Below are positions 1 through 64,000 of a DNA stretch of 64,000 nucleotides, in pieces. Origin of the DNA: Druceiella hillmani. Taxonomy: Eukaryota; Arthropoda; Insecta; Lepidoptera; Hepialidae. A program made the position numbers and the translations under genes. Numbering within the stretch: the first letter of the stretch is position 1; every line of letters begins with the position of its first letter. Where the stretch lies: assembly GCA_039881145.1 (NCBI GenBank), contig JAYKKI010000008.1, forward strand, positions 36,727,001-36,791,000, written 5' to 3'. A model generated the notes under the pieces. That model saw nothing but the letters and a program-made list of their open reading frames with translations, ran no database searches and was not told the DNA's origin.

Positions 1-198
1 CTATAATAAATCCTCATGTATAAATAGTGATTACGCGTCTAGCTCCATTTGCGTTTCGTATATAGTTTTCTTGCTTAACAAAGACCGACTAAGGTATGTA
101 TATATAACAGCTCAATACATATAAAATATGTTATAGCATCTGTAAGCGGAATTGGCGAAAAGTTGTCTAAAATTAGTTTCAGAACTATGTAGTATTAA

Positions 199-241
199 GC
201 AAGTATTTTGTCTAACCTGAGAGCAAGTATTTTGTCTAACC
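199..241 (+). repeat. 24-bp tandem duplication
   Basis: 'gcaagtattttgtctaacc' at 199-217 and 223-241. Copies B and D have 'gcaattatctcgt' once here, so it is specific to A. Confidence 0.8.
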
Positions 242-3089
242 AATGAGGTTGGATTTGAGTCTGAAACTGAGTTGTAACTACTCGAGCGCAACGAAACAGA
301 GAGAATAAATTACTTAAAATATAGGATTACAAATTTAAATATGTACAAGAGTACTTCCAGATATGTTAATATGCAGACTAAAGATTGACTTCATAATTTC
401 CAAACAAGATATGCTAGTACTGAGTGTCGAAATTAATTATGTTGTAATTATATTAGCGAGAAGTAGAAGAAAGTTTTTAGTAATCCGATATTACCAAAAC
501 CTATAATTGCTATTAAATAAGCAGTTTTATAACACGAATTGATTTGATATTATTATGAACTAAAACTTAGTTAAAAAGATTTTGTGTCAATTTTGATCCT
601 AAAATTTTAAGTACATATTACATTTTTAAAACACTACCTTATTGATTGGTTTAGATAATTATTTTAAGAAGAATAAGGATTATCGTAGAGATTTTCTTTA
701 TCCGCCTTCAATTTCTATTAACACGATGAAATTATCGTATGACTGTAGCTAAATTATAATATATGCAATAAATGGAACATATATATAGTCTAATAAACTG
801 AAAACCAATTATAATGTTCCAACTGAATCCTTTTCCAAAATATAGCTCTGTTTTCTGATACAAGGGCCAGAAATTTAATAAATTGCATAAGCATTTATGT
901 AATGAAATGAAATAAAAAGATATATGAAAGTGGAAACTATAACAAGCTTCTATATTTAAATATAAATCAAATAGTGAAACAAGCTTTATAAACCTAAAGG
1001 GAAAAATAAATATAAATAATGCCACTGAAGCGAAGAGAGTTTATGTAAATAATAGTGAAACCGTTATTACAAAGACGCGTGGAAGACTTCGTCAAAGTAA
1101 ATCCAAGAGACACAAAAAAAATTAATGCAAATTTAATATTTTTTATTAACTTGTTAATAACGTGTTAATATTTTGTATATTTATGGAATGGAAGAAACAA
1201 GTAAGGTGTATGAAAACTGGGCGATATTAGGTTTCATTGTAGCTATTTGCGTTACCTTTGGTGAATAATGGCATGGTGTTTTAGATATACGCAAAAGCAT
1301 TTATGAAAATTTTGTAAAATATGTAAATAAACACCATTTTTAAAAATTACGTTTCGATGATCACTTAATCCGATGTTACGTTGGATCTATAATTAAAATG
1401 ATCGCGTGCTTTAACAGTGTCTGTTGAAATTTATATCGACTAAGATGACGACAGCCAGCGGATAGTTAAACATCAGTTTATTGCGGTTGTAACCGACTCT
1501 ACTATCTTTTAATCTACTTGACGTGTGCTTTATTCTCGGCCTCACTGACTCGAAATTTGTATTAAAACCATACAATTTTTTTGGTGTCCAATAAAATTGC
1601 ATTCACAAATAGTATCAAAAATTAATAATAAAATTATTGATGCTTTCAGTGGTACCACGTGACAATTCTTCATCCCACAACCCATATAGTTTTGTGTTAT
1701 CACTATCCCACACCACATATAGTTTTGTGGTACACTTTATGACAAAACTATCATACCTCTAGGTTTGAAATTTAACATCATAATTTAAAGTCATGTCTAG
1801 ATTTGTTATCTATAGTATTTTTGTATTTAAACCTTTTACTAAATTATGAAAAAATACCAAACAACGATGCGTAATACTAGCATATGGTTACTAGCACTGT
1901 CTCTTATAACATTACGGAATTAATAGTGCATGCAGATGTTTTATATTTCTAGAAGGTTTAATAACAAATTCGTTCATTTTTTTTTAATTTAACTTAAACC
2001 GAATGATTATTCACAGAAACATTTTTTTTGTTAATATACTTGGCGTTGTTTAAATTTTAAAAATTATTTAAAGATAAATAAGTAAGAAGAAAAATTCGGA
2101 AATATGTTTTTATCTCAACCAATATTAAATTAAAAAATGCTTTATTGGATTGATTGAAAAATTGTGTTATTGGATTACAACTTAGGTTTAGTATTTTAAA
2201 TTTAAGATAAAGAAACAATTTATATAAATATTGAAGCAAAGAAAAAACTTCAAGGGCAAGTTCAAAAAAATATTCATACAAGACGACGATATTAGTTACA
2301 TATTATAATTATGTGGTCAGAATTTCATTACTTCGTAATTTATTATTTGTATTATTCGATGTTTAGATATTCTTAGTTTCATGTGTGAAGTCTGTGGTAC
2401 AATAAAGATACGTTTAATATTCTTCTTTCCCTTGGCCTTCAATTATTGAGATGATATGTAAAATAAAATAACTTCAAAATATTTCAAATTATGCAAAAAA
2501 AATTAAATTATAACAAACAACTTAACCTATTTATCGGTAATTCTGAAATCCTGTAATTCCTATTTATTTATTTGTTAACCTTTGAACAGATGTTATTATA
2601 CCAGCGGTATATATTTCTATGAAACAAAGGTTGTCAGTTTAAAAAATGGTCAGTATAAAAAAATGGAAATCTTTGTAAATTTAATATTATTCATAACATT
2701 AATACAGAAGGAATACAAAACGATTTATTGAAAATTCGAACCTAAACTCTTCTCGATCATGGCCTTACTTCTATGACGAACACCGAATTCAAAAATCCAA
2801 ATATCGCTGTAAAAAACTAAAGATTATGTAATAAATTATAGGTTATTATTGTATAAAAAGACTATGTAATAAATTATCGCAAAAACATCCATTTCGTAAC
2901 AGAACAAATTACTCGATACAACAAACGCAAGCAACAGTGAGTAAATTCGACAACCGCTTATGAAGTTATTTAGAATAAATTAGTTGACGTCATTACCTCA
3001 ACTACTATCAATGTTATGTTTACATCAGTTTAAATACCACTTCAATGATAATAAGAGTAATAACTTTACCCAGGAACTGTTTGTAAACT

Positions 3090-3195
3090 GCCAGTGTCTT
3101 CATTGCGAGTGGCACGCGGCCCCTGATAACAATCGCAGGAACATGGAAGAGCGCAATCCATTGCCGAGGGCAGATTCGAGGGCGGGCCCGCCGTT
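3090..3195. other. GC-rich block conserved between A and C
   Basis: Unusually GC-rich for the window. It begins 'cagtgtcttcattgcgagtg' and is repeated at 37492-37600 in C with substitutions and indels. Open frames differ in the two copies (2984-3199 and 37406-37600, both +), so coding is unlikely. B and D lack it. Origin unknown: possibly an old insertion or a former regulatory element. Confidence 0.4.
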
Positions 3196-6109
3196 TTGAC
3201 TGAATTTAGCATTGATACCAACTGTTAGCGGAACCCATTAGTATTCACTACGACAACATTCAAAGCAGATATTAAATATGGACAAGAGATTTTCCCAAAC
3301 TTTGACCACAATTAGATTCAGTATGATGCTAGATGCAAAATTGAGCGATGTCTGATTATTGTCCAAAGAAACGGAACGAAAGAGAGGTAAAAGCTTAAAA
3401 ATTACGTACTTTGGAAATATCCTACCGCAAATATCTATCATCATCATATATATTAATATGCTAAGGTTAAGATGTTACTCTCCCTTTTTAGAAAAAACCT
3501 CACAACTAATCCACATAAATTATATATCATTTTATAGATAAATGCTTGCTCTACCGGCATCCACAACTAAAAAATTTATTATTGCTATTGTTTTTGCAAA
3601 TTAATTAATTATTAAAATTATATACACAAAACAGCAATGCTGCCATCTAACGGCTCAACGTCAATATGATTGACGGTCGGTAAATTTTTTGTTTAATTTC
3701 AAATCCACTCACGTATAAATAAAGTGGCGCTTTAGCTCAATGCTTTTGATACTTGCGCCTCTATATGTCAATTTTAGTAAAATATTTGTTTGATCTGTCA
3801 TGTGAGCTTCATAATGGAATAAATAATGCGAAGACTTCGCACGGGTCACGCTAGTATATATTAAAACAATTAAAAAAAATTTCTTTTTACCCTCATTGGA
3901 ATGCTAAAAGCTGCAATGGAATACTATAAATCGATATTTTTTATTGTGCACATTTTATTTTATTTATTATTTGTTGTTCAGTTGCTTGAATAGTTTTTTA
4001 AAAACCATTCGCAAACAATCGCAGGAACTTATAATTTTTCATCACTCAAAATAATTAATACACTCGTCAAAAAGGTTCAATGTTATTTGCCCATAATTTT
4101 TGGGATTAGTTAGTATGTAATATATATATTAATATATAATTAGATAAAATGTATATTTAGTTAACATGTCAATGATTTTCATTTTACCATTATTTATGTC
4201 ACAAATAAGGCTTAAATATTTTAACTGCAAATTATTAATATTTTCTGGAATAAAATAATTATTATCTGGAATAAAATAAAATTACTTTAAAATTTAGTAT
4301 AGTAGCTGCCTAAACTATTTTTTCTTATGAATTTGAATAACTTCAATTACGTTAAACATAAAGAGTCGTACACAAACAAACATGCCATTTGATTGAATGA
4401 AAATGTTTGTTAAAGTTTCTTAAGTATTTATATGCGAGTGCTACAGGGATCAATCTACTCTGTACAAATGCATAATTTTGAAAATAGTTTTTTACAATAT
4501 ATCTAGAAAACGTATTAGTTATTACTCATTATGTATTTTAATGTACTTATTAATATAATTTACGCCTTATTTTTTAACTAAAAACAAGGCATAAGTCATA
4601 TAACTTACCCCTAAATCTATTAATAGATCGCATAAAGGCCCCCTTGATATAATAATACGAGTAACGATTAGATGGATACCCCTATTTAATTTTTTATCTT
4701 GAAAAACACCATTAAGTTCAATGTCTCGCCGAAATCAAAGGACCTTTCCGTTTGGTTAATAAAGTTATATTATATTCATGTCAAAATAACCTTCACGGCG
4801 TTATTTATTAATTTACTCGCTTCTAATTTTTTCACAGTGGATCTTTAAATTAAAAAAAAACATTAAATATATATGTAATATACCATTATAAGTACATTTT
4901 TGTGGCAAGCAACACATGATTGTAAGGAGTATAATTATCGGAACGTAAATGAACATGGGAAAGGAGCTTTATTTAAAGGAGTTTTTATTTAAAATAAATA
5001 TTTTTAAAATTGTTTAGGATTTCCAGTTGTCCATTTATTTTAATTTTTCTCGAGAAGGTAAAAAGAAAAAAAACTGTCAAGCGCTAGTAGAACTCACACT
5101 ACGAGGGTTCCGTATATATTTAGGAATTTATAAACTTTTAAGGGTATATAACCTTAACAGTTTATAACTTCCTCGAATCGATTTACAAATAATAATTTTT
5201 CACAACTTAAATACATTGCCCACTATAATTTTCACATGCGTAAAAACAAACTAATTATCAAGAAATATAATTCCACACGAACAGTTGTTTCTTTTAGATT
5301 TTTTCCTTTACTTTATTGTATCTGCCATACAATTTCCCATTATGCTGACTTTCAATCAACAAGGTCGAACGGAAATACCATATAGGCTTGATGATCAGTG
5401 CGTAAGACTATTATTGGAACAAAAAATATACGTTTTAAAGGACCATATCTTTTTGTTGCATGAAACAAAAAACTTGATTTTAATCAACGTAAGGCTATAG
5501 GCTACAGTTCATGAGATTAGGATACTTCAACTTGATATCTTAAGCCGTTTCTAAGAAAAAGGGTTTGAACAGAGAGTCGAACAGATGGAGGAACAGCCAA
5601 GTAATTCTACCCGTTTTATCATTTTGAATGACAGAACCCTAAAAATGAAAAAATAATAATTTCTATTAAATAATTGTGTTAAAAAGAAATATTTGTTTGT
5701 TCCAATAATTTTCTGTACACATGTTTGAAAAATGTTTCCTGTCTCTATTGTTTTGCATAGTTTTAAAAAATCGGATTTTTGCAGATATATTTTACTTCTG
5801 TCAATTTCTTTCTGACATTCGAAAAATATGTGTAAATTGGTGTTTATATTATAAGTTCTATTATTGATTTTTGATTAGACAAGTAAATTGAACCTAATTA
5901 TAAAACCAAATATTATTAATTTGTCATTGTTACAGAAAATGTATTTAATGTAAATTTTATCAAATTAGGCTTATTAAATCATAATTGTAACTGTATTTAA
6001 ACATGGTGATATACCTCCAAATATTTCGTCAATTTCGTCACCACAACAACTTAAGCACACATGCATGCAAAACCGAAATTAATATACATTGTGTCCAATT
6101 TCTTATTAG

Positions 6110-6340
6110 GGCATAAAACCTTGCACACCGGTAGCGTCGACGCTAGGGTCAAAACGTCACCACGCATCGAACAAGATATTACCGAACTTGCTTATTTATA
6201 AAAGCGGTGACATGATAAGTTGCAGGCGGCGAAACTCCCTGCGGACATTTTACACTCGAAGATAGGAAAGAAGATAACGCATGCCCGCGTTAGTGGAGTA
6301 TATATTTCATAATAGTCGTAAACCATCTATGGTTTAATAT
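6110..6340. other. Conserved block in A, B, D and E
   Basis: 'gtagcgtcgacgcta', 'cgaacttgcttattta', 'gcaggcggcgaaactc' and 'cgttagtgga...tcgtaaaccatctatgg' recur at 18070-18265, 43125-43650 (split by retroposon copy 7) and 58610-58830. It is among the best-preserved parts of the unit and GC-richer than average. A TATAAAAG string (6197-6204) exists only in A, so I do not call a promoter. Confidence 0.45.
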
Positions 6341-7194
6341 ATGGAGTGAAATAAATTTACTTATCTGCACTTAAGTCATGTCTAATTAACAGAGAAGGCA
6401 TTTTGTATATAAGATATTCAATAAGTATGTCAGGGTTTACATTGTGTGACAAGCTTTTTCTCAATATCTTCTAAAACTGAAAAAAACCCTCTAGTTGTAC
6501 ATCAGATATTTTAGGACGAAATAATGACGTTTTGATATCTTGTAAAAGAATATTATAATATTGTCACACAAAATATTTTAAGTCATTAATTGCATCGGTA
6601 GACTTCCAATCTTATAATTTTGAGAATAGTCACGTCGTGTAGCTTTCTTTAAGTATACATATTCCAAGGACAAAAAAATATTTTATTAATAACAATTTCA
6701 TTGAGGTAACTTAATATTTTACTAAAAAAGTTTGCTTATGTGTATAACAAGTTCCCTTCTAATTGTGAAACATCTGGATTACAAAAATTAAAAAGTTATG
6801 TTCGAAAAATGCGTTTTAAAACTTATTTGAATAACATTGGAAACAGCAACAGACAAATTTTGATACAATTTTCAACAAATTCTTTTACATTATCTTTATC
6901 ATTTTTTAACATTTTTATTTTCCGGTTACCATATTAATTTGCAATTCAATTGAAATATCAAACTAATATGAATGGTACGTATAATTTAGTAAATTGTAAA
7001 ATGACTCAACTCAAGATTTTGAGTTGTGGTACCACTGTACATTTTTCAATAGGTTTTAGGGTAAAATTCGACTAACAGTTGAAAATGATGATTTATATCT
7101 TAATTATTAAATTTACTAAATGAAAACTTTCTTTGCAATATTATTAATTTATTTATTTGCGTACTTCAATGTATACAATTAATATATATGGTAG

Positions 7195-7322
7195 ACTAAT
7201 TGCTACGCGAGTCCAGCCCCGCTTGATGAGCAGCCAGGAATCGAACCCGGGTACCAGCGATGCGCCGCTCCGTCAAAAACCCATGCCTTGTGGTCACCCT
7301 AACACTCCACGGTGACAACATA
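7195..7322 (-). mobile_element. SINE/LINE-tail-like block (A), shared with E
   Basis: On minus, the order is 'gtggagtgttagggtgacc', a segment with GGTTCGATTCC (B-box-like), then 'gagcagccagg' complement and 'gcggggctggact'. GC content is far above the surroundings. Copy E has the shorter equivalent at 59685-59765, lacking about 45 bp that include the B-box-like part. Probably an old tRNA-derived SINE or a LINE 3' end; family not recognised. Confidence 0.4.
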
Positions 7323-9477
7323 TATATTGATTACTTGCATTCAATTAATTTCGTTATTAAACGAACCCTGTATTCAACGTAATGTACTCTCAATTAGATA
7401 TAATTATGGTTTATTACATGATAAGTATATTGATAGAAATATTAGTGGTGAGTACCTTTTAGCGCGAGAGTGTTTTCATTTTTAAATTATTTTATTGAAA
7501 TAAACATTTCCTGTGAGCGATTTAGCATTACACACCTCTAATCTATAAGATCGCTACAGTAACTTGTTCTAATCTTTTCATTTATTGAAATGGGTTTTTA
7601 ACTGACTTTACGACTGATACAGCGTCGATAGAGAAGATGACTAGATCTTTGCTATTTATTAGTTTTATTGTATTAAATCATTTTATGAAGCTGAAATGGA
7701 AAATATTTTTTCTCGCTACTGTGACAATGAAAATTATATCTTTCTAATTAAGTATGGAGCAGTATATATTTAATTTTTATTTAAACTAATATTACTATTT
7801 TTTAAAAAATCATGTTTTAATTTATATCGTTCTTTTTTTTCTAAATAATATCCAAACTTAAAAACAAATGGTATTAATTGTCGCTCCTTAGTAATTGGTA
7901 ATAACGGCACATCATCTCTATAATAAATATTATTATATATCGATGAACATTTACGCATTCTTCTGCCCATTTCATCTAAATCTCATCCACACTATCCCGT
8001 TTTATTCATTACCTACAGTTCAGTTTGCTTTCTTCAGATACTCTCCAAATACGAGGAGACATACCCAATATTGAAGCCACATTCCTAATTTTTTTAGAAA
8101 CCTGTAATGTTATCCATTGGATTTTATGTTATATGAATGTATGTAAAAAAACCCACATTACAAGTCGTGACAAATTAATTTTTTTTTCTTTTCATACAAG
8201 CTCTACTATTACAAAAATGCCAAGGTAAATGTGTAGAACTATCCTTACTACATTATTGTTACGGACATAAAATAATTTAATAAAGTTATTGTAGGTTTAT
8301 TTTTCGAGACATTTTTTGGCATATTTTTAGATTATTTTTTTTGAGTTAAATAAACTTAATAATTAAACATTTATTCAATGAAGTTATTGTACTGAAAATT
8401 GAATATGTTTACAATAATTTGACTAGTTCACTTTACACACTACTTTGATAAAATAATACCATCTCATTTATAGATGTTGCATTATGGAAATAAAACATGC
8501 AGACTACTGCTTCTTTCTTAATTCTTTCTCTTTGAATTAAATTTAAATTCCGGTATGATGAACACACTCAACACCTTGGCTTATATTAAAAGTGACATAT
8601 GAAATAGATCATCACAGCTTCCATACTGAAAATCTTTAGAGAAATTACCTTTCAGAGGGCGTTTTATTGAATACGCATAAATATAGCTAGTCGCATTGAA
8701 TACTTTCGGTTTATATTTATTTAATAATAACTATTTAAAACATTCGATTTAGATTATTATATTTTCCAGGATATTATTCAATATTTTACCTTTTCATTTG
8801 GTAATCGAGATTATACCCAGCTTGGAGACCTTATTTCAAAGCTGACCGATATGATTGAACTACTAATATGACGGAATCCAAGAAACATAACGTTGCACTA
8901 AATGAAATACGTTAACTTTTAATGGAGACCTTATACCCATATCAGGATGCTAAAGAAAGTTTGCATTTGGGTAGTATGTTTTTAATTACTCTCAAGACAT
9001 AACTTGGTGGCGATCGTCCGGCAAATGGGCCGCCGTCAAATTTTGTGTCTTCCGTCGTCACGCTCAATTAATTCATGAATAATATATGAAGCAAAACGCA
9101 CTGCGAGTGTTTATGTTCTTAGTTTCCAAGTGAAGTTAGGGGCTTCATTTCACCGAATATTATCTGCACTAAATGAACCTAATTCGTCAAGAGATTACGT
9201 TTAAGAGTTAATTTTTCTATTAGAAAAATATACCTTTATTAACAGATGCGTAATGTAGAAAACATCATCTATGTTCACGTAAACTGTGTACTGATCAATG
9301 TTCAAGTTTTTAAAGACATTATAAAACGACGTGCAAGAAATTTACAGTTATCAAAAATTTTAATTCAGAAGTTCGTTTGTTTGTTGGTTATTTAACCGCA
9401 CTAAAATGGCTAATCAATTTTCATAAAGTTAACAAACAATAAATATGTTTATAACACATTCCATTACCTAGAAATAT

Positions 9478-9530
<53 letters not shown>
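9478..9530. repeat. (TA)n microsatellite
   Basis: Near-perfect TA repeat with one GTA interruption. The equivalent tract in E is 60847-60920. Confidence 0.9.
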
Positions 9531-9533
<3 letters not shown>

Positions 9534-9635
9534 AGAGATTAAAATGATAGTAAACGAATAAATAAACTGACTGTCCAGCGAGATTTTACACTGACAATTT
9601 CATAGAATCATTATAAAAATTTATCAATATCGGTA

Positions 9636-9796
9636 ATTGAATATATTTGAAGTTAATTTTGTAGAAATTCATTATTCACAATTAAATGAAACTACGTGAT
9701 GTAGTATTATTCCTACTTTTTTTAAATTCTTTACCACAACCTAGGTTTCGTTGTATGACAACATCTTCAGGTGGGCAATTAGCAAAGACCTTTGAA
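9636..9796 (-). mobile_element. Palindromic hammerhead retroposon, one arm (copy 1)
   Basis: One arm of the palindromic family, read from its constant end at the left ('attgaatata') to a truncated right end near 9796. Carries the outer arm with the quasi-palindrome 'actacgtgatgtagt' and the hammerhead-like motif at 9734-9775 on the minus strand. Copy E lacks it at the equivalent place (about 61060-61150), but the flanks have changed too much to define a target-site duplication. Confidence 0.6.
9734..9775 (-). ncRNA. Hammerhead ribozyme-like motif
   Basis: On the minus strand: helix I strand CCAC, core CUGAAGA, one extra U, stem II GUUGU-CAU-ACAAC, GAAA, helix III ACC-UA-GGU, then U at position 17 and GUGG closing helix I. 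All invariant core positions are met and N7 is A. U at the cleavage position is allowed but usually slower than C. Known: type-I hammerheads of this minimal form occur in Penelope-like elements. Inferred: this copy may still fold. Activity is untested. Confidence 0.5.
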
Positions 9797-10368
9797 AACA
9801 AATGCTTGTGTTCAAGGCTTATATTTCCTTATTTGTTACTTACTTTAATTCGTCACTAGTGAATGATTGACTTCCTGAAATATGCATAATATGACCTTCA
9901 ATTATTTTCGGTTAATTTCGAAATGAACATGTTTCAATAAGGGTCATACATTATTTCATGAGGTTCGCACTTACAAATACGTGTTATGAAAATCCTAATT
10001 AAAATCACTAAAATGGTATTAAGAATACAAAGGAAAGCACAAGAACGATTAACGTTTTATTTCACTGATCTTACAAGTTATGTGCTAAACAAATATTTGT
10101 CATGAAGCCTTTAATTTTTTTCATTACTGAATGAACATAACTTTCACAAACATAACCTTCAAACTATTAAATTTAAATTTAATATTATATAAGATTTTAA
10201 TTAATTTTATGATCGTATTAATTTCTATCTCAGTTTTAAATAGCGTCCTCCAAAATAAAGGCTCCAGGTAATGATAAATGGCTTAAAATAAAGACGAAAA
10301 TTAGCGTGTAATTAGTCTCATTAACAGATATTACAATTAAAACAAGGTGTACTGCCAATTCATTAAAG

Positions 10369-10369
<1 letters not shown>

Positions 10370-10444
<75 letters not shown>
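10370..10444. repeat. (TA)n microsatellite
   Basis: TA repeat with one AAA interruption. The Tyr/Ile frame 10337-10525 (-) is produced by it. The equivalent place in E (near 61715) has no TA tract. Confidence 0.9.
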
Positions 10445-10447
<3 letters not shown>

Positions 10448-10689
10448 ATATTCGTTAAAGATAAACAAAAATAATAATAAACAAACAAAAACTTTTCGTG
10501 AAACATTTTTCAAATTAGCATGCAATGAAATGTTTCATTTGGAAGAAAAGTAAAAGTCTTATTTCGACGGAACTAACAATAGGGAAGATATAAGACGGAA
10601 AAGAAGAAAGATTTTACCCTCTTATCTTTCAATCACTACGTAGCGGTGGAAGGAGAAAGGGTGTTCATTTCGTACTAATTAGCATTGTT

Positions 10690-10800
10690 CTACCGTCCAT
10701 AATATCATACTGGGCTTCTGAACGGGGCCGGCGCTACGAGGGACTTCCCCCTTACAATCGATTAAAGATAAGTATAATTAGTGAAAGTTTCCCTTCTTGG
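10690..10800. other. Conserved block in A, B, D and E
   Basis: 'atcatactgggcttctgaa', 'gacttcccccttacaat' and 'aaagataagtataattag' recur at 30735-30815, 50995-51080 and 61965-62045. No coding frame is shared. Useful as an alignment anchor for the unit. Confidence 0.5.
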
Positions 10801-11693
10801 ACGTACTTTTATACACTTTATGGATTGTGTTTTTTTTTAAATTGTAAGCTTCTGTGGTAGCACGAAAAAGAATTACAATCTTGAAAATTATTTGAAATTT
10901 TGGAAACCACAAACTTTACGCTAATTGAATAGCGACGAAAATTAGAGTCTTTTTGTATGAGTCTAACCGGTAGGGAAAATGAAATTATTATGTCCTATCT
11001 TTTGGCTAACTCGTGGTTCTCTTTCTCAGGAAATAGTTTTATTATCAACTTGGAATTTGGCACAGAAGAAATGTTGGATATACATTATTTCTTATTCACA
11101 GCGGGATTGAAAGGAATGCGGAAGCGGGCTTTTTACATGGAAGGTCTGTGTTTACACGCTCGTATTTCCGAAACTTGGTAGCGGAAAAATCTGAAATTAT
11201 TTGAAAAGTATAGTTAATATTAAATTAAAAATAAAGGAAAGGTCCAGGTACCTACAGCGTTTGAGAAAAACAATGCTTCTACTTTCCCTCTCTGACTCCT
11301 TAATTTTTAGATTAAATTATTGTATATAAAGTGTTGTAGTTTTGTCATAGAATTTATCATTCTTAACACTTACCGCGCGAGTTCTACTCACAATTGGTGG
11401 GATTTATTTAATTAATAATTTAGAAAATTTCGTTCAAAATTTAGTTAAGGCACTAAATTGTTTTTGAGTCGGTTTAAAATATTAATTATTATTTAAAGTA
11501 GACTTTTATGAAACATACAGCAATACTTACATTATTCCACTTGACCTCTTTTCCTGTCCATACATGTCTCATATAGCTAAAAGTTTTGAATATTAAAATA
11601 TCGATTGCCTTTCTAAACACAAACAAGTCTCATGCACTTAATGACGCTCTCGTATAATACGGTAGTGGGAATAATTATACACTAAATTGTTTC

Positions 11694-11916
11694 CTAAGTG
11701 GAGTCGTTCGGTTGAGCCCTTTTGACTGTCTCGCTTAAAATAATTAATATGTCGAAGAAAGAAAATACTGGCGTATACTTCGTGAGTTTAATAATAACGA
11801 AAACTATTGGGGAAGTTACGGATATTGTCAAAATAGAAAACCTCACCGAGAGATACTGGCTAGAGCAAACTGCACAAAGCAAGCCATTTGCAGTCAGAAC
11901 AATTCTCAAATATTGA
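11694..11916 (+). other. Conserved block with short open frames
   Basis: Best-conserved part of the unit. Counterparts: 31611-31835 (B), 52635-52855 (D) and, inverted, 62985-63215 (E). In A a frame reads KENTGVYFVSLIITKTIGEV and later ERYWLEQTAQSKPFAVRTI. In E (- strand) the equivalent frame keeps NTGVYFMSLIVTKTIGEV and the same C-terminal string. In B and D the frame is shifted and stopped. The frame has no ATG before an internal Met and no recognisable domain. Opposite-strand frames in the same place (11694-11909 -, 62902-63210 +) are equally open, which argues that nucleotide identity rather than protein selection explains it. Confidence 0.35.
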
Positions 11917-13139
11917 ATGATGAAAGTCCATTTATATATTTTTTAAAAGGCTATAACTAAGTATCAGTTTGGATATTTGAACAAATAATGGCTGAACATC
12001 AAATGAGATGATATATTGCTTTTCAGTGTTATATTATCTTTTTATATTACATTTTCAACGGCAATATATCCAAATGAAAATTTTTCAAATAACTCAATTT
12101 AGTTATTGTTGAGATTCCAATATCAATTCATTAATAGAAAGAAAAAGTTATGAGTTGACTTTCAGAAGCAACTTCTAAGAATTTATTTTGTTGAATAGAA
12201 GAACAAAAATTACCACCATTAATTTGTACAATAAGTCTGTACTTTATTATCTGGTCATTTCTGTTTACAGACCAGAGCAATACAAAAATTAATATCACTC
12301 AATTTAATCGTCATAGTTTGTACATACAACAATAAAAAATTATTGATTTGGCTCAATATAATTAATAAAAATCTATTGTTAGAAAAAAATCCTAATAATT
12401 TAAAACTTTATATAACAAATAATCTAGAAAAGCGATGTCAAATATTTTTTTATCTGTAAATGGTTTATTAATGGCTACGGACCTTATATAATAATTTAGC
12501 TAAAGTAATAGGTTTTACCATATTGTAACTTTTCCATAAAGTTTGAAATAACGAGGCTAACTCATAAAGTTAAAAGATTAAATCATAAAGTTATAAACTT
12601 TAGAGATAAATTAGGTTTATGGAAAAAAGTAGACAACAGAAATTTCAAAGTCCGTAATATTGTTATTATACTAAAGTAGCATCTCGACTCTCAAGAAAAG
12701 ATCTCGGCCATTGATCATGGTTCCAATACACAGGTGGATGAAACAGTATATGTTGTATATACTATAAAGACACTACATCTCATTTAAACTTTTTTTTAAA
12801 AGCTCTATGTAATTCAGCAGATAGCGTTGAGAAGAATCTACAGCAAAACAGTTTCTTATAATAGATTAACACATACATTTATATAAACTTAAAATAAATA
12901 TTATATAAACTTGCTTATCAAAGACGAGCAGAGGTATGTTTATATCAAAGCCTCATATGTACACAAATACTTAATATTAGATATAAGCAGAATTAGCGAA
13001 GAGTTGTATGCCACTAGTTTCAGAACAAGTATTGCCAGCAATTATCTCGTCTCACCAGTGAGGTTCAATTTGCGTATGAAACTTACGTGTAATTGCTCAA
13101 GCACAAGGAAACACAGAGAATCAGTTACTTAAAATATAG

Positions 13140-13248
13140 CTCACAATTAAACTCAATTAAAGAAAGTAGAAATAATATTACATTACGTAGTTTCGTTTAA
13201 TTGTGAATAAAGAATTTCTACAAAAATTAACGTCAAATATATTCAATA
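13140..13248 (+). mobile_element. Palindromic hammerhead retroposon, truncated (copy 2)
   Basis: A 109-bp fragment of the right arm, ending in the family's constant end ('aaatatattcaata'). It is flanked by the 11-bp direct repeat TTAAAATATAG at 13129-13139 and 13249-13259. Copy A near 315-330 has a single TTAAAATATAG running straight into 'gattacaa', so an empty site is visible in the paralogue. The other end is truncated inside the arm, before the hammerhead. Confidence 0.75.
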
Positions 13249-13673
13249 TTAAAATATAGGATTACAACACGAGTATGTACAAGAGTACTTCTAGACACCT
13301 TAATGTACAATGAGGCGTATAGATTAAACATTGACTGTATAGTTTCCAAACGAAATATACTAGTACTGAGTATCGAAACTAATTAATTTATCATTATATT
13401 AGGGAGAAATATGAGCAAATTTAAAGCAATTCGATATTACTAAACACGTATCACCACTATGAAATAAGCAATCACATCACAGGATTATAGTTGATATGAT
13501 TATGACTTAAAATTATAATTTTGTGAACGTGAATTCTTAGGATCAAACTATACAAATTAATGTGTACGTGAATTTTGAATGGTTTGGAAGATGATTTTAA
13601 GAAGAACAAATATAATCTTGGTGAGTTCCTTCATCTACCTTTAATTTCTAATAACGCGATGAAATTATCGTAA

Positions 13674-13927
13674 AACGGTAACTAAACTATACTAAATAGA
13701 CTACATGGAATATATTAGTAAGTCTCATTGACAAGAAAATTATAGATCAATGATAACTTCATTCAAAGTTACGTTGGGAGTATAATTAAAATTATCACGA
13801 CTATACCAAATAGACCATATAAACTATACTAAATAGACTACATAGAATACATTATTAATTCTCATTGGCAAGAAATTACAGATCAATGATAATTTCATTC
13901 GAAGTTACGTTGGGAGTGTAATTAAAA
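13674..13927 (+). repeat. Local tandem duplication, about 130 bp
   Basis: 'aaactatactaaatagactac...gttacgttgggag' occurs at 13683-13792 and again at 13822-13918, joined by a short linker that is itself similar. A, C and D have one copy. Unique to B. Confidence 0.8.
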
Positions 13928-15646
13928 TGATCGCGTGCCTTAACGGGACTGTTGAAATTTGTATCGACTCAGATAACAACAGACGGGTAGTTAAACTTCA
14001 GTTTATCGGTGTCGTAACCGACTTCATTACATTTTAATCTAATTGAGGTATAAACGTCATCGGTTAAATTATACTTGGCCACGCTGACTCAAATTTCGTG
14101 TTTAAACTTTGTATTGTTTTAGGTTCAAAAATTGAGGTACACCCATAAATGTCAGAAAATACTAATAAATTACAGATGCTTCTAGTCATGTGACTTCACA
14201 AGGGTTAATCAATTTATACGGCACGAATATTTTCATTTTATCTATGAATTTTAACAATGTGATTATCGCTTACAATTTTTTTTTATTAATGTAGTTGACG
14301 TCGATCTAATTTAAAAGAAATATTTTAACTTAAATTAGAAATAGGTAAAATTCCAAAATGTGGTTTTACCTTATTCAATATTACCATAATAAATGTTCTT
14401 TTGCAAATTGTTTATCAAAAATTATATTCTTTGATTACAACTTTGGGTTAGTACTATAAATTTAAAATTTTAAAAAAATTATATAAATATTAAGGCAAAA
14501 AACGATGTTAGTAATGATATCCACTTTTGAAGCAATTCTAATATTCAAAGCAGCTACTACATTGATATCAATAGGGAACAAGTACTCATAAAATAGATTT
14601 TCTCCAAACTTTGAGTACAACTTGATTCAATATGATGTTAGATGCAAAATTGACCAATTGATGGCTGATTATCGCAGCCGTTCAACGAAATGCTAAGGAA
14701 GGGATAAAATACGTATTTATGAAATATCTAACTGCAAATATCAACATATATTAAAACGATTAAAAATGGCACATCGATGAAGAAAATGTTTTTTTTAATT
14801 CTATGTATTAAGAGTAATATTAAAACACACAGATGTTAGCCTTTTAGTAAATTAAAAGGAAAACAGATATACAAAAGAAAAATAGAAGATTGAGAACACA
14901 AAAAAATCATGGTGATAATATAATTTATAAACACAATCCAATTAAATACATTTTTAAAACTTTTTCTTCGTCTTAAAAAATTTATTTAATTTTAAATAGT
15001 CCTAACTAAGGAAAAAGTATTTCAAAAATTAAAAAGGATTAAACCATTGAAAAGAAATGCCAGTTATTAAGCAATATATATTTAACAAAATTAATAAATT
15101 ATTTCGTTACAAAAAATTATATGGATATATTTGAGTACAATTAACGAAATTCTACTTTTATATTAATTGAATTCTTTGGAATACTAAAAGCTAAGAATAA
15201 GCAAATCGATATTGTTTATTATGTTTATAATTTGTAGCTCAGTTACTCTAATATTTTTTTAAAAAGGTTCGCAAATAATGGCCATAGCTAATATTTTTTT
15301 CTTTACTAGAGGCTATCTCTATTATTCTCAATTGTTTTTTAATTTTATCGGCACATTTTGTTGAATATGTGGGGTGGATACTTTTAATATGTCATTGATT
15401 CATATTTTCCCTTTATTTATATCAAGAATAAGTCAAAACTATTGTAACTGAAAATGACTAGAATTTTAATTAAAAATACCCATGTTATATCAATTTGAGT
15501 ACTAAAATACAAAATGAGGAATAATTAAGACATGTTCTAGGTACATGGCAAGAAACGGTTTTCAACATTTTGCATCGATATAGATGTAATCGATCCATGG
15601 AGGACAAATAAACATTTACATAGACAATTTGTATACAAAGTTTACA

Positions 15647-15818
15647 AATATTGAAAAAATTTGGCGTTAATTTTGTAGAAATTTATTTAATTTAATTTTT
15701 CACAACTAAATGAAACTACGTAATGTAGCAATTTGTAAAGATAAGACAAATTGTAAAGATTCCAATAAAGTAGAAATAATACTACATCACGTAGTTTCAT
15801 TTAGTTATGAAAAATTAA
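15647..15818 (-). mobile_element. Palindromic retroposon, internally deleted (copy 3)
   Basis: Two outer arms facing each other with the centre missing, so no hammerhead is left. Constant end on the left ('ttggcgttaa'). Flanked by near-identical 12-bp repeats at 15635-15646 and 15819-15830 (ACAAAGTTTACA / ACAAAGTTTTCA). The same insertion is in copy D at 40448-40619, so it predates the B/D split. Confidence 0.7.
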
Positions 15819-16453
15819 ACAAAGTTTTCATTGTCTGTTTATGTACAACTCTTTACTATTGGTGTAGTTGAAGTTCTTAAAATTCATAGAAAAAGTACAA
15901 AGATATCTATGTTAAATGTTAATTTAAATTCATTCCTCACTAATGTGTTCAAATTAGGAATCAGGAATCAGTTGTTGGTAATTAGTCAAGCTACGTCGTA
16001 GAAGTAGTCAAGCTACGTCGTACGTAGAAATATCAAAATATTATAACAAAAAATCGGGTAGGAACGCTTTTCGAATTTTTTTTACGTTGAACTCAAAAGA
16101 TTTGCAAATATGTTCACCACAACAGATACCATTTATTTCGGAAAATAATGGCTATAAAATATTATTCTAATAAATTCACCGAATTATCTATTTTATACCA
16201 AATTCAATAACAGGTCGCGTCAAGGCCGTTTTGTTATAGTAATACGAGCAAGGAGTAGGTATGTACCTTTATTTCATTTCAATGATAAAAACATCGTTAA
16301 GTCCACGGTCCCTTCGAGATCAAAGAGCCTTTCTCGTTCGGCTAATAAATTTATATTATATTCATGTCAAAATAACAGTCATGGAGTTATTTATTAATTT
16401 GCTCGTTTGCAATTTTTTTTCGTAGTGGACGCTTAATTATAAAAAAAATCATT

Positions 16454-16870
16454 TTTATTCATAACCTAATGAAACTACGTGATATAATATTATTTCTACT
16501 TTATTTAAATTAACCATAATTAACACAGATCTAAATATTATACAAAACAATAGCGGATGTGGGGTTTGAGTGGGTTTTCCCAATTTTTAAGTTAATAGTT
16601 TTTATTATATTTTTTAAAGTTACACAATGTACTATGCAGTACATTGTATATTTTATAGCAACTTAAATTTTTAAATGCTGTTGGGTATTTCTATGAGTTA
16701 ATCTCATCAAATTGCCCTCCTGAAAATATTATCACACGACGAAACCTAGGACGTGGCTATTAATTTAAATAAAATAGATATAATACTACATCACGCAGTT
16801 TCATTTAATTATGAATTAAAATTAGGTGAAAATGAATTTCTACAAAATTAACGACAAATATATTCAATAT
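16454..16870 (+). mobile_element. Palindromic hammerhead retroposon (copy 4)
   Basis: A 417-bp palindrome centred near 16635 (TACAATGTACT-atgc-AGTACATTGTA). The right arm holds a decayed hammerhead motif at about 16712-16757 (core CUGAAAA, U16.1 lost) and ends with the constant end. Flanked by AAAAAATCATT at 16443-16453 and 16871-16881. Copies A (near 4855) and E (near 53870) have one such sequence without the insert. Shared with D 41094-41653. Confidence 0.7.
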
Positions 16871-18501
16871 AAAAAATCATTAAATATAAATAAAATATCA
16901 TTACAAGAACGTTTTGGTAGTAAGTAAAACTTGGTTTTTTCAATTTAATTTGTTTTTCTCAAGGAGGCAAAAAGAATCTAACATGCACAATATGAACTCG
17001 CGTTATGAGGTTTCCATGCACATTAAGGCATATAAAAACATTTAAGATAAACGTATGTATATTGCCTAGTATAATTTTCACAGGCGTAAAACCAAGTTTT
17101 TATAAAAAAGTATAATTCCACCTAGAATAAGTTTTGGATTTTTCCCTTTATTTGTGCCATAAGACCGCTCATTATGCCGAATTTTAATTAACAAAGTCAC
17201 CCTAAAATACATTATGATTTTTATCAATAATACTATTGTGTGAACAAAAAAAATATGCTTTAAAGGGCTATATTTTTCCATTGCATGAATCTAAAATATG
17301 GAATATTTTAATGTAAGGCTGTAAACCTAAATATAAGATATAACGATATTTAAAGTTGATATCTCAAGCCGTTTCTAAGAAAAAGGGCTTGAACCTGCTG
17401 ACTGATGGAACAACCAAGTCAATAAGGATCCGTTTTATCATTTTGAGCGACGGACCTCCAACTAGGAAAAAAAATATTTTCTATTAAATAACTGTGTCAA
17501 TAATAATTTTCTGTTTATTTCAGGGAAAATTTATGTGTAGATGCTGGAAAAATCTTTCGTATTTTTAATTTATATTCATATATTAAAAATAATATTTTGC
17601 AGTTATAAAAAATATGCCTAAATTGGTGTTGATAGTATAAGTAATACTATTGATTTTGGGTTGGATAATTAAAAGTGAACCTAATTAATGAGGTAATTGC
17701 TGCTTATGAAACGAAATTTGTGTTTAACATTGTTACACAAAATGGATTTAATGTAAGTTATATTAAATCACGCTTATTAAATCATAAATTAAACTGTGTT
17801 CAAAGATATAAATATATACGTTTACTAATTTTATAAGAGTAATTTTATGGGTATACTAATAAACACTAGAAATAATCTCACGTTTTTTCATTATATTCCG
17901 TTGTTCTTAACACAGCACAACCCAATATTCGTTTCGTTTCGACCTACCTTCAAACGTTTCGTCAGCTGGGCCATTACCGCAACAACTTGAGCACACATGC
18001 ACGCAAAACCGTAATTAATATAAGTTGCTTCGAATTCCAAATAACGGATACCAACCCTTCCTTATACATCGATAGCGTCGACGCTATAACCGAAACGACG
18101 CGTCAAATAAGACGTTGCCGAACTTGCTTATTTACAAAATCGGTGATGATAAAGTCTGCAGGCAATGAAACTCGGTACGGGTAATTTAAACTCGAAAATG
18201 TTAGAGAATGCGCATTCCGACGTTAGTAGATTACATCTTTCATGGCAATCGTAAATCATCTATGATTCAATACATGAAGCGCAATAAAAGTACTTATATG
18301 CACTTAAGTTATGAAATTTACCGATAAAGCATTATTCATAAAAAGATTTCAATAACTTTGTTTCACTTTATGTGCTGTGATAAGTTTTTTCTCAATTTTT
18401 CCTAAAACTGAAAAAAAACCTCTCTGATTGACGTATAGATTTTTACGTTTATTGACGTATCAGATATTTCGCCATGAAATATCTATTACGTTAGTAAACG
18501 T

Positions 18502-18503
18502 AA

Positions 18504-18572
<69 letters not shown>
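18502..18572. repeat. (TA)n microsatellite inside an inverted repeat
   Basis: TA tract with one TACA interruption, flanked by perfect 13-bp inverted arms TACGTTAGTAAAC (18487-18499) and its complement (18594-18606). Copies A, D and E have no such tract here. Confidence 0.85.
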
Positions 18573-18573
<1 letters not shown>

Positions 18574-18825
18574 GTCAGTCAGATAAGTTTATTGTTTACT
18601 AACGTATCACATATTGCACTATCAAATAACGCCGTTATCGTTACATGTTAAAGTATAGTATAATATTAACGTAGAAAACATTTGAAGCCATTATTTCTAT
18701 TAGTATAGTGCTACTTATGGTACTTTAGAAATAGTCACGTCGTATAGCTTTCATTAAACATTCATATTCCAAGAAAAAGAAATCTAAATTACAATTTACA
18801 ATTAACTAGACATTAAATAAGTAAA

Positions 18826-19440
18826 CGGTTTAAGCAATGCTTCCTCGTTAATTCAAAAACATACAATTTGCACTTTTAAGCTGGCATATTGTAAAGCTTA
18901 GCACATTAAATTACTGTTATTTCCTAACTCCTGATAGTTTAGACTCAGACCAATGAGCTGCTGTTCCAGGCTATCAATAGAAATAGTGAGTTTTTAGACA
19001 CAGCGAATAAAGAATTTTCAAATATATGCTCACCGACGGAACGTCTCGCGTTTAAATTGAATCAAATTTTATGGCCGACTGTGCGACCGCCAAAAGGTAT
19101 TGCGAAGCTTCTCTGACTAGAAAATTGGGTATAGAAGTAGTTGGAAAACATACTCCAAGAATACGTTAACCACGGGGCAGTGACCTGCCCAGTAAAGTGT
19201 GGGATTTATCTGCGCGAATACTTTATGCATACGGCTAAAAGAAAATTGGAAGAATGAAAAATTGCGAGTGTTTTTGGGGTCAACTAATGTTTTTTGTACA
19301 TTTATTAATACAATTTTGTTAGTAAAATAGGAGAGAATAATAATCTATAGTTCTTATGGTCGAAATATTATTGAAGATATAAATGTCAAACTTTTCGAAT
19401 GACTTATTTTTCCGTTATAAAATAAAATGATTCATTTTAT
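18826..19440 (-). repeat. Inverted segment of the macro-unit in B (relative to D)
   Basis: Reverse complement matches D 45965-46590, with shared strings such as 'attactgttatttcctaac' and 'tgctcaccga'. Flanks before 18790 and after 19500 match D in direct orientation. One copy was inverted; the ancestral orientation cannot be decided because A and E lack the piece. Confidence 0.75.
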
Positions 19441-20239
19441 GGTTTTTGACCACGTTGATAATATGACCAAAACCCACTACAAGAGGTCAACATACATCCC
19501 TTTTTGTGGGTTCTGGTATTATGTAACAATTACATTTCATATTCTTCAAGTATACTTATACCGTGCTGTACTGTTCGTTTGAATGATTAACCTTTTTATT
19601 TACTAGTATTTGACGCCTACTACAATTTTTTCGAAATATCTGCTTTTAATAAATCAAATACTGATTATTTACAATTAAACTTTATGATCGAACATGTCTT
19701 CATTTCTCTTGCCTGTGTAATAACAACATTTTCTTCCGTTCAAATAGTTAAGTTTTTCTAAAAACACATCAAAACACATTTCTTTCATTTGACTAAAGCG
19801 GCTGCAGACTTGCAGATGCTCCACCCAAGTTAGTTAAGCATATGTTATTTTGTCATCATTGCCATATTATTAAATGTATGTAAATATGGAAAAAGTGGTG
19901 AGGAAAATGTGCATTTTTTTTAAATTTAATTTTAATTTGCTAATAATTATAATACTTCTTTCGATTCTAATAAATATTTCATGCAAATATCTCAATGTAA
20001 AAATTTTTTTTCGCTGAATACAAAATCAAATCAAAATATTGGGATTTTGATGATGTTCTTATCAAGATGAGTTTTTAATTTCTATTTATTTGTGTTGTAT
20101 GAAAAATAAATGTCCCTTGAGTTGATTTTAAGGTAATTGGAGTTTACTCCTTAAGAATCCATTTTCAGAGTAAAATCAGAGCGTTACCGTTAGATGGCCT
20201 CTCTGCACAACATTTCTGCGTATCTTTAGAGTGATATAT

Positions 20240-20240
<1 letters not shown>

Positions 20241-20305
<65 letters not shown>
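20241..20305. repeat. (TA)n microsatellite
   Basis: Pure TA repeat in B. The equivalent in D (near 47425) is only a few bases, so it expanded in B. Confidence 0.9.
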
Positions 20306-20307
<2 letters not shown>

Positions 20308-21237
20308 ACATTTTCTTATGGCATAATCACGATGAAGAAGTATAACACACATATTGGCATTTTCTTATGGCGTAATCGCAATGACGAAGTGTGACATAAA
20401 TAGTTTACTATCGTTCGCTTATATCAAGACGTAATCATTAAATGTCATTATGTGTCAATATTTTGTATCTTCTATCCTACAAAATTAAAAAGTCTCTTTT
20501 AATTGTAACTTCTTAGTCTGGCGTTGCTAAATGTTTTTAATTTTGTTGTATAAATTTAATCTTGTTCATTTGTTATTTACTTGAAAATCATTATATTGTC
20601 AACATTGTTTTATTAAAGAATTTTCCATTTATATTTAATTATATTGCTATTTATATTTATATACACCATTCCCACATGTTTTATACATTCCAAGATAATC
20701 GTACTTAAGGAGTGAACTTCAGTAGTACGTGGGAGCTGGCACACACAATGTTTTTTTAAACTGTTGCCAGTAAATTTACATAATTATCCTTAATTATTCA
20801 TAAACATTTTTCTCATAGTTATTCTAAATGAAAATATTTTGTTTTCCAGATTAATTTTTTTTAGTTTTAAATATTTAGAAAAAATGGAATTAATGAGAGT
20901 AAATTTACGCGCATCTTTTAAAGCATTTAAATATATCACACCCAAATATATCTACCTAAATTCCTAAAAATATCACAACTAAATTCCAATGCACCGAGAT
21001 TTGATATTAAATCTGAATTTTTATCTTACGGTCTGTAGATTATCCCAAATTGATTAATTGGAAGATATTTGGTATCGTGACATTTTTATTCTGGAAATAA
21101 AAGGCCTTAATTTTTTCATTCTCTGTATATGTCAATGTTTACAAAAATGTTTGCATTTTCTTGTAGGGTTGTTTTTCAATGAGACTCTATTTGATCTCTT
21201 GATTGAAAGCTAAACTTAATATCAATCCTTTCGCATT

Positions 21238-21261
21238 TTATATACACACACATATAACTAT

Positions 21262-21292
<31 letters not shown>

Positions 21293-21322
21293 TGTGTATA
21301 TATTATTATACATATATATTTT
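21238..21322. repeat. TA/CA-rich microsatellite
   Basis: Interrupted TATACA/TATA repeat. The equivalent in D is the long tract 48268-48428. Confidence 0.85.
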
Positions 21323-21698
21323 ACGCATATAGATAAATTTTCGAAAAGTATTCATGAATGTTTTTCTCTCGCTCTTCTCGCTTCTTTTCCTCTCGCGACT
21401 CGTCTTTCAAAAGCTTTGTAAAAGTGAGTCAAGAGAATTTAACCCTATCATCCTTTAATTCTAATTCATTGTGCAAATTAAGACTGTCTAATTTAAAATG
21501 TTTACAGATTACGAGTTTAAAGTGTTATTGTCTCACCGCCAGTATATATCTCAAGTTTACTTATTTTACTTTGAAACAGACGTACAAAGAAGCAAAACTT
21601 TCCACACTTTCATCTACACAATAGCGCGGAAAACTTAATTGGATATCATAGTTTACATTTTTCCTACTTTATATTTTAGAAAATTTCGAATTTGAGAT

Positions 21699-21747
21699 GA
21701 TTTTTCGGCGTATATAATATCCGGTATATTATATACGCCGAAAAATC
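21699..21747. repeat. Perfect palindrome, 22-bp arms
   Basis: Arms 21699-21720 and 21726-21747 around CCGGT. The equivalent in D (48988-49012) has only one arm ('cagcgtatataatatgt'), so the second arm arose in B. Confidence 0.85.
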
Positions 21748-22599
21748 AAAGCTTTTCACAAGGGTTAACAACTGTAAAAAATATTTTTAATTAGTTTAAT
21801 ATAATACACACTTGGACATACATTTAATGTAAATTATTAACTAAATACTTTTTAAGATATGGAGTAAAAAACCAAATCAATATAAAAAAAAGAATTTATA
21901 AAAAATTATAACATGTTATATAGTTATAATTCTATCCATCGTAAATATACATCGCCAATCATCATTATTTGACTTCGGAAAGGAAAGGAGGATTTTAAGT
22001 TAAGTTCTGTTCAATATGTTACTATAAATGCATATGGTAAATTTTTACATATTCCGCCATAGCTCTTAAACTATCAACCCGATCTTTACAAATTAGATAT
22101 CAATTAATTTGGTTCAATAAACATATTAAGTATATAAACTACAGGATAATGTGCATAAATGTAAAATATAACATAGATTGCAATTTTTTAAATTAATTTT
22201 TAAAATTCTCTAGCAATACAAAAAAGCCTTACAATTTCGGCACAACCGTCCGTCGTCCATTTGTCAGAATCTTTTAGTTTATACTATTTTAAGAATATTT
22301 TAAATTTCTAATGTTTTATACTTACACGTACAAAATTGTGTAAATACTTGTTTCAGGTAAGGGTCTGAATTCATATACAACTGGAGGGCATTGGATAGGT
22401 CTTCCGAATTGAAACTGAAGCTATGTATAGCATTTTTTTGTTTAAATTCGGTTTGTTCAATATTGAGCTTCAAAATGTTATGTGGAATACATATTTTCCA
22501 CATCCTTTTCCGCCTTTAACTATGGGTTTGAAAAACCTAAAAAATTTCCGTTCTTGGATTTTATCGCTTTTGCGTTTTGTCAACTTAATTATAGGCTTA

Positions 22600-22857
22600 G
22601 AGTTTTCAGTGCGCGGCGCGCCATAATGTCCTGGGTTCGATTCGTAGCCACCCGTCGTGTGGAGCTGGAGTGATGTTTGTAATTACGTAAATAAAATACC
22701 AGAGACGAGTAAGAGGCAGCAGCCGTACCATTGCGGGAAGGTAGCGCTGCAATAGGGAAGCCGCTTACTCTGCATAGCGATTGTGAGAATGACCTCAAAT
22801 AGTTCGCACACTGGTAGAGGTCTATATCCAGCACTGAATGGAAATAGGCTGTTTATT
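22600..22857 (+). mobile_element. tRNA-related SINE-like element with LINE-type tail
   Basis: GC-richer island in AT-rich DNA. It has a pol III B-box-like GGTTCGATTC at 22634-22643 and ends near 22814-22857 in 'gtagaggtctatatccagca...ggctgttta', a divergent form of the 3' tail shared by many insect RTE/CR1-type LINEs and their SINEs. The A box is not clear. No target-site repeat found. Small overlapping frames (22482-22673 +, 22589-22834 -) are by-products of the element. Only in copy B. Confidence 0.6.
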
Positions 22858-22990
22858 AGCCATTGCTATATAATTTTTAATAAAAATTATTCCAATTAAT
22901 TTTGCATCACTTCAAGAGATCCTCCTATATACGTGTCGTATATACGATCACCCGACTTAATATGGCAATGGTATAATATTTTAAATAAAA

Positions 22991-23121
22991 TTAGTATTTC
23001 TGATCCAGTACTCCTATTAAAATGATTCCCATTTTCTTTCTTCCATACTTCGTGGCGCATACCCCTTGGTTGAATACCTTGTGACCTTTAATGTAGTTCT
23101 CGTCCAACAGCTTAACCTCAT
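22991..23121 (-). CDS. Possible terminal exon, unrecognised protein
   Basis: On minus, a pyrimidine-rich acceptor (TTTTTTCTTCCAG, 23122-23134) is followed by 42 open codons: EVKLLDENYIKGHKVFNQGV, then CATKYGRKKMGIILIGVLDQ, KY and TAA at 22991. GC content is clearly higher than the flanks, and the composition (charged, Gly/Cys, few Asn/Ile/Phe runs) looks like protein, unlike chance frames nearby. No ATG, no upstream exon and no polyadenylation signal were identified. I do not recognise the protein. It could be a captured exon, a fragment of a mobile element or chance. It lies in B-specific DNA between the SINE and the P element. Confidence 0.3.
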
Positions 23122-25387
23122 CTGGAAGAAAAAATAAATAATCGTCTCATTTTGAATCGTTTGTTGAGTTTTCATTATATTCTTCTGCGATATTCAATTA
23201 GTTTTATGTCTCAAATCATTATTCTCTTGTTAATAAAAATATTTTAATGTAGTAAATGGCACAAGTGATTATATCACTAAAATTAGCTTCTTTTATTCAA
23301 ACGTTTAAAACAACAGAATTAATTTTGCAACAAAAATTTAAAATATTGTTATACAATTTCACAATTTGTTCATACATTTTTTTATTTTTAATTTTGTATT
23401 TATATTCGTTTTACTTTTTCTTCTTTGGTCTGCTCTTGATTTTTATTGTATTTGTAAGGTGAAAACCCATCAGAAGTGAGTAAAACTAGTGCACTGATGA
23501 ATCTTTTCATTTTTCTTTTAACACTTTTTCTTAACGATTTTCATTTACTAACCTGAAAGTAAAATTCCAATCTATTCATCTTTTTTCTGTCTGAAATTCG
23601 TATATGAAACTTTATTAATTTTTATATTTATTTCATCAACTAAAAATAAAACTTTAATTTTCTTCTTTTTAATAAATATGGTAATGCCATTTCAAATATA
23701 TCTTTTTATTTTTGAAACCTTGATCTTCTGAGGCCAACGACAAGTCAATAAAGCAATAATTAACTTATATAGCCCATTTATATTTGTACGACAATAGAAC
23801 AACTAACAAAAAGTAATATAACAACTGTTAAATAATACTTAATGTTGGTACGTTGCCAAGACAGTTTTGGCATTAAGGGTTTGAAACTAAATAAATTATA
23901 TTTAATAATGTATCCAAATTATTAATTGATTTCATGGAGATATATTGTTGAGCTATAAGCTCTCCCTCGGATCAAGATTAAGAAAAAGATATATCTCAAT
24001 TTCCTTGCCATAATCTTGGTAAACGTATTAGAATGAAGTATAAATATTACAAGATGGCATTATGTAATTCAAGCCTTGCTTTTATTACATACTTCACTGA
24101 ATGTAACTTTTGTTCGAAAAAGTATAATAAACATTTTGCTAATTTAAAATCAAATCAACGTCTAATTAAACGTATCTTAACCAAAATTTTGTGTGTTAGT
24201 AGAATAACTCAGTAGAATTTTCATACTTATGTGCTTATTTTCTTTAAATGTAGAGATATTATGTCACATATTCCATTATCTTAGTGTGCATTAGTATAAA
24301 GGTAACTCAGAGGCTAGTTTCACGTTCAGGGCGCCCAGGTAAAACTACATCTTCTAAATCCGAATTATACTGACATTCTCCAGTTTCATACTGCAGTCAA
24401 CTGCTCGTCCACCTGATCGCAGTCGCACCAAACTGTTATCAATTTACGTCGAGTGAAAGTAAACTTGGAGATATGTGCTTTTTTATAACTTTATTATTTT
24501 GGATATAGTTAACTCTTGAATACTTTACCACAAGAAATGTTTTCCCCACTCACAATAATTTGTTACGAAGAGCCACGGAGTATTTACCAAGTGGAGAGCG
24601 CTAGACGCTCACGCTTTTTCTAAGAATCACAACAAAGTATATATTATCGATATCGATAAAAAATATTAATTTTCTTCTCCGATTTTTTTATTTCAAGGAA
24701 TTAAATATTAAATAAAATGTTCTAAATTAAGACAATCTTAATCACTTAATATAATATTAGTATAAATATACCAATATTGTATACAAAAATAACTACTGAT
24801 AAAAAAACTAATTAACTTGGAATATATTTTCCGTATATAGTCCATTGGATTTTGATTATTTTTTATGATAAATGTCATTCGATCATCTACGTATTTTTAA
24901 CAACACATTATGCTAAATCGACTAAATGATTTGTCGACTCTGTGTCAAACTGGTGAAAATTTATTTCTCGAAAAATATCGTAACCGACAAAAGGTTCCAA
25001 AACAGCCGGTACAAAATAATCTGAATTATATTTCAATTTAATTGCTTTGTCACCACAATGAAACACAGTCCGTTTGGTGTAAATTTCATAACGACGACAT
25101 ATTTCCTTAACAGTAGAAAATGGATACATCAATTCGTTCCGGACATCTTTATCCTTTGCTAAGGTTTTTTCATTGACGTTGCCTATCAGTGTTCCAATAC
25201 ATGTTTGACGTTTTAATTTTTCCGTCAACGAGTGGACAACATGACCTGCCATGTACTCCATTACTTTCTCACTAAATTCTGTAAGTATGATGTCTTGAAC
25301 TATTTGTTCTTCGTCGAGGTTTTTGTTTTCGTTTACAATTAGATAGCTCTCATCTTTGGGTCTGGTGGTTATGTTAATATGAATCAA

Positions 25388-25738
25388 TGCGGATGTGCAT
25401 TAGAATAGCGTAATTTGATTTAGAACCACACAATTGCACTGCACGTGTTTTATGTTTGGGCATGGGTAAGTATTTTTTTATATATACTATCGGGTTTTTG
25501 TTGGACCCACCATGGCATCTCACACTGCCATAAAAGTACTACAGAGAGTCTGGGCTTATTTTATGCATTAGTTGATACATAAATTTGTTTCTTGAGTTAA
25601 GAATGAATTCCTGGATCATATATTTGACACTTTCTATGCAAACACAAAACCCTATAAATCCCATACGTCGCGATAAATAAATAAGTAATATGGTTTCTGT
25701 TTTATTAGCTTTAGTTATTTTGGTAGACAATTTCATTA
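25388..25738 (-). pseudogene. P-element transposase, broken central-to-C-terminal junction
   Basis: The 65-codon frame 25539-25736 (GFIGFCVCIESVKYMIQEFI then LNSRNKFMYQLM) is the segment just before the SPDSL...GGSNKNP motif of THAP9-like transposases, which reads across 25490-25545 with stops. It links the core to the C-terminal frame 24908-25387. Listed to show that the stretch is degraded coding sequence and not a separate gene. Confidence 0.7.
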
Positions 25739-27309
25739 TTTCAGTCTTCGCTTTGTCTAATTTATTGATTATTATGTCTAATTTAAGGATGCAGCTTTCT
25801 CTTTATTAACTGCACATTTGAAGTCATGCTCATTGACATGCGAATTTAATATATTAAAAAGATCGTTCAATATTATTTAAAATTTTGCAGTAGGAATAAC
25901 ATTTTTAAGCTGAGATAATTTGAGGCACTCTTCACAAAATATAAGAGCATCTGAAATACTTTTACCAAAAATCTGTGTTGCTAAACTGACTTTCATGATC
26001 TGAGTCTTAAAAAATATATGTCCAACTCTCAGACGGTTTGCTATATGGAAATGTTCTTTTATCTATAATTTATATAAATTAACAAGATGTTTCCATGATA
26101 CTTTTCCACCCTCTTTGTTAAAAAAATAATCTTAATATTCAAACGTATTTCTCACAAGTTTGATCACGATAAATCTAAGAAGATGGCTATTTTTGAACCA
26201 TTTCATGGGTTTTTGAATGTGGTAATAAATTTTATCGGGTCAAACATGCATCCTAATTTAAATTTGTAGGACGTCCATCAAGTATTACAGAAGTCACCCG
26301 AATACCAGTTTCTTCTGCTAATGTATGCCCTGGATTAGGAGGGTTGCTTTTGATAACTGTTGGTGCCGTCTATTAAGAAATATCCAAAAGAAATTTTACA
26401 TGATGCATTGAATGGTACCAAAAGATAAACTAAAGCCTCTTTAGCTTTATTTTGACCGTCCGAGTTCAAAGCCGTACCATAATTTATTTAACCATAATTT
26501 TTATTACCTTTGGTAATGATATTCGATACATCAAACATTATTGTGACCTTACCTGATCATTTTGTTTTTCTCTAGCCAATACTTTAAGAGCGTTAAGGAA
26601 TTATTTGGTGAGTATTGGCTGTTCATCTACAGACTGATACCGTTTTCGGAGTGTGCTGGGATAAGATAAACAAGTACTAAATGCTTTCCGTACAAAATTG
26701 TATGCTTTTAGCGAGTAAAAATGCAATGTTCATGCAAACCTCAAAGTTCTGAGGAGTATTTTGTTTTTGGCATGTAATCCGTGAAGAACTTCTGGTGCTG
26801 TCTTTTAATCAGCTCTCGATTTCCAACAACGATGCTTTTAAAAATATCTTTGTTCTTTTTATTAATTAAAAATGTCTTCATCAATGTCACTAAAATATCT
26901 TCCAAATTTGTAACTTTTTTTTTCAATGTCTTTATTTTATCTCGAAGTCTCTTGACTTCCTTCATCTTTTGTGATATAATAAATTTAAGATGTTCTATGT
27001 GACGTTTAATTGTTTGGTTTCTTGGTATTAAACATTCGTATTCATGTTCGCAGGTATGATATTTTTTAGGGGAACTCTGTAAGTAAAATGATTTCTTTAA
27101 ATTTTAAATTAAACTATTAGCAGTCCAAGAGATTAACATCTGTCTCGATGCAAATCTACCCAAACGGACGGAAGGACCGATATAAGTTTCGAAATCGAAC
27201 CTCGTTCGGGTCGACTTTCCTAATGACAAGAATAATATGTGTAAATGAAGGAAACCTTGCAATACTTGTTGAGAAATATTGAATAAATGTAATATCATAT
27301 TGGTTCATT

Positions 27310-27960
27310 TTATTATATCACTTCCTAAGTGGTAAAAATATATTATTGAATCAGTTGAATGCTATTCAGTTGACCTATAGTTTATATATGGATTTCCTGA
27401 CCCTTTGGTTATTTTTTGTTTATCTATTTAATCAAATAAAATTCAAAATTTAAAATTAAATACATAATTTAATTTAAATAAAAATTAATTTAATTATCAA
27501 TAACAACTTTACCATATTTCAGAAATTATATACCATTAATATTTTAATATTTAATATTTTATATTTTAATATTAGTATTTTATATTTTATATTTTAATAT
27601 AATATAATTTATATATTAATATTAATATTTGATTTAATTCGAATTTAATAATTTCTTTACCTTTTTTATAAAGTATATACCATAAAATGTTTATAATTTG
27701 TTTTAATATATGGAATAATTTATAATAATATAAATAATGATAAAAATTTCTTTCTTTCTGGAAAAACTAAAGATTTAAAATTGATAAACCATTAGAATTG
27801 ATAAACCATAATTTCTAATAATAATTTTTATAATCATGCTACATTAAACATATTAATTAATTAAAATTTTTAAATCTGACAATATTTAAGTTTGAAATAT
27901 TTAATAACCAAACTCTGAAACAAGAAATACAGAAACTTTCTAAATTATTATTAAATACAA
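27310..27960. other. Very AT-rich intron-like stretch of the P element
   Basis: Between THAP exon 2 and the main transposase exon. Simple 'tttaatattt'-type sequence at 27470-27720 and otherwise featureless. The short frame 27104-27298 (-) shows no THAP features. Confidence 0.5.
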
Positions 27961-27967
27961 TTTCTTT

Positions 27968-28459
27968 CCAAAATGGGTAAATATAATGTAGGAACTGCTG
28001 ATCTGAACAGACGTCGTCTATTTTCTAAATGTTCAAAGAAGTCAGCTGTAAAATGGCTTGAACATGTTTTTGACACTATGTTTCACAGGAAAAAAATTTT
28101 CTCTACAAAACATTTATCCAAATTCTTTTCCTTGCAATATAATTTGGAAATCTAAAAAAATAATGTTCTTTTTTCAATCTTCCTATCTAAGAAATTTCAC
28201 ATGTATATAAATCACTTAATATTAATGATTTAAGTTTTTAAATATTTATACAATAAAATAATTACTCAGTTATTCAAATAAACTTATAGACAATATCGAT
28301 GAGTATATTATTTAAAATAAAACGTAAAAACATAAAAGAAAAATATTTTGCTTGAATTTAATGAAATACTACTTACCGGAGAAATGTAATTCAACGGTTT
28401 TGTAATTTGAAGTGGTACTAGATTTTCCACACCATTTAATTGCACAACTTGGAATTTTT
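27968..28459 (-). pseudogene. THAP zinc-finger exons of the P-element transposase
   Basis: Exon 1 (28377-28459) encodes CAIKWCGKSSTTSNYKTVEL followed by HFS, the first half of a THAP finger with its C-x4-C pair, and ends at a canonical donor CCG|GTAAGT. Exon 2 starts at an acceptor TTTTAG|ATTTCC (28151) and gives RFPNYIARKRIWINVL, then, after a shift, FTADFFEHLENRRRLFRSAV and PTLYLP, the usual THAP second half ending in the AVPT motif. The Cys-x2-His pair expected before FTADF is lost ('MFKPFYS' in the shifted frame). An initiator ATG is not visible at 28459; CTG with an extra A stands there. The + frame 27973-28155 is the shadow of exon 2. Confidence 0.75.
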
Positions 28460-28864
28460 CAGCGTCTTTTTGTTTAGAAAAACGAAAAAACTAAGTAAAC
28501 AACTGACGCCACACGAGCAAGATGTATACTGAAGCCAAAATCGTCGCAAATGCTCTAGTCGGCATACATTTGGCAAGTAAATTTTCCCTCTATGCGATGT
28601 CAATTGGTTATATAGTCTTTGCAAAGAGCTCACCTGTAATATTTCTATAAATTTGTGTGATAATTAAATAGATATTTGTCTCCTATGTATGATGTCTCCT
28701 TTTTGAAATTAGCCTTAGAAAAAAAATAAATTGATTTAGGTGGTCGGAGACTTAAAACAAACTTGGTATAATTTAATATGAAATACAATTTATTATGTGT
28801 TACGGTATATACATTCAGTTTCAGTGTAATCTTTTTAAGTATTATTAAGATCATGTTGGGATAC

Positions 28865-29330
28865 CTACACACAAACACACACATACACGCACACGCACTC
28901 GTACTAACATGCACACGCAAACGCACACGCACACGCACGTGCACACACACACACAAATACGCACATGCACACGCACAAGCGCAAGCACACGCGCATGAAT
29001 TGCGCATGCACACGCACACGCTCATGCATACGCGCACGCACACACACAGACGCACATGCACATGCACGCGCACTCGCTCGCACATGCACACGCACAAACA
29101 CACACACATAAACGCACACGCACACTCACGCGTACGTGCACGCACACGTATATGCTCACGCACATGCACACGCGCACACACAGGAGAAAGCGCGCGCACA
29201 CGCGCTCGTTCACTCACACTCGCACTCACACATGCACGCGTATGCACACGCACACGCACACTAACACGTATACGCACAAGCACACTCACACGTATACACA
29301 CACGCACACACACGCACGCATACACACACC
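28865..29330 (+). repeat. CA-rich alternating tract
   Basis: About 465 bp of imperfect (CA)n/(CACG)n with CpG-rich variants, almost entirely alternating pyrimidine-purine. It creates long arginine/threonine/histidine or cysteine/valine frames on both strands (for example 28645-29358 - and 28778-29374 +), which are artefacts. It sits at the left border of the LINE remnant in B. The corresponding place in D (before 49745) lacks it. Confidence 0.9.
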
Positions 29331-29469
29331 CTGAGAGAGGGCGAGGGTGGCTCTCCATGCCATGGTCCAGCTAGCGGGGCTGAATGGAGACTAAATACCT
29401 CGATCCTCAAGCTGAAGTATACCGCGATATAACTTGCTATATTGGCTTATGCGCCATCGGTGTGGGTTT

Positions 29470-30075
29470 CGTGATGCGACAGTATCCAACAGGTTAGGCG
29501 GGTCGTGCTTAGATCGCTATGTGCACCGCTTACGGTTCTGACCAAGACATATAGAACTTGCTCGACGAATGTGTTACTGATATTGGCGGGTCTCTTACCT
29601 GCTGATCTAGCAGTCACGGAACACGCAGTAAACTTCACTTGCAAGCGGAAAAAATTATGTGTAGGATATAGATCCTACAGCGCTTTGAGTTCCAAGTAGA
29701 TGAACCCATCAGTTCCAGAAAGAGACGTATTTTTAGATCGCACTGGTTGACTCCATGGACCTCACCTATTTCTAAAGACGAAAGAGCTTGGTCATTTCCT
29801 TCGAGTATTAATGAGCAAGTTGGCAAGACTTGGTTCAAATCCAATTATTTCGCGTCACAATTTTTATTGAGACTGCACTTTCAGTGTAAGATAGCCAGAC
29901 CTGTGCCTGCGGTTACGAGACATAGTACCCAGCTCTACTCTTTATATGAGGGGTTTGTTTTGGGTCCCAGGAGGGGCGCTGATGCAACCCGGGTGGAAAA
30001 GGCGGGAATAATGCAACAAAATACCATTTTCGTAAAAATTATCCCCCAAAAAAGTAATTACAGCACAAACTAATT
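29470..30075 (+). pseudogene. LINE ORF2 C-terminal fragment (copy in B)
   Basis: Fragment of a non-LTR retrotransposon, region after the reverse transcriptase. The 64-codon frame 29505-29699 reads LTVLTKTYRTCSTNVLLILA followed by GLLPADLAV, typical of R1/Jockey-type ORF2 proteins just past the RT domain. A second part (29747-30073) gives GKTWFKSNYFASQFL, the usual start of the terminal CCHC-like region, but the Cys/His residues are gone. Unframed between the two parts. The related fragment in D (49760-50510) shares most of it, so the insertion predates the B/D duplication. The stretch 29330-29470 just upstream has no recognisable content. Confidence 0.7.
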
Positions 30076-31400
30076 AAATCCACTTACTTATAAATCGTTA
30101 TGTCGTATGTCTGGTCGGATCTCTCAAAACCCAAATGCATGTTTCATACGTTTTACTCACAGTGCAACTCATCCCGAATTGAGGGACGGACGTCGAAGTG
30201 ACCTGGAGTTCATTAACGTGAAGTTACCCTGGCTACGCTAGAGACACGAAGTGTGAAATTTAAATTAATATCGCTGATTTTGTGCAACAGAGGGTCTGTC
30301 AGACGCTAACAGGCATGCCGAGAGCAATTTTGCGAGCTCCTTCAATTTCATCTCAGTTTTCAAATGATCCTCTCTATAATAATACCTCTATTTCGTGATA
30401 AATAAAATAAAATGAAAACTAAAATTACCCTGTAATACTCCTATTAAGAGAAATTGCAATTAAAACACAGTGTGTCACACCTTACATTCGTTAAAGCCAA
30501 ACAAAGGTATAAATCAACTAACAAAAAATTTCATGAAACATTTTTAAAATTGGCATGCAATACAACGTTTCATTTAGAAGAAAAGTAATTGTCTTACTTC
30601 GTTTAATCAAACTAAAGATGAGATATACAGCGAAAAAAAGAAAGGTTTAACCGTCGTATCTATTAATCGCGACATAGCAGCGGAAAGAAAAAGGGTATTC
30701 TTTTCGTACTGCTTTAGCATTATTCGGCCGTCAAAAATATCACGCTGGGCTTCTGAATAGAGCCAACCCTTCGAAGGACTTCCCCCTTACAATCTGTTAA
30801 AGATAAGTATGATTAGCGAAAAACTTCCCTAGCTGGACGTACATTTATAAACTTAATGAATTGTGTCTATTTGTGAACCGTAAGCTATCCTCATAATGGT
30901 AACTATGAAAAAAATCCGGATAAATTAGAATTAAGAAAGTAAATTAGTATTTTTTATGGTTTACAAAGCTGGCGTTTTACCAGGTTGCTCTAAACTTTGG
31001 TTTATTGCGAAAACATTTTTACTTATTAAAAAATAACAATAAGCTTAAGGGATCGTAGTGTTAAGAACCAGCCTTAAAGGTAAATACTGAATCGTTATAA
31101 TAAATAAATACTTAAGTTATGTAAAATAGTCAGGTAGTTATGTGAAATTAAAAAGAACTTACAATCTTAGAATATCATTTTTCATTTTAAAACCACAAGC
31201 TATAAACTAATCGAATACTGACGAAAATTATAACATTTCTGTAAAAGCACGATCGAATTTCCATTAAAAATTCTTCACTAATCTTTTATTTTGAAATTAG
31301 AAAATATTTTGAAAATATAAATTTTTAAATTTGGTTTTTTATAAAGGCACCAAACTTTATTTGGGTCGATTTCAAATATTAATTATTACGTAAAGTAAGA

Positions 31401-31445
31401 TCCTGTATGTTTTTTTATAAATCCATTTATAAAAAACATACAGGA
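31401..31445. repeat. Near-perfect palindrome, 21-bp arms
   Basis: Arms 31401-31422 and 31425-31445 around CC, with one extra T in the left arm. Copy D (52425-52455) has only the right arm ('gaaaaacatacaggaa'), so the left arm arose in B. Confidence 0.8.
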
Positions 31446-32164
31446 ATAATTGACCTACATTTTTTTCCTGCCCACAGATATCTCATAGATCACGTATACC
31501 AACAATTTTGAATATTAATATATACATTTCCTTTCGAAATACAACCAAGTCTCGAAAACTTAACAACGCTTGCAGCATAAGGAATTACTATCCAAAAAAA
31601 TTTTTCCTAAGTGGAGTCACTCGGACAAGCACTAAAAACTTTCTCGCTTACAATAATTAATATATCGAAGCCAGCAAAGTTTTGTATATACTTCGTGAGT
31701 TTAATAATAAAGAAATCTATTGGGAAAATCACAGATACTGTGAAACAGATAATTTTGTGAAAGACATGGGCAACAGCACGTTACACAAAACAAATAATTT
31801 GCAGTCCGAACAATTTGCGAACCTTGAAAGATGAAACTTTATTTATATCTTTTTCAAAAGGCTAGAACCAAGTATAGTTTTGAATATATGGACAAATAAT
31901 GGCTGAACATCAAACGGGGTAATATGTTGCTTCTCAATTGACTCTCAGTGATATATTACCTTTATATGTCGGATTCTCATCGGCAATATACCCAAATGAA
32001 AATATTTCAAATAACTTTATTTAGTTTTTGATAGGATTCCAATATTCACCTATTTCCAAAAATAATTAGGTTCAGGGGAAAATAGAAACTAAGGCATAAT
32101 AATGGTTTAATTAGGGCTGGACTTTCAGAAACAATTTCGGAAAATATGCACTTTACCACCAGGA

Positions 32165-32310
32165 ACATTTCGACAATTTTTTTGAAATCATGTGAAAGTA
32201 TACACATTAAAAACTACGTGCCTAGAAAGAAATTCTGCAGCTGATGTTTATTTATTATAAAAAAACCATTTTGAAAAAAAAATACGCACCAGAAATATGT
32301 CGAAATTTGT
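32165..32310 (+). repeat. MITE-like sequence, left of an inverted pair
   Basis: About 145 bp beginning 'ggaacatttcgacaa' that recurs inverted at 33880-34025. Copy A lacks it: at 12205-12230 'ttaccacca' runs on to 'tttgtaca', the two flanks found here at 32155-32163 and 32307-32314. So it is an insertion in unit B. No clear terminal inverted repeats of its own. Confidence 0.5.
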
Positions 32311-32649
32311 ACATTACATCGTTGTTTCTCACAATGAATTTATCGTTAGATATTACACATTTGACACACACACAAAGGAATCAGAAATTAATGAAATTAA
32401 ATCACTTAAAATAAACTTTTAAAATTACGATAAAACAATGTAATTTTTAACAGTATAAAACGTCACATAAGAAAAATTATCAATTATACCAACTTAATAG
32501 GTTTTACTACCTGTAAATCTTTAATTTATGGTTTTTTTTATTTACGACTATCAACTATTGCATTTGCCATTACTATAAAAATATAATTATAGTAATTAAT
32601 TTTTAAGATATAAACGTATAATGTATTACGTATAAAAAAATACAAATGA

Positions 32650-32936
32650 TATATGTAACTAAAGTAATTTCCGGCCGTGGTTAATGTATTATAAAAAATT
32701 ATTCCTTAAAAAATGTATATTTAAAAAAAAAATTTGTTATAAGTATTTCGAAGGTATAAGCAAAATCCCAGCCAGGTCTGGGCTTAATTTAAATAATCAA
32801 TTACAAATATTGTAATATTTATTGTTGATTAATTATTGTAAATTATAATAAATATTGTCAATATTAAACCTTTTTGAAAATGAAAAAACTATAAAGTGAA
32901 ATGAATGCCATAAAATATCCAAAGAAATATATGCCA
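32650..32936 (+). repeat. Direct repeat flanking the telomere-like array, left copy
   Basis: Runs from 'gtaactaaagtaatttccgg' to 'atatatgccata' and then directly into the CCTAA array. The right copy (33328-33657) begins 'ataactaaaataatttccga' and ends with the same 'atatatgccata'. Between them they share 'tttgttataa', 'tttcgaa', 'aaaatcccagcc', 'gggcttaat' and 'gtgaaatgaatgccataaa'. No coding content. Confidence 0.75.
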
Positions 32937-33327
32937 TAACCTAACCTAACCTAACCTAACTTAACCCAACCCAATCTAATCCAAACTAACCCAACCTAAC
33001 CTAACCTAACCCAACCCAATCTAACCCAAACTAACCCACCTCAACCTAACCTAACCCAACATAACCCAACCTAACCTAACCTAACCCAACCCAACCTAAC
33101 CTAACCTAATCTAACCAAACTCAACCGAACCTAGCCTAACCTAACCCAACCTAACCCAAACTAACCCAACCCAACCTAACCTAAACTAACCTAACCCAAC
33201 CCAACCCAACCTAACCTAACCCAACACAACCTAACCTAACCTAACCCTAACCTAACCCAACCTAACCCAACCAAACCTAACCAAACCTAACCCAAACTAA
33301 CCTAACCCAACCGAACCCAACCCAACC
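32937..33327 (+). repeat. Degenerate telomere-like (CCTAA)n array
   Basis: About 78 tandem 5-mers, mostly CCTAA and CCCAA with variants such as TCTAA, ACTAA and CATAA. On minus it reads TTAGG, the ancestral arthropod telomere repeat. Interstitial and degenerate, so not a functional telomere end here. It sits exactly between two copies of a ~300-bp repeat. Confidence 0.85.
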
Positions 33328-33657
33328 ATAACTAAAATAATTTCCGACCTTGGCTGATGTATTAAAATATTGTTTAAAAAATAACTTCCATTAAAAATGT
33401 ATATTTCCAAAAAAAATATTTGTTATAAATATTTCGAAAGAATAAACAAAATCCCAGCCCAGGCTGGCCCGACCGTGCCGGGCTGGGCTTAATTTTAATA
33501 ATCAACAATGAATATTATCGACATTAAACTTTTTATTAATAATAAAATGACAAAATTGAAAAAAATAGTACGTGATTTTAAAATATATTCAAAATTTAAG
33601 TAACTACAAAGTGAAATGAATGCCATAAAATATCCAAAAAAGATATATGCCATAATA
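33328..33657 (+). repeat. Direct repeat flanking the telomere-like array, right copy
   Basis: Longer version of 32650-32936. It holds a GC-rich hairpin at about 33451-33489 (AGCCCAG...CCCG facing CGGGCTGGGCT) that is reduced to a few bases in the left copy. The arrangement repeat-(CCTAA)n-repeat could be a terminal-direct-repeat element, a tandem duplication with array expansion at the joint, or telomeric sequence captured during break repair. Confidence 0.7.
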
Positions 33658-33879
33658 CAAATAGACTTTATTTTTTCTTGTATGTTGGCACCAATTAAGA
33701 AAAATGTAGTTGTTTAAATTGACAGTTTAAAAAAAATATTCAATTTTGATAATGAATTTTTGTCATAAGTCCTTAATCATTCATAACAAACTATCCTTTT
33801 AATTGTGGAATAAGTGGTTAGTGATAAAAGAATAAGTGAAATAACTGGAAAAAATGGTTAATATCTGTTCCATCGCAAA

Positions 33880-34025
33880 CTAAATCGCCAGGTACAAAAT
33901 TTTTCAAATTGTTTTTTTTTATAACAAATGATCATGAGGTGCAGAATTTCTTTTCAGGTATGTAGTTTTTAATGTGTAAACTTTCATATGATTTCAAAAA
34001 AAATGTCGAAATGTTCCGGGTTGTA
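33880..34025 (-). repeat. MITE-like sequence, right of an inverted pair
   Basis: Inverted counterpart of 32165-32310, at roughly 80% by eye, with shared strings such as 'acacattaaaaacta' and 'aaagaaattctgca'. Its outer end extends to 'gtacaacccggaac' (minus). The pair encloses the telomere-like structure. The remaining 33660-33880 and 34030-34300 are AT-rich with nothing recognisable. Confidence 0.5.
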
Positions 34026-34571
34026 CAGTGCATTTATACCGCAATTTCAAAGGATTCGTTTTATCGAACAGAAGGACCAAAAGAAAAACAGTGTATGTAA
34101 AATAAATTTATACAATATATTTCTTTTTTCATACATAGTCATTTTTATTTTCATATCAGGGGAATGAAAAAAATAATATTAATTATTTTATTCGTCACAA
34201 TTCGTACTGATTCACAATAATCAAAATTTATTGATTTTGATTGTCAGTTATATACTAAAAGATAATAATTATTAGAAGAAAATTCCCCATAATTTATAAC
34301 GTCATATGACAATTAATACAGAAAAGCGATTTTAAATTATACTTTAGGTTTACATGGTTTATTAATGGATACGGACGTCACTTCAAAATTTAATTAAAAA
34401 GGTAAAACCACGGATCGGCATTTCAAAAATATGAACATAAATTTTTTATGTGTGGTAACTTCTAAATATATATTACCTCAAAAAACACTGAGCTGACAGG
34501 GTAAACTCATAAAGTTAAGAGATTAAATCATAAGTAAAATGTTAGAGATAAAATAATTTTAAAGAAACCAA

Positions 34572-37500
34572 TAGTCTATGGAAATTCTAAGTCCGTAATT
34601 TTCTCCAGAATAGCTTTACGTAATTTATAAACTTATTTATTCATATTCTCGTTCATTATAATACTTTTAGCAAATTATTTGACTTTCTAATACATTCTTT
34701 CTACCACTATAATAAATCCACCTATATAAATAATAATTACGCGTACCACACTATTCGCCTTTCGCGTATAGTTTTCTTGCTTGAGAAAGACTGACAGACA
34801 TATGTATTTAAAACTTCCCCATATGTACACAAATACTTAATACTAGAGACAAGCGGAATTGGTGAAAATTTGTCTGTCACTAGTTTTAAAACATTTATTG
34901 AGGACAATTATCTCGTCTCAATAGTAAGATTGGATTTGACTCTGAAAATGAGTTGTAATTACTCGAGTACAACGAAACACATAGAATAAATGACTTAAAA
35001 TATAGGATTTCAACGTCAGTATGTAGATGAGTACTTCTGGGTATATAAATATACAATGAGCCCTGTAGACTAAAATTGACTTCGTAGTTTCCAAACAAGA
35101 TATGCGAGTGCTGAATATCAAAATTAATTAATTTATTATTATATTAGCGAGAAATAAAAGAAAATTGAAAACAATCTAATGTTAGAAAACACCTTTCACT
35201 TATGACATAAGCATTTGCAGCCCAGGATTTAATGTGATACAGTATTTATTATATTGATACCAATTTTTTTTTTGGAAATCTTTTGAATAACATATTTTTC
35301 CATCACTTCATCGTAAGCAGTTCTTTTACGAGCAAAAACCTAAATTTTGAAAAATATTTTGTTTCATTTTAAATCCTAAAAATTGTAATGCAAAATATTT
35401 TTTTTTACCGTAACTATTCGTTAAGCAGATGATTGTAAGAATATTGAGGATAATCGTGGATAGTTTTTATCTACTTTTTATTGATATTAATACGATGAAA
35501 TTACCTTAAGACTGTAATTAAACTATACTATATACAATAAATGAAACCAAATTAAATATTCCAACTGATTTAATTTCAATAATATAGCTCTGTTCTCTGA
35601 GACAAGGGCCCAAAAATTTGGTAAACTGTAGAAGCATTTCTGAAATGAAATGAAATAAAAAATATATAACAGTGGAGACTATAACAAGCTTCTATATTTT
35701 AAAATAAATTAAATAGTGAAACAAGCTTTATAAACGCAAAGGCAAATAATAGATATAATTAATGCCACTTAAGCGAGGAGAATTCATATAAATAATAGTA
35801 AAACCATTATTACAAAGTCGCACGGAAAACCTTATTAAACTATATCCAGGAATTAACCCGTTATAATGTACAACGAAAGAAACAAGTAAGGTGTGTAAAC
35901 ACTGGGCGATATTACGTTTCGTTGTGACTATTTACATTACCTACGGTAAAAATGGCTTGGTGTTTTAAATATACACATAAGTATTTATGAAAATATTATA
36001 AAGCGTGTAGAAAAAACAGCATTTTACCGAACGAAAAGAAATTTACATTTCCATGGACATTTTGTTCGATGTTACGTTAAATCTATAATTGAAATGATCG
36101 CGTGTTTTAACAGGAGCTGTTGAAATTTATGTCGACTCAGTTAATAAAAACAGACCATTAGATTCACATCAGTTTATCAGGATTGTAACCGACTCCATTA
36201 TTATATATATTCCATCTGATGTATGCTTTTTATCAATTAAATTTTACTCGACCTCATTGACTATAATTTTGTATTTAAACTTTACATTCTTTTTGGATAA
36301 TACTTGCACTACTTTAAGAATATACCTGTCCTCACAAATAATGTCAAAAATTAATAACAAAATTATTAATACTTTTAGTGATATTACATGACAACTCTAA
36401 ATCAGTGTAATCGGTACAAATTTTTTTATTTTCTCTTCGAACTTGAACCATATGATTATCCCTTAAAAGTATTTTTGTTAATAATTTTGACGTAAGAAAA
36501 TTGCAAAATATGTTATTGTCTTAATCAATATAAAATTAATAAAGTTTTTTTTGCAAATTATTCATCAAAGGTTGTATTATTGGATTACAATATTGGGTTA
36601 GTTCTTTGAATTTAAAATTCAGAAAATATTTCAATTAATGTTGATGCCAAGAAAAAAGCTTCAAGGGAAAGTTCAAAAAGAAGATATCCAAACAAGTCAA
36701 CGTTAATACATGCATATTATAATTATGTAGTCAGAATTTCATTAGTTTGTAATTTATTAATAGTGTTATTCGACATTTGGAGATTTTTAATTTCATGTGT
36801 GTTGTTTGGCATATCAAAGAGACTTTTTCGTTTAGCCTTCATTTATTAAGATGATACCTAAAATTAGAATAACTCCAATATATCTCAAATTGTACAAAAA
36901 AAATTAAATTATACCAAGCAACTTAAACTACTTATAGGTAAGTTTTAAATATCTTAATTTCTATTTATTTAATGATTAACCTTTAAAGAGAGATGGGTAC
37001 ATGACCATAAAATATATTTCAATACAAAAATAGTTTTTAGTTTAAAATGAAACAACGGTTGTCAGTCTGCAATAAAACAATCTATATGCAGTATCTATAT
37101 GCAAAAAAATTAAAACCTTATAACTTAAAAATTATTAGGAACATTAACAAATAGGATATATCGAATGATTTATTGAGACGTTTTCTCTCTCATGGTGATA
37201 TTTCTATGTTGTATCCCAAATTCCAAAATCTAAATATCACTGTAAAAAAACAAAAGATGCTATGTAATAAATTATCGCAAAAATGTCAATTTCCCAATAG
37301 AAAAACAAGAAAACAAGTTACGCAATACGACTAACAAAAACAGCAATAAGCAAATTAGACAAACGATTATAAAATTATTTCAAATAAATAAGTCAACGTC
37401 ATTAAATGAACAACAATCAACACTATGTTTACATCAGTTCAAATACCACTTCAGTGGCTGTAATAACTTTACCGAGGAACTATTTGCAATCTGCCAGTGT

Positions 37501-37982
37501 CTTCATTGCGAGTAGCTTGCGGCCCCTGATTACAATCGAGGGTTCACGGAAGCACGCAGTCCATCGCCGAGGACAGATCCGGGCCAAACATTTTGAATGA
37601 ATTTAGCATTGAAACCAACTGTTAACGCAATTCTTGTTATTCACTATGATAACATTCAAAACAGCCACTAGACTGATATTGTTAAATACAAACAAAAGAT
37701 TTTCCCCAAACTTTGAGCACAACTAGATATAATATGATGTTAAATGCAAAATTTAGCGAATACGGATTACTACAATTGTTCAAAGAAAGGGAATGAAAGG
37801 GAGATAAAAGCTTAAAAATAGTGTATTTATGAAATGTCCAGTCGCAAATACAAACATATATTAAAACAATTTAAAAAAACGCATATGGATAAGAAAAATG
37901 GTTTTTTATTAGTTCTATATATATTATTAATAATAAAAATATAATACACGGATTTTAACTTTAATAAGGTTTAATAAGGTTT
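34572..37982 (+). repeat. Macro-repeat unit, copy C (first part only)
   Basis: Aligns with A from 1 to about 3800: unit start near 34780, 'atgatcgcgtg' block near 36095, GC-rich block 37493-37600, and the 'ccaaactttgagcac' block near 37700. It stops abruptly at about 37960, where a new unit (D) begins. The sequence that should follow is found 15 kb away, at the start of E (53155). Open frames such as 34895-35121 (-) are not conserved in A, B or D and are taken as chance frames. Confidence 0.7.
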
Positions 37983-38837
37983 TTGGATAAAAATAGTCAC
38001 AAGAAATTTCAAAGTTGGTAATTTTATTATTATGTTAAAATAGCATATCGGCTTTCAAAAAAGGATCTCGGCTACCGATCATGGTTCTAACATACAAGTT
38101 GATGAAACTGTATGTACAGCAAAGGCACTACGTCTCATTCAAACTTTTTTTTAAAAGCTCTGTCTAATTCGGCAGAGTTGAGAAGTATTCACAGCAAAAC
38201 AGTTTTCTATCATAGATTGACATATCGTATAAACTTATTATTAATATTCTAGTCTTTTATAACACTTTTAAAGAATTGTATTACTTTAAAATCCGTTATT
38301 CTACTATACCACTATACTAAATCTTTATATAAAATTAGTGATTACGGGTCTCGCACTATTCGCGTTTCACTATAGTTTGCTTGCTTAACAAAGACGTACG
38401 GATATATGTATATATAAAAGCCTCGTATCTATACAAATACTTAATATTAGAGATAAGCGGAAATAGCAAAAAGTTGTCTACCACTAGTTTCAGAACAAGT
38501 ATTGCCAGCAATTATCTCGTTTCACCAGTGACGTTGAATTTGAGCCTGAAACCGACTTGTAATTGCTCGAGGACAAGGATACACAGAGAATAAGTTACTT
38601 AAAATCCTATGATTAAAACACTTCAAAATTAAGTTAGAAGCTTCATTTCACCGATATTGAAATTAATGTTTTTATTGGAAGAATATACCTATATTAAGAG
38701 ATGCGTAATATTTTGTCTCATATGTCTACACGTGAATTGTGTAGTGATCAACGTTCAAGATTTTATAAAGTCATTATAAAACTAGGTGCAAGAAATGTAC
38801 AGTCATCTAAAGATGATAAATAATTATTAAGAAGCGT

Positions 38838-38990
38838 ACTTCTAGACATGTACAATGAGGCGTATAGACTAAACATTGACTTTGCTTCCAAACAAGATAT
38901 ACTAGTATTGATCTAGACATCTTAATGTACAATGAGGCGTATAGACTAAACATTGACTTTGCTTCCAAACAAGATATACTAGTACAGAGT
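38838..38990 (+). repeat. Local tandem duplication, about 75 bp
   Basis: 'tctagacat...gtacaatgaggcgtatagac' starts at 38841 and 38912. The second copy carries 'cttaat' like the B version (13295-13310); the first lacks it. Only in D. Confidence 0.8.
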
Positions 38991-40447
38991 GTCGAAACTA
39001 ATTAATTTATCATGTATTAGGGAGAAATAGGAACAAATTTAAAGCAATCCGATATTACCGAACACATATCACCACTATGAAATAAGCAATTATATCACAG
39101 GATTTTATTTGATATGATTATGAGGTAAAACTTTAATTTTCAAAAAGACAAAATGTTTCATTTTTGATCCTAAAAATTCAAGTTCACATTAATTTTTAAA
39201 AACTTTACCCTAATGGTTGGTTTAAAAGATAATTTTAAGGAGAAGTATTATTGTGGAATGTTTCTTCAGCTACATTTAATTGTTACTAACACGACGAAAT
39301 TATCATGGGGCTGTAACTAAACTATATTTAATAGACTACTTGGAATATATTATTAAATCTTATTGACAAAAAAATTACAGATCAAAGATCATTTCATTCG
39401 AAGTTACGTTGGGGGTATAATTAAAATGATGGCGTGCTTTAAGTGGCTGTAGAAATTTGTGTCGACTCAGATAACAACAGACGGGTAGTTAAACATCAGT
39501 TTATCGGTGTTGTAACCGACTCCATTATCTTTTAATCTAATTGAGGTATAAATGTCGCCGTTTAAATTTTACTCGGCCTCGCTGATTCACGTAATGAATT
39601 GAACTTTAAAAAATATAAATTTTAAACTCGAATTTTGTGTTTGAACTTTATATTGTTTAAAGTTCAAAAACTCACGTACACCCATAAATAATGTCACAAA
39701 TTACTGATAAATTTACAGATGCTATTAGTGATGCTACTTGACAACGGTTAATCTATTTATTCGGTTCGAACATTTTATTTTATCTATGAAATTTAACAAT
39801 ATGATTATCGCTTAGATATTTTTTTTGTTAACGTAGTTGACGTCGATCTAATTTAAAAGAATTATTTTAACTTAAATTAGAAATTAGTAAACTTCCAAAA
39901 TGTGGTTTTATCTTATTCTATATTAAATTAGTAAATGGTTTTATGCAAATTATTTTTTAAAAACTCTATTCTTGGATTGCAACTAGTCTTGAGAATTTCA
40001 AATTTTAAAAAGGTTTATACAAATATTAATGCAAAGGAGCTACCAGGGAAAGTTCAAAAAGAATTTATTTATAGAAGCCAGCAATATTAGTTACATATTA
40101 TAATTATGTAATCAAAATTTAATTTGTTCATAATAGTTTAATAGAACTATTCGATATTTATAAATTCTTAACACCATATATTATATCTGTGGTATAACAG
40201 CGACATTTTTTTACGCTTGTGTTAACACAATGTGTAAAAACAAGTGACTCTACTACTACTAGTATTTTAACTAAAAAAACACATGTTACATCAATTTCAG
40301 TTTCAAAATACGGAATGAGTAATATTTAAGACATGTTCTGGGTATATAAGAAGAAATTATTTTCAAAATTTTGCATTGATATAGATATTATCGATCTATG
40401 CAGAACATATAAACAAATACATAGAAAATTTGTAAACAAAGTTTTCA

Positions 40448-40619
40448 AATATTGAATAAATTTGGCATTAATTTTATAGAAATTCATTATAATTTAATTT
40501 TTCACAACCAAATGAAACGACGTGATGTAGCAATTTGCATAGATTGGCTAATTTGTAAAGATTCAAATAAAGTAGAAATAATAATACATCACGTAGTTTT
40601 ATTTAGTTGTGAAAAATTA
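40448..40619 (-). mobile_element. Palindromic retroposon, internally deleted (copy 5)
   Basis: Orthologous position to B 15647-15818. Flanked by perfect 13-bp repeats AACAAAGTTTTCA at 40435-40447 and 40620-40632. Outer arms only, no hammerhead core. Open frame 40452-40655 (+) simply reads through it and is not a gene. Confidence 0.7.
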
Positions 40620-41093
40620 AACAAAGTTTTCATTCATTCAGTTGTTGACAATTAGTCAAGCTACGTCATTTACCGTAGAAATTTCAATATTCTTCCTTTA
40701 TTATGACAAAAATCGGGTAGAGACGCTTTTTCAATTATTTTAATTATATTCACTTTAATAGATGCAATTTATTTCAAAGAATAATGACTACAAAATTTAT
40801 TATTCTAATTAACTCACCGAACTATCTATTTTACCTCAAATCCATTAACAGGTGGCATCAAGGCTCTCTTGGTATAATAACACGAGCAAGGAATAGGTAT
40901 GTACCTTTACTTAATTTTTAATGATAAAAACACTATTAAGTCCACGGTCCCTTCGAGATCAAAGAGACTTTCTCGTTTGCCTAATAAAGTTATATTAATT
41001 CATATCAAAATAACCGTCATGGTGTTATTTATTAATTTGCTCGCTTACAATTTTTTTTCGCAGTGGACGCTTTATTATAAAAAAAAAATCATT

Positions 41094-41653
41094 TTTACTC
41101 ACAACTTAATGAAACTACGTGATTTAGTAATTTAATAAAATTACGTGATGTATTATTATATCTACTTTATTTAAATTATTAATCACGACCTAAGTTTCGA
41201 TGTATGACAACATCTTCAGATTGGCAATTTGAAGACATTGACTCGTGGAAACTTCCGACAGATTCAAATATTATACAAAACAATAGCGTATATGGTGTTT
41301 GAGTGAGTTTTCGAAATTTTTATGTTAATAGTTTTTATTATATTTTTGAAAGTTATGCTATATACTATGCACTGTGCAGTACGTTGTATGCTGTAACTTA
41401 AAATTGGAAAAGCTCGCTCGAACCCCATTTCCGGTATTGTTTTTTTTACAATATTTAAATGATGTTGGAAGTTTCTACGAGTTAATCTCTTCAAATTGCC
41501 CACCGGAAGTTTTTGTCATACAACGAAACTTAGGACGTGGTAATTAATTTAAATAAAGTAGATATAACACCACATCAAGTAGTTTCATTTATTTATGAAT
41601 TAAAATTAAGTGAAAATGAATTTCTACATAATTAACGATAAATATATTCAATA
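41094..41653 (+). mobile_element. Palindromic hammerhead retroposon, longest copy (copy 6)
   Basis: A 560-bp palindrome, the fullest copy in the window. Its centre is ACTG-TG-CAGT at 41371-41380, with arms of about 280 bp. Both arms keep a decayed hammerhead motif: 41183-41227 on minus (core CUGAAGA kept, stem II mismatched) and 41500-41540 on plus (CUGA changed to CGGA). The central part, absent from the short copies, is itself arm sequence. The left flank AAAAAATCATT (41083-41093) is intact; the right one has lost a base. The open frame 41264-41503 (-) lies in the centre and has no recognisable domain. Confidence 0.7.
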
Positions 41654-42041
41654 TAAAAAAAATTAAATATACGTAATATATCATTACATTTGTAGTAAGC
41701 AAGACTTGCATTTTATCAATTTAAATTTTAAAACATAAATAAAAATGTGAAACGACCTTTTTATTAAATATTAAGATTCACATTGACAATTGGTGAGCAA
41801 ATTCGACGGTTCATTTCATTTGTTTTTTTTTCGAGAAAACAAAAAGAATCTATCATGCACAAGTACTATGAATGTGCTATGAGGTTTGAATGCATATGAA
41901 GGTAATTAAAAACCTTTAAGAGTACATTATATTTCTAACTAAACTTTACACGAATGTTAATTTTTCACCACTTAAATATATTGCCTAGCATAACTTTCAC
42001 AAGCGTAAAAACGAGGAAAATCTAGGAAAGTGTAATTTCAC

Positions 42042-42046
42042 CTATA

Positions 42047-42095
<49 letters not shown>

Positions 42096-42100
42096 ACATA

Positions 42101-42161
<61 letters not shown>

Positions 42162-42168
42162 TTATACT
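42042..42168. repeat. (TA)n microsatellite
   Basis: TA repeat with a few GTA/TGTACA interruptions. It generates Tyr/Ile frames on both strands (42022-42274). Absent at the equivalent place in B (near 17110). Confidence 0.9.
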
Positions 42169-42842
42169 CATTGTTTTTTGGATTTTTCTCTTTACTTGTG
42201 CTATAAGACCGTCCATTATGCCGACTTTAAATCAACAAAGTCACCCGGAAATACATTATTATTTTCATCAGTAAGACTATTGTATGAATAAAAAAATATG
42301 CTTCCGTTGCATGAAACAAAAATCTGGAATTTGATAATGTAAGGCTATAAAACTAAATATAAGATATAACGATATTTCAACTTGATATCTCAAGCCATTT
42401 CTAAGAAAAAGGGCTTGAACCTGCAGACGGATGGACGGACGAACAACCAAGGGATTTTATTACGGTCCGTTTTATCATTTTGAATGACGGAACCCTAACT
42501 AGGAAAAAAATTTCTATTAAATAATTGTGTCAAGAATAATTTTCTGTTTATTTCAGGGAAAATTTCGGTGTAAGTGCTGGAAAAGTCTTACGCATCTTTA
42601 ACTTATATTTAAATTTTGAAAGTAATATTTTACAGTAATAAATAATAGGTGTAAAAATTGGTGTTGATATTACAAGTACTACTATTGATTTTTGATTGAA
42701 CAATAAAAAGTAAACTTAATTATGAGATCATTGCTTTATAAAAATAAATTTATGTTTAACTTTGTTACAGAAAATGGATTTAATGTAAGTTATATTAAAT
42801 CACGCTTATTAAATCATAAATGAACCTGTGTTCAAGGATATA

Positions 42843-42848
42843 TATTTA

Positions 42849-42907
<59 letters not shown>
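42843..42907. repeat. (TA)n microsatellite
   Basis: TA repeat in D. In E the equivalent tract (54924-55014) hosts the 3.3-kb transposon. In B it is short (near 17808). Confidence 0.9.
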
Positions 42908-42910
<3 letters not shown>

Positions 42911-43266
42911 ATCGGTATACTAATAAACGCTGGAAATAATCTCCCTTTGTTCATTATATTCCCTACAGATTAACACAGCACAACCCAATATTCGTTTCGT
43001 CTCGACCTACCTTCAAACGTTTCAGCTGGGCCGTTACCGCAACAACTTGAGCACATATGCATGGAAAACCGTAATTAATATAAGTTGTTTCGAATTCCTA
43101 ATAACGAATACCAAATATTTCACATCGATAGAGTCGACGCTAAAACCGAAACGAAGTTACGCGTCGAATAAGATGTTGCTGAACTTCTTTATTTTCAAAA
43201 CGAGTCATTCACAATTAAATGAAACTACATGATGTAGTATTATTTCTACTATCTTTAATTTCTTTA

Positions 43267-43308
43267 CCACGACCTAGGTTTCGTTGTATTACAACATCTT
43301 CAGGTGGG
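43267..43308 (-). ncRNA. Hammerhead ribozyme-like motif, intact core
   Basis: 42 nt on the minus strand: CCCAC / CUGAAGA / U / GUUGU-AAU-ACAAC / GAAA / CC-UA-GG / U / C / GUGG. Helix I is 4 bp (CCAC with GUGG), stem II is 5 bp with a 3-nt loop, helix III is 3 bp including A15.1-U16.1. The cleavage triplet is GUC. The helix III sequence ACCUAGGU is self-complementary, which would suit a double (dimeric) hammerhead, the arrangement known for ribozymes with very short helix III. The extra U after A9 departs from the strict consensus; an extra nucleotide at that spot is known in at least one viroid hammerhead. Confidence 0.6.
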
Positions 43309-43378
43309 ATATTAGCAAAGATCTTAGAAATATTCTCTCAAAAATCTTATAAAGGATATTAGAAATCTTTGCTAATAT

Positions 43379-43420
43379 CCCACCTGAAGATGTTGTAATA
43401 CAACGAAACCTAGGTCGTGG
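43379..43420 (+). ncRNA. Hammerhead ribozyme-like motif, intact core
   Basis: Same 42-nt sequence as the motif at 43267-43308 but on the plus strand, in the opposite arm of the same element. All core positions, the GUC triplet and the three helices are present. A transcript of the whole element would pair arm to arm, which would compete with ribozyme folding. Transcripts starting at the centre would not. Confidence 0.6.
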
Positions 43421-44155
43421 TAAAGAAATTAAAGATAGTAGAAATAATACTACATCACGTAGTTTTATTTAATTGTGAACAATGAATTTCTACAAAATTA
43501 ACGCCAAATATATTGAATAAAAGGAGTCATGATAAAGTCTGCAGGCAGCGACACTCCGTGCGGGTAATTTGAACTCGAAAATTTTAGAGAATACGCATGC
43601 CGACGTTAGTGGATTATATCTTTCATAGTAGTCGTAAACTATCTATGGTTCAATATATGGAGCAAAATAAAAGTACGTTAACAGAGAAGGCATTTTTCAT
43701 AAATAACAATTTATTAATTTTTTTTTACTTTATGTGCTGTAGCATGTTTTTTTCAATTTCCCTTAAAACTGAAAAAAAATTTCTGTAAGTGTAACGTATC
43801 ACGATGAAATAACGCCGTTACCGTAACACGTTAAAATAAAGTACTACATGATGAAATAACACCGTTACCGTAATAAGTTAAAATATAGTAGTATTAACGT
43901 GGAAAACATTTGAAGTCATTATTTTTATTGGTGTAGTGCTACTTACGAATTTAGAAATAGTCACGTCGTATAGCTTTTTTAAGCATTCATATTCTAAGGA
44001 AAAAAAAATTTCCTAATTACAATTTTATTGCAGTAACTCAAAATTTTAGTAAGTAAGCTTACTTGTATTTGTAACTAGTTCTTACCTAATTTTGAGTTAT
44101 TAAAATTGAAGTGTAACAATTTGTATCTTTTTTGTATGTATTTAAATTTTTATTT

Positions 44156-44262
44156 CAAATTAATAAGTATATTGATATTTAAAATGAATAGGTCATATTT
44201 TAAATTAATAAGTATATTGATATTTAAAATTAATAGGTCATATTTTAAATTAATAAGTATAT
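44156..44262 (+). repeat. 45-bp tandem repeat, about 2.3 units
   Basis: 'taataagtat' recurs at 44161, 44206 and 44251, spacing 45, with one visible difference between units. AT-rich and non-coding. Confidence 0.9.
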
Positions 44263-44859
44263 ATCATAACGACACGTGAAGAGGAATCTTTGCATCCCTT
44301 TTAAGCATATTGCGTGCATGGGGTGTGAAATTTGAGGAGTGTGAAATTTGACATAGTTTAAGTTTATATGGAGAAGGAGTGCATAAAACTAATAATATAT
44401 ATTATACATTGAATTATATATTATAAATATATTAAAAGATTCAATGTTCATGCTAATACTCTCAAAGTCGAACACATAATAGTCTGTGGTCAAATAGTCG
44501 CAAAGATTGGAGATTATCGCCAAAGAACTTTAAAATGACAGATTAATTTCATAGGCAAAATATACACGCCAATGAGGTAGTTGTAAACGATCTCAGCTGA
44601 CGTAATAAAACAAAATTTAAAAAAAAATATGCAATTATTAAAAAGTTATACTCTTTGACTTAAAACGCTCATGTTTCGACGGCTGGACGACCATTAGTTC
44701 GTATGATTAGTTTAATGAATTATTGCTTAAACGTTTTGTTATTACGTAATAACTTTTCTTTTTTTGGAGTAAAAATAACGCAATGGGCTACGAACTTTCA
44801 GTAAATAATATTAAATATCGCCGCTCAATATCTGGTAATAAGGGCGTATCGTCTCTATA

Positions 44860-44910
44860 ATTGATAACATTATACATCGCTAATATTTAGCGATGTATAA
44901 TGTTATCAAT
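44860..44910. repeat. Perfect palindrome, 24-bp arms
   Basis: Left arm 44860-44883 and right arm 44887-44910 are perfect complements around TAT. Copy A (7915-7950) has only the left-arm sequence, diverged, running into the next landmark, so the right arm is an inverted copy of the left gained in D. Confidence 0.85.
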
Positions 44911-45670
44911 ATAGGTACGACTCTTTTCTGACAATTTTATTAAATCTCATCCATACTATCCCGTTTCATTCATTATTTGTATTTCAGTTTACTTTCTTCA
45001 CGTACCATAAATATAATGTATAACTTCGCTATAACCTATGTCAATATTGCAATTAAAGCCTTTAGATCAACGTTTTTACACACATTTCAATAATATAAGT
45101 AAACAAATTTACTTCTATTTTATGAAAAAACTAATTCAAACCTTCTATGACAGCGGTCAATCTCACTTTCTCCAACGAACACCTAATCCAACATACCACT
45201 ATACACAATAAGGCTCGTCTTCATCTTCAAGTCCTTGCTGACGTATGAAATATCCTGCAGCCCCGACTGGATAACAGAAGTTGAACGGATATTCTCTCGG
45301 TCTGAGCTTCTTCAGAAAACGTTCCTTCGATAAGAGTTATTAGTTTAAATCAAAAGAAATAAAATTAATATATCAATTCATTTCTGTGAGGAGAATAACT
45401 GCAAACTTTTGAGTTTGTTTGATTCAAAGCAATGTTAGAAAAAGCTCACAGTGTTGTTATATTAGAATACGAGGATTATATTTGTTAAAACTTCTTTCAA
45501 ATTGTTAAAATGTTGATAAAGTTTTAGTTCATATATATTGGTTATAAGACTTGTAACCTTAGAAAATATTGATTAAACCAGTTTTTGTCACAAATTTAAT
45601 AATTTTTAATTAGCTTTCACCATGATAAGGATTGGATAAACAATTAATAGTAGCCTATAAAACCTGAACG

Positions 45671-45955
45671 AAATATTTTTTCCCACTTACTTTCTGGAAC
45701 TTGTTTTAAGTAATAATATATATAAAACCATATATAAAACCAGAAAGAAATATTTTTTCCCACTTACTTTCTGTAACTTGTTTTAAGTAATAATATATAT
45801 AAAACCATATATAAAACCAGAAAGAAATATTTTTTCCCACTTACTTTCTGGAACTTGTTTTAAGTAATAATATATATAAAACCATATATAAAACCAGAAA
45901 GAAATATTTTTTCCTACTTACTGTCTGGTACTTTTTTTAAGCAATAATATAAACG
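45671..45955 (+). repeat. 77-bp tandem repeat, about 3.7 units
   Basis: Units start at 45671, 45748, 45825 and 45902, exact spacing 77. Each begins 'aaatatttttt' and contains 'cccacttactttctg' and 'cttgttttaagtaataatat'. Very few differences, so recent. In copy D only; non-coding. Confidence 0.9.
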
Positions 45956-48265
45956 TAGCCAAATAATAATTAAATGAATCATAACTAATGATTTATAACG
46001 TATAAATGAGAGTCATTTGAAAAGTTTGAAATTTATACCTTCAATAATATTTCGTCCAGAGGAACTAAAGGTCGTTATCCTCTCCTAATTTACTAACCAA
46101 ATTGTATTACCAAATGTATATAAAACATTAGTTAATCCCAAAAAACACGCAATTTTTCATTCTTGCAATTTTATTTTAGCCGTGTGCATAAAGTATTGGC
46201 GCAGATAAATCCCAAACTTGACTGGGCAGGTCACTCCACCGGTTATGATATTCCTGGAGCATATTTTCCAACTACTTCTCTACCCAATTTTCTAGCCAGA
46301 GAAGCTTTGCGCTGACTTTTGGCGGTCGCAAAATTGGATATAAAATTTAATTGAATTTAAACGCGAGACATTCGGTCGGTGAGCATATAATTGAGAATTC
46401 TTTATTTGCTGTGAATAAAACTTACTATTTCCATTCATAGTTTGAAACTGCAGCTCGTTGGTCTGAGTTTAAACTATCAGGTGTTAGGAAATAACAGTAA
46501 TTTAATGGGCTAAGCTCTGCAATATGGCGGCTTAGAGAGTGACGGAAAATTGCAAATTGTATTTTTTTGGATTAAGAAGGTATCGCTGCTTACACCGTTT
46601 CATAATAATATGTATATTGATCCCTTTTAGCGGGTATTGGTATTATATGACAGTTTCATTCCATATTCTTTAGTTTACTTATACCGTACTATACTGTTCC
46701 TTTGAATGATTAATCTTTTTATTTACTACTTTTTGGTAACTCTTACTACAATTTTATAGAAATTTCTCTTCTTAAAAAATCAAGTACTGAGTATTTACAT
46801 TTAAACTCTGTGACCGAACATGATTTTATTAATGCAATTGTTTACGTAATTTGACTCGCCTGTGTCACAACAACATTTTCCTTATTCTTTTTATTTAGCT
46901 TATTCTACTGAATGTGGTGCGACTGCTTGTGTTATTTGACTAAAGCAGCTGCAGACTTGATACTCTACCCACGTTTCGCATATGTTATTTAGTCGTAATT
47001 ACCATATTATTAAATGTATATACACATGGAAAAGTAGTGAGGACCATGTGCATTTTTTTAATTTAATTGTAATTTTCTAATAATTACAATACTTCTTTTG
47101 ATTCTAATAAACATTTTAAAGTAAAAAAAGGGTTAACTAGTAAGTATTTACGTTTCACATTGAAACAAAACAAACTGTGTAAAATATGTTTCTCTTTCGC
47201 TGAATATGAAATTAAATCAAAATATTAGGATTTTGATGAGGTTTTTGTCAAAATGAATTTTTAATTTTTTTAAAATTTTTATCCGCGATTGTACGCCCCT
47301 TAAGTTGTGTTTAAGGTAATTGAAATTTACTCCGTAAGAAACCATTTTCAGAGTAAAATCAGAGCGTTAAAAAAATGTAACCTTCACCGGGCAACATTTC
47401 TGCGCCTATTTGGAGTGAGATATCAATATGTATATTTGGCGTTTTCTTATGGCGTAATCGCAATGACAGAGTGTGACACACATAGTTTACTACCATTTGC
47501 TTATATCAAGATGTAATTTATGTCATTGTGTGTCAATATTTCGTGTCTTCTATCCTACAAAATTAAAAAGCCGCTCTTAATTTTAACTTCTTAATCTGAC
47601 GTTACTAAATGTTTCCAATTTTGTTGTGTAAATTTGATCTTGTTCATTTGTGTTTTACTTGAAAATAATTATATTGTCAGAATTTTTTTATTAAGTAATT
47701 TTCCATCTACATTTATTTATATTTATATACAGTATTATCCATTTTATACATTCTAAGATAATCGTACAAAGAGAAAACTTCGTACTTAAGAGTCGCACGT
47801 CGGAGCTGACAAACACTTTTTTTTAAACTTTTGCCAATAAAATTTCATAATTATCCTGAATTATACAAATAAATTATTCTAGTAGTTGTTCTAAATGAAA
47901 ATATTTTGTTTTCCAAATGAATTTTTTTTCAGTTTTTAATATTCAGAAAAAATTAAATCAACAAGAGTAGATTTACGCGCATCTTTTGAGCATTCAAATA
48001 AATACTCACACCTAAATTACAATGTACCGGGACTTGAAATTAAATGTGAATTTCAAGTCATAGTCTGTTGATTATTCCCAATTGATTATTTTGGAAGATG
48101 TTTAGTATCGTAATACATTTATTTCAGAAATAAAGAGCCTTAATTCCTTCCTTCTCAGTATATGTCAATGCTTACATAAATGTTTGGATTATTGCTTTTC
48201 GCTGAGACTGAGTAATTTACTACATTCATTAAGAGCCAAACTTAATATCATTCCTTTCACATTTA

Positions 48266-48429
<164 letters not shown>

Positions 48430-49759
48430 CGTTGAGATAAACAATAAAAGAACTTTCATGATTATGGCAAAATTTGTAACTGCAATAAGAAATTACGTTG
48501 CACGGATGCATATATGTGCCTATAAAAACAAAGTTGTAAAGGAATATTTTGTAAAAAGTCTGACTGGAGGGAGATTCCCTCAAATGAAGTGAACAAAAAA
48601 AATAAATGCCGAGAAAATGCACATATTCACTCGGCCGCCTATAGGCTTTAGGTTGAAAGCTCGAAAAGTAGCAATATAATAATTTCCAGCCCATCTGTGG
48701 GCATATAAATTGCAAGTAATTTTTAAATAATTTCGTAAACTGTACGTTCTTACGTATATAAATATTTTTTTTTTAAAGTATACGTAAATGTTTTTACTCG
48801 CCTTCCAAAAGCTTGTAAAAGTGAGTCAATCAATTATAACCCTAGCGACACTGAATTCTACTCTATTGTGGAAATTAAGATCATCTAATTTAAATCATTT
48901 ACAGATTACGAGTTTAATGTGGAAAAGTGGATGCCATGGTTTATATTTCTCCTACTTTACATTTTAGAAAGTTTAGAATTTCAGTAGATCTTTCAGCGTA
49001 TATAATATGTCATTATTTGTTTTCATGGCTTTTCACATCAGTAAAAAAATATTTGTAATTAGTTTAATAAAATATACATTTGAACAAACATTTAATGCGA
49101 ATTATTATGCACATAGCTATTACTTTAGTTAGGAAATAGTGGAAATTTAATATAAGTTATGAACTTTAGTGATAAGAAAGAGGCTGATATTATTTCTTGC
49201 TACGTCCAACAAAAGATGGCACACTCACTTTAAGAGAACGCAGTGCTGTATCAGTCCACTCAAACATAGTGTTCCTTAATTATGTACGTCACTTAAAAAC
49301 TGTTGTTGCAATTTCTTCGAATAGATTTTAATTGACATTTCTGAACCAATGCTAGTATTTAAAAAATTTCAAGGTTTTTCAAATCCGTAGTTGAAAAATT
49401 AGAGGGACGTATTGCACGTTACTTTAAAGTTTATTACTTTACAAGCGGAGCTTAAACATGGGAAATAATAAATGGATCATCAATATCATTCTGAAAATAA
49501 GATCCAATGATAAGATATGAAAAAGGTAAAAGAGATGTATCGTGAAACACCCGACAAACGCGAGGCTTTTTATTTATTACATATAAAATTCAATTTTTAA
49601 TTATTAAATAACATAATATAATATCGATATCAAAATAAATAATAGATATTTTAAATAAATAATTTACGAATTAGCCTGTAAATAACTTACGAATTATCCA
49701 TAACACAATAAAAACACTAAATGAAAAATATAAAAATATATATCATCTGTGTGGACTTA

Positions 49760-50510
49760 GTGGTGTCCAACAGATTAGGCGAGTCGTGCTGAGATCGCAA
49801 CGTACGCCTCTTATGACTCTCACCAAGATTTAAAGAACTTGCTCAACGGATGTGTTACCTGCTGATCTAGCAGTCAGGGAACGTGCGATAAACTTCATTT
49901 GCAAGAGGAAAAAAATTAAATGTAGTATCTATGCGCTTTGAGTTCCAAGTAGATGAACCCATTAGTTCCAGCAAGAGGCGCAATTTACCCACTAGTAAAA
50001 TCGATGAACTTCGCCGACTACTAAAGGTCATTTTTTCCGAGTATTTCTAAGCAAATCGGAAACACCTGGTTCAAATCCGATTATTCCACGTCACAATTTT
50101 TAACGGGACGCTGCGCCTTTGGAGTTTGACAGCCAAACCTGTACCTAAGGTTATGAGATGCAGTACATGGACCACATTTTATTTCACTGCCGTGAACACA
50201 ATGAAACGCGTAGAGTTTTATTGCAGAGCATGCATCAAAATAGTAGAGTAGAATCACGGGGTTCGTTAGGACATGGTATTTAAGTCACCGTGACTTTGTT
50301 GAGAATGGACCAATCATTGAGTCACTTAGAGCATTTGCAAAAAGCGCAATTTAATGGCTCATTGAGAAGAGACAGACTCTAACCCTATTTGGTTGAAGTG
50401 TTAGGTGGTAATAACGCGAAACGATTAGTATGAAGGGTTTGAGATGGGTCCCTGTAGGAGCTCTGATAAGACACGGATGGAAAGGGCGGGAATAGTACAA
50501 CAAAATTAGG
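49760..50510 (+). pseudogene. LINE ORF2 C-terminal fragment (copy in D)
   Basis: Same insertion as 29470-30075, more broken but extending further. Reads LADLAVRERAINFICKRKK-like sequence near 49870-49910, FKSDYSTSQFLTG-like sequence near 50075-50110, then MDHILFHCREHNETRRVLLQ (near 50165-50230), which is the His-x4-Cys part of the terminal zinc-knuckle region of R1/Jockey-like ORF2. Stops and shifts throughout. The piece with the HxxxxC motif is deleted from the B copy. Confidence 0.7.
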
Positions 50511-51596
50511 TAAAAAATAATTACTCTTAAAGTAATTACAGCACAACACAATTAAATCCACTTATAAATCATTATGTCTTATATCTGGTCGAATCTATAT
50601 GCACTTTGTGCACGTTTTACTCATACCTTTTATTCATTAGCGTGAAGCTGCTCACGGGTAGGACACCCTAAGGGTGCAATTTAAATTAATATCGGCTATT
50701 TTATGAAAGAATGGGTCTGTCATACCCTATTATGCATGCCGAGGGTTAAATAAGATTCTAATCAGTTTTGAGAGATTATTTAATTTCCATCTCAAATGAC
50801 TCCCTCCATAACTATACCTTCATTTTAAAACAAAAATTTTCGAGAAATATTTTTAAAATTATCATGTTATGAACAAACAAAAGAGGAGATATACAGCAAA
50901 AAAAAGAAAGATTTAACCCTCTTATCTATTAATCGTGACATAGCAGTTAAAGAAAAAAGGGTGTTCATTTCATAGTAATTTAGCATTACTCGACCGTCGA
51001 AAATATTATACTGGACTTTTGAATAGAGCCTTCGATAGACTTCCCCTTACAATAGATTTAAGATAAGTATAATTAGCAAACAACTTCCCTTGCTGGACGT
51101 AATTTTATAAATTTAATGGCTTGTGTTTATTTCTAAACCGTGAGCTATCATCAAATTGATTACTATGAAACAAGATACAGATAAATTAAAATTCAGAAAG
51201 TAAATTAGTATTTTTTACAGTTTGCATAATAACTCAAGTTTTTATCATATTGCTACAAACTTTTATTTCTTGTTAAATCATTTTTACTCATTAAAAAATA
51301 ACTTTAAACATAAGGGGTCGTAATGTTAAGGACCAGCCCTAAGATAAATACTGAATCGCCTGTAATAAACAAATACTTAAGTTATGTAAAATAGTCAGGT
51401 AGTTCTGTTGGAGCATTAAAAAGAACTTACAATCTTCGAAGATCATTATTAATTTTGGAAATCTCAAATTGTACGCTAATTGAATACCAAAAATTATAAC
51501 CTTTGTGTACACAAGCACAGTCTTATTTCCATTAAAAATTCTTTACTGATCTTTTATTTTGAAATTAGAAGTTGTTACATGAAAATAAGATTTTCA

Positions 51597-51703
51597 TTGC
51601 TTCGAAAACTGCTGGCTTTAACCGTCATTAGAAATAATTTTATAGTTTCAAAGACAAATTTTATAGTTTCGAAAACTGCTGGCTTTAACCGTCATTAGAA
51701 AAC
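51597..51703 (+). repeat. Local duplication, about 70 bp
   Basis: 'ttcgaaaactgctggctttaa' followed by 'ccgtcattagaaa' appears at 51600-51633 and 51667-51702, separated by a shorter 'ttttatagtttc' repeat. The frame 51480-51698 (+) is a by-product. Confidence 0.75.
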
Positions 51704-54700
51704 CAGAGAATTAGTCGTGATATAAGTGTTTCTGTCACTTGGCTAAATGGAAAATATATCTGTCGACATACATAGAAGTCTATTTACATTTAAGAACATA
51801 TATATGTCTGGTGATTATTTTTTGACTTTTACAAATATAATAGTATTAAAAAATTATTTTGAAAAACAATATTTTAATAAAAAGTACTTTTTTTAAGTTT
51901 CTGTACCAAAAGGGTAATAAACATTTAAGGAAATACTTTTGCTATCAACTTGGAATTTGGCTAAGAAGGAATTTTAGAAATATTTTTATTTTTTAATAGA
52001 ACCGATTACATTGAAAAATAAGTGCTAGGTAGTATATCACATAAAACGACTATGTATACACAACCATATTACCTAAGTTTGGTAGCCGAGAAATGTGAAA
52101 TAATTTAGAAAGTTTTTTTTAAATATTATATAAAAGATTAAACAAAGATTCATGTATTTATATTTATATGGAAAAAACACCCTTCCCTTTCACTCTCTGA
52201 TTCCTTAATTTTTAGATCATCACATATACATGGAGTGTTGAAGTTTTGAAATAACAATTTTTAATTCGTAAACCTTGCTGCGCGAGTTCTACTCAAAAAT
52301 TACGGGTTTTTTTTATTAGTAATTTATAAAATTACGTTAAAAATATAACTTTTAAAATTTGGTTTTTGATAAAAGCACCAAATTTTATCTGAGTTGGTTT
52401 CAAGCATTAATTATCACATAAAATAAGACCATTTTTATGAAAAACATACAGGAATAATTAAATTGTTTTACTGTACTCACATTTTTTCCTGTACACAGAT
52501 ATCGCATAGATCATGCATACCAATAATTTTGAATACTAAAATATACATCATATTTCTAAATACAAGCAAGTCTCGAAGACTTAACAACACTTGCGGCGTA
52601 AGGAATAGTTATCTACAAAATTGTTTCCTGAGTGGAGTCACTCGGACACACGCTAAGGACTGCATCGCTTATAATAATCAATATATCGAAGCCAGCAAAG
52701 TCTTGTATTCATTTCGTTAGATTAATAATAACGAAAGCTATTGGGAAAATTACAGATACCGTAAAACAGATAATTTCACTGAAAGATATTGGCTACAGCA
52801 CGCTGCACAAAGCAAGCCATTTGCAGTCCGAACAATTTGGAAGCCATGAAAGATTAGAATTTATTTATATCTTTATCGAAAGGCTAGAACCAAGTATGAT
52901 TTTGGATATATGGGAAAATAATGAACTGAACAACAAACGAGGTTGTTGCTTTTCTGTGATATATTACCTTTATAAGTCGGATTCTCATCTGCAATATATC
53001 CAAATGAAAATGTTTCAAATAAATTTATTTAATTATTGTTAAGATTCCAATAAGCACTTTCTTCCAAAAATAATTTAGTTCAGGGGAAAGTGGAAACTAA
53101 AGTATAATAATGGTTTAGGGCTTGACGTTCAGAAGCAATTTTAAAGGATTCGATTTGTTATTTTTTTTAGTTCTATGTATATTATTAAGAATAAAATTAA
53201 AATTTTAGCCTTTTAGTAAATTAAACTAAAACAGACATATTAAGGTAAATATAGATGATGCAAAAAATAAAAAATCATGGTGATTATACATTTTTTAAAT
53301 ACAGTACAATTAGCACTCTTAAACACTAGTTATACAATTTATTGACTTGAACAATTTTATTGAAATAAATTTATTTTACTTTGAATACAATATTTTGGTC
53401 CATACTAATCGCCTACTTAGGGATCAGGAATCAGTTGTTAGGAATAAGTCAAGCTAAATCACTCACTGTATAAATCTTATTATATTTCCTACATTATATG
53501 AAAAAATTCGGTACCAATACTATTTTAATTTTTTTTAGTATTGGACTCAACATATTTACAATTACATTCGCCACACAAATACGACTTATTTGAAAGAAAA
53601 CTGGGTGTAAAATTTTATTATTTTAATATACTCACCAAACTATCTGTTTTAACCCTAAATCCACTGATAAATCGCGTAAAGGCCGCCATGATATAATAAT
53701 ACGAGTAAGGAGTAGATACCTTAATTTAATTTTTAATGTTGAAAAATACCATTAAATTCACGGTCTCGTCGAGATCAAAGTAACTTTTTCCTTTCGTTAA
53801 TAAAGTTATATTATATTCAGGTCAAAATTTGCTCGCTTTTAATTTTTTTCACAGTGAACATTTAACTTTAAAAGTAATCATTAAATATACAAAATATACC
53901 ATTTCAAGTACATTTTTGTAGCAAGCAACGCATGATTTTAAGCAGTTTAATTATCAGAATGTAAACAAAAATGTGAAAGGAGCTTTATTTTAAGGATTTA
54001 AAAATGAGATTTTTTAAAATTATTAAATAACTTCGGTTGACCATTTATTTTGATTTTACTCGTGAAGGCAAGAAGAAAAAACTGCCAAGCACGAGTAGTC
54101 ATACCCCCATAGTTGCGTATATATTTAGTAACTTATGACCTTTTTAGTGTATATAGTATTTCTAATTAAATTATATACAAATAATAATTTTTCACACAAT
54201 AAATACATTGCCTACTATAATTTTCACATAAGTAAAAACAAACAAATTACAAAAAATATAATTCCACATGGAATTACGAAAATTTTTTTTGGGATTTTTC
54301 CTTTTACTTTAGTATATTTGCCATAAGATTTTCTATTTTGCCAACATTCAATCAACAAGATCGAACGGAAATATCATGTAGATTTGACAACCAGTGCGTA
54401 AGACTATTATAGGAACAAAAAAGGGCCGTATATTTTTGTTATATGAAACAAAAAAACTTGATTTTTTAAGCACCGTAAGGCTATAGGTCTCAGTATATGA
54501 TGTTACGATATTTCAACCTGATATATCAAACCGTTTCTAAGAAAAAGAGCTTAAACAGAGAGACAGACAGATGGAGAAACAACCAAGTGATTCTATAAAT
54601 TGTGTCATTTTTAATGACCGAGTCCTAAAAAAGAAAAAAATAGTAATTACTGTTAAATAATTGTGTAAAAAAATATTTTCTGTTTATTCCAGGGTAATTT

Positions 54701-54917
54701 TCTGTAGAGATGTTGGAAAAAGGTCTAATAGCTCAATTTTTCCGTACTTTTTAAAAAATCAGATATCTTTTACTTTTGCCAAATTCTTTCTGGCCTTCGT
54801 AAAAATATGTACAAATTGGTGTTGATATCTTGAACTACATAAATGGTTTTTATTGGACAATTAAAACTGAACCAAATTTTAAAAAGTTATCACTGTCATA
54901 GAAAATGGATTTAATGT

Positions 54918-58340
<3,423 letters not shown>

Positions 58341-59684
58341 TATATGTGTGTGTGCGTGCGTATGTTTTTTTCATTTTACAAGAGTAAATGTTATTTCATA
58401 AGTATATTAAGAAACACTGGAAATAATCTCCCTTTGTTAATCGTAATCCGTTTGGATTAACAAAGAACAAGCCAATATTTGATTCGTCCCGACATACATC
58501 CAAACATTTTGTCAACTGTGTCGTCACCAAAACAACTTAAGCATATATGCACGCAAAACCGAAATTAATATAAGTTGTTTTCCTAATCACTGGTGTAAAA
58601 CCTTGAACACCGGTAGCATTGACGCTAGAACTGAAACGTCGCCTGGTGTCGAATAAGATATTGCTGAACTTGTTTATTTAGAGAAGCGGTGACATGATAA
58701 AGTTTGCAGGCGGCGAAACTCCCTGCGGGCATTTTGCACTCGAAGATAGGGGAGAAGAACACGCATGCCGGCGTTAGTGGAGTATATATTTCATAGCAGT
58801 CGTAAACCATCTATGGTTTAATATATGGGGCAAAATAATGTTATTTATTTTCATTTAAGTCATGTCTAATTAACGGACATTTTTGTATATAAAGTATTTA
58901 ACAAGTATGTCAGGATTTACTTGTGTGACAAGCTTTTTTCTCAACATCTTCTAAAACTGAAAAAACCCTCCGATTGTAATACGTCAGTTATTTCTGGACG
59001 AAATAACGACGTTTTCATAACGTGTAAAAGAATATTTTAATATTACCGTACAATACACTTTAAATCATTAAATGCATTGGCAGAATTCCACTTTTGTGAT
59101 TTTAAGAATAGACACGTCGTGTAGCTTTCTTTAAGCACATACATTTCAAGGACAACACAAAATATTTTCTTAATAATACTTTCACTGCAGTACTTTATAT
59201 TTTACTAAATAAGCATACTTACGTATATAATAAGTTCTCAACTTTAACCTCTGAAAATTCTGAATTATTAAATTAAAAAGTAATCATCGAAAAATTTGTT
59301 TTAAAACTTATTGCAATAACATTGGAAAAAAACAAAAAAATTTTCAATAAATTCTTTTGTATTTTCTTTCCTATTTTAAAAAAATTGTATATTCCGGTTG
59401 CCATATTGATATGCAATTTAATTGAAGTATTGAACTGATATGTACAATACGTATAATTTTAGTATATTGTAAAATGACTTAACTCGTGATACGGTTTTGA
59501 GTTTTAAGAAGACCATAGATTTTTAATAGTTTTAGGGTAAAATTCGACCAATAGTCGAAAATGATGAGTTAAATCTTAATTAACTAAATGAAAACTTTAT
59601 TACGAATTAATTTATTTATTACGAATTTATTTAGTTATTTGCGTACTTTAAGGCATACAATTGATATATATCTTACAGCCAGCT

Positions 59685-59765
59685 AGAACACCAGTCCAGC
59701 CCCGCTCGATGAGCGGCCGGCTACGCCTTGTGATCAACCTAACACACCACGGCGACGACATATAT
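59685..59765 (-). mobile_element. SINE/LINE-tail-like block (E)
   Basis: Equivalent of A 7195-7322. Keeps 'gcggggctggact' and the 'gtgttaggttgatcacaagg' ends but has lost the central segment with the B-box-like motif. Confirms that the insertion predates the A/E split. Confidence 0.4.
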
Positions 59766-60844
59766 GTTGATTTCTTCCATCAAATAATTTTGTTATTTTA
59801 ACTGCCACTGTGTTCAATTTAACGTACTCTCAATTAGATGTAATTATGGTTTATTATATGACTATTATATCGATATAGATGTTAGTGTGGAGTACCTTTT
59901 ATTTCTAAATTAAGTTAGTGAAATAAACGTTATATATGAGCGATTTAGTACACCTCTCATCTATATAATCGTTTCAGTAATATATTGTAATGTTTTTGTT
60001 TTTTGAAATGGGTCTTTTACTGATATTATGTCTGATAAGCTTTATAATATTTATACGTCTTTAGGAAACGAGAAATATTTTTTCTCGTTACTGTGGCTAT
60101 GAAAATTACATATTTCTGACTTAAGATGAAGAAGTAGCTATTTAACTTTTATTTTAACTAATGTTACTATTTTAAAAGAAATCATGTTTCTAATTTTTTT
60201 GTTATTTTTTTTTCGAAAAAATAGAACTTAAAAACAAATGGTAAGTGTCGCTGCTTATCAATTTGTAATAACTGCTTATCACCTTCATAATAGATATCAT
60301 TACATATTGATAAACATGTACGCCTTTTTTCTGCCCATTTCAATAAATCTCATCCGCACTATCCCATTTTATTCATTATTTACAGAATAGTATGCTTTCT
60401 TCACATTCTGTTCAAATACGAGGATACATACCTAATATTGTACACATTCCTATTTTTTATAGTAACCTGGGCTGTTATCCACTGAATTTCATGTTATATG
60501 TATATAGGTAAAAAAAAACTCACATTACAAGTTTTGACAAATTCATGTTTCATTTTCTTGTCATAAGAGCTATATAATCACAAACATTCCAAGCTTATTA
60601 TCTATAGATATATATACATATATATATATATAGTACCATCTCAATTAAAGATGTTACTTTATTGGAATAAAACATGCAGACTAATTATGATGAACACTCT
60701 CAAAACCTTAGCTTATATTAAAAGTGGCAATTCAGAATGAAATAGATTATCACAACTTCCATACCGAATGCGATTATAGAAATTACCTTTCAGAAAACGT
60801 TTTAATTAGTTTCATGTCTCCTTAGCCACCCATATTGGATACAC

Positions 60845-60846
<2 letters not shown>

Positions 60847-60920
<74 letters not shown>
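60847..60920. repeat. (TA)n microsatellite
   Basis: Pure TA repeat in E at the equivalent of A 9478-9530. A short second TA tract is at 60605-60632. Confidence 0.9.
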
Positions 60921-60921
<1 letters not shown>

Positions 60922-62805
60922 ATAAAACTAACATATTGTATCGTAAGAGATTAAAATAGTAAACGAACAATAAATAGTAATAAACAAACTGACTGGTCAG
61001 CGAGATTTTAGACCGACACTTTCAAAGAATCATTATAACAAAATTTATCGATATAAGTAATATAATTTTAAGTATACAGAAAGATACATATGAAGAATTA
61101 GCGTTATTTTTTCGCATTTCTTACAATTTGTTTACAAAATTAATGTATGTGTCCAAGGTTTATATTTCCTCATTTGTGACTTAATTTAATTAGTTACTAG
61201 TGAATGATAACTCTACTAATTATTTATTTCCTGTAATATATATAATATCACCTTCAATTATTTTTGATTAATTTCGAAATGAACATGTTTCAATGAGCAT
61301 CATACATTATTTCATGAGGCTCGCACTTGCAAGGATGTGTTATGAAAATCGTAATTAAAATCACTAAAATGGTATTAAAAATACGGAGGAAAATATAACA
61401 ATGATTAGGGTCATTTCTTCGCAGTCTTACAATTTATGTGCTAAACAAACATATATCATCTAGCCTTATATTTTCTTGTTCATTAATTAATTTTTTCCGT
61501 TACTAAATTATAAAATAATTTAAATTCATTGTTTAATACAAATTTAATTAATTTTACGATCGTTTTTCAATTTTCTCTCAGTTTTTGAATGGAATCCTCC
61601 AGAAATAAAATCTCCAGGTAATAATAAATGGGGCAAAATAAAGACGAAAATTAGCGTGTAATTAGTCCCATTAACAGATATTACAATTAAAACAAGGTGT
61701 ACCGCCAATTTATATTCGTTAAAGCTAAACAAAAATATTAAGGGAGAAACAAAAACTTTACTTGAAACATTTTTGGAATTAGCATGCAATGAAACGTTTC
61801 ATTTAGAAGAAAATTAAATGTCTTATTTTGGTAGAGCTAACAAAAGGGAAGATATAAGGCGGAAAATAGTAAAAGATTTAGCCCTGTTATCTTTTGACCT
61901 CGACGAAGCGACGGTAGGACAAAGGGTGTTCATTTCTTACTAATTTAGCAGTTCAGTCGTCAAAAATATCATACTAGGCTTCTGAATAGAACCGGCACTA
62001 CGGGGAACTTTTCCTTTATAATTTATAATAAGTACAATTAATAAACATTTCTCCTTCTTGAACTTACTTTCATTCACTTATTATTTTTTACTAAGCTAAA
62101 CTTAAGCTAAAGGTCGTTCTGTGGGAGCACTTAAAGGAATTACATTTTTTGAAAACAATTTTGAATTTTGGAAACCATAAACTTTAGACCGACGAAAATT
62201 AGTCTTTTTGTATGAGTCTAATTTCTATTAAAAATTCCATACTGCAATTTTATTTCAAATTATAAGCTATTACAAGAAAAAAAATGGTATTCGAAGTCTC
62301 TAGCTTTTATATCACGGTTAAAGCCAGAGAATCAGTCGCAGTGGAAGTGTTTAAGTGACTACGCTAAATCGGAAATAAATCTGCCGACCTACAAACAGGT
62401 ATATTTGTCTATTAGAACAAGAAAATGTCTCTTGATTATCTTTTGACTTCTGAATGTAATAAAATAAGGAAATTTATTTTTTGAAAATAATAATTTATAT
62501 AAAAAATACTTATGTTAGGTATTTGTACCTAACCGGTAAGGAAAATGAAATCATTTTATCCTATCTTTTGACTAACTCACGCCTCTCTTTCGCAGGAAAT
62601 AGTTTTATTGGCAACAAGCAGAAGCAATGTTGCGTATACATTGTTTCTTATTCAAAACGGGATTAGAAAGGATTGCAGAAGCTAGGTTTTTACACGAAAG
62701 GTCTATGCCTACACTCACATATCTTCGAAACTTGGTAGCCAAAAAATCTGAGATTATTTAAAAAGTATTGGTAATATTAAATGAAAAATAAAGTAAAGGT
62801 CAAGG

Positions 62806-63430
62806 TGAATTAAGTTATTTGAAACATTTTCATTAGGGTATATAGCCGCTGAGAATCCGATATAACATAATACATCACTGAAAAGCAATATATCACATCA
62901 TTTGATGTTCAGCCACTCTTTGTTCAAATATCTAAACTCATACTTAGTTATAGCCTTTCAAAAAATATGTAAATATACTTTCATATTTCAATGCTTGCAA
63001 ATTGTTCTGACTGCAAATGGCTTGCTTTGTGCAGTTTGCTCTAGCCAGTATCTCTCTCTGAAGTTTTCTCTTACCACAAAATCATTAACTTCCCCAATAG
63101 TTTTCGTTACTATTAAACTCATGAAGTATACGCCAGTATTTACTTTTTTCGATATATTAATTATTTTAAGCAACACTGTCCAAACCGCTTATTTGAACGA
63201 CCCCACTTAGGAAACAATTTAGTGTATATTTATTCTTTATGCCGAAAGCGATATTAATGAGACATGTTTGTGTTTATAAAGGTAACTGATATTTTAATTT
63301 TCAAAACTTTTAGCTATATGAGACGTGTATGGACAGGAAAAGAGCTCAAATGAAATAATTAAGTATAAATGTATGTTTCACAAACGGTCCTACTTTATAT
63401 GATAATTAATATTTCAAACCTAAAGTTTCT
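62806..63430 (-). repeat. Inverted segment of the macro-unit in E
   Basis: Reverse complement matches A 11480-12105 over its whole length (for example 'ggcttgctttgtgcagtttg' against A 11870-11890), while the sequence before it (62220-62800) matches A 10950-11240 directly. So this ~0.6-kb piece is flipped in E relative to A, B and D. Confidence 0.75.
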
Positions 63431-63494
63431 CTAATATATATAATTTACAATTCAATCTGTAAAATTTATGGTCCGCAGCTATTATTAAAACATT

Positions 63495-63787
63495 GAATAT
63501 ATTTGGCGTTAATTTTGTAGAAATTCATTATTCACAATTAAATGAAACTACGTGATGTAGTATTACTTCTACTTTCTTTAAGTTCTTTATCACGACCTAG
63601 GTTTTGTTGTATTACAACATCTTCAGGTGGGCTATTAGCAAAGATCTTTGAATCAAAGGGCTAGCAAAGATTCTTGATCTTTGCTAATAGCCCACCTGAA
63701 GATGTAATACAACGAAACCTAGGTCGTGGTAAAAAACTTAAAGAAAGTAGAAATAATACTACATCACGTAGTTTCATTGAGTTGTGG
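63495..63787 (-). mobile_element. Palindromic hammerhead retroposon (copy 8)
   Basis: A 293-bp fold-back element inside perfect 14-bp direct repeats ATTATTAAAACATT (63481-63494 and 63788-63801). The constant end is on the left ('gaatatatttggcg'); the right arm is truncated at 'gagttgtgg'. Arms carry damaged hammerhead motifs: 63590-63631 on minus has G12 changed to A and an eroded helix I; 63691-63729 on plus has lost three bases of stem II. Intact target-site repeats point to a recent insertion. Confidence 0.8.
63691..63729 (+). ncRNA. Hammerhead ribozyme-like motif, stem II shortened
   Basis: Core CUGAAGA, GAAA, ACCUAGGU, C and GUGG are all kept, but GUU is missing from stem II, leaving UGU-AAU-ACA followed by unpaired AC. 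Probably weak or inactive. The partner at 63590-63631 (-) has lost the essential G12. Confidence 0.4.
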
Positions 63788-63850
63788 ATTATTAAAACAT
63801 TTACAGACAAAAGAATATTTAATATCTCTTTTCCTGTCTATAGATTTATT

Positions 63851-64000
63851 TTATGGAAAGAAATAGTCAACAGAAATTTTCAAGTCCGTAATTTTATTAT
63901 TTTACTAATGTAGCATCTCAGCTTTCACGAAAGGATCTTGTCTGCTGATCAACGTTCCAACCTACAAGTTGATGAGACTGTTTGTACAATAATAGCGCTA
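63851..64000 (+). repeat. Macro-repeat unit, start of copy F
   Basis: Repeats the phase seen at 12617 and 37983: 'caacagaaat' near 63868, then a block ending 'gttgatgaga' that matches 12700-12745 and 38085-38110. Shows that another unit follows E head-to-tail. Truncated by the window end. Confidence 0.65.

Follow-up and report, generated by a model that had tools for sequence, protein, structure and literature searches.

The fold-back element at positions 43209-43518 of the window (the whole stretch of 64,000 nucleotides that was analysed) is, in our reading, a non-coding sequence composed of two inverted copies of a 114-nt retroelement end. Each copy likely goes back to a cDNA of its own, made from the 5' end of the RNA of a Penelope-like element (PLE), and the hammerhead-like motif which each of them carries is predicted to cut after C43416 (43271 on the minus strand) and likely did so in related insertions. 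We give this reading as a whole a probability of roughly 0.77.

The element is 310 bp long and is built of two inverted 114-nt arms, a 42-nt centre and a 40-nt tail (Table 1). Taken in the RNA sense, the arms are identical at 112 of 114 positions, and an inverted-repeat search returned 98% identity over 115 nt; the RNA fold of 43209-43480 has a predicted energy of -189 kcal/mol (z = -31). The tail is one-sided, as only the right arm extends into it. The insertion is flanked by a 12-bp duplication, AAAA[C/G]GAGTCAT, whose copies agree at 11 of 12 positions, and our exact-match duplication script credits the element with the last 7 bp of it only. The original prediction had extended the fold-back to 43523. 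The fold-back itself was confirmed, but its right end lies at 43518, and the AAAAG of 43519-43523 is part of the target duplication. The host sequence is a repeat family in its own right, with members at window positions 6036-6355, 17939-18293, 43000-43700 and 58487-58838; its copies near 6.2, 18.1 and 58.7 kb are empty sites without the fold-back insertion.

Table 1. Coordinates of the fold-back element, its parts and other family copies in the window.
Feature	Position	Strand	Basis or remark
Target-site duplication, left copy AAAACGAGTCAT	43197..43208	.	sequence; empty sites
Left arm	43209..43322	- (RNA sense)	untailed end 43209; inner, likely RNA 5', end 43322
Type I hammerhead-like motif, left arm	43267..43307	-	predicted cut between 43271 (C) and 43270 (G)
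42-nt centre, junction filler separating the arms	43323..43364	.	sequence
Right arm	43365..43478	+	starts at the fixed base ATCTTTGC, likely RNA 5' end
Type I hammerhead-like motif, right arm	43380..43420	+	predicted cleavage after 43416 (C), before 43417 (G)
AUG that includes A9 and the 'extra U'	43390..43392	+	frame ATG TTG TAA; PLE parallel PMC11167929
40-nt one-sided tail	43479..43518	+	tail-ended arms of the sample
Target-site duplication, right copy AAAAGGAGTCAT	43519..43530	.	sequence
Second complete fold-back of the family, duplication ATTATTAAAACATT	63492..63789	-	sequence
Solo family arm with tail	9636..9788	-	sequence
Older diverged fold-back, about 265 nt between matched arm parts	41085..41656	+	sequence
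Older diverged fold-back, left arm truncated	16433..16880	+	sequence

The 41-nt motifs of the two arms are identical to each other. Measured against the type I hammerhead, with criteria that come partly from the available text of PMC3088659, the motif has the core C3-A9, G12-A14, A15.1-U16.1 and H17 together with three helices, plus one U after A9. In the original prediction both motifs were one letter longer (42 nt, 43267-43308 and 43379-43420), but the motifs themselves stood, and their description as core CUGAAGA, inserted U, 5-bp stem II, GAAA, ACCUAGGU and GUC was accurate by sequence. The further motif which it reported as well preserved at 9734-9775 on the minus strand also exists, with GUU in place of the GUC triplet. 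The window holds 7 matches to the core pattern, far more than the 0.02 that shuffled sequence would give; two of them overlap at 17.9 kb and have, by eye, no stem II.

Covariance-model support, which the original prediction had named as a check, appeared below the cut-off and not above it. With one arm (76 nt) as the query, Rfam matched the full RF00163 model (1-45) at 16.6 bits (E 0.072; gathering cut-off 34), the sole match listed apart from one weaker same-clan match which we omit, and the whole window gave no match at gathering scores. Since the score lies under the cut-off, the motif is not assignable to RF00163 and is termed hammerhead-like here; the model weakly backs the hammerhead reading. 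A search of a longer stretch (451 nt) at E<=10 returned 18 sub-threshold matches, none of them to a hammerhead, and the top ones were to miRNA families and driven by the hairpin. Helix III has a 2-nt loop and 8 self-complementary letters, so that a monomer is unlikely to form it and a dimer would be needed. The hammerhead dimer evaluates at -25.0 kcal/mol versus -37.6 kcal/mol for the best paired fold and is thus not the predicted ground state. Folding also predicts that both motifs would be hidden within the hairpin if the element were transcribed as a whole, and for this reason the pairing of the motifs is likely a by-product of the mode of insertion, not a two-ribozyme device.

The exact motif was absent from the viral contigs searched. 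As a separate observation, a broader pattern found hammerhead-like motifs with strong, differing stems II and III in six viral contigs with four distinct sequences (viral loci L001 1135-1187, L002 9052-9104, L003 5953-6005, L004 2397-2448, L005 8896-8948 and L006 1228-1280). They carry a U between A9 and stem II, which the search pattern required. Rfam reported none of the six at gathering scores, and L001 not even at E<=10; as motifs with stronger stems were missed in this way, the silence of Rfam may be weak evidence where the variant with a U after A9 is concerned. From their sequence these motifs are putative ribozymes, and we have not used them as support for our reading of the fold-back. 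The same stretch of the viral contig in L004 also holds two Pistol ribozymes, at 2806-2875 and 3609-3678 (minus).

Eight family copies, whole or partial, lie in the window. By eye, the older fold-backs have flanks in common (15649-15818 with 40450-40620, and 16433-16880 with 41085-41656), so these pairs were probably copied within larger duplications. In the genome (2.586 Gb, 181 contigs) we counted 36,684 exact copies of a 30-nt motif, with none for the reversed control; a 34-nt pattern taken from the arm's 3' part occurs 31,600 times. The motif sample consists of 100 listed places among the 36,684, of which 96 are covered by 88 loci, 87 of them distinct. At these 87 loci the arms form 57 head-to-head pairs (-+), 26 solo arms and 4 complex arrangements, one of which (L066) has the order +-+; there was no simple tail-to-tail pair (+-). 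Position-wise conservation of the arms was dropped as evidence because the loci had been picked by motif. The window also contains two alike open frames, 11697-11942 (minus) and 62866-63207 (plus), which by eye are probably another interspersed repeat, and a 163-aa open frame at 24911-25399 (minus), for which neither a homologue at E<=0.001 nor a Pfam match above the cut-off was found.

Where do the arms begin? We took 100 arms picked by the 3' pattern among the matches listed, and in 61 of them the 5' end lies at reference positions 9-13, with a peak of 45 at position 9 (ATCTTTGC). Copies that read through this fixed base show the pLTR continuing upstream, and a TTTAAA lies about 31 nt upstream of the base in three of the four inspected by eye (L034, L041 and the copy at 41.4 kb of the window; not L022). 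As many as 88 of the 100 arms run past the predicted cut site, which means that most templates were uncut; the same holds at the hammerhead for the templates of both arms of the fold-back at 43209-43518. Reference position 61 corresponds to G43417, the first base after the predicted scissile C43416. There was no pile-up at the cut in the motif-selected sample, with 3 of 58 partner arms within 3 nt of it. In the 3'-pattern sample, two arms start exactly at position 61 and a third does so with one substitution; at L102, L110 and L142 the partner arm likewise starts at the cut and filler lies between the arms.

Numbers sufficient for a peak at the cut site were reached in the junction-anchored sets only. 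The cut-anchored pattern found 69 loci, and in the 50 of them that were listed 57 of 100 arms start at position 61. Both arms do so at 21 of these 50 loci, 20 of the 21 with filler. The 57 include three C19 loci with one arm seemingly at the cut, for which microhomology joins at CCAC are the better account. Because this pattern is blind to later starts, a second one was anchored 5 nt further 3'; it found 116 loci, against 1 for its reversed control. In the 50 loci listed, 34 of 100 arm ends fall exactly at position 61, and the other positions from 56 to 65 have a mean of 4.4, with 3, 4, 2 and 3 ends at 57-60 and 7, 8, 6 and 7 at 62-65. A second subfamily (175 loci, control 4, 49 distinct loci listed) has 30 of 98 ends at position 61 and a mean of 4.2 at the other positions from 56 to 65; a further 12 ends lie at position 65 and 13 at position 66, part of which is simple sequence. 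The first and second junction sets have loci in common, and a few of the listed loci (C19, C62) look like mutual copies. Of four cut-site loci viewed by eye, L172-L174 are flanked by a duplication and have the tail at one end only, and the fourth, L171, has a more complex structure. The minority of arms which start at the cut is likely the genomic footprint of in vivo cleavage, and the peaking of arm ends at this very bond suggests that cleavage at C43416 likely takes place in living cells. The hammerhead reading of the original prediction is supported in so far as its cut 3' of C43416 coincides with a genome-wide pile-up of arm ends. In two subfamilies an 8-nt filler, ACTTTTTA, was seen between cut-site arms (G000:C1:615768 and G000:C3:62947837); a templated origin or a common donor is possible.

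Could the peak instead mean that the folded hammerhead stops the reverse transcriptase, or that a second promoter starts transcription there, the ribozyme itself being inactive? The smaller counts at positions 62-65, like those of the second subfamily at 65-66, are conceivably stops at helix I, and part of the latter may indeed mark where reverse transcription broke off at the folded motif. An inactive ribozyme would also be in line with PAc (Poseidon of Anolis carolinensis), whose hammerhead requires protein for cleavage in vitro, is dispensable for insertion in vitro and leaves no RNA-seq ends at its cut site (PMC11167929). However, a helix I stop is expected near position 65, 3' of GUGG, whereas the main peak stands about 4 nt away at the predicted scissile bond, and this position agrees in two subfamilies. 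We regard such an origin of the peak as unlikely, although transcription may have a second start at exactly this base. Where the cut of the PAc hammerhead is without an RNA-seq trace, the integrated junctions studied here peak at the cut.

The outer ends of the sampled elements fall into two classes, the end of the 114-nt arm and the tail end. Both outer ends could be classified in 52 of the 57 sampled pairs, and 47 of the 52 have one tailed and one untailed end, where 26 would be expected if the ends were independent. Three of the equal-ended pairs are untailed at both ends and two are tailed at both. Viewed by eye, L049 is unequal, L026 is likely unequal with an internal deletion and L074 ends within the tail, so that L061 and L092 remain exceptions; the count was kept at 47/52. 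Exact duplications of at least 7 bp flank 41 of 63 fold-backs versus 2 of 26 solo arms; against these 43, shuffling of the right flanks gave a mean of 7.7 and a maximum of 16 of 90. The commonest length is 12 bp, followed by 13 bp, and these two make up 21 of the 43 duplications found. Directly beyond the tail, no sequence is common to any two of the 86 tailed ends.

These ends bear on self-priming, in which the cDNA would fold back at a palindromic 3' end and copy itself into its mirror image. Such a process has been proposed for the Penelope junctions of Adineta vaga, which contain palindromes (available text of PMC3846280), and GCAAAGATCTTTGC is palindromic as well. At L009, L020, L032 and L044 one full arm is accompanied by a short mirrored inner piece, with no second start end. 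However, self-priming predicts equal outer ends, in conflict with the unequal pairs described above, and many arms are separated by fillers. It is largely refuted for full fold-backs and quite improbable as a general explanation, although the short snap-back pieces may have arisen in this way. A foldback DNA transposon or a MITE with terminal inverted repeats could also be suspected from the long inverted repeats and the target duplications, but matching terminal inverted repeats were not found, the tail stands at one outer end only, the duplications vary in length and are missing from most solo arms, and the inner junctions vary among copies, all of which makes this origin very improbable. 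A microRNA-type hairpin gene has next to no chance, since the Rfam miRNA matches (best MIR5512, E 1.3e-13) all lie below gathering scores (68.1 versus 139 bits for the best), as expected of a long perfect hairpin, and the element is a dispersed repeat with target duplications.

To which kind of retroelement do the arms belong? Neither a reverse transcriptase nor a GIY-YIG domain was found in the 10 window ORFs examined, out of 53 frames of at least 75 codons. As no PLE protein was found while the anatomy matches, we infer from this anatomy that the fold-back is likely a by-product of a Penelope-type element. The head-to-head pairs show the inverted pLTR arrangement of PLEs, the 40-nt tail corresponds to their optional one-sided tail of 30-40 nt, and the 12-bp duplication with its one mismatch, of a length that is among the commonest in the sample, to their short target-site duplication. 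The original prediction knew of no non-coding palindromic family whose two arms each bear a motif facing outward, but Penelope elements have been described that have inverted pLTRs, a tail on one side and short duplications. In A. vaga, the available text of PMC3846280 reports head-to-head inverted pLTRs, duplications of 8-10 bp, a tail of 31 bp that is confined to one inverted pLTR, and non-coding captures between the pLTRs. By the same text, A. vaga pLTRs usually flank an ORF and have a very low copy number, whereas the genome studied here holds tens of thousands of motif copies, 0 of 86 sampled tailed ends run into common sequence, and hammerhead motifs are present; the word hammerhead is absent from the main text of PMC3846280.

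The similarity to PAc extends to the position of the ribozyme. There the hammerhead lies at the start of the ORF, which begins at stem II, 26 bp upstream of the cut, internal start sites of reverse transcription bound a tail of 30-40 bp, and both target strands are cut and extended (PMC11167929). In the fold-back the distance from the A of the AUG (43390) to C43416 is likewise 26 nt. The 'extra U' would be explained if A9-U-G were a start codon with the same spacing, and by this analogy it is likely the U of AUG; in the fold-back copy the frame stops after two codons. Minimal type I hammerheads of PLEs, with their short or missing helix III, are expected to function as dimers (Cervera and De la Pena 2014 and Lunse 2017, as cited in PMC7761336), to which the motif described here corresponds in both respects; it also has a U between A9 and stem II. 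Metazoan retrozymes are, according to the available texts of PMC7229834 and PMC7761336, likewise non-coding retroelements with type I hammerheads, but they consist of units in direct tandem, with hammerheads of the classical type and circular RNAs, whereas the arms here are inverted and the motifs minimal. A retrozyme identity was therefore rejected, as direct tandem repeats bounded by hammerheads were not found. Among the open-licence papers listed in literature searches, none was, by title or abstract opening, a study on genomic junctions at a hammerhead cut.

How might such an insertion be formed? The RNA would begin 15 nt upstream of the hammerhead, where the arm ends peak, with the TTTAAA as a TATA-like element upstream of this start. 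Judging from PLE biochemistry, the PLE protein would cut both target strands with a stagger of about 12-13 nt, and each 3' end would serve as a primer for reverse transcription at an internal site of the RNA, the first at the tail site and the second 40 nt short of it. Nearly all sampled pairs show just this difference, one outer end having the tail and the other lacking it. Each cDNA would then be extended as far as the template's 5' end and be joined to the other with a short filler, and varied fillers are observed between the arms across the sampled loci. Most sampled arms would stem from templates uncut at the hammerhead. In a minority the arm starts with the base that directly follows the predicted cut, and frequently this is so for both arms of an insertion, as would be expected of products of ribozyme-cleaved templates. 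Perhaps the hammerhead is a template-pairing device, in which helix III ACCUAGGU would link two RNAs entering one insertion complex and the dimer would cut both strands. Copying of each linked RNA would proceed from its own side of the staggered cut in the target and from a different start site, and both arms of an insertion would end at the ribozyme cut together. In the set anchored 5 nt 3' of the cut, joint cuts of both arms were observed 9 times versus 5.7 in shuffles (P 0.04), which is a weak excess, and we put this idea forward as tentative and on balance doubtful.

Hammerheads are widespread in PLEs, yet whether and when they cut in vivo had been open, and the available text of PMC7761336 terms the in vivo role of the minimal ones a mystery. 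Since each fold-back preserves in DNA where two templates had their 5' ends, the genome with its tens of thousands of motif copies is a record of which RNAs were cut before insertion. In the sampled part of this record, the templates are mostly uncut and sometimes end at the exact predicted bond. The unequal outer ends argue that the inverted pLTRs arise by priming from both target strands at two sites, and against self-priming.
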